NCBI RefSeq assembly: GCF_030269125.1
Contig: NZ_BSSM01000006.1
Location: 124,001 to 188,000, forward strand
Length of the DNA: 64,000 bases
Direction: 5' to 3'
Origin: Streptomyces hygroscopicus subsp. hygroscopicus
GTDB taxonomy: Bacteria > Actinomycetota > Actinomycetes > Streptomycetales > Streptomycetaceae
Shown here: positions 1 through 64,000 of the stretch, in pieces
Position numbering within the stretch: position 1 is the first letter of the stretch
Layout of the letters: each line of letters starts with the position of its first letter
The notes under the pieces: model-generated
Told to the model about the DNA's origin: nothing
Databases searched by the model: none
What the model saw: the letters and a program-made list of their open reading frames with translations, nothing else
Program-made: the position numbers and the translations under genes

Positions 1-118
1 CGCGGCGCTCCCGCCGGTCCCCTCCGGCGGCCCGTCAGGTCCGGCCGCCGCGCCGAGGCCGCCCGTGGGCGCAGGGCATGATGGCAGGCACGTGTCCGGA
101 GGCCGAGGGGAGAGACCG

Positions 119-583
119 GTGACCGCCATGCCGCACGAGGAGTCCCGAGCGGGACAGGACGAGCCGACCATAAGGCTCGACCGCCTGGACGCCACCTGGC
201 CGGACGACGATCCGCACGCCAACTTCAAGTCGGACGTCGCCCTTTACGGCAAGCTCGACCCGCTCGTCACCCTGCGGGGCATGTCGGAGAACCTGGACAT
301 CCCCGTGGGCGCCCTCGCCCGCTATGTGCTGGCCCGGTGGGCGACCGGTGGCAGTGGCGGGCTCCTGGAGGTGGGCCCCGTGATGGTGCACCGGCTCTGG
401 GAACCGATCGCCGAGGCCGAGCGGCTGGACAGCGACAGCGAGCGGCTGCGGGCGTACCACCAGCTGCGGGAGATGATCGCCTGGCTCAAGCTGCCGCTCG
501 ACGATCCGTCGGTCTATCCGGCGCAGTACGACGGCCCCGAGCACGACGACGCCCCGGACGACCCGGAGGGCACACCGGGGTGA
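119..583 (+). CDS. Small conserved hypothetical protein (DUF6027-like)
   Basis: A 154-residue soluble acidic protein with no membrane segment or signal peptide. The centre, around residues 50-75, holds a stretch resembling a helix-turn-helix ([17 protein letters not shown]), followed by a helical segment and a Pro/Asp-rich tail. I recall similar Streptomyces proteins being labelled DUF6027, but the function is unknown. The GTG at 119 is chosen because a GGGGAGAG ribosome site ends five bases upstream; the ATG at 128 is further from it and the GTG at 65 has no such site. It stands about 120 bases before the NUDIX gene on the same strand and may share its transcript. Confidence 0.75.
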
Positions 584-702
584 GCCCGGCCCCGACCAGC
601 CCGCCGGGACGGGCGACGACCGGCCGTCGAACCGAAGAAGCCCCCGCGCGGCCCCGCCGCCCAGCGAACGGAGCCACGCCCTCCCCACTCACAGGAGCCA
701 CC

Positions 703-1188
703 ATGTCCGCGCCGAACGCCCCCACCCTCACCAGCCGCGACCGCTCCCCCGAGCCCCCCGTCCCGCACGCCGCCCTCGGCGTCGGCGCGATCGTCCTCGG
801 CGAGCAGGGTGTCCTCCTCGGCCGCCACCGGCGCGGCACCCTCGAACTGCCGGGCGGGACCGTGGAGCCCGGGGAGTGCCTGGAGGAGACCGTCGTACGG
901 GAACTCGCCGAGGAGACCGGGCTGATCGTACGGACCGAGGACGTCAGGCTGCTGGGCACGCTGGTCGACCACGTCGAGGACGTCGTACGGGTCACCGTCG
1001 GCGCCCTCGTCACCAGCTGGCGGGGCAGCCCCGCCACCCAGCCGGACGAGCGCGTCGGCGACTGGTCCTGGTACCCCCTGGACCGGCTGCCGGACGGTCT
1101 GTTCGTGTGCAGCGCGCAGATCCTCACCGCGTGGCGGCCCGGACTGCCCATCGCCCACGCACCGGCGCACTTCACCCCGTACGCCTAG
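703..1188 (+). CDS. NUDIX hydrolase
   Basis: A 161-residue NUDIX-fold pyrophosphohydrolase, expected to cleave nucleoside-diphosphate-linked substrates with a divalent metal. The full Nudix box (G-x5-E-x7-R-E-L-x-E-E-x-G-L) runs from Gly52 to Leu74 with all catalytic glutamates present. The N-terminal 22 residues are a Pro/Ser-rich extension. Substrate cannot be read from the sequence; the small size and 8-oxo-dGTPase-like box fit a housecleaning or ADP-ribose-type enzyme. The ATG at 703 follows an AGGAG site. It is convergent with htpG, with a shared hairpin terminator between them. Confidence 0.9.
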
Positions 1189-1199
1189 GGTCCGGGAGG

Positions 1200-1230
1200 G
1201 GGCGACGCCGGCGGTCGCGCGGCGTCGCCC
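1200..1230. terminator. Bidirectional hairpin between NUDIX gene and htpG
   Basis: The arms GGGCGACGCC and GGCGTCGCCC form a perfect 10-bp GC stem with an 11-base loop. It lies 12 bases past the NUDIX stop and 12 bases past the htpG stop on the other strand. There is no T-tract, which is usual for Streptomyces terminators. Confidence 0.7.
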
Positions 1231-1242
1231 TCGTGCGTCCCG

Positions 1243-3144
1243 TTACAGCGCCCGCTCCAACCGCTCCGCCATCAGCTTCACGAAGCGCGCCGGCTCCTTC
1301 GGCTGGCCGCCCTCCGCGAGGACCGCGAGGCCGTACAACAGCTCGGCGGTCTCGGCGAGTCCGGTGCCTTCGCCGTGCTCGGTGTAGGCCGCGTTGAGGC
1401 CCTTGACCAGGGCGTGGCCGGGGTTGAGTTCGAGGATGCGCTTGGCCCGGGGGACCTCCTGGCCCATGGCGCGGTACATGTTCTCCAACGCCGGGGTGAG
1501 GTCGTGCGCGTCGGAGACGACGCAGGCCGGCGAGACGGTGAGCCGGGAGGACAGCCGTACCTCCTTGACGTCCTCCCCCAGGTGCTTGCCCATCCACTCC
1601 AGCAGGCCGGCGTACGCCTCGTTCCGCTTCTCCCGCTCCTCGTCGGCGGCTCCGTCCTCGCCCTTCGCGTCGAGGTCGAACTCGCCCTTGGCGACGGACT
1701 TCAGCTTCTTGCCGTCGAACTCGCCCACCGCGTCGACCCACACCTCGTCCACGGCGTCGGTGAGCAGCAGCACCTCGATGCCCCGCTCGCGGAACGCCTC
1801 CATGTGCGGGGAGTTCTCGATGGCCTGGCGGGAGTCGCCGGTCAGGTAGTAGATGTCCTCCTGGCCGTCCTTCATCCGCTCCACGTAACCCTGGAGCGTG
1901 GTCGGCTCGGTGTCGTCGTGCGTGCTCGCGAACGAGGCGACGGCGAGGAGGGTTTCGCGGTTCTCCGCGTCGGTGACCAGGCCCTCCTTGAGCACGGTGC
2001 CGAACTCCCGCCAGAACGTGGCGTACCGGTCCGACTCCTCTGCCCTCAGGTCCTTGACCGTGGAGAGGACCTTCTTCGTCAGCCGGCGGCGCATCATCTC
2101 GATGTGGCGGTCCTGCTGGAGGATCTCGCGGGACACGTTGAGCGAGAGGTCCGCCGCGTCGACGACGCCCTTGACGAAGCGCAGGTACGGCGGCAGCAGC
2201 GCCTCGCAGTCGTCCATGATGAACACCCGCTTGACGTACAGCTGTACGCCCCGCCGGAAGTCACGGGTGAACAGGTCGTGCGGGGCGTGCGCGGGCAGGA
2301 AGAGCAGCGCCTGGTACTCGAAGGTGCCCTCCGCCTGGAGCCGGATGGTCTCCAGCGGGTCGCGCCAGTCGTGGCCGATGTGCTTGTACAGCTCGTGGTA
2401 CTCGTCCTCGGACACCTGGTCGCGCGGCCGGGCCCACAGCGCCTTCATGGAGTTGAGGGTCTCCGGCGCCGCGTCGCCCTCGTCGCCGGCGCCCCCGGAC
2501 GTCATCCGGATCGGCCAGGTGATGAAGTCCGAGTACCGCTTGATGATCTCCCTGATCTTCCAGGGGGAGGTGTAGTCGTGGAGCTGGTTCTCCGGGTCGG
2601 CGGGCTTGAGGTGGAGGGTGACCGAGGTGCCCTGCGGCGCGTCCTCGACCGCCGCCAGGGTGTACGTCCCCTCGCCGCGCGAGGTCCAGCGGGTGCCCTG
2701 GCCCTCCCCGGCCCGCCGGGTCACCAGGGTGACCTCGTCGGCCACCATGAAGCCGGAGTAGAAGCCGACACCGAACTGGCCGATGAGCCCCTCCTCGCCG
2801 GCCGCGTCCTTGGACTCCCGCAGCTCGCGCAGGAATTCGGCGGTGCCGGAGTTGGCGATGGTGCCGATGAGCTGCCCGACCTCGTCGTACGACATACCGA
2901 TGCCGTTGTCCCGCACGGTGAGGGTGCGGGCGTCCTTGTCGATGTCCAGCTCGATGTGCAGGTCGGACACATCGGCGTCGAGCGCGTCGTCCCGCAGCTT
3001 CTCCAGGCGCAGCTTGTCCAGCGCGTCGGACGCGTTGGAGACGAGCTCGCGCAGAAAGACATCCTTGTTCGAGTACACGGAGTGGATCATCAGCTGGAGC
3101 AGCTGACGGGCCTCCACCTGAAACTCAAACGTCTGCGTCGACAT
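1243..3144 (-). CDS. htpG: Molecular chaperone HtpG (Hsp90)
   Basis: A 633-residue cytosolic Hsp90-family ATP-dependent chaperone, full length for the family. The GHKL ATPase domain shows [12 protein letters not shown] near residues 33-44, DNGIGM at 79-84 and GQFGVGFYS at 122-130; the middle and C-terminal dimerisation domains follow. The ATG at 3144 is preferred over more distal in-frame starts because the Hsp90 domain begins at once ([14 protein letters not shown]) and a GAGG site lies just upstream. It is monocistronic, with the crcB operon ending 80 bases upstream on the same strand. No HspR inverted repeat was recognised in that short gap. Confidence 0.97.
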
Positions 3145-3224
3145 GTTCGCGGATACCTCACAGGTCCTGTCGTGGGAACTGGCGGCAGCCACTGTAAAAC
3201 ACCATGTCAGGACGGAGGGCCACA

Positions 3225-3599
3225 TCAGGCCCAGAAGGACTGGGCGAGGGCCGTGCCCAGGAACGCGGCGCCGAGGCCCGCGACGACGCTCGCGACGACG
3301 TTGGCGGCGGCGAGGAGGCGCGCGCCGTCCTCGGCGAGGCGCAGGGTCTCGTAGGAGAACGTGGAGTAGGTGCTCAGCGCCCCGCACAGCCCGGTGCCGA
3401 TCAGCAGCTGGAGGTCCGAGGACATCCCGCCGGCGAGGACCGCCCCGGTGACCAGGCCGAGGACGAGGCTGCCGACGACGTTGACGGTGAAGGTGCCCCA
3501 GGGGAAGACGGTGTCGTGCCGCGACTGCACGGTGCGGTCGGTCAGATAGCGCAGCGGTGCGCCGACGACGGCTCCGGCGATGACCAGCAGCCAGTTCAC
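3225..3599 (-). CDS. crcB: Fluoride channel CrcB/FluC, first subunit
   Basis: A 124-residue membrane protein with four predicted hydrophobic helices, the normal size for one Fluc subunit. It exports fluoride passively across the cytoplasmic membrane. Conserved features are the PLRY start of the first loop, the GTFTVNVVGS helix and the GALSTYSTFSYE motif whose Ser/Thr/Phe residues line the fluoride path. The GTG start at 3599 overlaps the stop codon of the preceding small gene (GTGA), so it is translationally coupled. Two crcB genes in one operon are usual in actinobacteria, where the two subunits form an antiparallel heterodimer. Confidence 0.93.
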   Translation of the reverse strand: MNWLLVIAGAVVGAPLRYLTDRTVQSRHDTVFPWGTFTVNVVGSLVLGLVTGAVLAGGMSSDLQLLIGTGLCGALSTYSTFSYETLRLAEDGARLLAAANVVASVVAGLGAAFLGTALAQSFWA

Positions 3600-3823
3600 G
3601 GACTCTCCTTCACGTCATGGCCGTGGCGGCGCACGATCTCGCGGGGGTCGACGGTCCCCAGGGCCTCGCCGCGGGACAGGCCGGTGCCGGCCGGCCCGGC
3701 CCGGTGGGCCCGGTGCGCGATCCCGGCGAGGAGGGGCTCGTGGTGCCGCATGCCGTTCTCGCCGGCCGGGACCGCGAGGCGCGGGGCGGCGAGTTGTGCG
3801 GCGGGGACGGCCGGTGTCGTCAC
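3596..3823 (-). CDS. Shortened DUF190-like protein between the two crcB genes
   Basis: A 75-residue reading frame on the minus strand, joined to its neighbours by GTGA overlaps on both sides and preceded by a good GGAGGG site. Residues 15-45 ([20 protein letters not shown], then [16 protein letters not shown]) resemble the first half of DUF190 proteins, PII-like partners usually found between crcB genes. The usual middle of the family is absent, and the sequence jumps to a tail ([10 protein letters not shown]) resembling the DUF190 C-terminal strand. It therefore looks like an in-frame internal deletion: either a degenerating gene or a retained coupling element. The family match is from memory of the motif and needs a profile search. 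Confidence 0.6.
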
Positions 3824-4287
3824 GACGCCCTCCACCCGATGACGCGCCGGGTGAGGTGCGCGGTGGTCCACACGGCCGCGAGGGCGCCGAGCGCGGTCGC
3901 GGCGAGGTCCAGCAGGCCGGTGGCTGCCCGGCCGTTGTCGGTCAGGCGCTCGATGTCCACGGTGTAGGCGGAGAAGGTGGTGAACCCGCCGAGGAACCCG
4001 GTGCCGAGGAAGGGTCTGACCAGGCGGTGGCCGGCCCGGACGTCGGTGGTGACGACCATGAGGACGCCGATGACGGCGCAGCCGGTGACGTTCACCCAGA
4101 ACGTGGTCCACGGGAAGGCACCGGACGCGGTCGGCCACAGCAGCGCGGCGCCGTAGCGGGCGCAGGACCCGAGGGCGCCGCCCGCGGCCACGGCCGTGAA
4201 GACCGGCCACCGCGCGGGGCCTGCACCGGGCAGGGGCCGTTCCATGCCGGTTCCGGTGGATTCGTTCAGCGTGGTCCGCTCCGCCAC
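3820..4287 (-). CDS. crcB: Fluoride channel CrcB/FluC, second subunit
   Basis: A 155-residue membrane protein with a 30-residue hydrophilic N-terminal extension and four hydrophobic helices. Family motifs are present: [21 protein letters not shown] and the [12 protein letters not shown] segment with the pore-lining residues. It is expected to pair with the CrcB subunit encoded two genes downstream to expel fluoride. The GTG at 4287 is chosen because GAGGAGG lies five bases upstream; an ATG just before it is out of frame. This is the first gene of the coupled crcB-DUF190-crcB operon. I looked for a fluoride riboswitch upstream and did not recognise one. Confidence 0.92.
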
Positions 4288-4606
4288 ATGGCCTCCTCGG
4301 GCAGGGCGCCCAGGGCATGCCGGGGCGCGCTTCGTCGCAAGGAGGGACCATTGGCGGCGACATTGCCGCGGTTGGGTACGGCGGGACCCACCGCCGTGCG
4401 GGGACCGGGGTCACGCCGCGTGCCCAGGATAGCGGGAAACCGGTACGGCCCGACGAGGCGCCCGCACTCCGAGACGAGCCCGGTGGCGCGGGCCCCGGCC
4501 CTTCCGCCGCGCAGTACTCCCCCATCACGGCATCCGCGGGAAAGAGGCCCCCGCGCGTCCGGGCCGCGGTCACCGGCACCCGGGAGGGCCGTCCGCCGTA
4601 CGGGAG

Positions 4607-4870
4607 GTGGAGCCCGAGGGGCCGCGCCCGCGGGAGGTGCTGGTGCGGAGCGCCGCCGGTGTCCGCCACACCGGCCTCGGCAGCCAGGCGGACGGCCCGC
4701 GGAGCCGGCCCCGATGGTGTTCGGCACGAGGGCGCGGGTGTGGTCAAGGCGGTGGGCGCGGAGGTGACCGGAGTCGCGCCGGACAACCGCGTCCGGTGAA
4801 CCCCGTCATGGACGCCGACGAGGCGGCGGGCGGTGTGCGCGACGGCGGCGCGGGCAAGCCGGTGCCCGCC
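4607..4870 (+). pseudogene. Remnant of a zinc-type alcohol dehydrogenase (MDR family)
   Basis: Pieces of a medium-chain dehydrogenase are spread over several frames. First comes EPEGPRPREVLVR with VRHTGL from 4607, resembling the start of zinc alcohol dehydrogenases although the catalytic Cys is now Arg. After frameshifts, PAPMVFG and then HEGAGVVKAVGAEVTGVAP follow in two other frames, ending at a stop near 4799. From about 4796 another frame gives DADEAAGGVRDGGAGKPV, like the C-terminal helix of the same family. The central catalytic and NAD-binding regions are gone. The rest of the 652-base gap 4288-4939 shows no gene I can support. Confidence 0.65.
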
Positions 4871-4939
4871 TGCGGCTGGGCAACTCCCAGGCACGCGAAG
4901 GGGTTTGCCCGTCGATGGCGGGCTGACCATCATGTCGGG

Positions 4940-5803
4940 ATGCGCTTCTCCGTGAACGTACCCAACTTCGGCGACTTCGCGGACCCCCGCGCCGTCGCGA
5001 CCGTGGCGGTCGCCGCCGAGCAGGCGGGCTGGGACGGCCTGTTCGTCTGGGATCACGTGCTGCACCGGCGCCACCAGGGGCGTCCCTTCGCCGATCCCTG
5101 GATGCTGCTGACGGCGGCCGCGCTGGCGACCTCCCGCATCCGCCTGGGCACCCTGCTGACACCGGTGCCGCGGTACCGTCCGCAGCAACTGGCCCGCCAG
5201 GTGGCCACGCTGGACCGGCTCAGCGGCGGCCGGGCGGTCTTCGCGGCGGGCCTGGGCGGCCCGGTCGAGGACGAGTACCGCAGCTTCGGCGACACCGCCG
5301 GGCCGCGGGAGCTGGCCGAGCGGCTGGACGAGGGGCTGGAGCTGCTGGCCCGCTTCTGGTCCGGCGAGCCGGTGGACCACCACGGCCCCCACTACACGGC
5401 CCGGGACGTCACCCTGCTGCCCGCCACCGCGCAGCGGCCCCGCCCGCCGGTGTGGATCGGCGGGTTCTGGCCGCGCCGCGCGCCCATGCGCCGCGCGGCG
5501 CGCTGGGACGGCGCCGTGCCGCTCTTCGAGACCGCCCGTCACGGGCAGGTGCCGGAGGTGGCGCAGGTGCGCGAACTGATCGCCCATGTCCGGGCGCACC
5601 GTACGACCGACGTTGGACGCCCCTTCGAGTTCGTCCTCGGCGGCGCCACCCCGGCGGACCCCGCGAGGGCCGGGGACGTGATCGGCCCGCTGCGCGACGC
5701 CGGTGCCACCTGGTGGGACGAGCGGCAGCTCCAGGGCGGCCCCGACCTGGACCGGCTGGGGCCGGTGCTGCGGCGCGTGGAAGCGGGCCCGCCGGTGCTC
5801 TGA
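4940..5803 (+). CDS. LLM-class flavin-dependent oxidoreductase
   Basis: A 287-residue bacterial-luciferase-like monooxygenase, expected to be a TIM barrel using reduced FMN or F420. The start FSVNVPNFGDFADPRAV, the WDGLFVWDH segment and IRLGTLLTPVPRYRP are typical of the family. The substrate is unknown. The ATG at 4940 opens directly on the first beta strand; no strong ribosome site is seen. The gene follows the dehydrogenase debris and precedes an unusually AT-rich promoter region belonging to the ArsR-SulP operon. Confidence 0.88.
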   Translation: MRFSVNVPNFGDFADPRAVATVAVAAEQAGWDGLFVWDHVLHRRHQGRPFADPWMLLTAAALATSRIRLGTLLTPVPRYRPQQLARQVATLDRLSGGRAVFAAGLGGPVEDEYRSFGDTAGPRELAERLDEGLELLARFWSGEPVDHHGPHYTARDVTLLPATAQRPRPPVWIGGFWPRRAPMRRAARWDGAVPLFETARHGQVPEVAQVRELIAHVRAHRTTDVGRPFEFVLGGATPADPARAGDVIGPLRDAGATWWDERQLQGGPDLDRLGPVLRRVEAGPPVL

Positions 5804-5867
5804 CGGGGTCGGCCACCTCTCGACACACCAGACATGAGCGGGCAAAGTGTGACAAATCAGATATAGG

Positions 5868-5887
5868 AATTGCTAAAGTTTGCAATT
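5868..5887. promoter_or_regulatory. Palindrome in AT-rich promoter of the ArsR-SulP operon
   Basis: AATTGC and GCAATT form a perfect inverted repeat with an 8-base spacer inside an AT-rich island (about 5850-5895), 50 bases before the ArsR start. The island contrasts strongly with the surrounding GC-rich DNA. By analogy with other ArsR-family genes this is a plausible autoregulatory operator overlapping the promoter. No binding evidence is available. Confidence 0.5.
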
Positions 5888-5936
5888 GGTTAGATGCTTT
5901 GTTCGTCGTATTCGCAGAGAGAGAAGTCGAGGGATC

Positions 5937-6278
5937 GTGTCGGTTCCGCTGTACCAGGCGAAGGCCGAGTTCTTCCGGATGCTCGGTCACCCCGTACGGA
6001 TACGGGTGCTCGAGCTGTTGCAGGACGGGCCCACGCCGGTCCGGGACCTGCTCGCCGCCATCGAGGTGGAGCCGTCCAGCCTCTCCCAGCAGCTGGCGGT
6101 GCTGCGCCGCTCGGGGATCGTCACCTCCACCCGCGAGGGCTCGACGGTGGTCTACCAGCTGGCCGGCGGTGACGTGGCCGACCTGATGCGGGCCGCGCGC
6201 CGGATCCTCACGGAGATGCTCACCGGGCAGCACGAACTGCTCACCGAACTGCGGGAAGCCGAGGTCTCCGCCCGATGA
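5937..6278 (+). CDS. ArsR-family winged-helix regulator
   Basis: A 113-residue ArsR/SmtB-type repressor. The winged helix covers nearly the whole protein: LGHPVRIRVLELL, the recognition helix PSSLSQQLAVLRRSG, and the wing TREGSTVVYQL. No CxC metal site is present, so it probably senses something other than arsenic or a thiophilic metal. The GTG at 5937 is used because a GAGGGA site lies upstream and the conserved PLYQAKAEFFRMLGHP segment follows at once. Its stop overlaps the SulP start (ATGA), so it is probably the co-transcribed regulator of the transporter. It is clearly paralogous to the ArsR gene at 9445. Confidence 0.92.
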   Translation: MSVPLYQAKAEFFRMLGHPVRIRVLELLQDGPTPVRDLLAAIEVEPSSLSQQLAVLRRSGIVTSTREGSTVVYQLAGGDVADLMRAARRILTEMLTGQHELLTELREAEVSAR

Positions 6279-8017
6279 GCACCGCTCTCGCCCGGGGCGT
6301 ACGGACCGTACGCACCCGGATCACCTCCCTGCTGCCCGGCCGCTCCGACCTCGTCGCGGTACGGCGCGACCCGCGCCGGGACCTGCTCGCGGGCCTCACC
6401 GTCGCCATCGTCGCGCTCCCCCTCGCCCTCGGCTTCGGCGTCTCCTCGGGGCTCGGCGCCGAGGCGGGCCTGGCCACCGCGGTGATCGCCGGTGCGGTCG
6501 CGGCGGTGTTCGGCGGCTCGAACCTCCAGGTGTCGGGGCCGACCGGCGCGATGACCGTCGTCCTCGTGCCGATCGTCGGCCGGTACGGGCCCACCGGTGT
6601 GCTCACCGTCGGCCTGATGGCCGGTGTCCTGCTGATCGTGCTGGCCGCGCTGCGCGCCGGGAAGTACATGCAGTACGTGCCCGCGCCGGTGGTGGAGGGC
6701 TTCACTCTCGGCATCGCCTGTGTGATCGGGCTCCAGCAGGTGCCGAACGCGCTCGGTGTGCCCGCGCCCAAGGGCGACAAGGTGCTGGTGGTGACCTGGC
6801 GGGCGTTCGAGGAGTTCGCGAAGGCGCCGAACTGGACCGCCGTCGGGCTCGCGCTCGCCGTGGCCGCGGTGATGCTGCTCGGCGCGCGGTGGCGGCCCAC
6901 GGTCCCCTTCTCCATCCTCGCCGTGATCGCGGCGACCGTCGTCGCCCAGCTCGCCCGTCTCACCGCGGCCAAGCCGATCGGTGAGCTGCCGTCCGGTCTG
7001 CCCGCGCCCTCCCTCTCCTTCCTCCACGCCGGCTCGCTCGGCTCCCTGGTGGCGCCCGCCGTGGCCGTCGCCGCGCTGGCCGCCCTGGAATCCCTGCTGT
7101 CGGCGTCGGTCGCCGACGGCATGACCGTCGGACAGCGGCACGACCCGGACCGCGAGCTGTTCGGCCAGGGCCTGGCCAACATCGCCGCCCCGTTGTTCGG
7201 CGGCGTCCCGGCCACCGGCGCGATCGCGCGCACGGCGGTCAACGTACGCACCGGAGCCGGTTCCCGGACCGCCGCGTTCACCCACGCCGTGGTCCTCGCG
7301 GTGATCGTCTTCGCCGCCGCCCCCCTGGTCGCGAAGATCCCGCTGGCCGCGCTCGCGGGCGTCCTGCTGGCCACCGCGGTCCGCATGGTCGAGGTCGGCT
7401 CGCTGAAGGCCATGGCCCGAGCCACCCGGTCGGACGCCGCGATACTCGTCCTCACCGCGGTGTGCACCCTCGCCCTGGACCTCGTCTACGCCGTGATCAT
7501 CGGCCTGGCCGTGGCCGGCGCCCTCGCGCTGCGTGCCGTGGCCCGGCAGGCGCGCCTGGACCGGGTGCCGCTGGACCGGGGCGACCACAGCGCGGAGGAG
7601 CACGCGCTGCTCGCCGAGCACATCGTGGCCTACCGGCTGGACGGTCCGCTGTTCTTCGCCGGTGCCCACCGCTTCCTGCTGGAGCTGACCGAGGTCGCCG
7701 ACGTCCGCGTGGTGATCCTGCGCATGTCGCGGGTGTCGACCATCGACGCCACCGGCGCCCTGGTGCTCAAGGACGCGGTGGAGAAGCTGCGCCGGCGCGG
7801 CATCGTCGTCCTCGCCTCCGGTATTCGGCCCGGACAGCGGCGCGTCCTCGACTCGGTCGGCGCGCTGGAACTGCTGCGGCCGGACGGCCAGGACTACGCC
7901 ACCACCCCCGAGGCGATCCAGGCGGCCCGCGGCCATCTCGAGGGCGTCGTGCCGGCGCACCCGGCCCAGCGGACCACCTCGACGCCCTCGACACCCACCG
8001 AGGAAGTCGTCCGATGA
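6275..8017 (+). CDS. SulP-family inorganic anion transporter with STAS domain
   Basis: A 580-residue SulP/SLC26 carrier. It has an N-terminal transport domain of many hydrophobic helices (about residues 35-425), with signature segments SNLQVSGPTGAMTVVLVPIV and LFGGVPATGAIARTAVNVR. A cytoplasmic STAS domain follows at about 445-560, containing the DATGALVLKDAVEKL helix. The substrate could be sulfate, bicarbonate or another anion; no carbonic anhydrase is fused or adjacent. It overlaps the ArsR gene by four bases, and its stop overlaps the start of a 16-codon ORF. Together with the following ATPase and lone STAS genes it forms what looks like a single operon. Confidence 0.93.
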   Translation: MSTALARGVRTVRTRITSLLPGRSDLVAVRRDPRRDLLAGLTVAIVALPLALGFGVSSGLGAEAGLATAVIAGAVAAVFGGSNLQVSGPTGAMTVVLVPIVGRYGPTGVLTVGLMAGVLLIVLAALRAGKYMQYVPAPVVEGFTLGIACVIGLQQVPNALGVPAPKGDKVLVVTWRAFEEFAKAPNWTAVGLALAVAAVMLLGARWRPTVPFSILAVIAATVVAQLARLTAAKPIGELPSGLPAPSLSFLHAGSLGSLVAPAVAVAALAALESLLSASVADGMTVGQRHDPDRELFGQGLANIAAPLFGGVPATGAIARTAVNVRTGAGSRTAAFTHAVVLAVIVFAAAPLVAKIPLAALAGVLLATAVRMVEVGSLKAMARATRSDAAILVLTAVCTLALDLVYAVIIGLAVAGALALRAVARQARLDRVPLDRGDHSAEEHALLAEHIVAYRLDGPLFFAGAHRFLLELTEVADVRVVILRMSRVSTIDATGALVLKDAVEKLRRRGIVVLASGIRPGQRRVLDSVGALELLRPDGQDYATTPEAIQAARGHLEGVVPAHPAQRTTSTPSTPTEEVVR

Positions 8018-8064
8018 GCGAGACGACCACGACGGGGCACCGCCCCGGCCCGACGGAGCGATGA
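8014..8064 (+). CDS. 16-codon mini-ORF bridging SulP and the ATPase gene
   Basis: An ATG overlapping the SulP stop opens a 16-codon frame (MSETTTTGHRPGPTER) whose TGA overlaps the start of the next gene. The overlaps on both sides suggest it carries ribosomes from SulP to the ATPase gene rather than encoding a functional peptide. It could equally be the relic of a longer gene. Ribosome profiling would be needed to show translation. Confidence 0.4.
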   Translation: MSETTTTGHRPGPTER

Positions 8065-8483
8065 TGTCCCAGGCCCTGCAGACCCTCCCCCACCGCCATG
8101 TGCTCACCCTGCCCACCGTCCCGAAGGCGGTGCGCGTCGCCCGGGAGACCGCCGAACAGACCTTCGTGGAATGGGGCATCGGGCTGCGCCACCACGTCGT
8201 GGACCCGGCGCTGCTGATCCTCAGCGAGCTGGTCACCAACAGCGTCCGGCACGCGGCCGAGGTCTCCCCCGAGGTCACCGTGATCTACGCGGCCGCCCAC
8301 GACTGCTTCGCCTTCGCCGTGCACGACCGCCACCCCTACCAGCCCCACCTGCGCACCGCGCCCACCGGACCGGGGGGCCTCGCCACCGTGATGGAGCTGG
8401 TCCTCGGCCTCGGCGGCACCGCGGTGGTCCGCGCGGACGCCGACGGCGAGGGCAAGAGCATCTGGATCACGCTGCCCCTGTAG
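8064..8483 (+). CDS. RsbW-like histidine-kinase-type ATPase (anti-sigma family)
   Basis: A 139-residue stand-alone GHKL ATPase. The N-box ILSELVTNSVRHA lies near residues 53-65 and a lid-like TGPGGLATVMELV segment near 105-117; no histidine phospho-acceptor domain is present. Proteins of this shape act as anti-sigma factors or STAS-protein kinases in partner-switching systems and are very numerous in Streptomyces. Of two adjacent ATGs (8061 and 8064), 8064 is better spaced from the GGAG at 8055. It lies between a SulP transporter with a STAS domain and a lone STAS protein, which suggests a local signalling set. Confidence 0.88.
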   Translation: MSQALQTLPHRHVLTLPTVPKAVRVARETAEQTFVEWGIGLRHHVVDPALLILSELVTNSVRHAAEVSPEVTVIYAAAHDCFAFAVHDRHPYQPHLRTAPTGPGGLATVMELVLGLGGTAVVRADADGEGKSIWITLPL

Positions 8484-8558
8484 GAACCGCGCGGAACCGC
8501 CGGTCCATCGCGCCTCCCCCTCCTCCCCCGCACCCCCGCACAAGGAAGTTGCCGCCGC

Positions 8559-8963
8559 ATGACCATCGACTGGCGCTACACCATCGAGCAGGATCTCGGC
8601 ATCCTCTCCGTCGCCGGCTACCTGGGCCCGGACGCCGTACGCCGCTTCAACGGCGCCATCGGCTGGGTCGTCGCGCGCGGCACCGGACCGGTCGTCCTCG
8701 ACCTGACCGAGCTGCGCAACTGGTCCGCGGAGGGCCAGGTGGCCATCACCGAGGCCGCCCGCCTGCTCGCCGCCTCCGGGCGATGCCTGGAGCTGGCCGC
8801 CATACCCGCCGACGGCTCCCTGGTCCCGGCCGGCGACTGCCCGGACATCCCGGTCCACTGCGACCTGGCCGCCGCGCTCGCCGCCCACGGCCGGGGCCCG
8901 TCCACGCCGGACGACGAACGCCAGGAGTGGCGCACCGACGGCTGGCCCGACCCCGCCTCCTGA
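8559..8963 (+). CDS. Lone STAS-domain protein (anti-sigma-factor antagonist type)
   Basis: A 134-residue protein whose first 105 residues look like a STAS fold: ILSVAGYLGPDAVRRF, then GPVVLDLTELRNWSAEGQVAI as the central strand and helix. The usual phosphorylatable Ser/Thr position lies in WSAEG. The last 25 residues are a disordered acidic tail. It follows the RsbW-like ATPase by 75 bases on the same strand, the usual pairing in partner-switching modules, where the unphosphorylated STAS protein sequesters the kinase. An AAGGAAG site precedes the ATG. Confidence 0.8.
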   Translation: MTIDWRYTIEQDLGILSVAGYLGPDAVRRFNGAIGWVVARGTGPVVLDLTELRNWSAEGQVAITEAARLLAASGRCLELAAIPADGSLVPAGDCPDIPVHCDLAAALAAHGRGPSTPDDERQEWRTDGWPDPAS

Positions 8964-9029
8964 CCCGCGTACCCGCGCCCGTCCCGGCCTGCGTACGATC
9001 CCTTTCGACCCACCTCCGGAAAGAGTTCC

Positions 9030-9377
9030 ATGAGCGACAACCTCCCCGCCTGCCCCGCCTGCTCGGGCACGTTCACCTACGAGATGGGCGCGCTGCTCGT
9101 CTGCCCCGAGTGCGGCCACGAGTGGTCGGCGTCCTCGGACGCGGCCGCCGAGGAGGGCCGGGTCGTCCGGGACGCGGTCGGCAACGTGCTCGCCGACGGC
9201 GACACCGTGACCGTGGTCAAGGCGCTCAAGGTGAAGGGCAGCCCGTCCGGCATCAAGGCGGGCACCAAGGTCCGCAACATCCGCCTCGTGGACGGCGTGG
9301 ACGGCCATGACATCGACTGCAGGATCGACGGCTTCGGCGCCATGCAGCTGAAGTCCGCTGTGGTCAAGAAGGCCTGA
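9030..9377 (+). CDS. PhnA/YjdM zinc-ribbon protein
   Basis: A 115-residue member of the PhnA (YjdM) family. The N-terminal zinc ribbon has CPAC at residues 8-11 and CPEC near 28-31; the C-terminal beta domain carries the family signature DGDTVTVVKALKVKG and IKAGTKVRNIRLVDG. The old link to alkylphosphonate use is not supported by any phn genes here, and the function is uncertain. The ATG at 9030 follows a GGAAAGAG site. It lies in the block between the two ArsR paralogues. Confidence 0.93.
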   Translation: MSDNLPACPACSGTFTYEMGALLVCPECGHEWSASSDAAAEEGRVVRDAVGNVLADGDTVTVVKALKVKGSPSGIKAGTKVRNIRLVDGVDGHDIDCRIDGFGAMQLKSAVVKKA

Positions 9378-9444
9378 ACCGGCCGCTTCGCGTGGGTGCG
9401 AGGACGGGGCGCGTGTTCCTGACCGGTACAAAGGGGTGTGTGCG

Positions 9445-9795
9445 GTGAGTACGCCGCTGTATCGGCTGAAGGCCGAGTTCTTCAAGACGCTCGGGCATCC
9501 GGCGCGCATCCGCGTGCTGGAGCTGCTCGGCGAACGTGAGTACGCGGTCGCGGAGATGCTGCCCGAGGTGGGTATCGAGCCCGCCCACCTCTCCCAGCAG
9601 TTGGCCGTGCTGCGCCGCGCCAACCTGGTCAGGACCCGCAAGGAGGGCTCGACCGTCCATTACTCCCTGACCAGCCCCCACGTGGCCGAACTGCTGCGGG
9701 TGGCGCGGACGATCCTGTCCGGTGTCCTCGCGGGCCAGGCGGAGCTGCTCGCCGATCTGCGCGCGGGCCGGCCGGAGGCCGGGCCGGAGGCGTAG
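9445..9795 (+). CDS. ArsR-family winged-helix regulator, paralogue
   Basis: A 116-residue repressor closely similar to the product of 5937-6278 over its whole length: PLYRLKAEFFKTLGHPARIR, HLSQQLAVLRRANLV, and a wing TRKEGSTVHYSL. No metal-binding cysteine pair is seen. The GTG at 9445 is preferred over 9436 because AAGGGG lies eight bases upstream and because it aligns with the start of the paralogue. The similarity suggests the two genes arose by duplication and may share a ligand or cross-regulate. No target gene follows it directly; the next 580 bases are non-coding. Confidence 0.9.
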   Translation: MSTPLYRLKAEFFKTLGHPARIRVLELLGEREYAVAEMLPEVGIEPAHLSQQLAVLRRANLVRTRKEGSTVHYSLTSPHVAELLRVARTILSGVLAGQAELLADLRAGRPEAGPEA

Positions 9796-10378
9796 GTCGG
9801 CCTGTTCCCGGTCTGCTTCTGTCGACGGAACCCCGTCCGGCGGCAGGAGCCGCCGAGGCCGGACGACACGCCCGGAAAGCCGCGTGACTCCGGCCACTCC
9901 CCCGCCTGTTGGTCCGGCGAAGACCCTCACCAGCAACTGGGAGAGGTTCATGGGCCCCCTGGGCAAGATCCGGACCGCCGGGCGGATCGCCGGGACGGAC
10001 CCACCCCGCCCCACACAACCACGCGAGAGGACGGGGTGGTTGGGCGGTTCCTCGACCACGGCGCGGCGAGCGGCGGCGATGTGCCGGCCCGCTGCCTGGT
10101 GCGGGCGGCGGGGACCGGCCCCTCCTCGCGGCGATCGGGCGGTGCGCGGACGTCCTCGCCGGGCTGGTCACCGTGCTGGGCACGCCGCCGGTTCCGGCGA
10201 CGGGGCCCGGCAGCGGAGGGACCGGCGGAGGGCCGACGGCACCGTCGCGACCCGGGTCGAACTCGCCTGCGACGGCGGCTGAGCCGGGTCAAGCCGGTCT
10301 ACCCGTCCTTCTCCACCGCGCTGCCGGACGCGTCGGCCGACACGATCGTGCCGGACCTCCCGCCGGCCGACCGGAGCC
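9796..10378. other. Long gap without a supportable gene
   Basis: This 583-base gap separates the second ArsR gene from the convergent SLOG-like gene. All frames are open for some distance because of the GC content, but none has convincing family motifs, a good ribosome site or balanced composition. The stretch near 10290-10410 (PVYPSFSTALPDASADTIVP in one frame) has a protein-like composition and may be the tail of a decayed gene. I could not identify it. Confidence 0.5.
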
Positions 10379-10921
10379 TCAATCCGTCGTACGCGGGGAA
10401 CGGCCTGTGAGACCGCAGGTGCCCAGCGCCCCGACGGGCGGGTCGGTCCGGTGCTCGGCGCCGTGCGGCCACAGCACTTCGACGTCCACGCCGTGGCTGC
10501 GGGCGTAGGCCACCAAATGGGCGGTCGCGTCACGGCCGTTGGACGGTGAGCCGTCCCAGACGGCCAGCAGCCGGCCGCAGGAGCGGACCAGGGCCTCGTC
10601 GGCGGTGATGCAGGAGGCGCGGTCGCCGGGGTCGTACTCGACCAGGCGCACCATCTGCGACAGCAACAGCAGTTCGCCGGCCGCCTTGCGGTCGGGCTCG
10701 GCGACGTACGCGGGCACGCCCCTGAGGGACGGCAGCACCGTCACCAGGGCCAGCCCCGCCTTGCGCGCGGCGCGTCCGAACGCCACGGGCAGGCCCTTGC
10801 CGGCCCGGACCAGCCCCGCGCGCCCGGTGCGGGCACGGTCGGCCAGCCGGGTGCGCAGCTCCTCCTCCAGGAGGGCCAGCGTCGGCACGGTGAGATCCGG
10901 ATGTCCGACGACGGCGATCAC
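10379..10921 (-). CDS. SLOG/Rossmann-like hypothetical protein
   Basis: A 180-residue soluble protein. It begins with a beta strand and loop (MIAVVGHPDLT), has AGKGLPVAFGRAARKAG near 60-75, and ends with LLAVWDGSPSNGRDATAHLV. This arrangement resembles SLOG/DprA-like nucleotide-binding Rossmann proteins, which sense or process nucleotide-derived ligands. The exact function is unknown; relatives occur widely in Streptomyces as hypothetical proteins. The GTG or ATG-type start at 10921 is kept because the first strand begins there. A striking T-tracted hairpin lies 70-95 bases upstream in its leader, suggesting attenuation. Confidence 0.75.
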   Translation of the reverse strand: MIAVVGHPDLTVPTLALLEEELRTRLADRARTGRAGLVRAGKGLPVAFGRAARKAGLALVTVLPSLRGVPAYVAEPDRKAAGELLLLSQMVRLVEYDPGDRASCITADEALVRSCGRLLAVWDGSPSNGRDATAHLVAYARSHGVDVEVLWPHGAEHRTDPPVGALGTCGLTGRSPRTTD

Positions 10922-10992
10922 TCCTGGATTTCCCTTCTCCCCATGCGCCGATCATCGTCATCCGCGGTCGGCGGGCACAGGGGCCTGTCGGG

Positions 10993-11017
10993 AAAAAAAC
11001 CGGGGCCGTCAGGCCCC
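10993..11017 (-). terminator. Intrinsic terminator in the leader of the SLOG-like gene
   Basis: Read on the minus strand, GGGGCC-TGAC-GGCCCC forms a perfect stem followed two bases later by seven T residues, an unusually classical terminator for this genome. It sits upstream of the gene starting at 10921, not after a gene. An overlapping alternative stem CCCCTG-TC-CAGGGG just before it uses the same GGGG, so the two hairpins exclude each other as in attenuators. The rest of the 306-base gap to 11227 holds the probable promoters of both divergent genes and no supported ORF. Confidence 0.6.
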
Positions 11018-11227
11018 TGGACAGGGGTGCCCGCGGTGTGCGTTCCCGTGCCTGCGACGCGGCCGGCTTCCCGGCCCCGGAACGACGCGGTTACCCGAGT
11101 GAGGACTTAAGCTGCCGTTGACCGGGGCCGGTCGCCGGGGTCCGGGCCGCCGCACGGCCTGCGCGGGCACCCGGGTGGGTATCCGGTGGGGTGTGCGGTG
11201 GTGGACGCTGCCGAAGGAGGCACACGG

Positions 11228-12352
11228 ATGCGGGACATCGCGGAGGGCCTCTCCTCCTGGAGTGCGTCGGGCAAGCGGTTCGCGGTGGCGACGGTCGTAC
11301 GGACCTGGAAGTCGGCGCCCCGGCAGGCGGGCTCCTCGCTCGCGGTCGCCGAGGACGGCGAGGTGATCGGGAGTGTCTCGGGCGGCTGTGTCGAGGGCGC
11401 GGTGTACGAGCTGGCGAGCGAGGTCCTGGAGACCGGCGAGCCCGCGCTCGTGACGTACGGGGTGAGCGACGACGACGCGCTCGCGGTCGGCCTGACCTGC
11501 GGCGGGATCATCGAGATCCTGGTGCGGCCGGCGGGCGCGGGACGCTTTCCCGGGCTGCCGGGGGTGCTGGAGGCGATCGGGGCGGGGCGGCCGGTGGCGG
11601 TGGTGTCGCCGCTGCCCGGCGAGGGCGGTGGCGCGGAGCCGGATCCCACGGCCGCGCCCACCGGTCAGATGATCGTCACGCCGTCGGGCGCGGAGGGCAC
11701 CCTCGGTGACGCCCGCCTCGACTCCGCCGTCGCCGAGCGGGCGCAAGGACTGCTGGCGCAGGGCAGCACCGCCGTGGTGCGCATGGGACGGGCGGGTGAG
11801 GAGCGGCGCGACGACGTCGCCGTGTTCGTGGAGTCCTTCGCGCCGCCGCCGCGGATGCTGGTGTTCGGCGCCATCGACTTCGCGTCCGCGGTGGCCCGGA
11901 TCGGCAAGTTCCTCGGCTACCACGTCACGGTCTGCGACGCCCGCCCGGTCTTCGCCACGCGCCGCCGCTTCCCGGACGCGGACGAACTGGTGGTCGACTG
12001 GCCGCACCGGTACCTGGAGTCGACCGACGTGGACGAGAACACGGTGATCTGTGTCCTCACCCATGACCCGAAGTTCGACGTACCGCTGCTCCGGCGGGCG
12101 CTGCGCACACCGGCCCGCTACATCGGCGCGATGGGCAGCCGCCGTACCCACGAGGACCGGTTGCGACGGCTGCGCGAGGAGGGGATGAGCGAGGCGGAAC
12201 TCGCCCGGCTGTCCTCGCCCATCGGGCTCGATCTCGGGGCGCGCACGCCGGAGGAGACGGCGGTGGCCATCATGGCGGAGATCATCGCGTTGCGGTGGGG
12301 CGGGACGGGGCGGCGGTTGGTGGAGACGACGCCGGCGCCGATCCACCGGTGA
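11228..12352 (+). CDS. XdhC/CoxI-family protein
   Basis: A 374-residue protein of the XdhC/CoxI family, which helps sulfurate and insert the molybdenum cofactor into xanthine-dehydrogenase-type hydroxylases. The N-terminal domain shows RTWKSAPRQAGSSLAVAEDG, GSVSGGCVEG and GLTCGGIIEILV. The C-terminal Rossmann domain has VARIGKFLGYHVTVCDARP and IGAMGSRRTHEDR. The ATG at 11228 follows an ideal AAGGAGG site seven bases upstream. No molybdoenzyme gene is in the window, so its client must be encoded elsewhere. It is convergent with dxs across a strong hairpin. Confidence 0.92.
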   Translation: MRDIAEGLSSWSASGKRFAVATVVRTWKSAPRQAGSSLAVAEDGEVIGSVSGGCVEGAVYELASEVLETGEPALVTYGVSDDDALAVGLTCGGIIEILVRPAGAGRFPGLPGVLEAIGAGRPVAVVSPLPGEGGGAEPDPTAAPTGQMIVTPSGAEGTLGDARLDSAVAERAQGLLAQGSTAVVRMGRAGEERRDDVAVFVESFAPPPRMLVFGAIDFASAVARIGKFLGYHVTVCDARPVFATRRRFPDADELVVDWPHRYLESTDVDENTVICVLTHDPKFDVPLLRRALRTPARYIGAMGSRRTHEDRLRRLREEGMSEAELARLSSPIGLDLGARTPEETAVAIMAEIIALRWGGTGRRLVETTPAPIHR

Positions 12353-12367
12353 GGCGCCGTCGCGTAC

Positions 12368-12397
12368 GGTGCCGGCGTCCGCGGGGACGCCGGCACC
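12368..12397. terminator. Bidirectional hairpin between xdhC-like gene and dxs
   Basis: GGTGCCGGCGTCC and GGACGCCGGCACC pair perfectly over 13 bp with a GCGG loop. It lies 15 bases after one stop and 14 bases after the other, so it can serve both convergent genes. No T-tract is present. Confidence 0.85.
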
Positions 12398-12410
12398 GCG
12401 GGTCCCCGGC

Positions 12411-14318
12411 TCAGCCGGGGAAGACCATCTCGTCGTGTTCGTCGCGGCCCAGGCCGGCGAAGACCCCGAAGACGCGGCGGGCGACGTCCGCGGCCGTGAG
12501 CCCGACGCGGGCGAGCACGCGACCGCGTTCGGCATGGTCGAGGAACTCGGCGGGGATGCCGAAGTCCCTCACGGGGACGTCCACTTCGGCATCGCGCAGC
12601 GCCTGTGCGACGGCGGCGCCGACACCGCCGGCCCGCACTCCGTCCTCGACGGTGACGACGAGCCGGTGGCGGGCGGCGATGCCGGGCAGGGCCGCGTTCA
12701 CCGGCTTGATCCAGCGCGGGTCGAGGACGGTGGCGCCGATGCCCTGCTCGGCGAGGCGGTCGGCGACCTCAAGGCACATGGGGGCGAGCGCGCCGACGGA
12801 GACGACGAGGACGTCGGTGCCGTCCTCGGCGGAGCCGCGGAGCACGTCCATGCCGGCGACGCTGCCGACGGCGGCGACCCCGGGGCCGACGGTGCCCTTG
12901 GAGTAGCGCACCACCGTGGGTCCGTCCGCCACCTCGACGGCCTCGCGCATCTGGGCGCGCAGCTGGTCGGCGTCGCGGGGCGCGGCGATGCGCAGGCCGG
13001 GGACGACCTGGAGCACGGCCATGTCCCACATGCCGTTGTGGGAGGCTCCGTCGTCGCCGGTGATGCCCGCGCGGTCGAGCATGAAGGTCACCGGGCAGCG
13101 GTGCAGGGCCACGTCCATCAGGAGCTGGTCGAAGCAGCGGTTCAGGAAGGTGGCGTAGACGGCGACGACCGGGTGGAGTCCTGCGGTGGCGAGGCCGGCG
13201 GCGGAGGCGGCGGCGTGCTGCTCGGCGATGCCGACGTCGAAGAAGCGGTCCGGGAAGCGCTCGGCGAAGGGGGCGAGGCCGGTGGAGCTCCGCATCGCCG
13301 CGGTGATCGCCACGATGTCGTCGCGCTCGCCGCCGAGGCGTACCAGTTCCTCGCCGAAGACGGTGGTCCAGTCCTTGCCGGCGACGGAGACCGGCCTGCC
13401 GGTGTCGGGGTCGATGACCTTGACCTGGTGGAAGCGCTCGTCCGACTCCTCGGCGAAGCTGTAGCCGCGGCCCTTCTCGGTGATGCAGTGCACGATGACC
13501 GGGCCGCCGAAGCGCTTGGCGCGGGACAGCGCGGACTCCAGGGCCTCGGTGTCGTGGCCGTCGATCGGGCCGACGTACTTCAGGCCGAGGTCCTCGAACA
13601 TGCCCTGGGGGGCGATGAAGTCCTTCAGGCCCTTCTTGGCGCCGTGCAGCGCGTCGTAGACCGAGCGGCCGACGATCGGGGTGCGGTCGAGGACGGCCTT
13701 GGTGCGCTCCAGGAACTGCTCGTAGCCGTCGGTCGTGCGCAGGGCGGCCAGGTGGGAGGCGAGGCCGCCGATGGTGGGGTTGTACGAGTGGCCGTTGTCG
13801 TTGACCACGATGACCAGCGGGAGGGTCTTGTCGGCGGCGATGTTGTTCAGCGCCTCCCAGGTCATGCCGCCGGTGAGCGCGCCGTCGCCGACCACCACGA
13901 CGACCGAGCGGTCGCGCCGGCCGAGGAGGCGGTCGGCCTTGGCGATGCCGTCGGCCCAGCTCAGGGCGGCGGAGGCGTGCTGGTTCTCCACGATGTCGTG
14001 GGCCGACTCGGCTCGGCTGGGGTATCCGGAGAGGCCGCCCTCCTTGCGGAGTCCGGAGAAGTCCTGGCGGCCGGTCAGCAGTTTGTGCACATAGGTCTGG
14101 TGGCCGACGTCGAAGACGATCCGGTCCTTCGGGGACTCGAAGACCCGGTGCAGCGCGATGGTCAACTCGACGACGCCCAGGTTGGGTCCCAGGTGTCCGC
14201 CCGTGCGGGAGACGGCGTCGACGAGGAATTCCCGGATCTCCCCGGCCAGCGTTCCCAACTCGGCGGCATCGAGCTTCTTCAGGTCCTGCGGGCCGTGGAT
14301 CGTCTCCAGAATGCCCAT
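12411..14318 (-). CDS. dxs: 1-deoxy-D-xylulose-5-phosphate synthase
   Basis: A 635-residue thiamine-diphosphate enzyme that condenses pyruvate and glyceraldehyde-3-phosphate, the first step of the MEP isoprenoid pathway. It is full length and intact: [20 protein letters not shown], the [13 protein letters not shown] segment, the ThDP motif [13 protein letters not shown] to [11 protein letters not shown], and the transketolase-like [16 protein letters not shown]. No other isoprenoid gene is nearby, and Streptomyces often carry two dxs copies, so this may be either. The upstream 14340-14390 region is AT-richer and probably holds the promoter. Confidence 0.97.
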
Positions 14319-14543
14319 GCGTCATTCTCCTTCGGCGCTGCGGATAGGGAACGCGAAGGTGAAAGGTTATCAATTCCACCGGTTTCGGGGGCCGGGGACG
14401 CGAGGGCGACCGGTACCCGTGTCCGGTTCGCGCAGCGTCCGCCACTGCCGCCCCGGGCAGCCGTCCGAGCCTGCCGGACACCGGCACGGGTAGTGGAATA
14501 TTGAACAAACTCGGGCGGTTGTGCCCCACGAAGGAGGTCACCA

Positions 14544-14891
14544 GTGGAAGCCACGTACTACGACCACGGCACCCCCGCCGAGCGCTGGGAGCGGGCCCAG
14601 GCGTTCTTCGGCGCCAAGGACTACGCGGGGGCGGCGCGGGTGCTCGCCGGGCTGGTGGAGGAGGTGCCGGAGCAGACCGGGCCCCGGCTGCTGCTGGCGC
14701 GGGCGTACTACCACTCCGCGCAGTTGCGGCGCGCCGAGGACCAGTTGCGGGTGATCGTGGAGCGCGACCCGGTGGACCACTACGCGCGCCTGATGCTGGG
14801 CCGCACGCTGGAGCGGCAGTCGCGGCACGAGGAGGCGGGGCAGCACCTGCGGATCGCCTCGGCGCTCGCGGGCGACCTCCCGCGTCCCTGA
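14544..14891 (+). CDS. Small TPR-repeat protein
   Basis: A 115-residue helical protein made of about three tetratricopeptide-like repeats (AERWERAQAFFGAKDYAGAA, LLLARAYYHSAQLRRAEDQL, ARLMLGRTLERQSRHEEAGQ), with no signal or membrane segment. Such proteins mediate protein contacts; the partner is unknown. The GTG at 14544 follows an excellent AAGGAGGT site. It is divergent from dxs and precedes the deformylase gene by 45 bases on the same strand, so the two may be co-transcribed. Confidence 0.87.
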   Translation: MEATYYDHGTPAERWERAQAFFGAKDYAGAARVLAGLVEEVPEQTGPRLLLARAYYHSAQLRRAEDQLRVIVERDPVDHYARLMLGRTLERQSRHEEAGQHLRIASALAGDLPRP

Positions 14892-14936
14892 GCCGCGCGT
14901 CTCGTGCCGGGTGTGCCCCCGTGGCATCCTGGCGCG

Positions 14937-15581
14937 ATGGCACCCGACCGTGATCACGCGCCCCTCGCCGAGCGGGTCGAGGAACTCCTCGCCGCCGGCG
15001 GCCCCCTGCCCATCGTCGCCGCGGGGCGGCCGGTGCTGCGCCGCCCCACCGAGCCCTACGACGGCCAGCTCGGCCCCGCGCTGCTGGCCCGCTTCGTCGA
15101 GGCCCTGCGCCTGACCATGCGCGCGGCCCCCGGCGTGGGCCTGGCCGCGCCGCAGGTCGGCGTGGAGCTGCGGATCGCGGTCCTGGAGGACCCCGCACCC
15201 GTGCCGGAGGAGATCGCCGTGGTCAGGGGCCGCCGCCCGCAGCCCTTCCGGGTGCTGGTCAACCCCTCCTGCGAACCGGTCGGCACCGCACGCGCCGCGT
15301 TCTTCGAGGGCTGCCTCAGCGTGCCCGGCTGGCAGGCCGTGGTGGCCCGGCACGCGGAGGTGCGGCTGCGCGCGGAGGACGAGCACGGGCACCCGGTGGA
15401 CGACGTGTTCACCGGCTGGCCCGCCCGCATCGTGCAGCACGAGACGGACCACCTCGACGGCATGCTCTACCTCGACCGCGCCGACCTGCGCTCCCTGTCC
15501 ACCAACGAGGCGGTCGCGGCCCTGTGGTCCCAGCCGACCCCGGCCGCGGCGGCCGACGCCCTCGGCTTCGAACTGCCCTGA
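14937..15581 (+). CDS. def: Peptide deformylase
   Basis: A 214-residue metalloenzyme that removes the formyl group from the initiator methionine of new proteins. All three motifs are intact: GVGLAAPQVG at residues 66-75, EGCLS near 122-126 with the metal-binding Cys, and QHETDHLDG near 166-174 with the two His ligands and catalytic Glu. Insertions in the loop between motifs 1 and 2 match other actinobacterial forms. The ATG at 14937 fits the family start better than upstream frames. Streptomyces usually encode several deformylases, so this one is probably not the only copy. Confidence 0.95.
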   Translation: MAPDRDHAPLAERVEELLAAGGPLPIVAAGRPVLRRPTEPYDGQLGPALLARFVEALRLTMRAAPGVGLAAPQVGVELRIAVLEDPAPVPEEIAVVRGRRPQPFRVLVNPSCEPVGTARAAFFEGCLSVPGWQAVVARHAEVRLRAEDEHGHPVDDVFTGWPARIVQHETDHLDGMLYLDRADLRSLSTNEAVAALWSQPTPAAAADALGFELP

Positions 15582-15612
15582 TCCCGCCGCGAGCCGGCCG
15601 CCGCCGTGTGCG

Positions 15613-15972
15613 TCAAAAGCCCGGGGCCGGCAGGAACCCCGGCCACCAGGGCGGTACGCCGCCGGGGCAGTCGTACGTCCCGCCGGCCCAGAACAGCGAC
15701 AGCGCGCACCAGAGAACGGCGGGGAACACCACCGCGCGGGCGAGGGAACGGGGAAGAGACCGGTTCCCCGGGAACGCGCCCACGGCCGCCCAGCACAGCA
15801 GCAGCACCGCCCAGAGTCCCGGTATGAACAGGTACAGCAGGAACCCGCTGTCGGCCGCGTTGTTCACCCCCGCGTCGCAGGCGTCCCACGCCCTGCCCAG
15901 CACCATGGCCGCGAGCACGGCCGAGGCCAGACCCACCACCGCGCCCAGCCACCCGTGCAGCCGTCCCCACAT
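15613..15972 (-). CDS. Small integral membrane protein
   Basis: A 119-residue protein with three hydrophobic segments: LHGWLGAVVGLASAVLAAMV, a central GFLLYLFIPGLWAVLLL run, and AVVFPAVLWCALSLFWAGG. It ends in a Pro/Gly-rich tail. No family is recognised. The ATG at 15972 is chosen because a GGGGGGC tract lies just upstream and the first helix follows; longer frames add an unlikely leader. It is convergent with the deformylase gene and downstream of the flavoprotein gene on the same strand. Confidence 0.7.
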   Translation of the reverse strand: MWGRLHGWLGAVVGLASAVLAAMVLGRAWDACDAGVNNAADSGFLLYLFIPGLWAVLLLCWAAVGAFPGNRSLPRSLARAVVFPAVLWCALSLFWAGGTYDCPGGVPPWWPGFLPAPGF

Positions 15973-16101
15973 ACGCCCCCCGTTCTCCGCGCGTCCGGGA
16001 AATTCTCCCGCACGGCGGATCGGCCCGACCGCCACCACCCCGGGTGCCGCGCCCGCGCGGGCGCGGCACCCCGGCAGCGGCCGGAAGGACCGCCGTCTCC
16101 G

Positions 16102-17541
16102 TCAGTTGTCCCGGTACGCCTCCAGCAGCCGCAGCCACACCTCGCTGAGCGTCGGATACGACGGGACCACGTGCCACAGCCGGCTGACCGGGACATGGCC
16201 AGCGACGGCGATCGTCGCCGAGTGGAGGAGTTCACCGACGCCGGGGCCGACGAAGGTGACGCCGCGCAGGATCTCGTCCTCCAGGTCCACGACCATGCGG
16301 GCGCGGCCCTTGTAGCCGTCGCCGTACAGGGCCGCCCCGGCGACGGAGGAGAACTCGACGTCGACCGCGCGCACGCGATGGCCGGCCTGTTCCGCCTCGG
16401 CGAGGGAGAGGCCGACCGCGGCGGCCTCGGGATCGGTGAACACGACCTGGGGGACGGCCTCGTGGTCGGCGGTGGCCGCGTGGGCGCCCCACGGGCCGTC
16501 GAGCAGCGGGGCGCCGGTCGCGCGGGCGCCGATGGCGGCTCCGGCGACGCGGGCCTGGTACTTGCCCTGGTGGGTGAGGAGCGCGCGGTGGTTGACGTCG
16601 CCGGCGGCGTACAGCCAGTCGGTGCCCTTGACCAGCAGCGTGTCGTCGACCTCAAGCCAGCCGCCCGGTTCCAGGCCGACGGTGTCCAGGCCGATGTCGT
16701 CGGTCTGCGGCACGCGTCCGGTGGCGAAGAGGATCTCGTCGGCCTCGAACCGCTCGCCCGTGCGCGTGAGGACCAGGACGGCGCCGTTCTCCCGGGTGAC
16801 CGACGCGACGGAGGCACCCGTGCGCACGTCCACGCCGGCCTCGGCGAGGGCCTCGGCGACCAGTTCCCCGGCGAACGGCTCCATGCGGCTGAGCAGGCCC
16901 TTGCCGCGCACCAGCATCGTGACCCGGGAGCCGAGCGCCGCCCAGGCGGTGGCCATCTCGGTGGCGACGACACCGCCGCCGACGACGATCAGCCGGCCCG
17001 GGGCCGCCTCCGCGCTGGTGGCCTCACGACTGGTCCACGGCCTTACCTCGGCGAGACCGGGCAGGTCGGGCAGCTGGGCGCGGGTGCCGGTGCAGACGGC
17101 GACGGCGTGCCGGGCGGTCAGGGTGGTGACGCTGCCGTCGGAGACGGTGACGGTGACCGTGCGGGGGCCCGCGAGGCGGCCGTGGCCGCGGTGGAGGTCG
17201 GCGCCGATGCCCTCCACCCAGTCGGCCTGGCCGTCGTCCTGCCAGTGGGAGGTGAAGGTGTCGCGGCGCTCCAGCACGGCCGGGGTGTCGAGGGGGCCCT
17301 GGACCGCCGCGGCGAGGCCGGGCAGCCGGCGGGCGTCGGCCTGGGCGATGACCGGCCTGAGCAGCGCCTTGCTGGGCATGCACGCCCAGTAGGAGCACTC
17401 GCCGCCGACCAGTTCGCTCTCCACGATCGCGGTGGTGAGGCCGGCCGCGCGGGTGCGGTCGGCGACATTCTCCCCCACGGGCCCGGCCCCGAGCACCACG
17501 ACGTCGTACGTGATGGTTTCCGATTCCGTCGTTTCCGTCAT
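16102..17541 (-). CDS. Class I pyridine nucleotide-disulfide oxidoreductase (lipoamide dehydrogenase-like)
   Basis: A 479-residue FAD/NAD(P)-dependent flavoprotein. FAD binding is shown by VVVLGAGPVGEN near residues 14-25, the redox-active pair by GGECSYWACMPSK (Cys49 and Cys54, spacing C-x4-C), NAD(P) binding by VVGGGVVATEMATAWAALG, and FAD by LYAAGDV. At the C terminus the usual H-P-T-x-x-E of lipoamide dehydrogenase is SYPTLSE, so the catalytic His is replaced by Tyr. It is probably a quinone or disulfide reductase rather than a true dihydrolipoamide dehydrogenase. It is divergent from a thioredoxin gene. Confidence 0.9.
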   Translation of the reverse strand: MTETTESETITYDVVVLGAGPVGENVADRTRAAGLTTAIVESELVGGECSYWACMPSKALLRPVIAQADARRLPGLAAAVQGPLDTPAVLERRDTFTSHWQDDGQADWVEGIGADLHRGHGRLAGPRTVTVTVSDGSVTTLTARHAVAVCTGTRAQLPDLPGLAEVRPWTSREATSAEAAPGRLIVVGGGVVATEMATAWAALGSRVTMLVRGKGLLSRMEPFAGELVAEALAEAGVDVRTGASVASVTRENGAVLVLTRTGERFEADEILFATGRVPQTDDIGLDTVGLEPGGWLEVDDTLLVKGTDWLYAAGDVNHRALLTHQGKYQARVAGAAIGARATGAPLLDGPWGAHAATADHEAVPQVVFTDPEAAAVGLSLAEAEQAGHRVRAVDVEFSSVAGAALYGDGYKGRARMVVDLEDEILRGVTFVGPGVGELLHSATIAVAGHVPVSRLWHVVPSYPTLSEVWLRLLEAYRDN

Positions 17542-17714
17542 GGGATCAGTCTGGTGGGTGGTGTGCGCCGTGGCCACATGGGTACGGGCGCCCCACGGGC
17601 GCGCGGGTGCGCGAGAGGGATCCGGTGCGCGTGCGCCGTGCCCGGAATAGGCGGCCCGCCGACCGCGTTCTCGCCGTCGGTGACACCCCCACACCAGGAA
17701 GAGGGACCCACGCC

Positions 17715-18089
<375 letters not shown>

Positions 18090-18113
18090 CCGATCCGGGT
18101 GCCGGGGCCGGGT

Positions 18114-19109
18114 TCAGGTGGACTCGCGTCGTACGACCGAGACGCCGAGGACCCGGTGCGCCTCCGGCTCGCCGCCCGGGGCGCGCACCGCGCGGTCGAC
18201 CAGGGCGGCGAGGTCGCGACCCGAGGGCAGTTCGATGCGGACGCTGCTCAGCCGGGGCCGCAGCAGCCGCCCGAGCATCAGGTCGTCGGCGCCGATCACG
18301 GCCACGTCCTCGGGGATGCGCAACCCCTCGTCCTGGAGGGCGCGCATCAGCAGCATGGCGTACTCGTCGTTGTAGGCGAACACCGCGTCCAACCCGGGCC
18401 AGTCGGCGGCGAGCCGGGCGGCGGAACGTTCGGTGTAGGCGAGCGGCACCGCGGTGACGGTCGCCCCGGTGTCGCGCAGCGCCTGCCGGGCGCCGGTGAG
18501 CCGGGGCCCCGAATAGACCTCCAGCCCCGGCTCTTCGGGTACGACGACCCCGATGCGACGCCCGCCGCGTTCGTAGAGATGGGCGGCCGCGCACCGGCCC
18601 ACGGCCTCGTGGTCCATCAGCACGGCGTGCGCTCCCTCGACGCGTTCGGGGCCGAGGGTGACGACCGCGCGGGCGCCGGAGCGCTTGAGGATCCCCACGC
18701 CCCGCGGTCCGATCCCGGCGCCGGGCACCAGGACGGCCACGGGCCGCAACTCGGCCCAGGCGCGGGCGGCTTCGTCGCCCTCCAGGCCGACCGATCCGTA
18801 CTGGACGACGGTGTAGTCGAGCCGGCCCAGGGCGCCCTGGACCTCGTTGAGGAACGTGCCGTAGAGGACTCCGACGGGAACCGCCGGTGCGGGCATGAGG
18901 ACCGTACGGCTGTGTCCGGCGCGCAGGCTGCGGGCGGCCGCGTGGGGGACGTACCCCAGTTCCCGCGCGGCCTCGTGGACGCGCCGCCGCGTGGGTTCGC
19001 TGATCCGCACGGCGCTGGTGTTGTTCAGGACGTAGGACACGGTCGCGCGCGAGACGCCGGCCAGGCGGGCCACATCGGCACTCGTGGGAGTGTTCGGTAT
19101 CTGCACCAT
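18114..19109 (-). CDS. LacI-family transcriptional regulator
   Basis: A 331-residue repressor. The N-terminal LacI helix-turn-helix is TSADVARLAGVSRATVSYVL near residues 8-27, followed by the hinge helix with AARSLRAGHSR. A periplasmic-binding-like ligand domain fills the rest, with GADDLMLGRLLRPRLSSVRI near the end. The ligand is not predictable, and no sugar transporter or glycosidase flanks the gene. The ATG at 19109 is chosen; an in-frame ATG four codons upstream is equally possible, as neither has a clear ribosome site. Confidence 0.92.
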   Translation of the reverse strand: MVQIPNTPTSADVARLAGVSRATVSYVLNNTSAVRISEPTRRRVHEAARELGYVPHAAARSLRAGHSRTVLMPAPAVPVGVLYGTFLNEVQGALGRLDYTVVQYGSVGLEGDEAARAWAELRPVAVLVPGAGIGPRGVGILKRSGARAVVTLGPERVEGAHAVLMDHEAVGRCAAAHLYERGGRRIGVVVPEEPGLEVYSGPRLTGARQALRDTGATVTAVPLAYTERSAARLAADWPGLDAVFAYNDEYAMLLMRALQDEGLRIPEDVAVIGADDLMLGRLLRPRLSSVRIELPSGRDLAALVDRAVRAPGGEPEAHRVLGVSVVRREST

Positions 19110-19234
19110 GACAGAGCGCATCTTGGCAGAGCGCCCCACGGGTGGAACGGGCGGGGGACCATGGTTCGCTTTTCGACGAACTCCCGTACACCATAGGGCC
19201 GTTCGGAGACCGTCGACGGCCGTTCGGCCCCTTC

Positions 19235-19897
19235 TCAGGCGGGCGGGTCCGTGCGCGTCACCCGCGCCACCAGGTCCACCCAGCCCGCCTCGACGCGGGA
19301 CATGGGCATCCCGCGCTGCCGGGTCAGGTGGTGGATCAGCGCGGGGTCGAGCGAGGCGAGCAGGGTCTGGGCCAGCAGGTCGCAGTCGGCGTCCGGCACG
19401 ATCTGGCGCAGCAGCATGGTGACGTGGGTGCGCAGGGCCTGCGTCGCGGGGTGGGAGAAGCGGCGGCATGCCTCGGGCTGGGCGGCCAGCTGGAGCTCCA
19501 GCTGTTCGGCCGAGCGGTAGAGCACCGCGATACCGAACGCCCGCAGCCGCTCCAGGGGCGGCGCCCCCGGGCCGAGCGGCGGGGGCCCGCCGAGGAAGTC
19601 GGCCTGGAGCTGCCGGCCGGAGTGGTCGAGCAGGGCCATGAGCAGACCGGTGCGGTCGCCGAAGCGGCGGAAGACCGTGCCCTTGCCCACCCGGGCCGCC
19701 GCGGCGACGGCCTCCATGGTGACGCCGGCGACGCCGTGCTCCGCGATCAACCGCGCGGCGGCCTCCAGCAGCCGGGCCCGGTTGCGGGCCGCGTCGGCGC
19801 GCAGGCAGGGCTCCTCGGGCGCCGTGCCGAGCTCCAGCAGGGCGGGCGCGTCGGAGGGCTCCTGCGGCTTCGGGAAGGGCGGCGGCGCGCTGGACAT
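19235..19897 (-). CDS. TetR-family transcriptional regulator
   Basis: A 220-residue repressor. After a 30-residue Pro-rich leader, the TetR helix-turn-helix appears as LLEAAARLIAEHGVAGVTME followed by VAAAARVGKGTVFRRFGDR (about residues 43-80). The C-terminal ligand-binding domain is helical, and the end (HLTRQRGMPMSRVEAGWVDL) resembles regulators of FMN-reductase or oxidoreductase genes. The ATG at 19897 is used. It diverges from the NADPH-dependent FMN reductase gene, and two matching palindromes lie between them, so it very likely represses that gene and itself. Confidence 0.93.
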   Translation of the reverse strand: MSSAPPPFPKPQEPSDAPALLELGTAPEEPCLRADAARNRARLLEAAARLIAEHGVAGVTMEAVAAAARVGKGTVFRRFGDRTGLLMALLDHSGRQLQADFLGGPPPLGPGAPPLERLRAFGIAVLYRSAEQLELQLAAQPEACRRFSHPATQALRTHVTMLLRQIVPDADCDLLAQTLLASLDPALIHHLTRQRGMPMSRVEAGWVDLVARVTRTDPPA

Positions 19898-19928
19898 GAA
19901 GACAGGGTAAAGCACCGGGAACAGAACT

Positions 19929-19977
19929 GGACCCCGGTCCGGTTAGGGTGGTAGAAATTTAAACGGACCTCGGTCCG
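19929..19977. promoter_or_regulatory. Two palindromic TetR operators
   Basis: Two inverted repeats of the form GGACC-N2-GGTCC lie between the divergent tetR and reductase genes. The first is at 19929-19940 (spacer CC); the second is at 19964-19977 with one extra flanking pair, CGGACC-TC-GGTCCG. Their centres are 36 bases apart. Between them is the AT-rich promoter-like stretch GTAGAAATTTAAAC. This is the classic layout for a TetR repressor controlling a divergent promoter pair. Confidence 0.8.
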
Positions 19978-20015
19978 GATCGTAACGGCGATGTTTCAGC
20001 CCCTGGAGTTCTCCC

Positions 20016-20579
20016 ATGTCTGTTCGTATCCTCGCGCTCGTCGGCAGCCTCCGCGCCGGTTCGCACAACCGTCAGCTGGCCGAGGCGGCCGCCAAGCTCG
20101 CCCCCGAGGGCGCCGAGGTCGTGCTCTTCGAGGGCCTGGCCGACGTGCCCTTCTACAACGAGGACATCGACGTCGAGGGCAGTGTCCCGGCCCCGGCCGC
20201 GGCCCTGCGTGAGGCCGCCCAGGCCGCCGACGCCTTCCTGCTGTTCTCGCCCGAGTACAACGGCACCATGCCGGCCGTGCTGAAGAACGCCATCGACTGG
20301 CTGTCCCGCCCGTACGGCGCCGGCGCCTTCGGCGGCAAGCCCGTCGCCGTGATCGGCACCGCGTTCGGCCAGTACGGCGGCGTGTGGGCCCAGGACGACA
20401 CCCGCAAGTCGGTCGGCATCGCCGGCGGCAAGGTGATCGAGGACATCAAGCTGTCGATCCCCGGCTCCCTGACCCGCTTCGCGGAGACCCACCCGGTCGA
20501 CGACGCCGAGGTCGCCGCCCAGCTGACGGAGGTCGTGGCGCGTCTGCACGGCACCGCGACGGAGGCCGCGGCCGCCTGA
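20016..20579 (+). CDS. NADPH-dependent FMN reductase (flavodoxin-like)
   Basis: A 187-residue flavodoxin-fold reductase. FMN phosphate binding is shown by VGSLRAGSHNRQLAE near residues 9-23 and isoalloxazine contact by SPEYNGTMPAVLKNAIDWLS near 86-105. Members reduce FMN, quinones or azo and chromate compounds with NAD(P)H. The ATG at 20016 follows CTGGAG. Expression is probably controlled by the divergent TetR regulator through two palindromes upstream, and transcription ends at a strong hairpin 17 bases after the stop. Confidence 0.94.
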   Translation: MSVRILALVGSLRAGSHNRQLAEAAAKLAPEGAEVVLFEGLADVPFYNEDIDVEGSVPAPAAALREAAQAADAFLLFSPEYNGTMPAVLKNAIDWLSRPYGAGAFGGKPVAVIGTAFGQYGGVWAQDDTRKSVGIAGGKVIEDIKLSIPGSLTRFAETHPVDDAEVAAQLTEVVARLHGTATEAAAA

Positions 20580-20596
20580 GCCACGGCTACACCGAA

Positions 20597-20622
20597 GGGC
20601 CGGAGCCCCCGGGCTCCGGCCC
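20597..20622 (+). terminator. Strong hairpin after the FMN reductase gene
   Basis: GGGCCGGAGCCC and GGGCTCCGGCCC pair perfectly over 12 bp with only two bases between the arms, 18 bases after the stop codon. No long T-tract follows, only CTCTCG. It is a convincing GC-type terminator. Confidence 0.85.
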
Positions 20623-20734
20623 TCTCGCGTGTACGGCGGCCGGGGGTACGGTTCCGCGCCGCGCTCGACTTCCGGGGCCGGTCAGGGGTATGCGGACGGT
20701 GGCCGTGCCGTGCCAGCCGCCCGAGGAGGAAGCC

Positions 20735-21694
20735 GTGCCCCTGGTCCCGCCCCCGTTCGACCCCGAGCTGGCCGCGTGCCTGGAGTCGCTCGGGGAGGCG
20801 GCCGCGCCCGGGTTCCGTCTGGAGGACCTCGCCGCGGCCCGGCGGGGCACGTGCGCCGGGTCGCCGGACCTCACCCTGGGCGGCGCCTTCGCGGTGGCGG
20901 AGCACGCGGTACCGGGACCGCCGGGCGCCCCCGGGGTCCCGCTGCTGGTCTGCCGCCCGGTGGACACGGCGGCCCCGCTGCCGGTGCTCTACCACGTGCA
21001 CGGCGGCGGCATGATGGCCGGCACCGACCGGGCCGGGGTGGACGTACCGCTCGACTGGGCACGCGAACTGGGCGCGGTGGTGGTCTCGGTGGACTACCGG
21101 CTCGCGCCCGAACACCCGCATCCGGCGCCGGTGGAGGACGTGTACGCGGGCCTGCTCTGGGCCGCCGGGCGCGCGGCGGGGATCGGCGGGGACCCGGCGC
21201 GGATCGTCGTCACGGGTGCCAGTGCGGGCGGCGGCCTCGCGGCGGCCGCCGCCCTGCTCGCCCGGGACCGCCAAGGGCCTCCCCTGCTGGGCCAGTTGCT
21301 GATGAGCCCGATGCTGGACGACCGCAACGACACGGTCTCCAGCCATCAGATGACCGGCACCGGCCTGTGGGACCGCACCGCCAACGAGACCGCCTGGACC
21401 GCCCTGTTGGGAGCGGGCCGCGGCGGCCCGGACGTCTCCGCGTACGCCGCCCCGGCCCGCGCCGCCGAACTGTCCGGGCTGCCGCCCGCCTACCTCGACG
21501 TCGGCTCGGCCGAGACCTTCCGGGACGAGACGGTCGCCTACGCGTCCCGCCTCTGGCAGGCCGGCGGGGCGGCCGAACTCCACGTCTGGCCGGGCGCGTT
21601 CCACGGCTTCGACACCCTCGCCCCCGAGGCGGCGCTGTCCCGGGCGGCGCGGTCGGCCCGACTCGGCTGGCTGCGGCGCCTGTGGACACGGTGA
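20735..21694 (+). CDS. HSL-family alpha/beta hydrolase (esterase)
   Basis: A 319-residue esterase of the hormone-sensitive-lipase family. The oxyanion-hole motif HVHGGGMMAG, the nucleophile elbow GASAGGGLA, an acidic residue in DVGSAETFRDE and the final FHGFD histidine give a complete catalytic site. The YRLAPEHPHPAP segment is also typical. It is expected to hydrolyse short-chain acyl esters. The GTG at 20735 is used because GAGGAGGAAG lies just upstream. A 10-base tandem repeat runs through the stop codon. It follows the terminator of the FMN reductase, so it has its own promoter. Confidence 0.92.
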   Translation: MPLVPPPFDPELAACLESLGEAAAPGFRLEDLAAARRGTCAGSPDLTLGGAFAVAEHAVPGPPGAPGVPLLVCRPVDTAAPLPVLYHVHGGGMMAGTDRAGVDVPLDWARELGAVVVSVDYRLAPEHPHPAPVEDVYAGLLWAAGRAAGIGGDPARIVVTGASAGGGLAAAAALLARDRQGPPLLGQLLMSPMLDDRNDTVSSHQMTGTGLWDRTANETAWTALLGAGRGGPDVSAYAAPARAAELSGLPPAYLDVGSAETFRDETVAYASRLWQAGGAAELHVWPGAFHGFDTLAPEAALSRAARSARLGWLRRLWTR

Positions 21695-21807
21695 GGCACG
21701 GTGAGGCACGGCCCGCGCCGAAATCCCTCCGCCGGCCTTGTCGACGTCACCGTTCGGCAGACCCGTGCCCGGAGCCTCCCGCAGGTACTCGCCGTGACGC
21801 CCGACCG

Positions 21808-22353
21808 TAACCCCGGGCCTCGCCGGGTCCGCCCGTGCGCTCGCCGCGGGGGAGGTGACCTCCCGGGAACTGGTCGAGCGGTGCCTGGCCCGGAGCGAGG
21901 CGAGCCGGCCGGCGGCTCGGCGGGGCTCCGCTGCGGGCGGCGCGGCGCGCGGAGGTGGTGTCGCAGCGACGGATCGGCGCCTTCCTCCCGGTACGACGTG
22001 CTCCTCACGCCGACCACGGCCGCGCCACCGCCGCGGATCGGCGCTTTGTACGGGCTCGGCGGGACGGCCACGGACCGGGCGATGACCGCCGCGTGTGCGA
22101 CGAGCAGAACCGCCGGCACATGGAGTTCCTCCACGTCCACGGCGAGTCTGCGCGTGGCCGTGGAACCGCTGGGTCGGCCGGGGTGAACGTGCCCGCGGGC
22201 TTCGTCGGCGACGGGCTGCCGGCGGGGGCGCGGTCGCTCGGCCCGGCGGGGAGCGAGCCGCTCCTGGTGTCTCCGGCCGCCCAGTGGGAGGCGGAACCGC
22301 GCCGGCACGAGCGGTGGCCGCCGGCACCGGCCGTGGCCGGGGTCAGACCGTGA
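21808..22353 (+). pseudogene. Decayed amidase
   Basis: The N terminus of an amidase-signature protein appears from about 21808 (ALAAGEVTSRELVERCLAR) and is then lost. A second frame gives YDVLLTPTTAAPPPRIGALY near 21990-22050, and a third gives VNVPAGFVGDGLPAGARSLG to the stop at 22353. Both latter pieces match the C-terminal part of amidases. The Ser-Ser-Lys catalytic core in the middle is missing, and at least two frameshifts separate the pieces, so no functional enzyme can be made. It fills the whole gap between the esterase gene and the membrane protein gene on the other strand. Confidence 0.75.
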
Positions 22354-22771
22354 GCAGACCGACGCCCAGGGCGAGCAGGGCGGCGACCTTGAGGAGTTCC
22401 AGGGCCACGTACCAGAGGTGGCTGCGGGAGCGGGGCAGGTCCTCGCCCGCGAGCACCCGGTCGGACCGGCGGTTCAAGTAGGGGCGGACGGCGGCCAGTT
22501 GAGCCAGGAGCAGCACCGCCGCGGCCGCCGTGAGGCCGGTGATCGCGGTGGGCGCGCCGTGCGGCGCGACCGCGATGACCACCACGACCGCGAACACCGC
22601 CTCGACGGTGTTCAGCGCCCGGAACACCAGTCGGCCGATGCCGAGCCCGACGGGGATGGTCACGCCGGGTGCGCGGAACTTCAGCGGCGCCTCCAGGAAG
22701 GAGATGGCCAGCACCATCCCGAGCCAGACGAAGGTGATCGCGGTGGCGACCGCGGCGGACGTGGCGTTCAT
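22343..22771 (-). CDS. Four-helix membrane protein coupled to the upstream regulator
   Basis: A 142-residue membrane protein with four hydrophobic segments: AVATAITFVWLGMVLAISFL, AVFAVVVVIAVAPHG, LTAAAAVLLLAQLAAVRPYL and ALELLKVAALLALGVGLLTV. The polar motif FLEAPLKFRAPGV after helix 1 and LNRRSDRVLAG are conserved-looking. I do not recognise the function; it resembles small membrane proteins often placed beside winged-helix regulators. The ATG at 22771 overlaps the stop of the regulator gene (ATGA), so the two are made together. Its 3' end overlaps the amidase remnant by 11 bases. Confidence 0.8.
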   Translation of the reverse strand: MNATSAAVATAITFVWLGMVLAISFLEAPLKFRAPGVTIPVGLGIGRLVFRALNTVEAVFAVVVVIAVAPHGAPTAITGLTAAAAVLLLAQLAAVRPYLNRRSDRVLAGEDLPRSRSHLWYVALELLKVAALLALGVGLLTV

Positions 22772-23505
22772 CGGTGCGTTGCCTTTCCAGTGTCCCGGGG
22801 GGCGCCTCGCGCGTCCCGTGGTGCGGAACCCGCCTCGCCGAGGTGGGCGTAGCAGGAGTCGGGTTCGGCGAACGGCTCCAGACCGGTCGCCGTCAGCGGC
22901 GCGTCGAGCCGGGCCAGGGCGCCCTGGATCAGGCCGAGGTGCAGGGGGCAGACCAACTGACCGTGTTCCTCGGCGAGTTCGAGGAACGGGCAGTGCCGCA
23001 GGCGGATCCGCTCGGGGGCGTTCCGCTCGCCTGCGCCCAAGGCGGGCTCCGGTGTCCGCGGGGCGGGCTCCGGCTCGAAGCCCAGGTCGGCCAGCAGCGT
23101 GAGGAGCCGGGTCGCCGATGCCTCGGCCGTCGGCTGTTCGAACGGCGGCAGCGGGTCCACCAGGAAGCGGCCCCACTCCCGGCCCGTCTCCACGGCCTCC
23201 TCGCGCGCCCGGTCCGGATCGGCCAGGGCCCAGCGGCTGAGCAGCATCCGCGCCAGCAGCAGGTAGCCGCGCGCGCCGCCGCGGTCCATGCCGGGGCGCA
23301 CGGCGTACACGGTACGCGGCCGGCCGGGGCCGGTGGGCGCCTCCGCCCGGCGCTCGACCAGGCCGTCGGCCACCAGGGCGTCCAGGTGGAAGCGGACGGT
23401 GTTGGGGTGGACGCCCAGGCGCTCGGCCGTCTCGGTCACCCCGAGCGGCGCGGGTGCGGCACGCAGCGCGTCCAGCACGGCACGCCGACGCGGACTCTCC
23501 GCCAC
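22768..23505 (-). CDS. SufR-like winged-helix regulator with cysteine-rich C terminus
   Basis: A 245-residue regulator. The N-terminal winged helix (RRAVLDALRAAPAPLGVTET, then VHPNTVRFHLDALVADGLVE) is of the ArsR/DeoR-like type. The C-terminal part carries a Cys/His cluster: LRHCPFLELAEEHGQLVCPL with Cys-x13-Cys, then a third Cys in DSCYAHL, resembling SufR-type iron-sulfur regulators. The cluster could bind Fe-S or a metal, but the fourth ligand is unclear. It is coupled to the membrane protein gene by an ATGA overlap and diverges from a cupin gene. Confidence 0.85.
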   Translation of the reverse strand: MAESPRRRAVLDALRAAPAPLGVTETAERLGVHPNTVRFHLDALVADGLVERRAEAPTGPGRPRTVYAVRPGMDRGGARGYLLLARMLLSRWALADPDRAREEAVETGREWGRFLVDPLPPFEQPTAEASATRLLTLLADLGFEPEPAPRTPEPALGAGERNAPERIRLRHCPFLELAEEHGQLVCPLHLGLIQGALARLDAPLTATGLEPFAEPDSCYAHLGEAGSAPRDARGAPRDTGKATHR

Positions 23506-23599
23506 GTCCCACCTCTCTCACCTGCGCGTATTTTTCACGAATCCTACGTGTGGAAATTGTACGCTTGCTCCTGGAGACCAAGAGCGGCAAGGGGTGCAC

Positions 23600-24028
23600 A
23601 TGACGTCGGAGTCCGCGGCGGGCGGCGGGTCGAAAGAGGTCGGACAGGTGGAGCCGGTTCCGCGGATGCTGTGCGACGCGCGCGCGCTGGCCGAGGAGCC
23701 ACCGGTGCCGTCCGGGGTGCTGTGGAAACTCGCCGAGAGCGGCCGCCAGTTGGATGCCAACGTGGTGCGGATCGCGCCGGGCGGGCGGATCGCGGCGCAC
23801 GCGGAGGCACGGCTGGACGTGCTGCTGCTCGTCGTCGCCGGGGACGGCGTGCTCGGCGCGGGCCGCTCGCAGGAACCGCGGCCGGTCCGCGAGGGTGCCC
23901 TGGTGTGGCTGCCGCGCGGCTCCACCCGCAGCATCGCCGCCGGGGAGCAGGGGCTGACCTATCTCACCGTGCACACCCGCCGCCCCGGCATGGCCATCAC
24001 CGCCCGGCCCGCCGACGGGCCGGCCTGA
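23600..24028 (+). CDS. Small cupin-domain protein
   Basis: A 142-residue protein with a single cupin barrel (about residues 45-125): VRIAPGGRIAAHAEARLDVL for the first motif and REGALVWLPRGSTRSIAAG for the second. Several usual metal ligands are replaced, as only one His is present in the first motif, so it may not be a metalloenzyme. The ATG at 23600 follows AAGGGG. It is divergent from the SufR-like regulator across an AT-richer promoter segment (23520-23575) and may be its target. Confidence 0.82.
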   Translation: MTSESAAGGGSKEVGQVEPVPRMLCDARALAEEPPVPSGVLWKLAESGRQLDANVVRIAPGGRIAAHAEARLDVLLLVVAGDGVLGAGRSQEPRPVREGALVWLPRGSTRSIAAGEQGLTYLTVHTRRPGMAITARPADGPA

Positions 24029-24165
24029 TCCCAGGACCCGTACCGAGGGACGGTCCAGGTACCGACGGGCCGGTCCCGCTCATATGGGGACCGATCCGGA
24101 CATGGCCCAACCGGCTCACGGCAGGCGCCCGTTGTCCCCCCGCCGGGGACCACTAGGGTGCCCCC

Positions 24166-24618
24166 GTGAGCACGTTTACCGACACCGCCGAGAACGTCCC
24201 CGGCCGCCACGGCCCGCACGCCACCACCGAGGCCGACCCGCGCGAGGTCGGCCGGGTGCGCACCGAGTACTCCCCCGCCCACGACGGCGACCCGGACCCC
24301 GGGGAGATCGTGTGGACCTGGGTGCCGTTCGAGGAGAACGACGGCCGGGGCAAGGACCGTCCGGTGCTGGTCGTCGCCCGCGAGGCGGCGGGCTCCTTCC
24401 TGGCCGTGCAGTTGTCCAGCAAGCGGCACGACGGCGACCGGGAGTGGGTGGCCATCGGCAGCGGCCCCTGGGACCGCTCGGGCCGGGACTCCTGGGTGGA
24501 CGTGGACCGGGTGCTGCGCCTGTACGAGGACGGCATGCGCCGCGAGGCGTGCGCCCTGGACCGGATGCGCTTCAACCTGGTCCGGCAGCGGCTGCACGAG
24601 CGGTACGGCTGGACCTGA
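24166..24618 (+). CDS. PemK/MazF-like protein
   Basis: A 150-residue protein whose C-terminal 100 residues resemble the PemK/MazF fold: DPGEIVWTWVPFEENDGRGKDRPVLVVA followed by FLAVQLSSK. The first 45 residues are an extra hydrophilic extension not usual in MazF toxins. No antitoxin-sized gene lies directly upstream, so it may be an orphan toxin-fold protein, not an active ribonuclease. The GTG at 24166 has only a weak ribosome site; the first ATG inside the domain is far downstream. The 254 bases after it contain no gene. Confidence 0.8.
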   Translation: MSTFTDTAENVPGRHGPHATTEADPREVGRVRTEYSPAHDGDPDPGEIVWTWVPFEENDGRGKDRPVLVVAREAAGSFLAVQLSSKRHDGDREWVAIGSGPWDRSGRDSWVDVDRVLRLYEDGMRREACALDRMRFNLVRQRLHERYGWT

Positions 24619-24872
24619 CGGCCGGTGCCGGCGGGCCCGCGCCGAGGACCCCGCGGCCCGGTGGGACAGCGCCGCCCGGCGAGGGCCCGCGGCCGCCTCG
24701 TGATCGCCCCCGACGCCGGGGGGAACGCCCGCCGCGGCGGGCCCGGGGAGCGGCGCGGCGCCCGCCCGGCCCGCGCCGGGAGCGGCCGAGCGGGGGACGC
24801 AGACCAGGCGTGCGCGGCGGGCGGAGCCTAGGTTGGGGGCATATGACCGGCAGCGGCGGGAGGAGGGGCGAC

Positions 24873-26123
24873 ATGGCGGCGCAGGTCGATCACGCGGCCC
24901 TGTTCGCCGACACGCCGAGTCCGTATCTGGTGCTGGGCCCCGACCTGGTGATCGTGGACGTCAACCGCGCCTATCTGAGGGCGACCGGACGGACGCGGGA
25001 GGACCTGGTGGGGCAGCACGTCTTCCAGGCGTTCCCCGACAACCCCGCTGATCCGAACGCCGACGGGGTGCGGAACCTGAGCGTCTCGCTGCACCGGGTC
25101 CTGGCCACGCGCAGGCCGGACACCATGGCACTGCAGAAGTACGACATCCCCGTCGCCGACCGGCCCGGCGTGTTCGAGGAACGCTGGTGGTCACCGGTGA
25201 ACACCCCCGTCCTCGGGCCGGACGGGCAGGTGGCGTGGATCATCCACCGCGTGGAGGACCTGACCGGGTTCGTCAAGGCCCGCCGGGCCGCCCGCCCCGC
25301 GGAGGTCCGTGTGGACACGGGCGCGGACGTGACCGAGTCGCTGGAGGCCGAGCTGTACGCGCGGGCGCGCGAGCTCCAGCTCCTGAACGAGGAACTGCGC
25401 CAGGCCCACACCCGTGAACGCGAGGTCGCCGTCACCTTGCAGGAGGCCATGCTCCATACCCCCGACCTGGCTCACCACCGGGACATCGCGGTGCGTTACC
25501 TGCCGGCGGTCGGTTCGCTGAACGTGTGCGGCGACTGGTACGACATCGTGGACATCCCCCCGGACCGGCTGGCGCTGGCGGTGGGGGACGTCATCGGCCA
25601 CGGTCTCAAGGCCGCCGCGGTCATGGGCATGCTCCGCAGCGCCCTGTCGGCCGCCATCCGCGCCCTGGAACGCCCCGCGCAGGCCCTGGAGGTACTGGGC
25701 CTGTACGCACGCTCGATCGACGGCGCCCTGGGCACCACGGCGGCCAAGGTGATCGTCGACCAGCGCAGCCTCCTGATCACCTACAGCAATGCCGGGCACC
25801 CGCCCCCGGTCCTGGTGCACGCCGACGGGCGGACCGAGCTGCTGGACCAGGCGACCGACCCGCCGCTGGGCACGCGGCCGCAGCACGTGCCCCGCCCCCA
25901 GGCGAGCGCGCAGTACAAGCCGGGCGACACCTTGGTGCTGTACACGGACGGCCTGATCGAGCGCCGCGACGAGGACATCGACACCGGCCTGGACCGCCTG
26001 ACCGGCGTTCTCGCCGAACACCGCCACCTGGGGGCCGAGCAGCTCGCCGACACGGTACTGGCCCGTCTCGGGGTGGCCAGCGGCGGCAGGGACGACGTGG
26101 CCCTCATCGTCGTCCGGCTCTGA
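24873..26123 (+). CDS. PAS-domain SpoIIE/PP2C serine phosphatase
   Basis: A 416-residue protein phosphatase. A PAS sensor occupies about residues 10-135 (PYLVLGPDLVIVDVNRAYLR), a helical linker follows at about 155-195, and the SpoIIE-type PP2C domain runs from about 200 to the end with VCGDWYDIVDI, VGDVIGHGLKAAAVMG, LITYSNAGHPPPVLV, LYTDGLIERRDEDID and GGRDDVALIVVRL. The metal-binding aspartates are present. Such enzymes dephosphorylate STAS anti-anti-sigma factors. The ATG at 24873 follows GGGAGGAGGGG, better than the ATG at 24843. A second phosphatase gene follows on the same strand. Confidence 0.94.
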   Translation: MAAQVDHAALFADTPSPYLVLGPDLVIVDVNRAYLRATGRTREDLVGQHVFQAFPDNPADPNADGVRNLSVSLHRVLATRRPDTMALQKYDIPVADRPGVFEERWWSPVNTPVLGPDGQVAWIIHRVEDLTGFVKARRAARPAEVRVDTGADVTESLEAELYARARELQLLNEELRQAHTREREVAVTLQEAMLHTPDLAHHRDIAVRYLPAVGSLNVCGDWYDIVDIPPDRLALAVGDVIGHGLKAAAVMGMLRSALSAAIRALERPAQALEVLGLYARSIDGALGTTAAKVIVDQRSLLITYSNAGHPPPVLVHADGRTELLDQATDPPLGTRPQHVPRPQASAQYKPGDTLVLYTDGLIERRDEDIDTGLDRLTGVLAEHRHLGAEQLADTVLARLGVASGGRDDVALIVVRL

Positions 26124-26238
26124 GTACCGGACGGACCGAGCGGGGCGCCGCCGCCTCGGCACGTTCCGCCCGCGCCCGGCAAGTGGGCGGACTCGCGCCC
26201 ATGGGTACCCGGCCCAGCAGAGGCGAGGAGGTGTCGAC

Positions 26239-27561
26239 GTGAACGGGCATTCCGGCGGCCGCGAGGAGGGCCGGCCCGCGCTGCCGCCGCTCGTGGGCGA
26301 CGAACAGCTCGACCGGCTCCAGCAGAGCCTGCGGCAGGTCGCCCATACGCACGGCCGGATGCGCTCCCTCCTGGACGCGGTGCTGACCATCAGCGCCGCG
26401 CTGGACCTCCAGGTGGTGCTGCGCACCATCACCGAGTCGGCGCGCGAGCTGGTCGACGCCCGATACGCGGCCATCGGCGTCCTGAACGACGCCGGGGAGT
26501 TCACCGATCTGATCACCTCCGGGTTCGGAGCCGACCATGTCCGCGGAGAGGACGGCGTCGAGCTCCCGCACGGCACCGGGCTGCTCGGCGAACTGGTCCG
26601 CCACCCCGAGCCGCTCCGGGTGGACGACCTCGCCACCCACCCCAAGGCCGCGGGCTTCCCCGAAGACCATCCGGTCATGACCACCCTGCTCGGGGTGCCG
26701 ATCCAGGTACGCGACGCCATCTACGGCAACCTCTACCTCGCCGACAAACAGGACGGCTCCTTCACCCAGGAGGACGAGGAGATGGTCACCGCCCTGGCCG
26801 GCGCGGCCGGTGTGGCGATCGAGAACGCCCGCCTCTACCAGCGCCTGCGGCAGGCCACCGAGGAGTTCCAGCGCCGCCTGCTGCCGACGCTCCCCGACCT
26901 GCCGGGACTCCGGTTGCAGGCCCGCTACCAGCCCTCGACCGAGGCCCCCCGCATCGGAGGCGACTGGTACGACCTGATCCACCTGCCGGATCAGGTGCCC
27001 TGCCTGATGGTCGGCGACGTCATGGGCCACGGCATCGAGGCGGCCACCATCATGAGCCAGATCAGCAACATGCTCCGCGTCATCGCCTTCGACGAGCAGG
27101 AGCCGCCCAGTCGCATCCTGCACCGCCTCGACGACGTCCTGCACCACCTGCACGGCGGCCCCATGGCCACCGTCGTCATCGCCCGCCTCGAACCCGTCCC
27201 CTCCGGAGGCAGGCTCGTGCGCTGGTCGAGCGCCGGCCATCTGCCGCCGCTGATCGTCACGCCCGACCACCGGGCCCGCCACCTCTTTGAGGACATCGGC
27301 CTGCCCCTCGGCGTCGACCCCGATCTGCCCCGCCCCGACCACGAGTGCACCCTGCCGGCGGGCGCCGGCATCCTGCTGCACACCGACGGCCTGGTCGAAG
27401 AGCGCGGCCACTCCATCGACGCCGGCATGCGCCAGGCCGCGGCAACGGCCGCCGAGCACGCCGACGACCCGCTGCCCGAGCTGTGCGACGCCCTGCTCGC
27501 CCACCGTCGGGGCACCTACCACGACGACGTCGCGCTCCTCGCCGCCCGGCTGACCTCGTGA
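26239..27561 (+). CDS. GAF-domain SpoIIE/PP2C serine phosphatase
   Basis: A 440-residue phosphatase. The GAF domain at about residues 55-205 has DARYAAIGVLND, LPHGTGLLGELVRHPEPLR and a conserved IYGNLYLADK. The SpoIIE domain follows (about 225-440) with GGDWYDLIHLP, VGDVMGHGIEAATIMSQ, RWSSAGHLPPLIV, LHTDGLVEERGHSID and YHDDVALLAARL, including the metal-binding aspartates. It probably acts on a STAS-type anti-anti-sigma factor in response to a GAF ligand. The GTG at 26239 follows GAGGAGGTG. It lies 115 bases after the PAS phosphatase and may be co-transcribed. Confidence 0.94.
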   Translation: MNGHSGGREEGRPALPPLVGDEQLDRLQQSLRQVAHTHGRMRSLLDAVLTISAALDLQVVLRTITESARELVDARYAAIGVLNDAGEFTDLITSGFGADHVRGEDGVELPHGTGLLGELVRHPEPLRVDDLATHPKAAGFPEDHPVMTTLLGVPIQVRDAIYGNLYLADKQDGSFTQEDEEMVTALAGAAGVAIENARLYQRLRQATEEFQRRLLPTLPDLPGLRLQARYQPSTEAPRIGGDWYDLIHLPDQVPCLMVGDVMGHGIEAATIMSQISNMLRVIAFDEQEPPSRILHRLDDVLHHLHGGPMATVVIARLEPVPSGGRLVRWSSAGHLPPLIVTPDHRARHLFEDIGLPLGVDPDLPRPDHECTLPAGAGILLHTDGLVEERGHSIDAGMRQAAATAAEHADDPLPELCDALLAHRRGTYHDDVALLAARLTS

Positions 27562-27662
27562 ACCCCGCCGCGGCCGGACCGGCGGTCCAGCCGGCCGAGC
27601 GGCCCCCTGCCCGGTCGCCGCGGGCCGCGCCGGCCGCCGTCCGGTCGTCGCCGAGTCCCGTC

Positions 27663-28484
27663 TCAGGCCCCGAGCCCCGCGAACGCCCGGACGAACGCCT
27701 CCCGCACCGTCGCGCCGGGTGTCCGGTCCAGCACGCCGAACACGACGTGCTCGAAAGTCCGCTCGAACCGGCCCCCGGGGCCGAGCGGTCCCCGGAACGC
27801 CTCCGCGACCTGCGCCGGGTCGTTCTGGAAGACACCGCAGCCCCAGGCGCCCAGCACCAGCCGCCGGTAGCCCTGGGCCGCGGCCGTCTCCAGTACCCGC
27901 TCGGCCCGTGCGGCGAGGGCGCCCGGGATCTCGGCGGCGCGTCCGGGCGCGGTGCGCCGCAGGACGCCCGCGTTGGGCGCGGCGGCGGTCAGGAAGCCCG
28001 CGCGGTAGGGCTCGGCCAGCAGCCGCCCGCGGTCGTCGCGGAAGACGGGGACGCCCGGACTGTGGATCACCCGGTCGGAGTAGAGCGGGTCCCGGTGGGC
28101 ACGGTGGTGATCGTAGAACTCCCTGGCCTCCAGCAGGCATGTGTACAGCGCGGAGGCGCGGCACAGGGCCTCTTCCTGGGCCTGGGCGCCGTTCAGATAG
28201 CCGCCGCCCGGGTTTCTGGCCGAGGAGAAGTTCAGGACGGCGACCGGGGCGTCGGCCAGCCGGCGGGCCGCCTCCAGGCTGCTCTCGCCGGTCACCTCGA
28301 CGGCCGTGTCCAGACCGGGCGACGGCGGCACCTCGACCGGCCCGGGGCCGTACATCCGGGTGCCGGCGCGGGCGGCCGCCGTCGCGTCCGCGAGGGGCAC
28401 CTCCCGGCCGTCGGGCCCCCGGTAGGACCCCGCGGCCACGATCTGCTCCGTCTCCGTGGCGATCCCGCGCAGGCGTGCGCTCAC
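27663..28484 (-). CDS. Bacterial-type poly(ADP-ribose) glycohydrolase (TIGR02452/DUF2263)
   Basis: A 273-residue macrodomain-type glycohydrolase. The signature GGG-x7-QEE is seen at residues 93-105 (GGGYLNGAQAQEE), with the two catalytic glutamates, preceded by VLNFSSARNP. The adenine-side segment LGAWGCGVFQNDP is also present. Family members remove ADP-ribose polymers from proteins by exo-glycohydrolase action. No PARP or DarT-type ADP-ribosyltransferase gene is nearby. The GTG at 28484 follows GGGGGTGG. It diverges from egtA with 276 bases between. Confidence 0.93.
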   Translation of the reverse strand: MSARLRGIATETEQIVAAGSYRGPDGREVPLADATAAARAGTRMYGPGPVEVPPSPGLDTAVEVTGESSLEAARRLADAPVAVLNFSSARNPGGGYLNGAQAQEEALCRASALYTCLLEAREFYDHHRAHRDPLYSDRVIHSPGVPVFRDDRGRLLAEPYRAGFLTAAAPNAGVLRRTAPGRAAEIPGALAARAERVLETAAAQGYRRLVLGAWGCGVFQNDPAQVAEAFRGPLGPGGRFERTFEHVVFGVLDRTPGATVREAFVRAFAGLGA

Positions 28485-28760
28485 GGCGCCACCCCCGTGG
28501 ACGCCCTGACCGCGGCCCGCGCGGTCTCCCCCGTTGTGCTCACACAGGCATCCTGAGTGATGCTGGTGAGGCGGTGCAACGGAGTTTCCCGGCCCGGGAG
28601 CCCCGCCGGACGCACGGACGGTCGCGAAGGCGATCGGTCCAAAACGCCCGGAAGGGCGGTCTTGTGCGATCCGGCACGAGGGTCTTGGGTGGGACGAGTG
28701 CCGGCCCGGCCGACCGACCGCCGGGCCGGAGACATGGTGGAATCTCAGGAGGATCCCGAC

Positions 28761-30095
28761 ATGTCCGATGCGATGACGGAGGGTGGCGACGGTACGGGGC
28801 ACCGTACGACCGTCACCGAGGCCGAGGTGGACGCCCTGGTCCAGGGCATCTGCTTCAAGACCGGCCCGCCCCGCGCCCTCGGTGTGGAGCTGGAGTGGCT
28901 CGTCCACGAGCGGGACCGGCCACAGCACCCCGTGACACCCGGACGACTTCGCGCGGCCTACACGGCCGTGCGTGCCCTACCCCTCGGTTCGGCGCTCACC
29001 GTCGAACCCGGCGGCCAGCTGGAGCTGAGCTCGCCGCCCGCCGCCTCCCTGATGGAGTGCGTGGGCACCGTCTCCGCCGACCTCGCGGCCGTACGCGCCG
29101 TCCTCGCCGAGGACGGCCTCGTCCTCGTCGGTCTCGGCCACGACCCCTTCCGTCTCCCGGAGCGGTTCCTGCACGAGCCCCGGTACGACGCGATGGAGCT
29201 CTGCCTGGACCGCACGGGTCCGGCCGGCCGGCACATGATGCGCGCCTCCGCCTCCGTGCAGGTCTGCGTGGACGCGGGCCACGAGGAACCGGGCCCGCTG
29301 GGGCTCGGCCGGCGCTGGTGGCTGGCGCACCAGTTGGGCGCGGTCCTGGTGGCCGCGTTCGCCAACTCCCCGCTGATGGGGCGGCTGCCCACGGGCTGGC
29401 TGTCCACCCGGCAGCTGATGTGGACGGAGATCGGCGCGGACCGGGCGGGCGCGCCCCCGCCGTACGGGGAGCCGCGTTCCGCGTGGGCCCGGCACGTACT
29501 GGACTCCCCGGTGATGTGCGTCCGTGCGGACGACGGGCCGTGGGAGGTGCCCGAGCGGCTGACCTTCCGCGAGTGGACACGCGCGCACCGTCCCCGGCCA
29601 CCCACCCGGGCGGACCTCGACTACCACCTGACCACCCTCTTCCCGCCGGTGAGGCCGCGCGGCCATCTGGAACTGCGGATGATCGACGCGCAGCCGGGCG
29701 AGGACGGCTGGATCGTGCCGCTCGCGGTGACGGCGGCGCTCTTCGACGATCCGCAGGCCGCCGAGACCGCCTACCGGTGCGTGAAACCCCTCGCCGAGCG
29801 GGCCCTCAACCTGCCCGCCCCGCACAACCCGCTGTGGACCGACGCGGCCCGGCGGGGGCTCGCCGACCCGGAGCTGCGCGAGGCGGCCGTCGTCTGCTTC
29901 GCGGCGGCGCTGGACGCCCTGCCCCGGCTCGGCGCCACCGCCGAGGTGACGGACGCCGTCGCGGGGTACCTGGAGCGCTATGTCGCCCGGGGCCGCTGCC
30001 CGGCCGACGACCTGCTGGACGCGTCGCCCGGCGTCCGCCTCGCCCCGGCCGGGAGCGGCCCCGCCGCCCACGGCAGGAAGGACACCCCCTCATGA
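28761..30095 (+). CDS. egtA: Glutamate-cysteine ligase EgtA of ergothioneine synthesis
   Basis: A 444-residue ATP-dependent ligase making gamma-glutamylcysteine, the sulfur donor for ergothioneine. Family features include GVELEWLVHERD near residues 35-46, TVEPGGQLELSSPPAASL with the active-site glutamates, and GRHMMRASASVQVCVDAG. Length matches actinobacterial EgtA. The ATG at 28761 is preceded by AGGAGG at ideal spacing. Its stop overlaps the egtB start (ATGA). It is the first gene of a tightly overlapping four-gene operon. Confidence 0.95.
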   Translation: MSDAMTEGGDGTGHRTTVTEAEVDALVQGICFKTGPPRALGVELEWLVHERDRPQHPVTPGRLRAAYTAVRALPLGSALTVEPGGQLELSSPPAASLMECVGTVSADLAAVRAVLAEDGLVLVGLGHDPFRLPERFLHEPRYDAMELCLDRTGPAGRHMMRASASVQVCVDAGHEEPGPLGLGRRWWLAHQLGAVLVAAFANSPLMGRLPTGWLSTRQLMWTEIGADRAGAPPPYGEPRSAWARHVLDSPVMCVRADDGPWEVPERLTFREWTRAHRPRPPTRADLDYHLTTLFPPVRPRGHLELRMIDAQPGEDGWIVPLAVTAALFDDPQAAETAYRCVKPLAERALNLPAPHNPLWTDAARRGLADPELREAAVVCFAAALDALPRLGATAEVTDAVAGYLERYVARGRCPADDLLDASPGVRLAPAGSGPAAHGRKDTPS

Positions 30096-31429
30096 CCGCC
30101 CCGAAGGCCGACACCACGACCGCGGAACCGGACACCGAGGCCCTGCGCGAGCGCGCGCTGGCCTCGCTCACCACCGCCCGGGACCGCACCACCTTGCTGA
30201 CCACCTGTGTGGAGGAGGCGGAACTCGTCGCGCAGCACTCGCCGTTGATGTCCCCGCTGGTGTGGGACCTCGCGCACATCGGCAACCAGGAGGAGCTGTG
30301 GCTGCTGCGGACGGTAGGCGGCCGGGAGGCGATGCGCCCCGAGATCGACGGCCTGTACGACGCCTTCGAGCATCCGCGGTCGGAGCGGCCCTCGCTGCCG
30401 CTGCTGCCGCCCGCCGAGGCCCGGCGCTACGCGGCCGAGGTGCGCGGGCGGGTCATGGACCTGCTGGCGGCCGCCGACTTCCGGGGCACCCGGCTGACCG
30501 AGGCCGGCTTCGCCTTCGGCATGATCGCGCAGCACGAACAGCAGCATGACGAGACGATGCTGATCACCCATCAGCTCCGCACGGGCCCGCCGGCCCTGAC
30601 CGCGCCGGACCCGGAGCCGGGCCCGCCGTTCACGGGCCCGGCCGAGGTCCTCGTCCCCGGCGGGCCGTTCACCATGGGCACCTCCGGTGAGCCGTGGGCG
30701 CTGGACAACGAACGCCCCGCGCACCCGCGGGAGGTGGCGCCGTTCTGGATCGACACCACGCCGGTGACGAACGCGGCGTACCAGGAGTTCGTCGAGGACG
30801 GCGGCTACGACACCGAGCGCTGGTGGGCGCCGGAGGGCTGGGCGCACATCCGGCGGCACGGCATCACCGCGCCGCTGTTCTGGCACCGGGACGGGGAGCA
30901 CTGGCTGCGCCGCCGCTTCGGCGCCACGGAGGTGGTCGCGCCCGACGAGCCGGTGCTGCACGTGTGCTGGTACGAGGCCGACGCCTACGCCCGCTGGGCC
31001 GGGCGCCGGCTGCCCACCGAGGCGGAGTGGGAGAAGGCCGCCCGCCACGACCCGGCCACCGGCCGCTCCCGGCGCTACCCCTGGGGTGACGCCGACCCGG
31101 CGCCGGAGCACGCCAACCTCGGCCAGCGCCACCTGGGACCCGCCCCGGCCGGTAGCTATCCGGCCGGGGAATCCCCGCTCGGGATACGGCAGTTGATCGG
31201 CGACGTGTGGGAGTGGACGGCGAGCGACTTCCTGCCCTACCCGGGCTTCCGGGCGTTCCCGTACAAGGAGTACTCGGAGGTGTTCTTCGGCTCCGAGTAC
31301 AAGGTGCTGCGCGGCGGTTCGTTCGCCGTGGACCCGGTGGCCTGCCGGGGCACCTTCCGCAACTGGGACTATCCGATCCGGCGGCAGATCTTCTCCGGGT
31401 TCCGCACCGCCCGCTCGGAGTCGCTCTGA
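30092..31429 (+). CDS. egtB: Ergothioneine sulfoxide synthase EgtB
   Basis: A 445-residue non-heme iron enzyme joining gamma-glutamylcysteine (or cysteine) to hercynine with oxygen to give the sulfoxide. The DinB-like N-terminal half carries the iron ligands: a His in DLAHIGNQEELW and the HEQQHDE motif (H-x3-H-x-E type). The FGE-sulfatase-like C-terminal domain shows GGPFTMGTS, RRLPTEAEWEKAAR and the final RGGSF and FRNWDYPIRRQIFSGFR. It overlaps egtA by four bases and egtC by one. Confidence 0.97.
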   Translation: MTAPKADTTTAEPDTEALRERALASLTTARDRTTLLTTCVEEAELVAQHSPLMSPLVWDLAHIGNQEELWLLRTVGGREAMRPEIDGLYDAFEHPRSERPSLPLLPPAEARRYAAEVRGRVMDLLAAADFRGTRLTEAGFAFGMIAQHEQQHDETMLITHQLRTGPPALTAPDPEPGPPFTGPAEVLVPGGPFTMGTSGEPWALDNERPAHPREVAPFWIDTTPVTNAAYQEFVEDGGYDTERWWAPEGWAHIRRHGITAPLFWHRDGEHWLRRRFGATEVVAPDEPVLHVCWYEADAYARWAGRRLPTEAEWEKAARHDPATGRSRRYPWGDADPAPEHANLGQRHLGPAPAGSYPAGESPLGIRQLIGDVWEWTASDFLPYPGFRAFPYKEYSEVFFGSEYKVLRGGSFAVDPVACRGTFRNWDYPIRRQIFSGFRTARSESL

Positions 31430-32208
31430 TGTGCCGCCACCTCGCCTATCTGGGACCGCGGTCCCCGCTGGAGCGGCTGCTGACGAAGCCCCCGCACAGT
31501 CTGCTCCGGCAGTCGTGGGCGCCGCGGCGGCAGCGGTACGGCACGGTCAACGCCGACGGGTTCGGGGTGGGCTGGTACGCCCCCGGGGACCCGGTGCCCG
31601 CCCGCTACCGCCGGGCCGGGCCGATCTGGGCGGACCTGTCCTTCGCCGACCTGGCCCGGGTCGTGCGCTCCGGCGCGGTGCTCGCCGCCGTCCGGGACGC
31701 GACCCTCGCGGGCGCGGACGCGGAGGCCGCGGCGGCCCCGTTCGCCTCGGGGAGCTGGCTGTTCAGCCACAACGGGGTGGTCGCGGGCTGGCCGGACGCG
31801 GCGGCGCCCCTGGTGGCCACGCTGCCCCCGGTCGACCTGCTCTCGCTGCCCGCGCGCAATGACTCGGCGTTCGTCTGGGCCCTGGTCCTGCACCGGCTGC
31901 GCGCGGGCCAGGACCCGGACCGGGCCCTGGCCGAGACGGTGCGCGAGGTCGCGCGGGCCGCACCCGCCTCCCGGCTGAACCTGCTGCTGACGGACGGCAC
32001 CGCCATCGCCGCCACCGCCTGGGGCGACAGCCTCTGGTACCGCACGGAGCCCGGCCGGGGCACGGTCGTCGCCTCCGAGCCGTACGACGACGACCCGCTG
32101 TGGCGGGAGGTCCCCGACCGCACCGTGCTCACCGCGGACAGCACCGGTGTGCTGCTCGCCCCGGCGGCGGAGCCTGCCGCCGTACCCCCTAAGGAGCCCT
32201 GCACGTGA
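31429..32208 (+). CDS. egtC: Gamma-glutamyl amidohydrolase EgtC
   Basis: A 259-residue class II glutamine-amidotransferase-type hydrolase that removes the gamma-glutamyl group from the sulfoxide intermediate. After removal of Met, Cys2 becomes the catalytic N-terminal nucleophile (MCRHLAYLG). Other conserved parts are NADGFGVGWY, WLFSHNGVVAG and ARNDSAFVWALVL. The ATG shares one base with the egtB stop (TGATG), showing coupling; its own stop overlaps the egtD start. Confidence 0.96.
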   Translation: MCRHLAYLGPRSPLERLLTKPPHSLLRQSWAPRRQRYGTVNADGFGVGWYAPGDPVPARYRRAGPIWADLSFADLARVVRSGAVLAAVRDATLAGADAEAAAAPFASGSWLFSHNGVVAGWPDAAAPLVATLPPVDLLSLPARNDSAFVWALVLHRLRAGQDPDRALAETVREVARAAPASRLNLLLTDGTAIAATAWGDSLWYRTEPGRGTVVASEPYDDDPLWREVPDRTVLTADSTGVLLAPAAEPAAVPPKEPCT

Positions 32209-33167
32209 GCCCTCTGCACGTCACCCGCACCCTCCCCGAGGACGCGACGGAGGCCGCGCTGCGCGCCGATGTCCGCCGTGGTCTGACCGACGAGCCCAAG
32301 TGGCTGCCGCCGAAGTGGTTCTACGACGCCCGGGGCAGCGAACTCTTCGACCGGATCACCGAGCTGCCCGAGTACTACCCCACACGCGCCGAGCGGGAGA
32401 TCCTGGCCGCCCGCTCCGGTGAGATCGCCGCCGCGAGCCGCGCCCGGACGCTGGTCGAGCTGGGCTCCGGCTCCTCGGAGAAGACCCGCCATCTGCTCGA
32501 CGCGCTCACCTCGCTCATCGCGTACGTCCCGGTCGACGTCAGCGAGAGCGCCCTCACCCGGGCGGGACAGGCGCTCATCGCGGAGCGCCCGGACCTCGAA
32601 GTGCACGCGCTGATCGCCGACTTCACCGCGCCGCTCGTCCTGCCCGCGACGCCGGGCCCCCGGCTGCTGGCCTTCCTCGGCGGTACCATCGGCAATCTGC
32701 TGCCCGCCGAACGCGCCGCGTTCCTCGCGTCCGTGCGCGCCCTGCTCGACCCCGGCGACGGACTCCTGCTCGGCACCGACCTGGTCAAGGACGAGCGGGT
32801 GCTGGTGCGGGCGTACGACGACGCGGCCGGGGTGACGGCCGCGTTCGACAAGAACGTGCTGAACGTCGTCAACCGCGAACTGGGCGCCGACTTCGACCCG
32901 GACGCCTTCGAGCACGTGGCGCTGTGGGACGCCCGCCACGAGTGGATCGAGATGCGGCTGCGCGCGCGCACCGCGCAGACGGTGAAGGTGCCGGCGCTGG
33001 ATCTCGCGGTGGAGTTCGCGGCGGGCGAGGAGCTGCGCACCGAGGTGTCGGCCAAGTTCCGCAAGGACGGGGTGGGCCGGGAACTGGCCGCCGCGGAACT
33101 GGAGCTGACACACTGGTGGACGGACGCGCAGGACCGGTTCGCACTGTCGCTGAGCGTGGCGCGGTGA
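32205..33167 (+). CDS. egtD: L-histidine N(alpha)-methyltransferase EgtD
   Basis: A 320-residue SAM-dependent enzyme that trimethylates histidine to hercynine, the first committed ergothioneine step. The substrate-binding PKWFYDARGSELFDRITELP, the SAM loop LVELGSGSSEKTRHLLDAL, FLGGTIGNLLPAE and the YVPVDVSE segment are intact. The GTG at 32205 overlaps the egtC stop (GTGA). A 20-base tandem duplication runs across its stop codon. No PLP-dependent egtE follows; the last C-S lyase step must be done by another gene. Confidence 0.97.
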   Translation: MSPLHVTRTLPEDATEAALRADVRRGLTDEPKWLPPKWFYDARGSELFDRITELPEYYPTRAEREILAARSGEIAAASRARTLVELGSGSSEKTRHLLDALTSLIAYVPVDVSESALTRAGQALIAERPDLEVHALIADFTAPLVLPATPGPRLLAFLGGTIGNLLPAERAAFLASVRALLDPGDGLLLGTDLVKDERVLVRAYDDAAGVTAAFDKNVLNVVNRELGADFDPDAFEHVALWDARHEWIEMRLRARTAQTVKVPALDLAVEFAAGEELRTEVSAKFRKDGVGRELAAAELELTHWWTDAQDRFALSLSVAR

Positions 33168-33196
33168 GCCGGGGCCCGGCGCGGTGAGCCAGGGCG

Positions 33197-34453
33197 TCAG
33201 AGGTCCGGCGCGAGTTCCCCGGTGATCCTGCGCGAGGCCCAGCGCGCCTCCGTCGCCGCGTCGGCCCCGTTCAGGACCCTGGTCATGTACTGCTTGATCG
33301 GGTTGTCGGCCTCGACGTCCGCCCACTGAGGGGTGTTGGGGGTCGCCCGTCCGTGCGCCGCGCCCACGGCCATGGCGGCGACCCCCTCCGCACCGGAGAC
33401 GGCGGTGGCCAGCGAGGTCTTGTTGGGCACGTAGTTCATGGTGCGGGCGAGTTCGGTGTCCCACTTGGCGCCGGTGAGCGCCCCGACCACGGCCGTCGCG
33501 GCGAACTGGTCCTCCGTGTTCCGCGGCACCACCAGGTCGGAGTCGCCGGTGAACACGGCACCGGGTCGCGCGGCGGTCGGTCCGGGCACCGGGAAGTAGC
33601 CGATCGACCCCTTGAGCCGGGGGTTCTGCCGCACGATCGCCTGGGCGAGCCCCGGTACGGCGACGATCTGCGCGACCTTGCCGCCGGCGAACACCCCGGC
33701 CTGGGGCGGGTGTTCCTCGTCCGCGCCCTTGGGGCCGGCGCCCAGCGACTGGAGCCGCAGGTAGAAGTCCATGCCGCGCAGCGCGGCCGGGGTGTCCAGG
33801 GCGCCCTTCCACTGGAAGTCGTCGACCTTCCGGGCGAGGTCGCCGCCCTCGTCCCAGACGAAGCCGGAGAGCGTGTACCAGCCCTGTCCGGCCAGGTAGA
33901 TCCCCTGGTCGCCGCCGGAGTCGAGCTTCTCCGTGTCGGTGAGCCATTCGGCGCGGGTGCGCGGCGGGCGGGTGATGCCGGCCTCGGCGAACAGGTCCTC
34001 GCGGCAGATGACGACGCGGTTGGCGGCGTACCACGGGATGCCGTACTGCTGGTTGCCGTCCTTGCCGGGTTCGGCGAGGCCCGGCAGCCAGTCGTCCTTG
34101 CCCCAGTCGCGCATCGACTCCAGCGTCGGATCGGCGAGCCGGCCGCCGTCGGCGTACAGCGGCACCTGGGTGTTGCCGGCCTCGATCACGTCGGGCGCGT
34201 CGCCCGAGGTGTCCGCGAGCGCCTTGCGGACCTTCGTCACGATGCCGGTCCGGTCCTGGACTCGGATGTCCAGCCGCAGGTTCGGGTGCGTGCGCTCGAA
34301 GTCCGCGGTGAAGCGGTCGAGGAAGTCGGCCGAGGCGCTGTCCTGCATCAGCCACACGGTGACGGTCTCGCGCTGTTGGGTGCCGGGGAGCGCGCCACAG
34401 CCGCCGACGAGGCAGCCGGTGGCACAACCGAGGGCGAGCAGACGACGTCTCAC
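33197..34453 (-). CDS. Orphan extracellular sugar-binding lipoprotein
   Basis: A 418-residue family 1 solute-binding lipoprotein. The signal peptide (RRRLLALGCATG) ends at a lipobox LVGGC, so it is anchored by a lipid on the outer face of the membrane. The mature part has TVWLMQDSASADFL, YGIPWYAANRVVICR and NYVPNKTSLA, typical of carbohydrate ABC-transport binding proteins. No permease or ATPase genes are adjacent, so it must work with components elsewhere. The GTG at 34453 has AGGA at good spacing; an ATG at 34477 is the alternative. It diverges from the dodecin gene. Confidence 0.92.
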   Translation of the reverse strand: MRRRLLALGCATGCLVGGCGALPGTQQRETVTVWLMQDSASADFLDRFTADFERTHPNLRLDIRVQDRTGIVTKVRKALADTSGDAPDVIEAGNTQVPLYADGGRLADPTLESMRDWGKDDWLPGLAEPGKDGNQQYGIPWYAANRVVICREDLFAEAGITRPPRTRAEWLTDTEKLDSGGDQGIYLAGQGWYTLSGFVWDEGGDLARKVDDFQWKGALDTPAALRGMDFYLRLQSLGAGPKGADEEHPPQAGVFAGGKVAQIVAVPGLAQAIVRQNPRLKGSIGYFPVPGPTAARPGAVFTGDSDLVVPRNTEDQFAATAVVGALTGAKWDTELARTMNYVPNKTSLATAVSGAEGVAAMAVGAAHGRATPNTPQWADVEADNPIKQYMTRVLNGADAATEARWASRRITGELAPDL

Positions 34454-34670
34454 GAGGGGTCCTGTTCTGTCCGGCATGGCGGATGCGCACAGGGGGTGGG
34501 GGCCCGACGTGGGGGGCGAGCACGCGTGCTCGTACGGGTGTGGCTGGATTTTGATATGGACCAATGCGGAGGTCAAGGGCTACCAACGGTCACGACTGCT
34601 CGCCGTGCGGAGCGGGCCGGGATGCGGCACGGTGGAGTACGGCGTGTCCCTCCGGCCCAAGGAGCCCCCG

Positions 34671-34886
34671 ATGACGAACCACACGTACCGGGTCACCGAG
34701 ATCGTCGGCACCTCGCACGAGGGCGTCGACCAGGCCATCCGCAACGGCATCGCGCGCGCCGGCCGGACCCTGCGCAACCTGGACTGGTTCGAGGTGACAC
34801 AGATCCGCGGGCAGCTCGAGAACGGGCAGATCGAGCACTATCAGGTGGGTCTGAAGGTGGGCTTCCGCATCGAGGACGGCGACTGA
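34671..34886 (+). CDS. Dodecin (flavin-binding protein)
   Basis: A 71-residue dodecin with the family layout: YRVTEIVGTSHEGVDQAIRN, GIARAGRTLRNLDWFEVTQI with the flavin-stacking Trp, and EHYQVGLKVGFRIED. Dodecins assemble as dodecamers that store flavins or, in Streptomyces, CoA. The ATG at 34671 follows AAGGAG. The gap to the lipoprotein gene holds an AT-rich segment (GATTTTGATATGGACC) likely to be a promoter. Confidence 0.95.
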   Translation: MTNHTYRVTEIVGTSHEGVDQAIRNGIARAGRTLRNLDWFEVTQIRGQLENGQIEHYQVGLKVGFRIEDGD

Positions 34887-34968
34887 CCGCCCCCGCCCGA
34901 ACGGGGCCCCCGAAACCCACCGGGTCCCGGTCGCCCTTCCCCCCGGTCTCGCTAAGACCGTACGACCG

Positions 34969-35460
34969 TCACGTGCGCCCCTCCTTCTCCTGCGCCTCCC
35001 TCAGCGCGTCGGACCCCTCGGCCCAGCGGGCCCGCACCACGGTGAATCCGGCGCGCTCGGCGTCGTCGCAGACCAGTGCGTCGTCGTCCACGAGGAAGCG
35101 CACCTCACGGCCCCGAGCCAGCCGGCGCAGGGTCGCGAGCTTGGTGAACCGGGCCGGCCTGCGGTCCGCGTCGCCCCGCATGTGCAGGTCCCCCGCGGGC
35201 AGCCGGTGCGCGGCGAGCCAGTCCCGGGTGTCGCGGCGGTACCGCTCCGGACGGCCGGTCAGGTAGACGATCTCGCAGTCCCGGGCGCTCTCGCGGGCCA
35301 GCGCGACGCCCTCGGCGAGCGGCGGGTCCGCGGGCGCGGCGGCGAAGAAACCGTCCCAGTCCTTGGGCCGCGCCCGCAGGAAGTGCTGCCGGTGGGCGGT
35401 GTCAGCCAGCGTGTTGTCGAGGTCGAACACGGCGATCGGCCGTACGTTGCTGTCGCTCAC
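34969..35460 (-). CDS. HAD-superfamily phosphatase-like protein
   Basis: A 163-residue HAD-fold protein. Motif I is VFDLDNTLADT with both aspartates, motif II is IVYLTGRPERYRRDT, and the acidic motif IV is FLVDDDALVCDDAE. It resembles the phosphatase part of polynucleotide-kinase-like or acid-phosphatase-like HAD proteins; the substrate is unknown. The GTG start at 35460 follows AGGG. It is convergent with dodecin and divergent from the luciferase-like gene. Confidence 0.88.
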   Translation of the reverse strand: MSDSNVRPIAVFDLDNTLADTAHRQHFLRARPKDWDGFFAAAPADPPLAEGVALARESARDCEIVYLTGRPERYRRDTRDWLAAHRLPAGDLHMRGDADRRPARFTKLATLRRLARGREVRFLVDDDALVCDDAERAGFTVVRARWAEGSDALREAQEKEGRT

Positions 35461-35528
35461 ACCAAAACCCTAGCCACACGCGGGAATCCGCGGGCCCGCA
35501 CGGCGTTGAACCGAGGGTGAGCAGCTCA

Positions 35529-36524
35529 GTGATCGCCCGGACCCGGTTCTCCGTCCTCGACCGCTCCCGCGTCCGCCAGGGACACCCGCCCGCCGAGGCG
35601 CTGCGGGACACCGTGGCGCTGGCGCGGGCGGCGGAGGCGCTCGGCTACCACCGGTTCTGGGTCTCGGAGCACCACGGCGTGCCGGGCGTCGCCGGTTCCG
35701 CCCCGACCGTGCTGGCCGCCGCGGTGGCCTCCGCCACCCGCACGATCCGGGTGGGCACCGGCGGGGTGATGCTGCCCAACCACCGGCCGTTCGTCGTCGC
35801 CGAGCAGTTCGGGGTGCTGGAGTCGCTGTTCCCGGGGAGGATCGACATGGGCCTCGGGCGTTCGGTGGGCTTCACCGACGGGGTGCGCCGGGCGCTCGGC
35901 CGGGACAAGGAGGACGCCGAGGACTTCGGGGCCCAGCTCGGCGAGCTGCTCGACTGGTTCACCGGGGCCTCGCCGACGGGGGTGCGCGCCCGGCCCGCGG
36001 ACGGCCTGCGGGTGCCGCCGTTCGTACTGGCCCTGCGCGAGGGCGCGGCGATCGCGGCGCGGGCCGGGCTGCCGCTGGTCATCGGGGACCTGCGTGACCG
36101 GGAGCGGCTGCTGCGCGGCGTCGAACGCTACCGCGCGGGGTTCCGCCCCTCCCCCTGGGCGGCCGAGCCGTACGTGGTGGTCTCGGGGGCGGTCGCGGTC
36201 GCCGGCACCGAGGAGGCGGCGCGGCGGCTGCTGGTCCCGGAGGCCTGGTCGATGGCGTACGCCCGCACCCACGGCACCTTCCCGCCGCTGGCCCCGGCCG
36301 GGGAGACCGAGGCCCGCGCGATGACGGCGCGGGAGCGTGAGGCGTACGGCGCCCAGCTCGCCGGGCAGCTCGCGGGCACCCCGGAGCAGGTCGCCCACGA
36401 GCTGGAGACGGTCCTGAAGGAGACCGGTGCGGACGAGGTGCTGGTCACGACCAGCAGCTACGACCGTACGGCGCTGCTGGACTCCTACCGTCTGCTGGCC
36501 GCGCTCTTCGCCCCGGTCCCCTGA
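35529..36524 (+). CDS. LLM-class flavin-dependent oxidoreductase (luciferase-like)
   Basis: A 331-residue luciferase-like monooxygenase of the subgroup that begins with ARTRFSVLDRSRVRQG and has HRFWVSEHHGVPGVAGSAP and VGTGGVMLPNHRPFVVAEQF. It differs from the enzyme at 4940 and belongs to the MsnO8/alkanal-type branch. Substrate is unknown. An in-frame GTG at 35517 overlaps the GAGGGTGAG ribosome site, so the GTG at 35529 is preferred. It diverges from the HAD gene. Confidence 0.9.
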   Translation: MIARTRFSVLDRSRVRQGHPPAEALRDTVALARAAEALGYHRFWVSEHHGVPGVAGSAPTVLAAAVASATRTIRVGTGGVMLPNHRPFVVAEQFGVLESLFPGRIDMGLGRSVGFTDGVRRALGRDKEDAEDFGAQLGELLDWFTGASPTGVRARPADGLRVPPFVLALREGAAIAARAGLPLVIGDLRDRERLLRGVERYRAGFRPSPWAAEPYVVVSGAVAVAGTEEAARRLLVPEAWSMAYARTHGTFPPLAPAGETEARAMTAREREAYGAQLAGQLAGTPEQVAHELETVLKETGADEVLVTTSSYDRTALLDSYRLLAALFAPVP

Positions 36525-36609
36525 CGCCGAGGCGGCGTCCCGAGATGCGGGCGGGGCCCGCGCCGGTGAACCTGGGAGGGCAGAACCGCAAGCGACGAGG
36601 AGGACCGCC

Positions 36610-36804
36610 ATGTCCTTCATGGACAAGATCAAGGGCATGCTCAAGGGCCATGAGGGCATGGCCGACAAGGGCATCGACAAGGGCGGCGACTACGTCGACC
36701 AGCGCACCGGGAACAAGTACCAGAAGCCGGTCGACACCGCCCAGGACAAGGCGCGGGACGAGTTCGGCACCCGGCAGGACCCGGGCAACCCTCCGCGGCC
36801 CTAG
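36610..36804 (+). CDS. MT0933-like antitoxin-type small protein
   Basis: A 64-residue, highly charged Lys/Asp-rich protein: MDKIKGMLKGHEGMADKGID, then GGDYVDQRTGNKYQKPVD. This matches the small actinobacterial family annotated as MT0933-like antitoxin. No toxin gene is adjacent, so the antitoxin role is unproven here and the protein may act alone. The ATG at 36610 follows GAGGAGG. The UvrA-like gene starts 30 bases downstream on the same strand. Confidence 0.85.
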   Translation: MSFMDKIKGMLKGHEGMADKGIDKGGDYVDQRTGNKYQKPVDTAQDKARDEFGTRQDPGNPPRP

Positions 36805-36833
36805 GGAGCGGGGGCCGATAAGGTGTGTCCTCC

Positions 36834-39167
36834 ATGCACCACAGCCCCCATGACCCCTTCGTCCGCGTCCGCGGCGCCCGTGAGCACAACCTCAAGGGCG
36901 TCGACGTGGACGTCCCGCGCGACGTACTCGCCGTCTTCACCGGTGTGTCCGGCTCGGGGAAGTCGTCCCTGGCGTTCGGCACCGTCTACGCCGAGGCCCA
37001 GCGCCGCTACTTCGAGTCGGTCGCGCCGTACGCGCGCCGCCTGATCCACCAGGTCGGCGCGCCCAAGGTCGGCGAGATCACCGGCCTGCCGCCCGCGGTC
37101 TCGCTCCAGCAGCGCCGCGCGGCCCCCACGTCGCGCTCCTCGGTGGGCACGGTCACCAACCTCTCCAACTCGCTGCGCATGCTGTTCTCGCGCGCCGGTG
37201 ACTACCCGCCGGGGGCAGAGCGGCTGGACTCCGACGCGTTCTCGCCGAACACGGCGGCGGGCGCCTGCCCCCGGTGCCATGGCCTCGGGCAGGTCCACGA
37301 CACCAGCGAGGAGCTGCTGGTGCCCGATCCCTCGCTGTCCGTGCGCGAGGGCGCGATCGCCGCGTGGCCGGGCGCCTGGCAGGGCAAGAACCTGCGGGAC
37401 ATCCTGGACGCGCTCGGCTACGACGTGGACCGGCCGTGGCGTGAACTGCCCGCCGATCAGCGGCGATGGATCCTGTTCACGGACGAGCAGCCGGTCGTCA
37501 CGGTGCACCCGGTGCGGGACGCGGACCGTATCCAGCGCCCGTACCAGGGCACGTACACGAGCGCCCGCCGCTACGTGCTCAAGACGTTCTCCGACACCAA
37601 GTCGCCGACCCTGCGCACCAAGGCGGAGCGCTTCTTGACCAGCGCGCCCTGCGCGGGGTGCGGGGGCAGCCGGCTGCGGCCCGAGGCCCTGGCGGTGACG
37701 TTCGGCGGCCGTACCATCGCCGAGCTGGCCGCGCTGCCGCTGACCGGCCTCGCGGAACTGCTCGACGCCCGCACGGAGACGGCCCGCGTCCTCACCGAGG
37801 ACCTGAAGTCCCGGATCGCGCCGGTGGTCGAACTGGGCCTGGGCTACCTGAGCCTGGACCGCTCCACCCCGACCCTCTCGGCGGGCGAGCTGCAACGGCT
37901 GCGGCTCGCCACGCAGTTGAGGTCCGGGCTGTTCGGTGTGGTGTACGTGCTGGACGAGCCGTCCGCGGGACTGCACCCGGCGGACACCGAGGCGCTGATC
38001 ACCGTGCTGGCGCGGCTGAAGGCGGCGGGCAACTCGGTGTTCGTGGTGGAGCACCATCTGGAGGTGGTGCGCGGTGCCGACTGGCTGGTGGACGTGGGCC
38101 CCGGCGCGGGTGAGCACGGCGGACGCGTGCTGTACAGCGGTCCGCCGGCCGAGCTGGCGTCGGTCGAGGAGTCGGCGACGGCCGCGTTCCTCTTCGACGA
38201 GGCGCCGGGCCCCGCGCGTGAAGTCCGCGAGCCGCGTGGCTGGTTGAGGGTCGGCCCGGTGACCCGGCACAACCTGCGCGAGGTGACGGCCGCGTTCCCG
38301 CTGGGCGCGTTCACCGCCGTCACCGGGGTCTCCGGTTCCGGGAAGTCCACGCTCATCGGAGAGCTGACGGAGGACCTCGATGGCGTGGAACGCCTGGTGC
38401 GGGTGGACCAGAAGCCGATCGGCCGCACCCCGCGCTCCAACCTGGCGACGTACACGGGTCTGTTCGACGTCGTTCGGAAGGTGTTCGCTGCTACGGACGA
38501 GGCGCGCGGGCGCGGGTACGGCGTCGGGCGGTTCTCCTTCAATGTCGCCGGGGGGCGCTGCGAGACGTGCCAGGGCGAGGGGTTCGTCAGCGTCGAGCTG
38601 CTGTTCCTGCCGAGCACGTACGCGCCCTGCCCGGACTGCGCCGGCGCCCGCTACGCCCCGGAGACGCTCCAGGTGGCGTACCGGGGGCGGAACATCGCGG
38701 AGGTGCTGGACCTGACGGTGGAGGCGGCGGCGGAGTTCTTCGCCGATGTCCCGGCCGCCGCCCGCAGCCTCGGCACGCTCCTCGACGTCGGCCTCGGCTA
38801 TCTGCGCCTCGGCCAGCCCGCGACCGAGTTGTCCGGCGGGGAGGCCCAGCGGATCAAGCTGGCGAGCGAACTCCAGCGCGGCCGCCGCGGCCGCACCCTG
38901 TACCTGCTGGACGAGCCGACCACCGGACTGCACCCGGCCGACGTCGAGGTGCTGATGGACCGGCTGCACGGACTGGTCGACGCCGGGCACACGGTCGTGG
39001 TGGTCGAGCACGACATGACGGTGGTCGCGGGCGCCGACTGGGTGATCGACCTCGGACCGGGCGGCGGCGACCGGGGCGGCCGTGTCGTCGCCGCGGGGCC
39101 ACCGCGCCGGGTGGCGCGGGCGGAGGGCAGCGCGACGGCGCCGTATCTGGCGCGGGTGATGCCCTAG
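36834..39167 (+). CDS. Class II UvrA-like ATPase (UvrA2/DrrC type)
   Basis: A 777-residue double ABC ATPase related to UvrA but about 170 residues shorter, lacking the UvrB-binding insertion. The first Walker A is GVSGSGKSS near residue 37 and the second GVSGSGKST near 498; signature motifs LSAGELQRLRLA and LSGGEAQRIKLA are present. Zinc modules appear as CPRCHGLG with CAGCGGSRL, and CETCQGEG with CPDCAGARY. Such proteins are linked to drug resistance or auxiliary DNA-damage tolerance. The ATG at 36834 is preferred. Its TAG stop overlaps that of the convergent acyltransferase gene through CTAG. Confidence 0.93.
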   Translation: MHHSPHDPFVRVRGAREHNLKGVDVDVPRDVLAVFTGVSGSGKSSLAFGTVYAEAQRRYFESVAPYARRLIHQVGAPKVGEITGLPPAVSLQQRRAAPTSRSSVGTVTNLSNSLRMLFSRAGDYPPGAERLDSDAFSPNTAAGACPRCHGLGQVHDTSEELLVPDPSLSVREGAIAAWPGAWQGKNLRDILDALGYDVDRPWRELPADQRRWILFTDEQPVVTVHPVRDADRIQRPYQGTYTSARRYVLKTFSDTKSPTLRTKAERFLTSAPCAGCGGSRLRPEALAVTFGGRTIAELAALPLTGLAELLDARTETARVLTEDLKSRIAPVVELGLGYLSLDRSTPTLSAGELQRLRLATQLRSGLFGVVYVLDEPSAGLHPADTEALITVLARLKAAGNSVFVVEHHLEVVRGADWLVDVGPGAGEHGGRVLYSGPPAELASVEESATAAFLFDEAPGPAREVREPRGWLRVGPVTRHNLREVTAAFPLGAFTAVTGVSGSGKSTLIGELTEDLDGVERLVRVDQKPIGRTPRSNLATYTGLFDVVRKVFAATDEARGRGYGVGRFSFNVAGGRCETCQGEGFVSVELLFLPSTYAPCPDCAGARYAPETLQVAYRGRNIAEVLDLTVEAAAEFFADVPAAARSLGTLLDVGLGYLRLGQPATELSGGEAQRIKLASELQRGRRGRTLYLLDEPTTGLHPADVEVLMDRLHGLVDAGHTVVVVEHDMTVVAGADWVIDLGPGGGDRGGRVVAAGPPRRVARAEGSATAPYLARVMP

Positions 39168-40108
39168 GAACGCTCCCCCACAACACCCTGGGGACCCCGC
39201 CGCGCCCGGTGTCCCGCCCGGCTCGTCCCCTGCGGGCCGGTCGCGGGGGCCTGCGCGAGGGGTCGTACGACGGTGGGGTGGCCGTTGACCAGGGCCGCGT
39301 GGGTCCAGGCCGGGCCGGGGAGGATCGGCTGGGCCGCCGCGGCGAGGGCGCGGCGGTCGGGGTGGGTGCCCGGCGCGATCACCGGACGCACCTCCACCTC
39401 GGCGACCAGACCCCGGGTCCGGGCCACCCGCCACAGAGAGGCGAGCAGGGTGTCCTCGCCGACGAAGGCGGCGGCCGTACCGGTGCCGCCGTCCTCCAGC
39501 CAGTACCGCAGTCCGACCGGCTGCACGGGGACGCCCGCGTCCAGCGCGGCCTGGAAGACGGCCCGGTGGAAGCGGCCGTGGGCGCGCCCGCACCACGTGC
39601 TGCCCTCCGGGAACGCGGCCACCGCGGAGCCCCCGCGCAGGGCTTCGGTGATCGTCGCCACCGTGCCGGGCAGGGCGCGCAGCCGGTCCCGGTCGATGAA
39701 GAGGGTGCCGCCCCGCGCGGCCAGCGCGCCCGCCACCGGCCACCGGCGTATCTCGGTCTTGCCGAGCATCCTGGCCGGTCGTACGGCGGCGAGCAGCGGG
39801 ATGTCCAGCCAGGAGACATGGTTGGCCACCAGCAGCAGCCCGCCGTCCGGCGCGGCCGCGCCGGTGACGCGCACCCGCACCCCGGTGGCCCGCACGACCG
39901 CCCGGCACCAGCGCCCGACCCACTCGGCGGGAATCCTCCGCCGCAAGCGGGGGCACCCCCGGCCGAGGAGGGACAGGGCGATCCCGGCCAGCACCAGGGC
40001 GGCGACGGCGGTCAGCCGCAGGAGGGCGCGGGGTACGGCCGCGGCGGCGGGCGCCGGCTCCACGCAGGCGTCCGGGGTGCAGGGCGCGGTGGGCAGCCAG
40101 ACGCTCAT
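39164..40108 (-). CDS. olsA: PlsC-type acyltransferase, probable OlsA of ornithine lipid synthesis
   Basis: A 314-residue membrane-associated acyltransferase. One hydrophobic segment (RLTAVAALVLAGIALSLLG) precedes the catalytic HVSWLD (H-x4-D) near residues 116-121, FPEGSTW and a PVQPVGLRYW segment. It would O-acylate lyso-ornithine lipid to the finished lipid. The assignment rests on its coupling to the OlsB-like gene: its ATG shares a base with that stop codon (TGATG). The last 35 residues are an Arg/Gly-rich extension. It is convergent with the UvrA-like gene with a four-base overlap. Confidence 0.85.
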   Translation of the reverse strand: MSVWLPTAPCTPDACVEPAPAAAAVPRALLRLTAVAALVLAGIALSLLGRGCPRLRRRIPAEWVGRWCRAVVRATGVRVRVTGAAAPDGGLLLVANHVSWLDIPLLAAVRPARMLGKTEIRRWPVAGALAARGGTLFIDRDRLRALPGTVATITEALRGGSAVAAFPEGSTWCGRAHGRFHRAVFQAALDAGVPVQPVGLRYWLEDGGTGTAAAFVGEDTLLASLWRVARTRGLVAEVEVRPVIAPGTHPDRRALAAAAQPILPGPAWTHAALVNGHPTVVRPLAQAPATGPQGTSRAGHRARRGPQGVVGERS

Positions 40109-40878
40109 CAGGCCGGCACGAGGGAGAGGAAGTGCCGCAGATAGCGCGGGTTGACCCGGCGCATCGACAGCAGCACGTACAGGTCGGCGACCCCGAAGTC
40201 CGGGTCGTGCGCGGGCTCGCCGCACACCCAGGCGCCGAGGCGGAGGTAGCCGCGCAGCAGAGCGGGCAGTTCGGTGCGTCCGGCGGGGACCTCGGCGTTC
40301 GGGGTCCAGGGCGCGAGCGGCCGTACCCGGAACTCCTCGGGCGCCAGGTGCTTGTCACGCACCCGGTCCCAGGTGCCGGTGGCGAGGGCGCCGCCGTCGG
40401 CGAGCGGTATCGAGCAGCAGCCGGCCAGCCACTCGTGGCCGCGGTCGGTCATGTAGCGGGCTATGCCGGCCCAGATCAGGCCGATGACCGCGCCGTCGCG
40501 GTGGTCCGGATGCACGCAGGAGCGGCCGACCTCGACCAGGCCGGGCCGGATGGCGTCCAGCGCGTCCAGCGCGAACTCGCCCTCGGAGTACAGCCGTCCG
40601 GCGACCGCGGCCCGCTCGGGCGGCAGCAGCCGGTAGGTACCGACGACCTGCCCGGTCACGGTGTCGCGGACCAGCAGGTGATCGCAGTGGGCGTCGAAGG
40701 CGTCGATGTCGAGGCCCGGCCGCGGGGTGGCGAGGACGGCGCCCATCTCCCCGGCGAAGACGTCGTGCCGCAGCCGCTGCGCGGCGCGCACGTCGTCCTC
40801 GTCGCGGGCGAGCGTGACGGTGTAGCGGGCGGGTGCCGCGGGCTGCGGGGGACGGTCGAGGGTGGAAACGCCGGTCAT
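40108..40878 (-). CDS. olsB: GNAT N-acyltransferase, probable OlsB of ornithine lipid synthesis
   Basis: A 256-residue acyltransferase of the hemolysin-like/OlsB group. Typical segments are RYTVTLARDEDDVRAAQRLR, VFAGEMGAVL, DAHCDHLLVRD, VEVGRSCVHPDHRDGAVIGL and GCCSIPLADGG. OlsB transfers a 3-hydroxyacyl chain from acyl carrier protein to the amino group of ornithine, giving lyso-ornithine lipid; such lipids replace phospholipids under phosphate limitation. The ATG at 40878 follows AGGAGAG. It is translationally coupled to the acyltransferase gene downstream. No PhoP box was recognised upstream. Confidence 0.88.
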   Translation of the reverse strand: MTGVSTLDRPPQPAAPARYTVTLARDEDDVRAAQRLRHDVFAGEMGAVLATPRPGLDIDAFDAHCDHLLVRDTVTGQVVGTYRLLPPERAAVAGRLYSEGEFALDALDAIRPGLVEVGRSCVHPDHRDGAVIGLIWAGIARYMTDRGHEWLAGCCSIPLADGGALATGTWDRVRDKHLAPEEFRVRPLAPWTPNAEVPAGRTELPALLRGYLRLGAWVCGEPAHDPDFGVADLYVLLSMRRVNPRYLRHFLSLVPA

Positions 40879-41033
40879 GGCTCTCTCCTGGTCGCGGGGC
40901 CGGTTCGGCGGCAGCGGCGGCGGACCGGTGATACGGCCCGCCGCTCCTGTTCTTCCGACGCCGGTTGACCGGCGCGTGACGTGTGCCGGGAGAGCGGATG
41001 TGGGGATGCTGAACGGCCGGGTACGCCGTTCGC

Positions 41034-42068
41034 CTAGCCGGCGGCGGTCTCCTTCGTCACGCAGCCGGCGAGCAGCCGCGCCGCCTCCTCGGGCGCGAGG
41101 GCGCGCTCCAGGACGAGGTCGCCGGTCATGTGCGGGAAGAACCGGCCCGCGGGCCAGCTCCGCTGGTACGGCGGCGGGTCCAGGACGAGCAGTCGGGCAC
41201 CGTCCACGACCGGGATGTCGCAGGGGGTGCCCTCGTTCCACACCCACTCCCCGGTGGGACTGACGAGGTTGAAGGAGCCGGTGGTGTGCACCTGGCCCGG
41301 CCGGTCGCGGCAGACGGCTGCCTCCGCCGGGGAGGGGGCCCGGCCCGGGAGGTGGCCGCCGCCGATGAGCACGTCGGCGAGCAGGGTGTGCAGCTGGAAG
41401 TTGTCGCCGAGGCCGCTCATCCGCAGCGCGTAGCCGGTGCCGGTGGGGCGGTGCAGGACGATCAGCGGTTCGTCGTCGAGGACGAGCAGGGCGTGGTGGA
41501 GGCACTTGAACTCGCGCCCGGTGGCCTCCTGCACGGCGCGCAGGGCCGTGAGCAGCCCGGTGCGCCGCTCGGCGCCGAGCCCGGTGCGGACGGTGGCGTG
41601 GTTGAGCATGGCGACGCAGGCCATCTCCCACTGGGGCAGTGTCAGCCAGGCCAGCGCGGCCCCGGGGCCGACCCGGTCGAACAGGGCCGGGTCCTGCTCG
41701 CCCTCCGGGTCCGGCGGTTCGCCGCCGCCGGTGGCCGCCCAGCGCTCGCAGAACTCCTGGACCCCGGCGAGCGTGTCGGCCAGTGCGTCCAGGACGTGCG
41801 GGGCGCAGTCGGCCGGATCGGCGCCGCGCTCCACACAGGCGCCGATGATCACGGCGACGGTGCCGCGCGGTCCGGGCGGCACCTCGTCGAGCAGTGCGGC
41901 GAGGCGCCGCGCGGCCTGCGCGGTCTCCTGCGCTCCCGCCTCCTGGAAGCGCTGGTACAGCTCCTGGAACTCGTGCTCGGCGCGCTCGGCGTCACGCTCC
42001 CGCACGGCGGACTCGAACCCGGCGACGGCTTCGAGGAACCGCATCCTCCCCTTGTTACCCAAGATCAT
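41034..42068 (-). CDS. Conserved hypothetical protein
   Basis: A 344-residue soluble protein I do not recognise. The N-terminal third is helical and charged (FESAVRERDAERAEHEFQEL). The rest is mixed, with HHALLVLDDEPLIVLHRPTG, MSGLGDNFQLHTLLADVLIG and WVWNEGTPCDIPVVDG. No signal peptide, membrane segment or known catalytic motif is seen. Its ATG-start region follows the terminator of the sdh operon, so it has its own promoter. Similar proteins occur beside this sdh operon in other Streptomyces, from memory. Confidence 0.75.
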   Translation of the reverse strand: MILGNKGRMRFLEAVAGFESAVRERDAERAEHEFQELYQRFQEAGAQETAQAARRLAALLDEVPPGPRGTVAVIIGACVERGADPADCAPHVLDALADTLAGVQEFCERWAATGGGEPPDPEGEQDPALFDRVGPGAALAWLTLPQWEMACVAMLNHATVRTGLGAERRTGLLTALRAVQEATGREFKCLHHALLVLDDEPLIVLHRPTGTGYALRMSGLGDNFQLHTLLADVLIGGGHLPGRAPSPAEAAVCRDRPGQVHTTGSFNLVSPTGEWVWNEGTPCDIPVVDGARLLVLDPPPYQRSWPAGRFFPHMTGDLVLERALAPEEAARLLAGCVTKETAAG

Positions 42069-42101
42069 GGACGGAGGGTACAGCGGCGGCGGTAACCAGA
42101 C

Positions 42102-42132
42102 GGGGCCGGGTGAGCACCACGCCCCCGGCCCC
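42102..42132 (-). terminator. Hairpin terminator after the succinate dehydrogenase operon
   Basis: GGGGCCGGG and CCCGGCCCC form a perfect 9-bp stem with a 13-base loop, 45 bases past the stop of the iron-sulfur subunit gene and before the next start at 42068 on the same strand. Confidence 0.65.
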
Positions 42133-42176
42133 GCCCGCCCGCCGTCGTCGACGAACGACCTTGTTCACCAGCGTCG

Positions 42177-42922
42177 TTACCGCTTCCCCGCCTTACGGGT
42201 GGCCCGCAGCCACTCCCGGTTCATGCCGGTGATGGACATCAGCGGGATTCCCTTGGGGCAGGCCGTCGCGCACTCGCCGGTCAGCGTGCAGCCGCCGAAG
42301 CCCTCCGCGTCCATCTGGGCCACCATGTCGAGCACGCGGGTCTCCCGCTCGGGAGCGCCCTGCGGCAGCACGTTCAGATGGTTGATCTTGGCCGAGGTGA
42401 ACAGCATCGCCGCCCCGTTGGGGCACGCCGCCACACACGCCCCGCACCCGATGCACTCGGCGTGCTCGAAGGCGAAGTCGGCGTCGGCCTTGGGCACCGG
42501 CGTGGCGTGCGCCTCCGGCGCGGAGCCGGTCGGCGCGGTGACGTACCCGCCGGCCTGGATGATCCGGTCGAACGCGGACCGGTCGACCACGAGGTCCTTG
42601 ATCACCGGGAACGCGGCGGCCCGCCACGGCTCGATGTCGATCGTGTCGCCGTCCTTGAAGGACCGCATGTGCAGCTGGCAGGTGGTGGTCCGCTCGGGCC
42701 CGTGCGCGTCACCGTTGATCACGAGGGAACACGCGCCGCAGATGCCCTCACGGCAGTCGTGGTCGAAGGCGACCGGGTCCTCGCCGGCGAGGATGAGCTG
42801 TTCGTTGAGGACGTCCAGCATCTCCAGGAAGGACATGTCGGACGAGATGCCGTCCACCTCGTAGGTGGACATCGTGCCGTCGGCGTCGGCGTTCTTCTGC
42901 CGCCAGACGCGCAGGGTGAGCT

Positions 42923-42926
<4 letters not shown>
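42177..42926 (-). CDS. Succinate dehydrogenase/fumarate reductase iron-sulfur subunit
   Basis: A 249-residue electron-transfer subunit. The [2Fe-2S] ligands are Cys58, Cys63, Cys66 ([12 protein letters not shown]) and Cys83; the [4Fe-4S] site is [12 protein letters not shown]; the [3Fe-4S] site is [14 protein letters not shown]. It passes electrons between the FAD subunit and the membrane cytochrome b. The start overlaps the stop of the flavoprotein gene by four bases. The operon order is cytochrome b, flavoprotein, iron-sulfur. Confidence 0.96.
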
Positions 42927-44872
<1,946 letters not shown>

Positions 44873-44873
44873 G

Positions 44874-45581
44874 TCAGCTCACCACTCCGGTCATGACGCC
44901 CACGGGTACGGCGATGAAGCCGGCCGTGAGCAGCAGCGCGAGGACGTCGGCGACGGTCTTCAGGGCGCGGTCGCGGGCGCGGCTGCCGACGCCGAGGGTC
45001 TGCGCGGCGCTCCAGAAGCCGTGCCGGATGTGCAGGCCGAGCGCGAGCATCGCGACGATGTAGATCACGTTGCCGTACCAGGTGGAGAAGGTGTCCACGA
45101 CGTTCTGGTACGGGTGGCCCGGCTGGAAGCCGCCGGAGTGCACGGTGCCGGTCGTCAGGTCCAGGATGTGCCAGACGACGAAGAGCCCGAGGATGATCCC
45201 GCCCCAGCGCATGGTGCGCGTGGCGTAGCTCGCCCGGGGCCGCGAGTGGACGTACTTGTCGGGCCGCGCCTTGATGTCCCGGCGGCTGAGCTGGTAAGCG
45301 GACGTGGCGTGGGCGACCACGGCGACGACGAGGACGACCCGGATGATCCAGAGCGTCCACTCGTAGTGCATGAAGGGTTCGCCGATGGTGCGCAGCCAGT
45401 GGGCGTAGTGGTTGAACTCGCCCGCCCCGAAGTAGATCTTCAGGTTTCCGATCATGTGCACCACCAGGTAGAGCAGCATGATCAGACCGCTGACGGCCAT
45501 CACCGTCTTCTTGCCGACGGAGGAGTCCCACATCGTGCGCGCCATGGACGGCCGTCGGTCCGTCCGCGTTGCCAGAGCCAT
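44874..45581 (-). CDS. Succinate dehydrogenase/fumarate reductase cytochrome b subunit (type B)
   Basis: A 235-residue membrane anchor with five hydrophobic helices, the size of single-subunit, di-heme type-B anchors. Heme-ligand histidines lie in [37 protein letters not shown] and [16 protein letters not shown]. It connects the complex to menaquinone. The ATG at 45581 is chosen; one at 45545 is also possible and neither has a strong ribosome site. It diverges from a LysR gene 84 bases away, a probable regulator. Confidence 0.93.
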
Positions 45582-45665
45582 GGAACAGCACGCTAGGGCC
45601 GAAGGTCCCGATCGGTCCAAGACATGGTACGGCTCGTTTCCATAGACCAGGACTATCATCGCAGC

Positions 45666-46550
45666 ATGCAGTTCCAGCAGCTCCAGTACTTCGTGGCCGT
45701 CGCCGAGACCCGGCACTTCACCCGGGCCGCCGAGCTGGTGCATGTGGCCCAGCCGTCGTTGTCCCAGCAGATCAAGGCGCTGGAGCGGGAGCTGGGCGCG
45801 GATCTTTTCCAGCGCGCCCGGGGCAACATCACGCTCACCGACGCGGGCGAGGCGCTGCTGCCGCTGGCCCGGCGGATCCTCGCGGACACCGACACCGCCC
45901 GGCACGAGGTGCAGGAACTGGTGCAGCTGCGGCGCGGCCGGGTACGCCTCGGCGCGACGCCGAGCCTGTGCACGGGCCTGCTCCCGGACGTGCTGCGCGC
46001 CTTCCACGACCGCTACCCGGGCATCCGGCTCATGATCGAGGAGGGCGGCTCCCACGACCTGGTGCGGGAGCTGGCCCGCGGGGCCCTCGACCTCGCCCTG
46101 GTCGTGCTCCCCCTGCCGACGCCGTCACCCGCGCTGACCACCGAGGAAGTGCTGCGCGAGGACCTCGTCGTCGTCTCCTCCCCGGAGGCACCGGCACCCG
46201 GCCGGGGCGGGCGGGCGGTCCACATCACGGATCTGGAGCGCGAGCGCCTGGTGATGTTCCGCCACGGGTACGACCTGCGAGAGCTGACCGTCGCGGCGTG
46301 TCGCTCCGCCGGGTTCGAGCCGGAGTTCGCGGTCGAGGGCGGTGAGATGGACGCGGTGCTGGGATTCGTGCGCGCGGGGCTGGGGGTGGCGGTCGTACCG
46401 CGGATGGTCGCGACCCGGGCGGGACTCGGGCTGCGGGTCACCCCGCTGGCCCGGCCCGGACTGCACCGGACCATCGCGCTGGCGCACCGCAGCGATGTGG
46501 CCCCGCCGCGGGCCGCGAGGGAGCTTCAGCGAATGCTGCTGGAGCGGTGA
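45666..46550 (+). CDS. LysR-family regulator divergent from the sdh operon
   Basis: A 294-residue LysR-type regulator. The N-terminal winged helix is LQYFVAVAETRHFTRAAELV then VAQPSLSQQIKALERELG; the effector domain follows with GRVRLGATPSLCTGLLP and GFVRAGLGVAVVPRMVA. The start at 45666 opens the domain directly. The 84-base gap to the cytochrome b gene contains an imperfect dyad (CATGG with CCATAG, about 45623-45648) that could be its binding site. It most likely controls the sdh genes and itself. Confidence 0.93.
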   Translation: MQFQQLQYFVAVAETRHFTRAAELVHVAQPSLSQQIKALERELGADLFQRARGNITLTDAGEALLPLARRILADTDTARHEVQELVQLRRGRVRLGATPSLCTGLLPDVLRAFHDRYPGIRLMIEEGGSHDLVRELARGALDLALVVLPLPTPSPALTTEEVLREDLVVVSSPEAPAPGRGGRAVHITDLERERLVMFRHGYDLRELTVAACRSAGFEPEFAVEGGEMDAVLGFVRAGLGVAVVPRMVATRAGLGLRVTPLARPGLHRTIALAHRSDVAPPRAARELQRMLLER

Positions 46551-46973
46551 GGACCGACGCCGGGCGACGCACCGCGGCAGGTCGTGCACGGACCGGGGGC
46601 GTGGCGGCGGTGCGTCGTCCCCGCCGGGACGACGCCGGCGGCCGGGGGCGTTCCAGCCGAGCGGGCAGTGGGCGGCCGCCTCGGGAGGCCGCCGCACACG
46701 ACGGGTCCGGTCAAGGCTCACAACGAACGGACGGGGCGGGGGCGGGGAGGCACCTGGCCGCGCACGGATGCCCGGCCGGGGCCCGTCGCCGCCTCGCCGA
46801 TCCGGCTTGCCCCCCGCCGCTTCCGCGCCGCCGCGGGACACGATGGCGCGGAAGGACGCGCCACCGCACACCGTTTCGGCCGGGCGCCCCACGTGCGACC
46901 GCGTGAGACGCGCCGCTTCCGGGGGCCGCGGCCGCGCCTCATGTGCCCCTTGCCCGCTGCCGGGGCGGCCGCG
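46551..46973. other. Convergent gap with no gene
   Basis: This 423-base gap separates the LysR gene from the end of the GGDEF-EAL gene. It contains a strong hairpin near its left end. The rest is GC-rich with unbalanced, Arg/Pro/Gly-rich frames on both strands and no ribosome site or family motif, so no gene is supported. Confidence 0.5.
46612..46635 (+). terminator. Hairpin after the LysR gene
   Basis: GCGTCGTCCC and GGGACGACGC pair perfectly over 10 bp around a CGCC loop, 62 bases past the LysR stop codon. No T-tract follows. Confidence 0.6.
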
Positions 46974-49115
46974 TCATCCCGTCGCGTCCGCCAGCGCCAG
47001 ATCGTGCAGCCGCTCCGGTGGACCCGGGCGGGCGTAGTACCAGCCCTGGGCCGTATCGCAGCCCAGGACACGGAGTTGTTCGGCCTGGGCGCCGGTCTCG
47101 ACGCCCTCGACGGTGACGGCGAGGTCGAGGCTGTGCGCGAGGGTGACGATGCCCTCGACGATCTTCAGGTCGACGGGGTCCGCGGGGAACTGCTGCATGC
47201 CCTGGGTGAAGGAGCGGTCGAGTTTGAGGACGCTCACCGGGAGGCGGCGCAGGTTGGCCAGGTTCGAGTAGCCGGTGCCGAAGTCGTCCAGGGCGATGTC
47301 CACGCCCATCTCGGCGAGTCTGCGCAGGGGTTTGAGCAGATCGTCGTCGGCACCGATGAGCGCGGACTCGGTGACCTCCAGGCACAGGGCGTCGGGGGTG
47401 ACGCCCGCGCTTTCGAGGATCTCCACCGTGTCCTGGACCAGGCGGGGGTGGCTGAGCTGGCACGGCGACAGGTTGACGTTGATCCGCAGCGGCCCGGCGT
47501 CCTGGCCGCCGTGCCGCTCCCGCCAGGCGCGGGCCTGCCGGATCGACTCCTCCAGGACCCAGCGGCCGAGCGGGACGATGAGGCCGGTGTGCTCGGCGAG
47601 CGGGATGAAGCGGTCGGGGCCGAGCACACCGTGCTGCGGGTGCAGCCAGCGCACCAGCGCCTCGGCGCCGCGCACGCTGCCGTCGCCGAGGTGCACCAGC
47701 GGCTGGTACTCGATGAAGAACTCGCCGCGTTCCAGGGCGGTCGGCAGGGCCGTGGTCAGGCCGTGCCGGGTGATGGCGCGGGCGTCCGCCTCCGGGTCGG
47801 CCAGCTCGGCGCGGTTGCCGCCGGCCGACTTGGCCCGGTACATGGTGATGTCGGCGCTGCGCAGCACCTCGGCGGCGGTGCGTTCACCCGCCGGGCCCTC
47901 CACGATGCCGAGGCTGCCGCGCACCAGCAGGTCCCGGCCGTCGATGCTGATCGGCGTGACCAGCGCGTTCATGATGCGCTCGGCCAGCTCGTCCACGGCA
48001 CGCTCCGTGCCGGGTCCGGTGGTCAGCGCCACGAACTCGTCGCCGCCGAGCCGGGCGACCATCTCGCCGGGCGCGGTGGCGCAGGACTGGAGGCGGTCGG
48101 CGACCTCCACCAGGAGCCGGTCGCCGGCCGCGTGGCCCAGGCTGTCGTTGATGGTCTTGAAGCCGTCCAGGTCGAGGTAGCACAGCCCGAAGCGCTGGCC
48201 GTCCCCGGCCGCGAGGACCTTCTCCAACCGCTCGAAGAACAGGGTGCGGTTGGGCAGGCCGGTGAGCGCGTCGTGCGTCGCCTCGTACCGCAGCCGCAGG
48301 TTCAGCAGCCGGCGTTCGGTGGTGTCCTCCATCAGCGCCAGCTGGTACTGCGGTCTGCCGTCGGCGTCGCGCAGCAGGGAGACCGTGAGGTTGGTCCACA
48401 GCACCGTGCCGTCGGGCCTGTTGAAGGCCTTCTCCAGGTGGTAGTGCTCGCGTTCGCCGCGGACCAGTTCGTCGTAGAGCCGCCAGGTCTGCGGGGCGTC
48501 CTCGGGGTGCGTCCAGTCCTGCACCCGGCGGCCGCGCAGCGCGTTCTGGGTGAGCCCGAACATGCGCAGCAGGGCCTCGTTGACCTGGAGGATGTGGCCG
48601 TCGAGATCGGCGATACCGATGCCTATGGCGGCGCCCTCGAAGACCGCGCGGAACCGGGCCTCGCTCGCGTGCAGCGCCTGCGCCACCACGCCCTGGGCGC
48701 GCAACGCCGCCTGGGCGATGGACTCCTGCTCGGCGAGGGTGCGTCCGCGCAGCGCGTGCGCGTAGCCCGCGGCCATGGCGTGCTGCAACCGCGAGGAACG
48801 CATGCGCAGTTCGTCCTGGGGGCCGTCCCCGCCGCAGTAGAGCACCAGGTAGGCGTCCACGCAGTCCAGGGTGCGCGAGAGCGCCTCGGGGTCGGTGCAG
48901 TGCGCCTCGACCAGGGCGGCCCCGACCGCCTTCGCCGCGTCCGCGTCGAAGCTGCGGGCCGACAACAGCTCGCTCAACCGGCGTGCGAGCGGAAGGAGTT
49001 GTTCCTCGAACTCGGCGCGGGTGCGCGACGTCGAGGCCACCGGGTACAGCGCCCGGCTCCAGATCGTCGTCAGCCGGCGCAGTCTGTCCTCCGGCCCGTC
49101 CGGCTCCGCGCTCAC
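46974..49115 (-). CDS. rmdA: PAS-GGDEF-EAL cyclic-di-GMP enzyme, RmdA-like
   Basis: A 713-residue cytoplasmic protein: an N-terminal helical region, a PAS domain at about 130-250 (RFRAVFEGAAIGIGIADLDG), a GGDEF domain with LPNRTLFFERLEKVL and RLGGDEF near 358-363, and an EAL domain with EALVRWLHP near 484, NVNLSPCQL, LDDFGTGYS and KLDRSF. Both catalytic sites look intact; no RxxD product-inhibition site precedes GGDEF. The layout and neighbourhood match RmdA of Streptomyces, a phosphodiesterase that affects sporulation. The GTG start at 49115 overlaps the methyltransferase stop (GTGA), so translation is coupled. Confidence 0.9.
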   Translation of the reverse strand: MSAEPDGPEDRLRRLTTIWSRALYPVASTSRTRAEFEEQLLPLARRLSELLSARSFDADAAKAVGAALVEAHCTDPEALSRTLDCVDAYLVLYCGGDGPQDELRMRSSRLQHAMAAGYAHALRGRTLAEQESIAQAALRAQGVVAQALHASEARFRAVFEGAAIGIGIADLDGHILQVNEALLRMFGLTQNALRGRRVQDWTHPEDAPQTWRLYDELVRGEREHYHLEKAFNRPDGTVLWTNLTVSLLRDADGRPQYQLALMEDTTERRLLNLRLRYEATHDALTGLPNRTLFFERLEKVLAAGDGQRFGLCYLDLDGFKTINDSLGHAAGDRLLVEVADRLQSCATAPGEMVARLGGDEFVALTTGPGTERAVDELAERIMNALVTPISIDGRDLLVRGSLGIVEGPAGERTAAEVLRSADITMYRAKSAGGNRAELADPEADARAITRHGLTTALPTALERGEFFIEYQPLVHLGDGSVRGAEALVRWLHPQHGVLGPDRFIPLAEHTGLIVPLGRWVLEESIRQARAWRERHGGQDAGPLRINVNLSPCQLSHPRLVQDTVEILESAGVTPDALCLEVTESALIGADDDLLKPLRRLAEMGVDIALDDFGTGYSNLANLRRLPVSVLKLDRSFTQGMQQFPADPVDLKIVEGIVTLAHSLDLAVTVEGVETGAQAEQLRVLGCDTAQGWYYARPGPPERLHDLALADATG

Positions 49116-49924
49116 GCCGTACGCCCCACGCCGGCATATCCGGCGAAGGCGAACGGGTCCTCGTCCTCGGGCGCCGATTCCGGGCGCCAGAGCGGCAACG
49201 GCACCAGTCCGGGTTCCACCATGTCGTACCCCTCGAAGAACCGCGCGACCTCGTCGCGCGAGCGCATGATCAGCGGGTTGCGAATGTCCCTGTATACGTC
49301 CACCGCGCCCTCGGCCCGCTCCGCGGACACGGGGATTCCCTCGTACGAGGCATGGGTGAGGATCAGCATGCTGCCGGGCGCGAGCGCGTCGCGCAGCTCC
49401 GCCACCGCCCCGTAGGGGTCGTCCGCGTCTTCCACGAAGTGCAGTATGGCAACGAGGAGGAGGGCGACTGGCCGGTTCAGGTCGATCAGCCGCCGCACTT
49501 CGGGGCTTTCGAGGATCTCCTGCGGCCTGCGCAGGTCCGCGGCGGCCACGTCCGCGGTGTCGTTGCCCGCGAGTACCGCCTGGCTGTGCGCGACGGCGAC
49601 GGGGTCGTGGTCGACGTAGACGACGTGGGCGCCGGGGGCGGCGGACTGGGCGATCTCGTGGACGTTGCCGTACGTCGGGATGCCCGAGCCGATGTCGAGG
49701 AACTGGGTGATGCCCTCCCGCGCGGCGAAGCGCACGGCCCGGCGCAGGAAAGCCCGGTTGGCCTGCATCGTCTTGGGCAGCCCCGGCATGAAGTCCATGG
49801 CCTTGCGGGCGGCCTCCCGGTCGACCTCGAAGTTGTGCGAACCGCCCAGGTAGTAGTCGTAGATGCGCGAGACGCTCGGCACCGAGATGTCGATGCTGCG
49901 TGGGGCCCAGGCGGGACGCTCCAT
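49112..49924 (-). CDS. DUF574-family SAM-dependent methyltransferase
   Basis: A 270-residue protein of the actinobacterial DUF574 methyltransferase family. The N-terminal signature PSVSRIYDYYLGGSHNFEVD, QANRAFLRRAVRFAA, the SAM loop QFLDIGSGIPTYGNVHEIAQ and VVYVDHDPVAVAHS are clear. The substrate is unknown for the family. The ATG at 49924 follows GGAGAGAT. Its stop overlaps the start of the c-di-GMP gene, so the two proteins are probably made in fixed ratio. Confidence 0.94.
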   Translation of the reverse strand: MERPAWAPRSIDISVPSVSRIYDYYLGGSHNFEVDREAARKAMDFMPGLPKTMQANRAFLRRAVRFAAREGITQFLDIGSGIPTYGNVHEIAQSAAPGAHVVYVDHDPVAVAHSQAVLAGNDTADVAAADLRRPQEILESPEVRRLIDLNRPVALLLVAILHFVEDADDPYGAVAELRDALAPGSMLILTHASYEGIPVSAERAEGAVDVYRDIRNPLIMRSRDEVARFFEGYDMVEPGLVPLPLWRPESAPEDEDPFAFAGYAGVGRTA

Positions 49925-50336
49925 TATCTCTCCAAGGCGGGGACGTGGATGTAGGCGATCCGGTGTTCGAGCAGAGGCTACTGATCGCCCGCCAAAGGAG
50001 CGACCCGAACCGGAAATTGACCATCCGTTCCCGGTCACTGCCTGCGGCAAGTGCCCGGCCGACCCCGCTCGGTGACGCCCTGCGCCGGGAATCCCGTCGA
50101 CCGCCGTCCACCCCACGCCATCGGGACGGGTGACACCTCGCGCGGCTCTCCATTTGACGGCCGGGCGGCGCCTTCGCACGGACCGAGGAACGCAGGAGGA
50201 TGTCTTTTCGGCCATGTCGGACTCATCCGATCGTCAAACCACCGATCGGCTTTATCCCCCCTTCGGACCAATACCGGCGCACTCCCGGTTACGGCCGTGC
50301 CGTGCGCCTCATGATCTCCGCGTGCATGGACTCCAC
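49925..50336. other. Divergent intergenic region
   Basis: These 412 bases lie between the methyltransferase and the proline-rich lipoprotein genes and should hold both promoters. AT-richer stretches at 50010-50030 (GAAATTGACCATCC) and 50215-50265 are candidates. One frame of the lipoprotein is open upstream to 50130, but it lacks a signal peptide in the right place. No separate gene is supported. Confidence 0.5.
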
Positions 50337-51098
50337 GTGACCCGACGCGCCTCCGTCCCCAGGGTGTTGGCCCTGCTGGTGCTGGGCTGCGCCCTGGCGG
50401 GATGCCCGGCCGGCCCGGCGTCGGCCGACGCCTGCGCGTACGCCTCCGCGGGCCCGGACGGCACGGCGGCGGTGGCCTCGGCGGGCGACGCCTCAGTGAC
50501 GGTCGCCACGGGCGCCGGCTCCCCGGCCGTCACGGGTGACGCCTGGACCGCCGCCGGCGGTGCCCCGGTCTCCGCCGGCGGTGCCCCGGTCTCCGCGAGC
50601 GGTACTTCAGTCGCGGCGGGCGGTGGCTCGCTCGTGGCGGGTGATGCCACGGTGGTCCTCTCCGGCGGCCACCGCCACCGGCCGGCACCCCCGCACCACC
50701 ACCCGTTCCCGCCGCCCCGGCACTGCCCACCGCCGCCCCCGCCGCCGTGCCCGCCCGAGCCGACGCCCACACCGACGCCGACGCCGACACCCACGCCCAC
50801 CCTGACGCCGCCTCCGACGCCGACGCCCGAACCGCGGCCCACGCCGGAACCCGCGCCGCCCGCCCGGGTGCCCCGGCCCGTGCCCGCGCCCACTCCCCCG
50901 CCCGCGCCGACGCCCGTACCGGCCCCGAAGCCGAGGCCCGCGCCCGCGCCGAGGCCCGCGGTGACCCCGGTGAGCTACCCGGCGTACCACCCGCGTCCGG
51001 CCGCCGGGCCCGCGCCGGGCCGCACCGCGCCCGTCACCTACGTCCTGCTCATCGCCGTACCCGCGATCGTCGCCGTCGTGGCCCTGCGCCCGCGCTGA
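50337..51098 (+). CDS. Proline-rich lipoprotein with C-terminal membrane helix
   Basis: A 253-residue envelope protein of unknown function. A signal peptide (SVPRVLALLVLGCALAGC) ends in a lipobox LAGC. The next 100 residues are Ala/Gly/Ser/Val-rich with a tandem repeat (GGAPVSAGGAPVSASG). A His/Pro/Cys stretch follows (GGHRHRPAPPHHHPF), then a long Pro/Thr repeat (PTPTPTPTPTP and similar), and a final hydrophobic helix YVLLIAVPAIVAVVAL with a basic end. The proline run would be an extended rod through the peptidoglycan. The GTG at 50337 places the signal peptide at the N terminus; starts at 50214 or 50322 are possible. Confidence 0.65.
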   Translation: MTRRASVPRVLALLVLGCALAGCPAGPASADACAYASAGPDGTAAVASAGDASVTVATGAGSPAVTGDAWTAAGGAPVSAGGAPVSASGTSVAAGGGSLVAGDATVVLSGGHRHRPAPPHHHPFPPPRHCPPPPPPPCPPEPTPTPTPTPTPTPTLTPPPTPTPEPRPTPEPAPPARVPRPVPAPTPPPAPTPVPAPKPRPAPAPRPAVTPVSYPAYHPRPAAGPAPGRTAPVTYVLLIAVPAIVAVVALRPR

Positions 51099-51129
51099 CC
51101 ATCGGGCCGCTCACCTCTGGAGGTATCCG

Positions 51130-51894
51130 TTGTCGGATTGGCTTGTTCTCGTCCTCGGGATGCTGGGGGCCTGTGCCGTGGTGGTCCTCGTGACCTTCGT
51201 ACGGCACCGGCGGGCACCCGAGGACGAGGACCCCAACGAGACCCCCGACGTCATCGAGTACATGACGATGTGGATCGGCGTCGTGTACGCGATCGTCCTG
51301 GGTCTGGCCATCGCGGGCGTGTGGGAGGCGCGCAGCTCCGCCCATGACCACGTGCAGTCCGAGGCGCAGGCGCTGCACGAGATCTCGGAGCGGGTGCGCG
51401 TCTATCCGCCGGGGACCCGGGACCTCGTCCGGGCCGATGTCAACTCCTATGTCAGCTACGTCGTGCACACCGAGTGGTCCACGATGGCCCGCGAGGAGCG
51501 CGTCACCGACCGCGGGACCGCGCTGTTGCAGAAGGTCCGCCAGGACGTCACCGACTACCAGCCGAAGAACGACTTCGAGGCACAGGCCTACCAGCCACTG
51601 CTGGACCAGATGGCCGCCGCGGACCAGGCGCGCAACGCGCGGGCCGACTCCACGGGCGCCACCATGCCGTCGGTGGTGTGGTGGGGGCTGCTCACCGGGG
51701 CGGTGGTCACCGTCGGCATGGTGTTCGCGCTCCAGATCCGGCGCACCGCGAGGGAGCTGGTGCTGGCCGGGCTGTTCTCCGCGACCATCGCCTTCATGCT
51801 GTTCCTGATCTGGGACCTCGACTCCCCGTACAGCCGGGGCATCGCGGTGACCGCCGAACCGTTCCTCAATCTGTTCCCGGGCGTCACAGGCTGA
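51130..51894 (+). CDS. DUF4239 bestrophin-like membrane protein
   Basis: A 254-residue membrane protein of the DUF4239 (bestrophin-like) family. Hydrophobic segments lie near residues 4-22 (WLVLVLGMLGACAVVVLV), 45-62 (MWIGVVYAIVLGLAIAGV), 175-195 and 205-225; the central part is an extended polar domain with EARSSAHDHVQSEAQALHEI. The function is unknown. The start is a TTG at 51130 with GGAGG seven bases upstream, and no other start fits. A strong hairpin follows the stop. Confidence 0.88.
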   Translation: MSDWLVLVLGMLGACAVVVLVTFVRHRRAPEDEDPNETPDVIEYMTMWIGVVYAIVLGLAIAGVWEARSSAHDHVQSEAQALHEISERVRVYPPGTRDLVRADVNSYVSYVVHTEWSTMAREERVTDRGTALLQKVRQDVTDYQPKNDFEAQAYQPLLDQMAAADQARNARADSTGATMPSVVWWGLLTGAVVTVGMVFALQIRRTARELVLAGLFSATIAFMLFLIWDLDSPYSRGIAVTAEPFLNLFPGVTG

Positions 51895-51899
51895 ACGAT

Positions 51900-51939
51900 C
51901 CCGGACCGGCGGGCCGCGCACGGCGGCCGCCGGTCCGGG
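51900..51939. terminator. Strong bidirectional hairpin after the DUF4239 gene
   Basis: CCCGGACCGGCGG and CCGCCGGTCCGGG form a perfect 13-bp stem with a 14-base loop, six bases after the DUF4239 stop and 84 bases after the stop of the convergent Gly/Asn-rich gene. Confidence 0.85.
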
Positions 51940-52022
51940 CGTCCTCGGGGTTCTCCCGGCCGGAGGGTCCCTCTCAGGGCTCTTCCCTCAGAGGTCTGCC
52001 TCCGTGGGTCCTCCCTACGGGA

Positions 52023-53030
52023 TCAGGCCCGCCGCTCGCCCCTGCGGCGCAGCCAGTAGGCCCCGCCGCCGATCAGGGCCATGCCGACCAGGCCGCCGCC
52101 GATGGCCATGTCGGCCGTCGTCGCGCCACTGGTCCTGCTGCCGCCGAGCCCGCCGTTGACGCCGCCGATCACCGTGAAGGCCCGGGGCCGGGTGATGGTG
52201 CGGCCGTCGCAGCGGACGGAGATGTCGTACCGGCCCGCGCGCGCGTTGCGGTTGATGTAGACGACGCCTCGTGAGACGTCGTCGCGGAACGGTGTCAGAG
52301 GAGCGGTGCGGAAGGCGCGGGAGGCCATCTCCCCGCCGCGCCGGCACCCCTGCACGGTGACGGTCAGCCGACCGCCGGCCGCGACCACGCTCGGCGTGAC
52401 GGCGATGATGCGCAGCCCGCCGAAGTGGTCGCCGCCGACATCACCGCCGAGGCCGTTGTCACCGGGGCCGAAGTCGTCGCCGCGTCCGTTGCCGAAGTCG
52501 TCGCCGCGCCCATTGCCGAAGTCGTCGCCGCGCCCGTTGCCGAACTCGTCGCCCCGGCCGTTCCCGCCTCTGCCGTTGTCGTCGCCCCGGCCGTTGCTGC
52601 TGATCCGGCCGTTGCCGCTGATCACGCCGTTGAAACGGCCTTCGAAACGGCCGTTCCCGTTGAAGCCCCCGTTCCCGTTGAAATTCCCGTTCCCGTTCCC
52701 GTTCCCGAAGTTGCCGTTCCCGAAGTTGCCGTTTCCGTTCCCGTTTCCGTTGCCGAAGTTCCCGCCCCCGTTCCCGCCCCCGCCGCCCACGCCCCCACCG
52801 TTTCCGCCTCCGCCGTTCCCGCCCCCGCCACCCACGCCACCGATTCCGAAGTTCCCGTTCCCGTTCCCGAAGTTGCCGACGCCGGTACCCGGACCGACGA
52901 TGGTCCCCGTGCCCGTGCCTCCCGTGGTGCCGCCCCCGTTGCCCATGCCGTCCGCGACGGCCACGGGGGCGGCGAGCCCGAGCACGGCCACCGCGGTGCA
53001 CGCGGCCGCCAGGGCGCGTTGGTTTCGCAT
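52023..53030 (-). CDS. Secreted Gly/Asn-rich repeat protein with a C-terminal membrane anchor
   Basis: A 335-residue exported protein. A signal peptide (RALAAACTAVAVLGLAAPVAVA) leads to about 150 residues of low complexity: GNGNFGNG-type repeats, poly-Gly runs, and four copies of GRGDDFGN-like units. A globular domain follows (about 205-290; RIIAVTPSVVAAGGRLTVTV, RYDISVRCDGRTITRPRAF) resembling surface proteins with an Ig-like fold. The end is a hydrophobic helix (MAIGGGLVGMALIGGGAYWL) with RRRGERR, like a sorting signal but without LPxTG. It lies beside a class F sortase gene. The ATG at 53030 follows GGAGGATC. Confidence 0.8.
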   Translation of the reverse strand: MRNQRALAAACTAVAVLGLAAPVAVADGMGNGGGTTGGTGTGTIVGPGTGVGNFGNGNGNFGIGGVGGGGGNGGGGNGGGVGGGGGNGGGNFGNGNGNGNGNFGNGNFGNGNGNGNFNGNGGFNGNGRFEGRFNGVISGNGRISSNGRGDDNGRGGNGRGDEFGNGRGDDFGNGRGDDFGNGRGDDFGPGDNGLGGDVGGDHFGGLRIIAVTPSVVAAGGRLTVTVQGCRRGGEMASRAFRTAPLTPFRDDVSRGVVYINRNARAGRYDISVRCDGRTITRPRAFTVIGGVNGGLGGSRTSGATTADMAIGGGLVGMALIGGGAYWLRRRGERRA

Positions 53031-53319
53031 GTGATCCTCCGCGGAAGGCACCCCGGGGCCCGTCCCCGGTCGATCGGCGAGAAAGCACCTCCCAGCAAAG
53101 ACCCTCGGGCGCGCGGAACACGCCCGCATGTCGAGAATGGTCCGTCCGGATGATCCGACACCCCGCACGACAACCTGACAATCCGATATAGCCGCAGGTC
53201 ACGGACCGTCAGAAAATTCCTGGGAACGGCAACTCGGATGGCGCACCACGAGGGTGCGGGGCCACCCGTTCGCCACTCGGCCCGTCGCCGGGCCGGTGCG
53301 CGGGACTTAGTTTTTTCCC

Positions 53320-54057
53320 ATGCGCAACGCAGGGGACGACCGACGCTTCGAGACGGGATGGCGCGTGTCCGCGCCACGGCTGTACCCGCCGGCCCGGCTC
53401 GTCGATGAGGACGAGGACGACGCCGAACGGCGCCGGCGGCGCGCCCCGTGGGGCGTGATGGCGCTGCTGCTGCTCTCCGGATTGGCGCTCATCCGCAACG
53501 GCTCGGGCGAGTTCGACGTCGGCCCGCCGCAGCCCGCCTCGGCCGCCGCCCCCGACACCCGGGCCCCGCGGACGCCCCTGTCCACCGCACCCGTCGCGCT
53601 GCCGTTCTCCGCCGCGGACCGGGTGCGGATCCCGGCGATCCACGTGGACGCGCCGGTCACGCCCGTCGGCCTGGACGCGACCGGCGCGGTGAGCGCGCCG
53701 CCGCCCGAGGACCCCGGTCTGGCGGGCTGGTTCACCGGCGCGGTCTCCCCCGGCGAGAAGGGCACCTCGGTCATCGTCGGCCACGTCGACAACCAGCAGG
53801 GCCCCGCCGTGTTCTACGGCCTCGGGGCCCTGAGGAAGGGCAACCGCGTCGAGGTCCTGCGCAAGGACGGCAGGACGGTGGTGTTCGAGATCTACGGTGT
53901 CGAGGTCTTCTCCAAGGCCGGCTTCCCCGGCGACCGGGTGTACGGCTCGAAGGGCGCGCCGGAGCTGCGCGTCATCACCTGCGGCGGCGGTTTCTCGAAG
54001 CAGAACGGCTACGACGGCAACGTCGTCGTCTTCGCCCGCCTGGTCGCGGTCACCTGA
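53320..54057 (+). CDS. Class F sortase
   Basis: A 245-residue membrane-bound transpeptidase. A short hydrophobic anchor (WGVMALLLLSGLALI) near residues 44-59 is followed by a Pro/Ala linker and the sortase barrel. The catalytic His lies in SVIVGHVDN near residue 153, Cys in VITCGGGF near 219, and the arginine near the end in ARLVAV. Class F sortases of Streptomyces often sit beside a gene for a secreted protein with a C-terminal anchor, here the Gly/Asn-rich protein divergently encoded. The ATG at 53320 has no ribosome site; a GTG at 53368 is possible. Confidence 0.87.
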   Translation: MRNAGDDRRFETGWRVSAPRLYPPARLVDEDEDDAERRRRRAPWGVMALLLLSGLALIRNGSGEFDVGPPQPASAAAPDTRAPRTPLSTAPVALPFSAADRVRIPAIHVDAPVTPVGLDATGAVSAPPPEDPGLAGWFTGAVSPGEKGTSVIVGHVDNQQGPAVFYGLGALRKGNRVEVLRKDGRTVVFEIYGVEVFSKAGFPGDRVYGSKGAPELRVITCGGGFSKQNGYDGNVVVFARLVAVT

Positions 54058-54121
54058 ACCACCGCGGCCCGGCGGGCTGAGAGGTCTCCCGAAAGGCGGC
54101 CCGGACGGTCCCGGGAAGGCG

Positions 54122-54964
54122 TCAGACGCGCCGGCTCGGCACCGTGAGGCGATAGCCGCTGTCGAGCAGGTACGGCAGCCACTCCTGAATGGCCTCCACG
54201 GTCTGCGAACGGTCGCCCCCGGCGTCGTGCGAGAGGACGACCACGCCCGGCGCGGCGCCGCTCTCCACCCGCTCGATGATGACGTCGGTGCCGGGCGTGT
54301 CCCAGTCGGTGGTGTCGACGGTCCAGGCCATCGGCTCCATCCCCATCTCGGCGCCCAGTTGGAACGCGGCCCGGTTCCAGGCTCCGTAGGGGGCACGGAA
54401 CCACTGCGGGCGCTCGCCGTAGCTGGCCTCGATGATGTCGCTGGTGCGCTCCATCTCGGACTTGATCTCCCCGCGGTCGAGGGTGGTCAGCAGGGGGTGC
54501 GTCCAGGTGTGGTTGCCGACGACGTGCCCCTCCTCGGCCATCCGGGCCACCAGGTGCCGGTTGGCCTCGACGCACTCGCCGCACAGGAAGAACATCGCCC
54601 GTACGTCGTGCTTGGCGAGGGTGTCCAGGATGTGCGGGGTGTAGTCGGGGTTGGGACCGTCGTCGAAGGTCAGCATCATCTGCCGGCCGCGTTCGGAGAT
54701 CCGGAAAATCGGTTCCGTGCGCACCCTCGGCCTGCGCGGCACGGAGCGCGGCGGGCCGCCGCCGGTCAGCGGCTGGAGGCGGAAGGCGGAGGATTTCAGG
54801 GGCGCCTGACGGGCCTGGGGGCCGGGGACGGGCGCGGGGCCGGGGGGCCGCGCGGCCTCCTCGCCGTCACCCGCCACGACGAGTCCCGCCGTGCCCGCGG
54901 CTCCCAGAGCGGCTGCCCCGGCGAGGAGCATGCGACGGCGTGTGAACAACTGATCTTTCTGCAT
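54122..54964 (-). CDS. Polysaccharide deacetylase (NodB domain), exported
   Basis: A 280-residue carbohydrate esterase family 4 enzyme. The N terminus TRRRMLLAGAAALGAAG is a signal peptide with twin-arginine character. The NodB domain carries LTFDDGP (catalytic and metal Asp101-102), HTWTHP with the metal His152 and His156, RAPYG, and a C-terminal LSHDA. It would deacetylate peptidoglycan or another cell-wall polysaccharide outside the membrane. It is convergent with the sortase gene and divergent from the MFS exporter. Confidence 0.93.
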   Translation of the reverse strand: MQKDQLFTRRRMLLAGAAALGAAGTAGLVVAGDGEEAARPPGPAPVPGPQARQAPLKSSAFRLQPLTGGGPPRSVPRRPRVRTEPIFRISERGRQMMLTFDDGPNPDYTPHILDTLAKHDVRAMFFLCGECVEANRHLVARMAEEGHVVGNHTWTHPLLTTLDRGEIKSEMERTSDIIEASYGERPQWFRAPYGAWNRAAFQLGAEMGMEPMAWTVDTTDWDTPGTDVIIERVESGAAPGVVVLSHDAGGDRSQTVEAIQEWLPYLLDSGYRLTVPSRRV

Positions 54965-55163
54965 GACTCATCAGTCGCCCCACAAGGGGTCGCCGCACCG
55001 TAACGGCACGGGTGTGCGGGCGGTTTTCCACCCGGTCGGACCACAGTGGAAGTCCGGTGGAACCCCGAAGGGGTCTCTGGTAGTCCTTCATTCGGCACGG
55101 ACATCGTCACGACAACAAGCGGGGGAGCGAGCCGAGTTGGCGTCGTCAGGGGGAGCGGGCCGG

Positions 55164-56609
55164 ATGCGGCGCAGCGGGCCGGCGGTGGTGCTGCTGGCCG
55201 TGGCCCAGGTGTTGGTGGTCTTCGACACCACCATGTTCACCATGGGCCTGCCGTGGCTCATGGCGCGGGCGGGTCTGAGCGTCTCGGGCCTGACCTGGCT
55301 GGTGACCGTGTACAGCGTGTGCTTCGCCGCGCTGCCCGCGCTCGCGGCGGCGCTCGGTGAGGCGTTCGGTCAGCGGCGTGTGCTGACGGCGGGACTCGTC
55401 CTGTCGACGCTGGCCGCCGCGGTGCCCGGGGTGACCTCCGACGCCTCGCTGCTGCTGGGTGCGCGGGCGGTGCAGGGCGTCGCGGCGGCGATGATCACGG
55501 CGGGCGCGCTGGCGCTGATCGACGCCGCGCACCCGGCGGGGCCGGTCCGGGACCGGGCGCTGAACGTGCATTTCGCGGTCGTCGCCGCCGCGCTGCCCGC
55601 GGTGCTGCTGCCGGCCGTTCTGCTGCTGGACCTGACGGGCGACACCGAGACGGCCTTCTGGGTGCAGGCCGCGGCCTCGGCGGTGCTTCTGGTGCTGACC
55701 CCGCTGGTGCTCACCGAGACCACGCCGGTGCCCGACGGCGCGCGCCGGGTGGGCAGGGCCGCCCAGTGGGTGGTGCCCCTGGGGTTCCTGGCGTGGTTCG
55801 CCGACTGGCTCGGCAACCACAGCGTGTCCTTGGAGACGGTCGTCCTGATCGCGGTGGCCGGCGCGCTGCTGCCCTCGGTGCTGGCCTGGGTGGGCCGGGG
55901 CGAGCGCATGCCGGAGCTGTTCGCGCGGCTGTACCGGGAGCGGGCCGCGGTCGGCGCGTACACGGTGGTGGCGCTGGTGGCGACGTGCCTGGCCGGGCTG
56001 TTGTACATCCTCTCGCTCGCACTCCAGCTGCTCGGTGACATGTCCCCGGTGCAGGTCGGCTGGGCCATGCTGCCGGCCGTCGCCGGGATCGCCCTCGGGT
56101 GGCTGGTGCTGCCCGTGCTCGCGGCGCGGATCGGGGTCGGGATCACGGTGGCCGGTGCCTGCGCCGTGGCGGCCGTCGGGTTCCTGGTGCTGAGCCTGCG
56201 CGGCGCCGCCGGTTTCGGCGCTGTGGTGCCGCCGCTGCTGCTGGTCGCGTTCGGCTGCGGGGTGCTCGCGCTGCCGGTGGGCTTCGCCCGCTCGGGCAGC
56301 GGTGCCCTGCCGCAGGGCCTGAACTCCTCCCGGCAGTTGGGCGCGGGGCTGGGGGTGTCGCTGTTCCCCGGCATCGTCGTGGCCGTGCAGCAGGAGTCGT
56401 CCTCCCGGATGACCGACATCAAGGCGTACCGGTCGTACCTGGCGCACGGCGCGCACGACTGTTTCCAGCTGGGTGTGGCGTTGTCCCTGGCCGCGATGGT
56501 GGTCGCGCTGCTGACCCTGACCCGGATCACGCCGGCCCCGGAGCCGGAGCCCGAGCCGGGGCTCAGCGGCGGCGCACCAGCGGGAACGGCAGGGTCTCCC
56601 GGATCGTGA
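55164..56609 (+). CDS. MFS drug-type exporter (DHA2-like, 14 helices)
   Basis: A 481-residue major-facilitator transporter with about 14 hydrophobic helices. It starts AVVLLAVAQVLVVFDTTMFT with the motif D1-like DTTMFTMGLPWL, has RRVLTAGLVLSTLAAAVPG (motif A region) and ARAVQGVAAAMITAGALALI (motif C-like). The substrate is likely a drug or antibiotic. The ATG at 55164 follows AGGGGGAG. Its 3' end overlaps the convergent lysX gene by 47 bases. Confidence 0.88.
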   Translation: MRRSGPAVVLLAVAQVLVVFDTTMFTMGLPWLMARAGLSVSGLTWLVTVYSVCFAALPALAAALGEAFGQRRVLTAGLVLSTLAAAVPGVTSDASLLLGARAVQGVAAAMITAGALALIDAAHPAGPVRDRALNVHFAVVAAALPAVLLPAVLLLDLTGDTETAFWVQAAASAVLLVLTPLVLTETTPVPDGARRVGRAAQWVVPLGFLAWFADWLGNHSVSLETVVLIAVAGALLPSVLAWVGRGERMPELFARLYRERAAVGAYTVVALVATCLAGLLYILSLALQLLGDMSPVQVGWAMLPAVAGIALGWLVLPVLAARIGVGITVAGACAVAAVGFLVLSLRGAAGFGAVVPPLLLVAFGCGVLALPVGFARSGSGALPQGLNSSRQLGAGLGVSLFPGIVVAVQQESSSRMTDIKAYRSYLAHGAHDCFQLGVALSLAAMVVALLTLTRITPAPEPEPEPGLSGGAPAGTAGSPGS

Positions 56610-59600
56610 GGCCGGTGAGGAACATGACGAGCCGGTCGACGCCTACGCCGAGGCCGCCGGTCGGGGGCATCGCGTAGTCGAGGGCCTGGAGGAAGTCCTC
56701 GTCGAGTTCCATGGCCTCCGGGTCCCCGCCGGCCGCCCGCAGCGACTGCTCGGTGAGCCTGCGGCGTTGCTCGACGGGATCGGTCAACTCGGAGTACGCG
56801 GTGCCGAGTTCCATGCCGAAGGCGACGAGGTCCCACCGCTCGGCGAGCCGCGGGTCCGCGCGGTGCTGCCGCGTCAGCGGGGAGACGGCGGTCGGGAAGT
56901 CCTTGTAGAAGGTGGGCAGTCGGGTGCGCTCCTCGACCAGCCGCTCGTACATCTCCAGGGCGATGTCGGCGGGGCCGTCGTCGGCGGTGTACGGCACGGA
57001 CGCGCGGTCGCACAGCCGGTGCAGGCGCAGCAGTTCGGTGCCGGGGCCGATCTCCTCGCCCAGGGCCTCGGACAGGGCGCCGTACACGGTCTTCACCGGC
57101 CAGTGCCCGGAGATGTCGTACTCCTCGCCGTGCCGGTGGGCCACCGGGGCACCGTGGACGGCGGTGGCGGCGCCCTGGACCAGTTCGCGGGCGAGGTCGA
57201 GCATGACGTCGTAGTCGGCGTACGCCTGATAGGCCTCCAGCATGGTGAACTCGGGGTTGTGCTTGGGCGATACGCCCTCGTTGCGGAAGGTGCGGCCGAG
57301 CTCGAAGACCTTCTCCAGGCCGCCGACGCACAGGCGTTTGAGGTACAGCTCGGGGGCGATGCGCAGGTACAGGTCGAGGTCGTAGGCGTTGCCGTGGGTG
57401 GTGAAGGGCCGGGCGTTGGCCCCGCCGTGGATCTGCTGGAGCACCGGGGTCTCGACCTCGACGAAGCCGCGGTCCAGCAGGCCCTGGCGCAGCGCTCCCA
57501 CGGCGGCGGAGCGGGCGCGCAGCACCGCACGGGCGGCGGGCCGGGTGACCAGGTCGAGGTGGCGCAGGCGGACCCTGGCCTCGGGGTCGGTCAGGCCACG
57601 GCGCTTGTCGGGCAGCGGGCGCAGGCACTTGCCGGTGAGCTGCCAGGAGGTGGCGAAGACGGTGGGCTCGCCCCGGTCGCTGAGGCCGCTCGCTCCGCTG
57701 ACGGTGATGTGGTCGCCGATGTCGGCGTCGGTGGTGAAGCGGTCGAGGGCGGCGCCGCAGCGGTCGCGGGTGAGGGCGATCTGGTGGTCGCCGGACCAGT
57801 CGCGCAGCACGGCGAAGGCGATGCCGCCGAGGTCGCGGACGAGCATGATCCGTCCGGCGACGGTGACGTCGGCGCCGGGCGGGACGTCGGCGAGGGCATG
57901 GGTGGGGGGCCGGACGCCGACGGGGTAGGGGTCGGTGCCGGTGGCGCGCAGGCGGTCGAGTTTGCGCCGGCGGACGCGGATCTGGTCGGGCAGGCCCGCG
58001 TCCGGGGCGGCGGGGCCGGGGGCGGGCGCGGTCGCGCGCGGCGGGAGCGGGGGCGCGGGCCGCGGGCCGGTCGCCCGTCGGCCCTTTCCCCACAGGGTGC
58101 GCAGCGACGGTACGGGGACGAAGCCCTCGGCGATGCCGGAGGCCAGGCCGATGCGGGCGAGGGAGGCTGTCTCGCCGTAGCAGATGAAGCGCGGGTACCA
58201 CTCGGGGTGGTACTTGGCGTTGGAGCGGTAGAGGGCCTCCAGTTGCCACCAGCGGGAGAAGAACAGCAGCAGTCGGCGCCAGAGCCGCAGGACGGGTCCG
58301 GCGCCGATCCGGGCGCCCTCCTCGAAGACCGAGCGGAAGACCGCGAAGTTCAGCGAGATCCTGCGGATGCCCAACCGGGGAGCGGCGGCACACAGTTCGG
58401 TGACCATGAACTCCATCACGCCGTTGGGCGCGGCGCGGTCGCGGCGCATCAGGTCCAGGGAGACGCCGTCGGTGCCCCAGGGCACGAAGGAGAGCAGCGC
58501 GAGGAGCCGGCGGTCCTCGCCGCAGGCCTCCACGAGCAGGCAGTCGCCGTCGGCGGGGTCGCCGAGCCGGTCCAGGGCCATGGAGAAGCCGCGCTCGGTC
58601 TCCGTGTCGCGCCAGGCGTCGGCCTTGTCGACGATCTCCTCCATCTCCCGTTCGCCGAGGGTGGCGTGGCGGCGGATGCGGCAGGTGGCGCCGGTGCGGC
58701 GGACGCGGTGCACGGCCTGCCGGGTGACGCGCATGTCCCGGCCGCCCAGATCGAACCCGGCGACGTGCACGATCGCCTCGTCGCCGAGCTGGAGGGCGCC
58801 GAGTCCCGCGCGGGCGTAGGCGCGCGCGCCGTCCTCGGACGCGCCCATCACGGCGGGTGCCCAGGCGTAGCGGCGGGCCAGGTCCAGCCAGGCGGCGATG
58901 GCGTGCGGCCAGGCCTCCGGGTCGCCGACGGGGTCACCGCTGGCGAGGCACACCCCGGCCTCGACGCGGTAGGTGACGGCGGCCTTGCCGCTGGGCGAGA
59001 AGACGACGGCCTTGTCGCGGCGGGTGGCGAAGTAGCCGAGGGAGTCGCGCTCGCCGTACGCCTTGAGCAGGGCGCGGATGCGGGCCTCCTCGTCGCCGTG
59101 CAGCGCGGCCTCCAGGCGCTGGGACCGAAACAGCGTGGCGGCGGCGTTGAGGAGGGCGAGCGCGCCGAGCAGGCCGAGCACGAAGGTGACCTCGCGGGGC
59201 GGGTGCCCGGCGAAGGAACTGCTGGAGACGAGGCCACCGCACACCCGGTCGGCCGCCCAGGCCAGGTGCTGGCCGGCCGGGAGGGTGCCGGGGAAGAGCA
59301 GGACCAGGCCCCAGCCGAGCAGGATCGCGACGGCGAGCCCGGCGAGCAGGACGGCGAGGGCCCGCCACACCGCGCCGCGGCGGGAGGCGGCGTAGAACTC
59401 GCGGCGGGCCACGAGCAGCACGATCAGCAGCAGACCGCACAGGACGAGGGAGGGCAGCGACTGGGCGTACAGGCCGAGGGCGAGGCCGAGCGCGTCGGTG
59501 AGGACGACCAGGCCCAGATAGACGACGACCAGCCACCAGGCGACCTTCTTGCGGGCGGCGGTGGCGCCGGCCAGCAGGAACAGGAAGACGGCGTAGGCGA

Positions 59601-59820
59601 GGTTGGCGCTGATGGGGACCAGCAGCAGGTCGACGCCCCGGACGAGCGGACGCAGCACCCGCCGCAGCGGCTCCACGAGCGCGATCGCCGCGCACAGCAG
59701 CCCGAGCCCGGCGAACAGCGCACCGAAGGCCTCGGGCACCCGTCCAAGCCGCCCACCGCCGTCCGAGGGCCCCGCCCCCGTGCCGTCCCTACGCGCGGCG
59801 GGCTCCGCGGTGGCGGTCAT
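56563..59820 (-). CDS. lysX: Bifunctional lysylphosphatidylglycerol synthase/lysyl-tRNA synthetase LysX
   Basis: A 1085-residue fusion. The N-terminal 200 residues hold about seven membrane helices. A DUF2156 lysyltransferase domain follows (about 230-570; AVVFSPSGKAAVTYRV, GFSMALDRLGD, LNFAVFRSVFEEG). The C-terminal half is a class II lysyl-tRNA synthetase with RHLDLVTRPAARAVLRARS, motif 2 FRNEGVSPKHNPEFTMLEAY and motif 3 GLGVGVDRLVMFL. It makes Lys-tRNA and transfers lysine to phosphatidylglycerol, adding positive charge to the membrane and resistance to cationic peptides. Its last 47 bases overlap the convergent exporter gene. Confidence 0.96.
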   Translation of the reverse strand: MTATAEPAARRDGTGAGPSDGGGRLGRVPEAFGALFAGLGLLCAAIALVEPLRRVLRPLVRGVDLLLVPISANLAYAVFLFLLAGATAARKKVAWWLVVVYLGLVVLTDALGLALGLYAQSLPSLVLCGLLLIVLLVARREFYAASRRGAVWRALAVLLAGLAVAILLGWGLVLLFPGTLPAGQHLAWAADRVCGGLVSSSSFAGHPPREVTFVLGLLGALALLNAAATLFRSQRLEAALHGDEEARIRALLKAYGERDSLGYFATRRDKAVVFSPSGKAAVTYRVEAGVCLASGDPVGDPEAWPHAIAAWLDLARRYAWAPAVMGASEDGARAYARAGLGALQLGDEAIVHVAGFDLGGRDMRVTRQAVHRVRRTGATCRIRRHATLGEREMEEIVDKADAWRDTETERGFSMALDRLGDPADGDCLLVEACGEDRRLLALLSFVPWGTDGVSLDLMRRDRAAPNGVMEFMVTELCAAAPRLGIRRISLNFAVFRSVFEEGARIGAGPVLRLWRRLLLFFSRWWQLEALYRSNAKYHPEWYPRFICYGETASLARIGLASGIAEGFVPVPSLRTLWGKGRRATGPRPAPPLPPRATAPAPGPAAPDAGLPDQIRVRRRKLDRLRATGTDPYPVGVRPPTHALADVPPGADVTVAGRIMLVRDLGGIAFAVLRDWSGDHQIALTRDRCGAALDRFTTDADIGDHITVSGASGLSDRGEPTVFATSWQLTGKCLRPLPDKRRGLTDPEARVRLRHLDLVTRPAARAVLRARSAAVGALRQGLLDRGFVEVETPVLQQIHGGANARPFTTHGNAYDLDLYLRIAPELYLKRLCVGGLEKVFELGRTFRNEGVSPKHNPEFTMLEAYQAYADYDVMLDLARELVQGAATAVHGAPVAHRHGEEYDISGHWPVKTVYGALSEALGEEIGPGTELLRLHRLCDRASVPYTADDGPADIALEMYERLVEERTRLPTFYKDFPTAVSPLTRQHRADPRLAERWDLVAFGMELGTAYSELTDPVEQRRRLTEQSLRAAGGDPEAMELDEDFLQALDYAMPPTGGLGVGVDRLVMFLTGLTIRETLPFPLVRRR

Positions 59821-59923
59821 GGTTCCGACTGTAGGTACGGGGGCGGGGGACGCGCGCGTCGAGGCGTGAGGCCCACGCGCCCCGTCGGTTCATGGGAAGC
59901 GACCGTTCCGATAGCCTCGGGAC

Positions 59924-60394
59924 GTGACGGAGCAGCACGAAGAGCATGCGCACCTGTTCGAGCGGGGCACGGACGGGCCGAAGGTGATCCTCGTCGGGGT
60001 GGACGGCTCCGACTCCTCGATGCGGGCCGCCGCGTACGCGAGCGGCCTGGCGCGACGGCAGCGCGCGCTGCTGGCGGTGGTGTACGTGCAGCCCGTGCTG
60101 GCGGCCGGTGCGGCCCTGGGGGCCCCGGTGATGGAGACGACCGACGAGATCGCCGAGGACCTGGTGGGGCAGATCCGGGAGGCGGCCGAGCGGCTCCGCG
60201 GGATATTCGAGGTGCGCTGGGAGTTCCACACCTTCCGCGGCGACCCCTACGCCGGACTGGTGACGGCCGCCGAGGAGCTGAAGGCGGACGCCGTGGTGGT
60301 GGGCGCCTCGGAGCAGGCCGGGCACCGGATCATCGGGTCGGTGGCGGTGCGACTGGTGAAGGCGGGACGCTGGCCGGTGACGGTCGTTCCGTAG
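59924..60394 (+). CDS. Universal stress protein (UspA)
   Basis: A 156-residue USP-fold protein: KVILVGVDGSDSSMRAAAYA, a central RWEFHTFRGDPYAGLVTAAEE, and the C-terminal VVVGASEQAGHRIIGSVAVR with the ATP-binding loop G-x-G-like motif. It probably binds ATP or another nucleotide. The GTG at 59924 follows GGGAC. Its 3' end overlaps the convergent MFS gene by 65 bases. Confidence 0.92.
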   Translation: MTEQHEEHAHLFERGTDGPKVILVGVDGSDSSMRAAAYASGLARRQRALLAVVYVQPVLAAGAALGAPVMETTDEIAEDLVGQIREAAERLRGIFEVRWEFHTFRGDPYAGLVTAAEELKADAVVVGASEQAGHRIIGSVAVRLVKAGRWPVTVVP

Positions 60395-61616
60395 CCTCCC
60401 GGGGCTCGCGCAGGAGCAGCAGCGGGGTGAAGAGCAGCAGGATTCCGGCGACGGCGATGGCGGTGCGCGGACCCGTGAGGCTCGCGAGCAGACCCCACAG
60501 GGCGGTCAGCGCGGCCGTGGTGGCCTTGCCGGAGATCGACCAGGCGGACAGGGTGCGGGCGACCCGGTCGTTCGGGGTGCGCTCCAGGCGGCGGGTGGCG
60601 TACACCGGGCTGTAGACGGCCGAGCAGGTGATCACCCCGAACTCCAGGATCATCACGAGCAGCAGGCCGGGCGGTCCGGGCCGGACGAAGGCCAGCCCGA
60701 GGGGCCAGACGACGCGCAGGGTGCTCACGGCGCGCAGCACCGGCTGCTGCCCGTACCGGGCGACCAACGGGCGTGCCAGCCGTGCGCCGAGGAGGCCGCC
60801 GAGGCAGGGCACGGCGAAGGCGAGGCCGTACTGCCAGGGCGTGAAGCCGAGCGGGCCGAGCATCAGGACGGCCAGTTGGGGTGCGGCGACCATGATCAGG
60901 GCGTTGGCCGCGAGGTTGTTGAAGAACAGGGGCCGCAGGGTCGCGCTGGTGAGGATGTGCCGCCAGCCCTCGACCAGGTCGGCGGCCCGCAGGCGTGCGG
61001 CGCCGGTGCGTGCGGGGTGCGGCTCGCCGTCGCCGACGGCCCGCAGGCCCAGGGCCGACAGCAGGAAGCTGACGGCGTTCGCCATGACGGTCGTCAGGGG
61101 GCCGAAGAGGCCGATCGCGGCGCCGCCCAGGGGCGGCCCGAGGACGAGGGCTGTCCAGTTCGTGGACTCGAACCGGGCGTTCGCGGTGAGGAGCCGGTCG
61201 GCCGGAAGGAGCGTCTTCAGGAAGGCGCCCGAGGCCGCGTTGAAGGTGATGTCGGCCGCCGCGACGATCACGGAGACGGCGAGCACCTGGCCGAGGCCGA
61301 GCCCGCCGAGGGCGTAGGCGACGGGGAGGGTCAGCAGCGCGGCGAAGCGGGCCAGGTCCATGGCGATCATCACCGGCCGCTTGCGCCGGAACTCCACCCA
61401 GGGTCCGAGCGGCACCGCCAGTACGGCGCCCACGGCGGGCCCGGTCGCGGCGAGCAGGGCGACCTCGGCGGGCCCGGCGTGCAGCGCGATGACCGCGATC
61501 ACCGAGAACGCGTCGAAGGCGAGATAGGTGCCGAGCGCACTCACCGCGTACGCGGCCCACAGCCACCCGAACCGCCGTCCCAGCCTCATCCACAACCTCC
61601 CGTTGACCGGGGACAT
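60330..61616 (-). CDS. MFS transporter, enterobactin exporter-like
   Basis: A 428-residue major-facilitator protein with 12 hydrophobic helices, of the type resembling EntS/MdfA-like exporters: AAYAVSALGTYLAFDAFSVI, EFRRKRPVMIAMDLARFAAL with the motif A region, and GLAFAVPCLGGLLGARLARP. The substrate is unknown. It diverges from the LysR gene at 61711, which has a palindromic site in the gap, so it is probably controlled by that regulator. It overlaps the USP gene by 65 bases at its 3' end. Confidence 0.9.
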   Translation of the reverse strand: MSPVNGRLWMRLGRRFGWLWAAYAVSALGTYLAFDAFSVIAVIALHAGPAEVALLAATGPAVGAVLAVPLGPWVEFRRKRPVMIAMDLARFAALLTLPVAYALGGLGLGQVLAVSVIVAAADITFNAASGAFLKTLLPADRLLTANARFESTNWTALVLGPPLGGAAIGLFGPLTTVMANAVSFLLSALGLRAVGDGEPHPARTGAARLRAADLVEGWRHILTSATLRPLFFNNLAANALIMVAAPQLAVLMLGPLGFTPWQYGLAFAVPCLGGLLGARLARPLVARYGQQPVLRAVSTLRVVWPLGLAFVRPGPPGLLLVMILEFGVITCSAVYSPVYATRRLERTPNDRVARTLSAWSISGKATTAALTALWGLLASLTGPRTAIAVAGILLLFTPLLLLREPREATERPSPASVPPSPVAPPPTR

Positions 61617-61644
61617 GAAAACCGGCAGGTGGGGTGCGGATCAA

Positions 61645-61680
61645 ACAACCAGGACGACGAGCGCCACAACCATCGGTTGT
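61645..61680. promoter_or_regulatory. LysR-type palindrome between MFS and LysR genes
   Basis: ACAACC-ATC-GGTTGT at 61666-61680 is a perfect inverted repeat in the 94-base divergent gap, with an extra half-site ACAACC at 61645-61650. The spacing of one full site and one upstream half-site is typical of LysR activation sites. Confidence 0.7.
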
Positions 61681-61710
61681 ACGACGTGGGTCGGCGGCTA
61701 CGATGACCGG

Positions 61711-62658
61711 GTGGATCTCAAGGCCGTGCGCACCTTCGTCACCGTCGCGGACACCGGGCAGTTCCAGGAGGCGTCGGCCGTGCTCGGCATCACCCAGCAG
61801 GCCGTCTCCAAGCGGATCGCGGCACTGGAGAAGGAGCTGGGGGTACGCCTGTTCGTCCGGTCCGCGCGCGGGGCGGCACCGACCGTCGACGGGCGCGCGT
61901 TCCTGCCGCACGCCCGCGAGCTGCTGCTGGCCGAGGAGCGCGCCGCGGCCTCGGTGCGGCCGGGGCGGCGGGCGCTGCGCGTCGACGTGGTCGGGGCCCG
62001 GCTCGGACCCGCGGGCCTGCTGCGCGACTTCCATCGGGCGCGCCCGGAGACGGCCCTGGACGTGGTGACCCTGTTCGACGCGGACACGGCCGTCGCCGCC
62101 GTGCGCTCGGGCACCGTCGACGCCACCTTCCGCGCGGTCCGCACCCGGCTGCCCGGCGGTCTGCGCGCGGCCCGGGTCTTCGACGAGCCGGTGCAACTGC
62201 TGACCGGCCCGCGGCATCAGCTCGCCGGAGCCCGTTCGGTGACCCCGGCGCAGCTGGCCGGGCACCGGATCTGGATGCCGGGCCTCGTGGCCGGCACCGA
62301 GTGGGCCGCCTATTACACGGCGCTCGCCGCCGAGTTCGGGCTCACCATCGACTCGGTGGGCCCCGACTTCGGCTCGGAGGCGCTGCTCGACACGCTCGCC
62401 GGCTCCGCCTCGCTCGCCACCCTGGTCGCCGAGGGCATCCGGCTGGTCTGGCCGCGGGGGCACGACCTGCGGCGGATCCCGCTCACCGACCCGACACCGG
62501 TCTACCCGCACTCCCTGGTGTGGGACGCGACGAACGCGCATCCGGCGCTCGCCGCGCTGCGTGCCCATCTCTCCGAGCGGCCGGCCGCCCGTCCGTCCTC
62601 GCGCGCGTGGACCCCCGCCTGGGCCGTGCGTGGCGCCTTCCCAGCGGGGCACCCCTGA
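61711..62658 (+). CDS. LysR-family regulator divergent from the MFS gene
   Basis: A 315-residue LysR regulator. The N-terminal helix-turn-helix reads VRTFVTVADTGQFQEASAVL then ITQQAVSKRIAALEKELG, and the effector domain follows with RALRVDVVGARLGPAGLL and AGSASLATLVAEGIRLVW. The GTG at 61711 opens directly on the DNA-binding domain. A palindrome in the 94-base gap to the MFS gene is its probable binding site. A permease gene follows 52 bases downstream. Confidence 0.93.
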   Translation: MDLKAVRTFVTVADTGQFQEASAVLGITQQAVSKRIAALEKELGVRLFVRSARGAAPTVDGRAFLPHARELLLAEERAAASVRPGRRALRVDVVGARLGPAGLLRDFHRARPETALDVVTLFDADTAVAAVRSGTVDATFRAVRTRLPGGLRAARVFDEPVQLLTGPRHQLAGARSVTPAQLAGHRIWMPGLVAGTEWAAYYTALAAEFGLTIDSVGPDFGSEALLDTLAGSASLATLVAEGIRLVWPRGHDLRRIPLTDPTPVYPHSLVWDATNAHPALAALRAHLSERPAARPSSRAWTPAWAVRGAFPAGHP

Positions 62659-62709
62659 GCCATCATGATCCGGCGTCAGCCGTTTGCCGTCGGTGAAGAG
62701 GTGAGGCGC

Positions 62710-64000
62710 ATGGCAAGACTCCGGGCGGGTGAGGGCATTCTCCGCCGCAAACCCATCGAGCACATCGAGGAGACGGAGGTCGGCGAGGGTCCCCGCCTGG
62801 AGCGGTCGCTCGGGCTGTGGCAGCTCACCGCGATCGGCGTCGGCGGCATCATCGGCGCCGGCATCTTCACGCTCGCCGGTACGGTGGCCAACGGCACGGC
62901 GGGGCCCGCGGTGCTGGTGTCCTTCCTGATCGCCGGTGCCGCGAGCGCGTGCGCCGCGCTGTCGTACGCCGAGTTCGCGGGGCTCATCCCGAAGGCGGGA
63001 TCGGCGTACACCTACGGCTACGCGGTGCTCGGCGAGTTCGCGGGCTGGTTCATCGGCTGGGACCTGCTGCTGGAGTACACGGCGATCGTGGCGGTGGTCG
63101 CGATCGGCATCTCCGGCTACTTCGGATTCCTCGTCGAACAGATGGGGGCGAAGCTGCCCCCCTGGATGCTGGGCGCGCCCGGCACCGGCCCCGGGCACCG
63201 GGTGGACCTGTTCGCGGTGGTGCTCTGCCTGCTGATCGCCTGGCTGCTCACCCTCGGCATCCGCAGCGCGGCCCGCTTCGAGACGATCGTGGTCGCGGTG
63301 AAGGTGCTGGTGGTCCTGCTGGTGATCGGGGTGGGCGTGTTCCACATCGACACCGCGAACTACCACCCGTTCTTCCCCTACGGGATCAGCGGCGCCTTCA
63401 CGGGCGCGGCCACGGTGTTCTTCGCGGTGTTCGGCTACGACGCGATGTCCACGGCGGCCGAGGAGTCCAGGGACGCGCAGCGGCACATGCCGAGGGCGAT
63501 CATCTACTCGCTGATGATCGCCATGGTGCTGTACGTCGCGGCCTGTCTGGTGCTGACCGGCATGCAGAACTACCGGTTCATCGACAAGGAAAGCGGGTTC
63601 AGCACGGCGTTCAAGTCGGTGGGCCTGAACGCGCTCGCGGACGTGATCGCGGTGGGCGCCATCATCGGCATCCTCACCGTCATGTTCACGTTCATGCTGG
63701 GCGTGACCCGGGTGTGGTTCTCCATGTCCCGGGACGGGCTGCTGCCCAGCTGGTTCGCCAAGACGCACCCGACGCGGCACGTGCCGACCCGGGTGACCTG
63801 GATCGTCGGGGCGGCCTCCGCGCTCATCGCCGGGTTCCTGCCGATCGGGGAGGCGGCCGAGCTGACCAACATCGGCATCCTGCTGGCGTTCGTGGTGGTG
63901 TGCGTGGCGGTGATCGTGCTGCGCCGGCGGCGCCCGGACCTGCCGCGCGCCTTCCGTACGCCGTGGGTGCCGTTCGTGCCCGCGCTGGGTGTCGTCTTCT
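62710..64000 (+). CDS. APC-family amino acid permease (cut by window end)
   Basis: The first 430 residues of an amino-acid permease that runs past the end of the window. After a charged 40-residue leader, about 11 hydrophobic helices are seen, beginning LWQLTAIGVGGIIGAGIFTL with the APC signature GGIIGAGIF and SYAEFAGLIPKAGSAYTYGY. VFFAVFGYDAMSTAAEES is also typical of cationic amino-acid carriers (CAT/YfnA type). The ATG at 62710 follows GAAGAGG. It lies after the LysR gene on the same strand. Confidence 0.93.
   Translation, partial: MARLRAGEGILRRKPIEHIEETEVGEGPRLERSLGLWQLTAIGVGGIIGAGIFTLAGTVANGTAGPAVLVSFLIAGAASACAALSYAEFAGLIPKAGSAYTYGYAVLGEFAGWFIGWDLLLEYTAIVAVVAIGISGYFGFLVEQMGAKLPPWMLGAPGTGPGHRVDLFAVVLCLLIAWLLTLGIRSAARFETIVVAVKVLVVLLVIGVGVFHIDTANYHPFFPYGISGAFTGAATVFFAVFGYDAMSTAAEESRDAQRHMPRAIIYSLMIAMVLYVAACLVLTGMQNYRFIDKESGFSTAFKSVGLNALADVIAVGAIIGILTVMFTFMLGVTRVWFSMSRDGLLPSWFAKTHPTRHVPTRVTWIVGAASALIAGFLPIGEAAELTNIGILLAFVVVCVAVIVLRRRRPDLPRAFRTPWVPFVPALGVVF

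Follow-up and report, generated by a model that had tools for sequence, protein, structure and literature searches.

The window, by which we mean the whole 64-kb stretch of DNA that was analysed, carries the gene cluster listed in Table 1. The gene order given in an earlier note on this DNA was confirmed: an ArsR regulator (ArsR1), a SulP carrier, a mini-ORF, an ATPase, a free STAS protein, PhnA/YjdM and a second regulator (ArsR2), all on the + strand. The two regulators are paralogous as described, with identical residues at 61 of 113 positions in an ungapped alignment. The chain of overlaps reported for the cluster is real for ArsR1/SulP, SulP/mini-ORF and mini-ORF/ATPase, but SulP is bridged to the ATPase solely by the mini-ORF.

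Table 1. Features of the cluster, in window coordinates
Feature	Coordinates	Strand	Remarks
Perfect palindrome AATTGC-N8-GCAATT, putative ArsR1 operator	5868..5887	.	50 bases 5' of ArsR1 start
ArsR1	5937..6278	+	HTH_5 E 4.5e-11; winged-helix repressor, Rv0081 type
SulP anion carrier with C-terminal STAS	6275..8017	+	PF00916 E 1.2e-72; PF01740 E 2.1e-14
16-codon ORF	8014..8064	+	overlaps both neighbours
RsbW/SpoIIAB-fold ATPase	8061..8483	+	HATPase_c E 2.3e-06
Free STAS-like protein	8559..8963	+	STAS_2 E 3e-4, under cut-off
PhnA/YjdM zinc-ribbon protein	9030..9377	+	TIGR00686 over cut-off
ArsR2	9445..9795	+	PDB match 6jmi E 3.9e-34

Scans of positions 5700-10000 for consensus promoters and terminators returned zero matches; such scans suit Streptomyces promoters poorly. 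Complex-I-like and PPOX genes are absent from the window, and no formate-hydrogenlyase-like operon accompanies the ArsR genes here. The best matches to the complex-I-like genes in the same genome are 30-34% identical.

Recurrence of the cluster and the SulP-ATPase slot

The gene order is conserved in other Streptomyces. The ATPase was found at 50 places in 48 of 199 genomes (E <= 1e-30), and SulP lies upstream of it, on the same strand and within 2.5 kb, at 39 of these places. The STAS gene follows the ATPase at 30 of the 50 places, and 28 have both neighbours. Each gene also occurs without the others: the ATPase without STAS at 20/50 places, STAS without the ATPase at 14/44 and SulP without both at 27/71. 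Fragments and weak rows were excluded from these neighbourhood counts, which leaves 44 of the 49 STAS rows and 71 of the 73 SulP rows. The grouping is thus recurrent in Streptomyces and goes beyond chance. Among the SulP places, ATPase and STAS are associated above chance (28/11/5/27, odds ratio 13.7, kinship being ignored), an observation that counts against a pure passenger view of the two genes.

The mini-ORF was rejected as a gene. In 31/77 related loci the slot that separates SulP from the ATPase holds a PPOX gene (PF12900); here PPOX is missing and the mini-ORF lies in its place. Two loci (L033 and L034) retain an open 17-codon stub in this slot, with slight sequence conservation. In another (L052), the start of PPOX is fused to its end at a shared GCGGAGGC, as seen by comparison with an intact locus (L053). 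The 16-codon ORF is therefore probably a stub and not an independent gene. It may have descended from PPOX, although no residual sequence similarity is left in the window. At the SulP-ATPase junction of the 28 PPOX-less loci, a few-base overlap is found in 15 and a gap of 0-130 bases in 10, which fits co-translation of the two genes. PhnA/YjdM is present in 35/77 related loci at a variable position, often upstream of ArsR1. An Oxidored_q6 (hydrogenase/complex-I-like) gene lies beside ArsR2 in 15/77, and the genes there run in the order Oxidored_q6, Proton_antipo_M, NADHdh.

ArsR regulators, palindrome and carrier

Both regulators have Rv0081 (6jmi) as their best sequence match in the PDB, at E 4.4e-26 for ArsR1 and E 3.9e-34 for ArsR2; the next-best match is at E 3.4e-12 in each case. 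ArsR2 is the nearer of the two, with 63 of 108 aligned residues identical to Rv0081 (49 of 106 for ArsR1). Neither protein contains a cysteine, which excludes a cysteine metal site in both. Rv0081 is a hypoxia regulator of Mycobacterium tuberculosis. It is reported to be autorepressed by way of an inverted repeat in the Rv0081 promoter, and to have no defined metal site (PMC6177252).

The pattern TTGC-N8-GCAA occurs once across the 64-kb window, at the palindrome upstream of ArsR1, and TTGCNAANNTNNGCAA has a single exact match in the 8.5-Mb genome. Among the relatives with the same gene direction, the pattern lies within 200 bp 5' of ArsR1 in 36 of 37 (expectation, 0.017 per 200 bp). It was not found upstream of ArsR2 in the window; among the relatives, 22 of 70 ArsR2 genes have it within 200 bp upstream. 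Where the ArsR2 of a relative has its own promoter, the palindrome is similar yet distinct (24 listed). The palindrome at 5868-5887 can be read as a hybrid, its left half (TTGCTAA) resembling ArsR2 sites and its right half (TTTGCAA) resembling ArsR1 sites. From these patterns, it is the probable operator of ArsR1 and perhaps serves ArsR2 as well. No genome-wide operator regulon is claimed: one-mismatch matches (8 forward, 12 reverse) equalled those of a reversed-pattern control (9 and 11). A DevR-like box, sought across the window, gave one match, at 31452, distant from the locus.

The carrier has the SulP/SLC26 architecture, with a Sulfate_transp domain (residues 35-394) followed by a STAS domain (448-534). 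Its best solved relative is 6ki1, labelled a low affinity sulfate transporter (E 4.9e-53), and its scores against the DauA, BicA and sulP models of NCBIfam fall short of the cut-offs. Among 18 SulP loci from outside the genus, nine are directly preceded by an ArsR-like gene on the same strand; at a tenth it lies ~1.1 kb upstream, and at an eleventh it is adjacent but divergent. The ATPase profile, searched beyond the Streptomyces set, matched its own genus only (5 of 396 genomes). Judged from this distribution, the gene that consistently accompanies SulP is ArsR, and the ArsR-SulP pair is the older core, found outside the genus too, in genomes where no ATPase was detected. On the same comparisons, the ATPase and STAS genes are later additions that are almost confined to Streptomyces among the genomes searched.

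One may ask whether the genes of the cluster, which would then lie in an accessory part of the chromosome, are neighbours by inheritance only and have no common task. The distribution is patchy: of the 199 genomes, 63 have SulP, 48 the ATPase and 41 STAS, and PPOX, STAS and PhnA have been gained, lost and moved among the loci. However, order and overlaps persist at 56-80% ATPase identity, also after loss of PPOX, and the operator-like palindrome is kept. The dN/dS values are well under 1, at 0.25-0.33 for the ATPase (five pairs) and 0.24-0.38 for the free STAS (four pairs), and indicate purifying selection on both; the ArsR2 row of L034, a mis-hit on a contig that ends inside the ATPase, was excluded from this comparison. 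We regard an inherited neighbourhood as unlikely.

The ATPase, the STAS proteins and partner switching

The assignment of the ATPase to the anti-sigma type is supported by its RsbW/SpoIIAB fold. It scores 28.5 bits against HATPase_c (cut-off 26.4) and 25.7 bits against HATPase_c_2 (cut-off 27.4). The structure model has a pLDDT of 90.9, and ranks 1-18 of the PDB fold comparison are chains of RsbW, SpoIIAB, UsfX and Rv1364c. A PDB sequence search with the ATPase alone gave no match at E 0.1; the profile found Rv1364c (E 0.011) and two weaker rows. Glu56 and Asn60 of the N-box, together with Asp89, are invariant in 98/98 rows, and R90 is present in 95/98. The protein is devoid of the glycines of what we take to be the usual G1 box.

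The free STAS protein misses the Pfam cut-offs of STAS_2 (21.3 bits, cut-off 29.2) and STAS (14.7 bits, cut-off 22.6), no NCBIfam model matches it, and its structure model (mean pLDDT 42.6) was unusable and discarded, so that its STAS identity, from a weak profile match, and its fold are tentative. Its profile returned one unrelated PDB row, a desuccinylase/aspartoacylase at E 0.034. The loop reads W-S-A-E-G and places Glu58 at the usual phospho-Ser position, which was located by alignment to what we take to be the SpoIIAA sequence (Ser58). Across 58 rows, residue 58 is Glu in 46, Gly in 10, Thr in one and Asp in one, and never Ser. W55, S56 and G59 are present in 58/58, with S56 one turn before residue 58.

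With Glu58 in place of phospho-Ser, the free STAS might permanently mimic the phosphorylated form and hold the ATPase or block it, as a one-way clamp without a switch. When the loci were fetched with the STAS protein, an ATPase was adjacent at 17 of 18 Glu58 loci and 4 of 9 Gly loci, a count over related sequences that ignores descent. It replaces a first count (44/45 and 5/10), which was biased because loci L033-L109 had been fetched with the ATPase. Gly also occurs beside the ATPase, at 5 loci. In an excerpt of PMC8256260, phosphorylated BtrV of Bordetella reportedly binds BtrW, but the canonical phospho-STAS departs from its kinase. With the STAS fold tentative as well, we give the phospho-mimic a low probability.

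In the suggestion of the earlier note, the ATPase would act as a kinase on the STAS domain of the carrier as well as on the free STAS, transport being switched by partner exchange. The position of SulP beside the ATPase, the RsbW fold with its invariant N-box residues and the coding overlaps at 15 of 28 PPOX-less loci are in keeping with this idea. So is Thr493, which sits in the D-A-T-G loop of the SulP STAS domain and is invariant in 55/55 aligned SulPs. The same residue is, however, just as constant in carriers that have no ATPase. It is found in 20/20 SulPs fetched as being without intact neighbours (L146 included), 19 of which have no ATPase match at all, and in 18/18 SulPs outside Streptomyces, where the ATPase profile matched nothing. 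Therefore, Thr493 cannot be read as a signature of this kinase. The free STAS has no Ser at its site, and the ATPase departs from the G1 motif (R90 in 95/98). Pfam and NCBIfam profiles identified no sigma-factor or PP2C/phosphatase gene among the genes at 5937-9795. The usual antagonist-kinase order in Rsb/SpoIIA modules is the reverse of that at this locus. Phosphorylation of either STAS protein thus appears very unlikely. Just as improbable is a carrier-borne switch in which the ATPase would phosphorylate or clamp the SulP STAS at Thr493, the free STAS (Glu58) would compete as a phospho-mimic, the ArsRs would share the hybrid operator, and one oxygen/redox signal would control how much carrier is present and how active it is.

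A candidate operon and its known counterparts

On balance, we consider it probable that the locus is a SulP operon autoregulated by an Rv0081-type ArsR, and that the ATPase has its target elsewhere or works purely through binding. This explanation builds on the Rv0081-type ArsR 5' of SulP, the conserved palindrome in the promoter region and the overlapping genes that lead to the ATPase. An ArsR dimer would occupy the palindrome and repress ArsR1, SulP and the ATPase. The same repression would probably reach STAS, PhnA and ArsR2, because the scans found no terminator-like site or second palindrome in the cluster. ArsR would be released when oxygen or the redox state changes, as in the Rv0080-Rv0088 hypoxia locus; the hypoxia element is derived from homology. 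SulP from the released operon would then move an anion. The ATPase would most likely be an RsbW-like protein that binds a sigma factor or an antagonist from another locus. The free STAS with Glu58 would most likely be, if anything, a fixed, non-switching binding partner and not a substrate.

A title and abstract search of CC-licensed PMC papers found none on a SulP-ATPase-STAS-ArsR cluster, and excerpts of a paper on OsdR and the hypoxia regulon of S. coelicolor mention neither ArsR, SulP nor Rv0081. The tie between a Streptomyces SulP and an Rv0081-type regulator suggests a role in low-oxygen or redox adaptation. Regulation of the bacterial SulP family is poorly known. The locus and its relatives also offer a natural set for the study of STAS proteins that have no phosphorylatable serine, and caution that adjacency of RsbW, STAS and SulP genes need not imply partner switching.

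The SulP shares the Sulfate_transp domain and C-terminal STAS domain with a D-x-T loop with other SulP/SLC26 carriers (Rv1739c, DauA, BicA), but it differs in its placement behind an Rv0081-type ArsR. The RsbV-RsbW and SpoIIAA-SpoIIAB pairs have the ATPase fold and N-box in common with the locus, which likewise has a STAS-like gene, here downstream; unlike them, the locus has a free STAS without a phosphorylatable Ser and includes a membrane carrier.

A further close parallel is Rv0080-Rv0088 of M. tuberculosis, where the gene order is presumably a PPOX-like Rv0080, the ArsR-type Rv0081 and a predicted formate hydrogenlyase operon. Rv0080 is reported to be related to the flavin-sequestering protein Fsq and is predicted to bind FAD (PMC13284343). 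Both ArsR1 and ArsR2 are nearest to Rv0081 among solved structures, an inverted repeat precedes the regulator in both systems, and relatives of the locus carry PPOX and, beside ArsR2, complex-I-like genes. In contrast, the window itself is without PPOX and complex-I-like genes, and the locus adds SulP, the ATPase, STAS and PhnA, with two ArsRs where Rv0080-Rv0088 has one.

The cluster and its gene calls

The most useful outcome is a probable reassignment of the cluster at 5937-9795 to an ArsR operon of the Rv0081 type (Rv0081 is an ArsR-type hypoxia regulator of Mycobacterium tuberculosis) with a mapped predicted operator. The window comes from a Streptomyces genome of 8.5 Mb (G000:C6:124001-188000), and the flanking genes are of other kinds. 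The cluster is genuine. Reading and translation recovered every gene named in the earlier note, with concordant domain searches, and the coding overlaps were borne out. ArsR1 and SulP share ATGA at 6275-6278, as do SulP and the 16-codon ORF at 8014-8017, and the mini-ORF stop overlaps the ATPase start region at 8061-8064. The free STAS protein is the least secure gene call in the cluster; it falls under both Pfam cut-offs, and its fold model was unusable.

Features of the cluster and its borders (window positions)
Feature	Position	Strand	Remarks
Luciferase-like monooxygenase gene			upstream of cluster; domain search
Palindrome AATTGCTAAAGTTTGCAATT	5868-5887		ahead of ArsR1; predicted operator
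ArsR1	5937-6278	+	
SulP	6275-8017	+	
Mini-ORF	8014-8064	+	16 codons
ATPase	8061-8483	+	
Free STAS	8559-8963	+	
PhnA/YjdM	9030-9377	+	
ArsR2	9445-9795	+	
Protein, family not assigned	10379-10921	-	downstream of cluster; no Pfam match

Clear counterparts of the unassigned 180-residue product adjoin the locus in two relatives (L033 and L054). Two adjacent small membrane proteins on the minus strand at 3225-4287 resemble, by eye, a CrcB/Fluc fluoride-exporter pair.

Conservation and the PPOX slot

Among 199 Streptomyces genomes, 63 have a SulP match (E <= 1e-100), 48 an ATPase match (E <= 1e-30) and 41 a STAS match (E <= 1e-8). The gene order is conserved in the genus: 28 of 50 ATPase places have SulP upstream and STAS downstream, 11 lack just STAS, 2 lack just SulP and 9 lack both. 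The ATPase is missing at 14 of the 44 STAS places counted, and both partners are missing at 27 of the 71 SulP places counted. Where a SulP match was split, its second piece was not counted (two cases), nor were five STAS rows that were weak or partial; one of these five (in genome G148) sits directly behind an ATPase. A second set came from searching named genomes with the ATPase: 77 loci, of which 76 are from Streptomyces and one from Yinghuangia. Here the ATPase is present by construction and some contigs end within the locus, so that ArsR2 is found in at least 70, SulP 63, ArsR1 42, PhnA 35, PPOX 31 and STAS 29.

In those 31 loci the PPOX gene (pyridoxamine-phosphate-oxidase-like, PF12900; the L041 copy scores E 8e-11) separates SulP from the ATPase. 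In the window, and in L033 and L034 as its two closest relatives, that slot holds instead an open stub, 16 or 17 codons long. Comparison of locus L052 with the intact L053 shows the first PPOX codons joined straight to the last at a shared GCGGAGGC. The mini-ORF would be such a stub by descent; its frame, as we read it, has stayed open since it links two overlaps. Where no PPOX match was present (28 loci), the SulP and ATPase reading frames overlap in 15 loci and are separated by 0-130 bases in 10.

The ArsR-SulP pairing looks older than the ATPase link. A survey of 396 genomes from across the phylum placed SulP relatives (E <= 1e-120) in 13 genera (21 genomes), and ATPase profile matches (E <= 1e-25) in 5 genomes, all of the window's own genus. 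Among the 18 SulP loci outside the genus, an ArsR-like gene stands directly upstream on the same strand in 9, about 1.1 kb upstream in 1 and adjacent but divergent in 1, and was not seen within 1.5-kb flanks in 7.

Two further genes turn up in relatives of the locus. In 14 of 77, the interval from STAS to ArsR2 holds an oppositely oriented PF04029 gene (2-phosphosulfolactate-phosphatase family; e.g. L042:8890-9681), which hints at sulfonate chemistry. A PF00484 beta-carbonic anhydrase gene follows ArsR2 in 6 of 77, all without SulP (e.g. L066:10706-11488); bicarbonate could be the anion.

The ATPase and its possible partners

Structure prediction gave a confident ATPase model (pLDDT 90.9). RsbW, SpoIIAB, UsfX and Rv1364c chains make up its 18 closest PDB folds. 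All 98 rows keep the N-box residues Glu56 and Asn60, as well as Asp89. In the alignment R-H-P stands where, as we take the G1 motif to run, the usual G1-box glycines belong. The ATPase and STAS co-occur among SulP places (28 with both, 11 with the ATPase only, 5 with STAS only, 27 with neither; odds ratio 13.7, uncorrected for descent), and both are under purifying selection. The co-occurrence and the selection favour some bond. Residue 58 of the free STAS protein, the position of the SpoIIAA phospho-Ser, is E in 46, G in 10, T in 1 and D in 1 of 58 rows (53 distinct sequences among 57 relatives). W55, S56 and G59 are invariant in these rows; S56, which stands where Asp is usual, is a candidate alternative to residue 58.

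The earlier note had suggested that the ATPase could phosphorylate the STAS domain of the carrier. Thr493, in the loop of this domain, is present in 55/55 SulPs, in 18/18 outside the genus and in 20/20 fetched as lacking the neighbours (19 read D-A-T-G and L146 D-T-T-A; L129 has an ATPase fragment). It is equally constant with and without the ATPase and therefore lends no support to phosphorylation by that enzyme, and we regard a carrier switch as improbable.

The ArsR regulators and the M. tuberculosis hypoxia locus

The cluster has a likely regulator. The best solved relative of both ArsRs is Rv0081 (6jmi; E 4.4e-26 for ArsR1, 3.9e-34 for ArsR2), with identity over aligned residues of 49/106 and 63/108, respectively. 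Neither contains cysteine. TTGC-N8-GCAA occurs within 200 bp upstream of ArsR1 in 36 of 37 same-direction relatives (0.017 expected per stretch). Of 7 additional ArsR1-like genes, encoded on the other strand, only 1 is preceded by it, and ArsR2 has it upstream in 22 of 70 relatives (200 bp). The ArsR2 sites differ slightly in make, resembling TTGCTAAT-N3-AGCAATT (24 listed, 250-bp limit). In the window no TTGC-N8-GCAA was found upstream of ArsR2; the left half of its single predicted operator is of the ArsR2-site type and the right half of the ArsR1-site type. The exact palindrome pattern occurs nowhere else in the genome, and one-mismatch matches genome-wide are at control level, which argues for control that is predicted to be local. 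A further ArsR2-like gene (90% identity to ArsR2) lies on another contig (G000:C16:192870-193202, locus L157), a few kb from genes whose translations look, by eye, like a PPOX protein with an HTH, a CBS-domain protein and a universal stress protein.

According to PMC6177252, Rv0081 is a DosR regulon member that acts as its own repressor and binds to an inverted repeat in its promoter; reference 33 of that paper presents Rv0081-Rv0088, in its title, as a predicted formate hydrogenlyase locus. In PMC13284343, Rv0080 is a predicted FAD-binding relative of Fsq. Low oxygen may be the signal at our locus; ArsR, SulP and Rv0081 do not occur in the accessible part of the OsdR paper (PMC5069765), which we counted against it. 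Far from the cluster, at 31452-31465, lies GGGACCGCGGTCCC, a palindrome resembling a DevR/OsdR box. The genome holds no close copy of the complex-I-like genes of relatives (best 30-34% identity). Of the 77 related loci, 15 have an Oxidored_q6 gene behind ArsR2 and, for the most part, Proton_antipo_M and NADHdh genes beyond it; this combination of ArsR, PPOX and a complex-I-like operon recalls the Rv0080-Rv0088 locus of M. tuberculosis.
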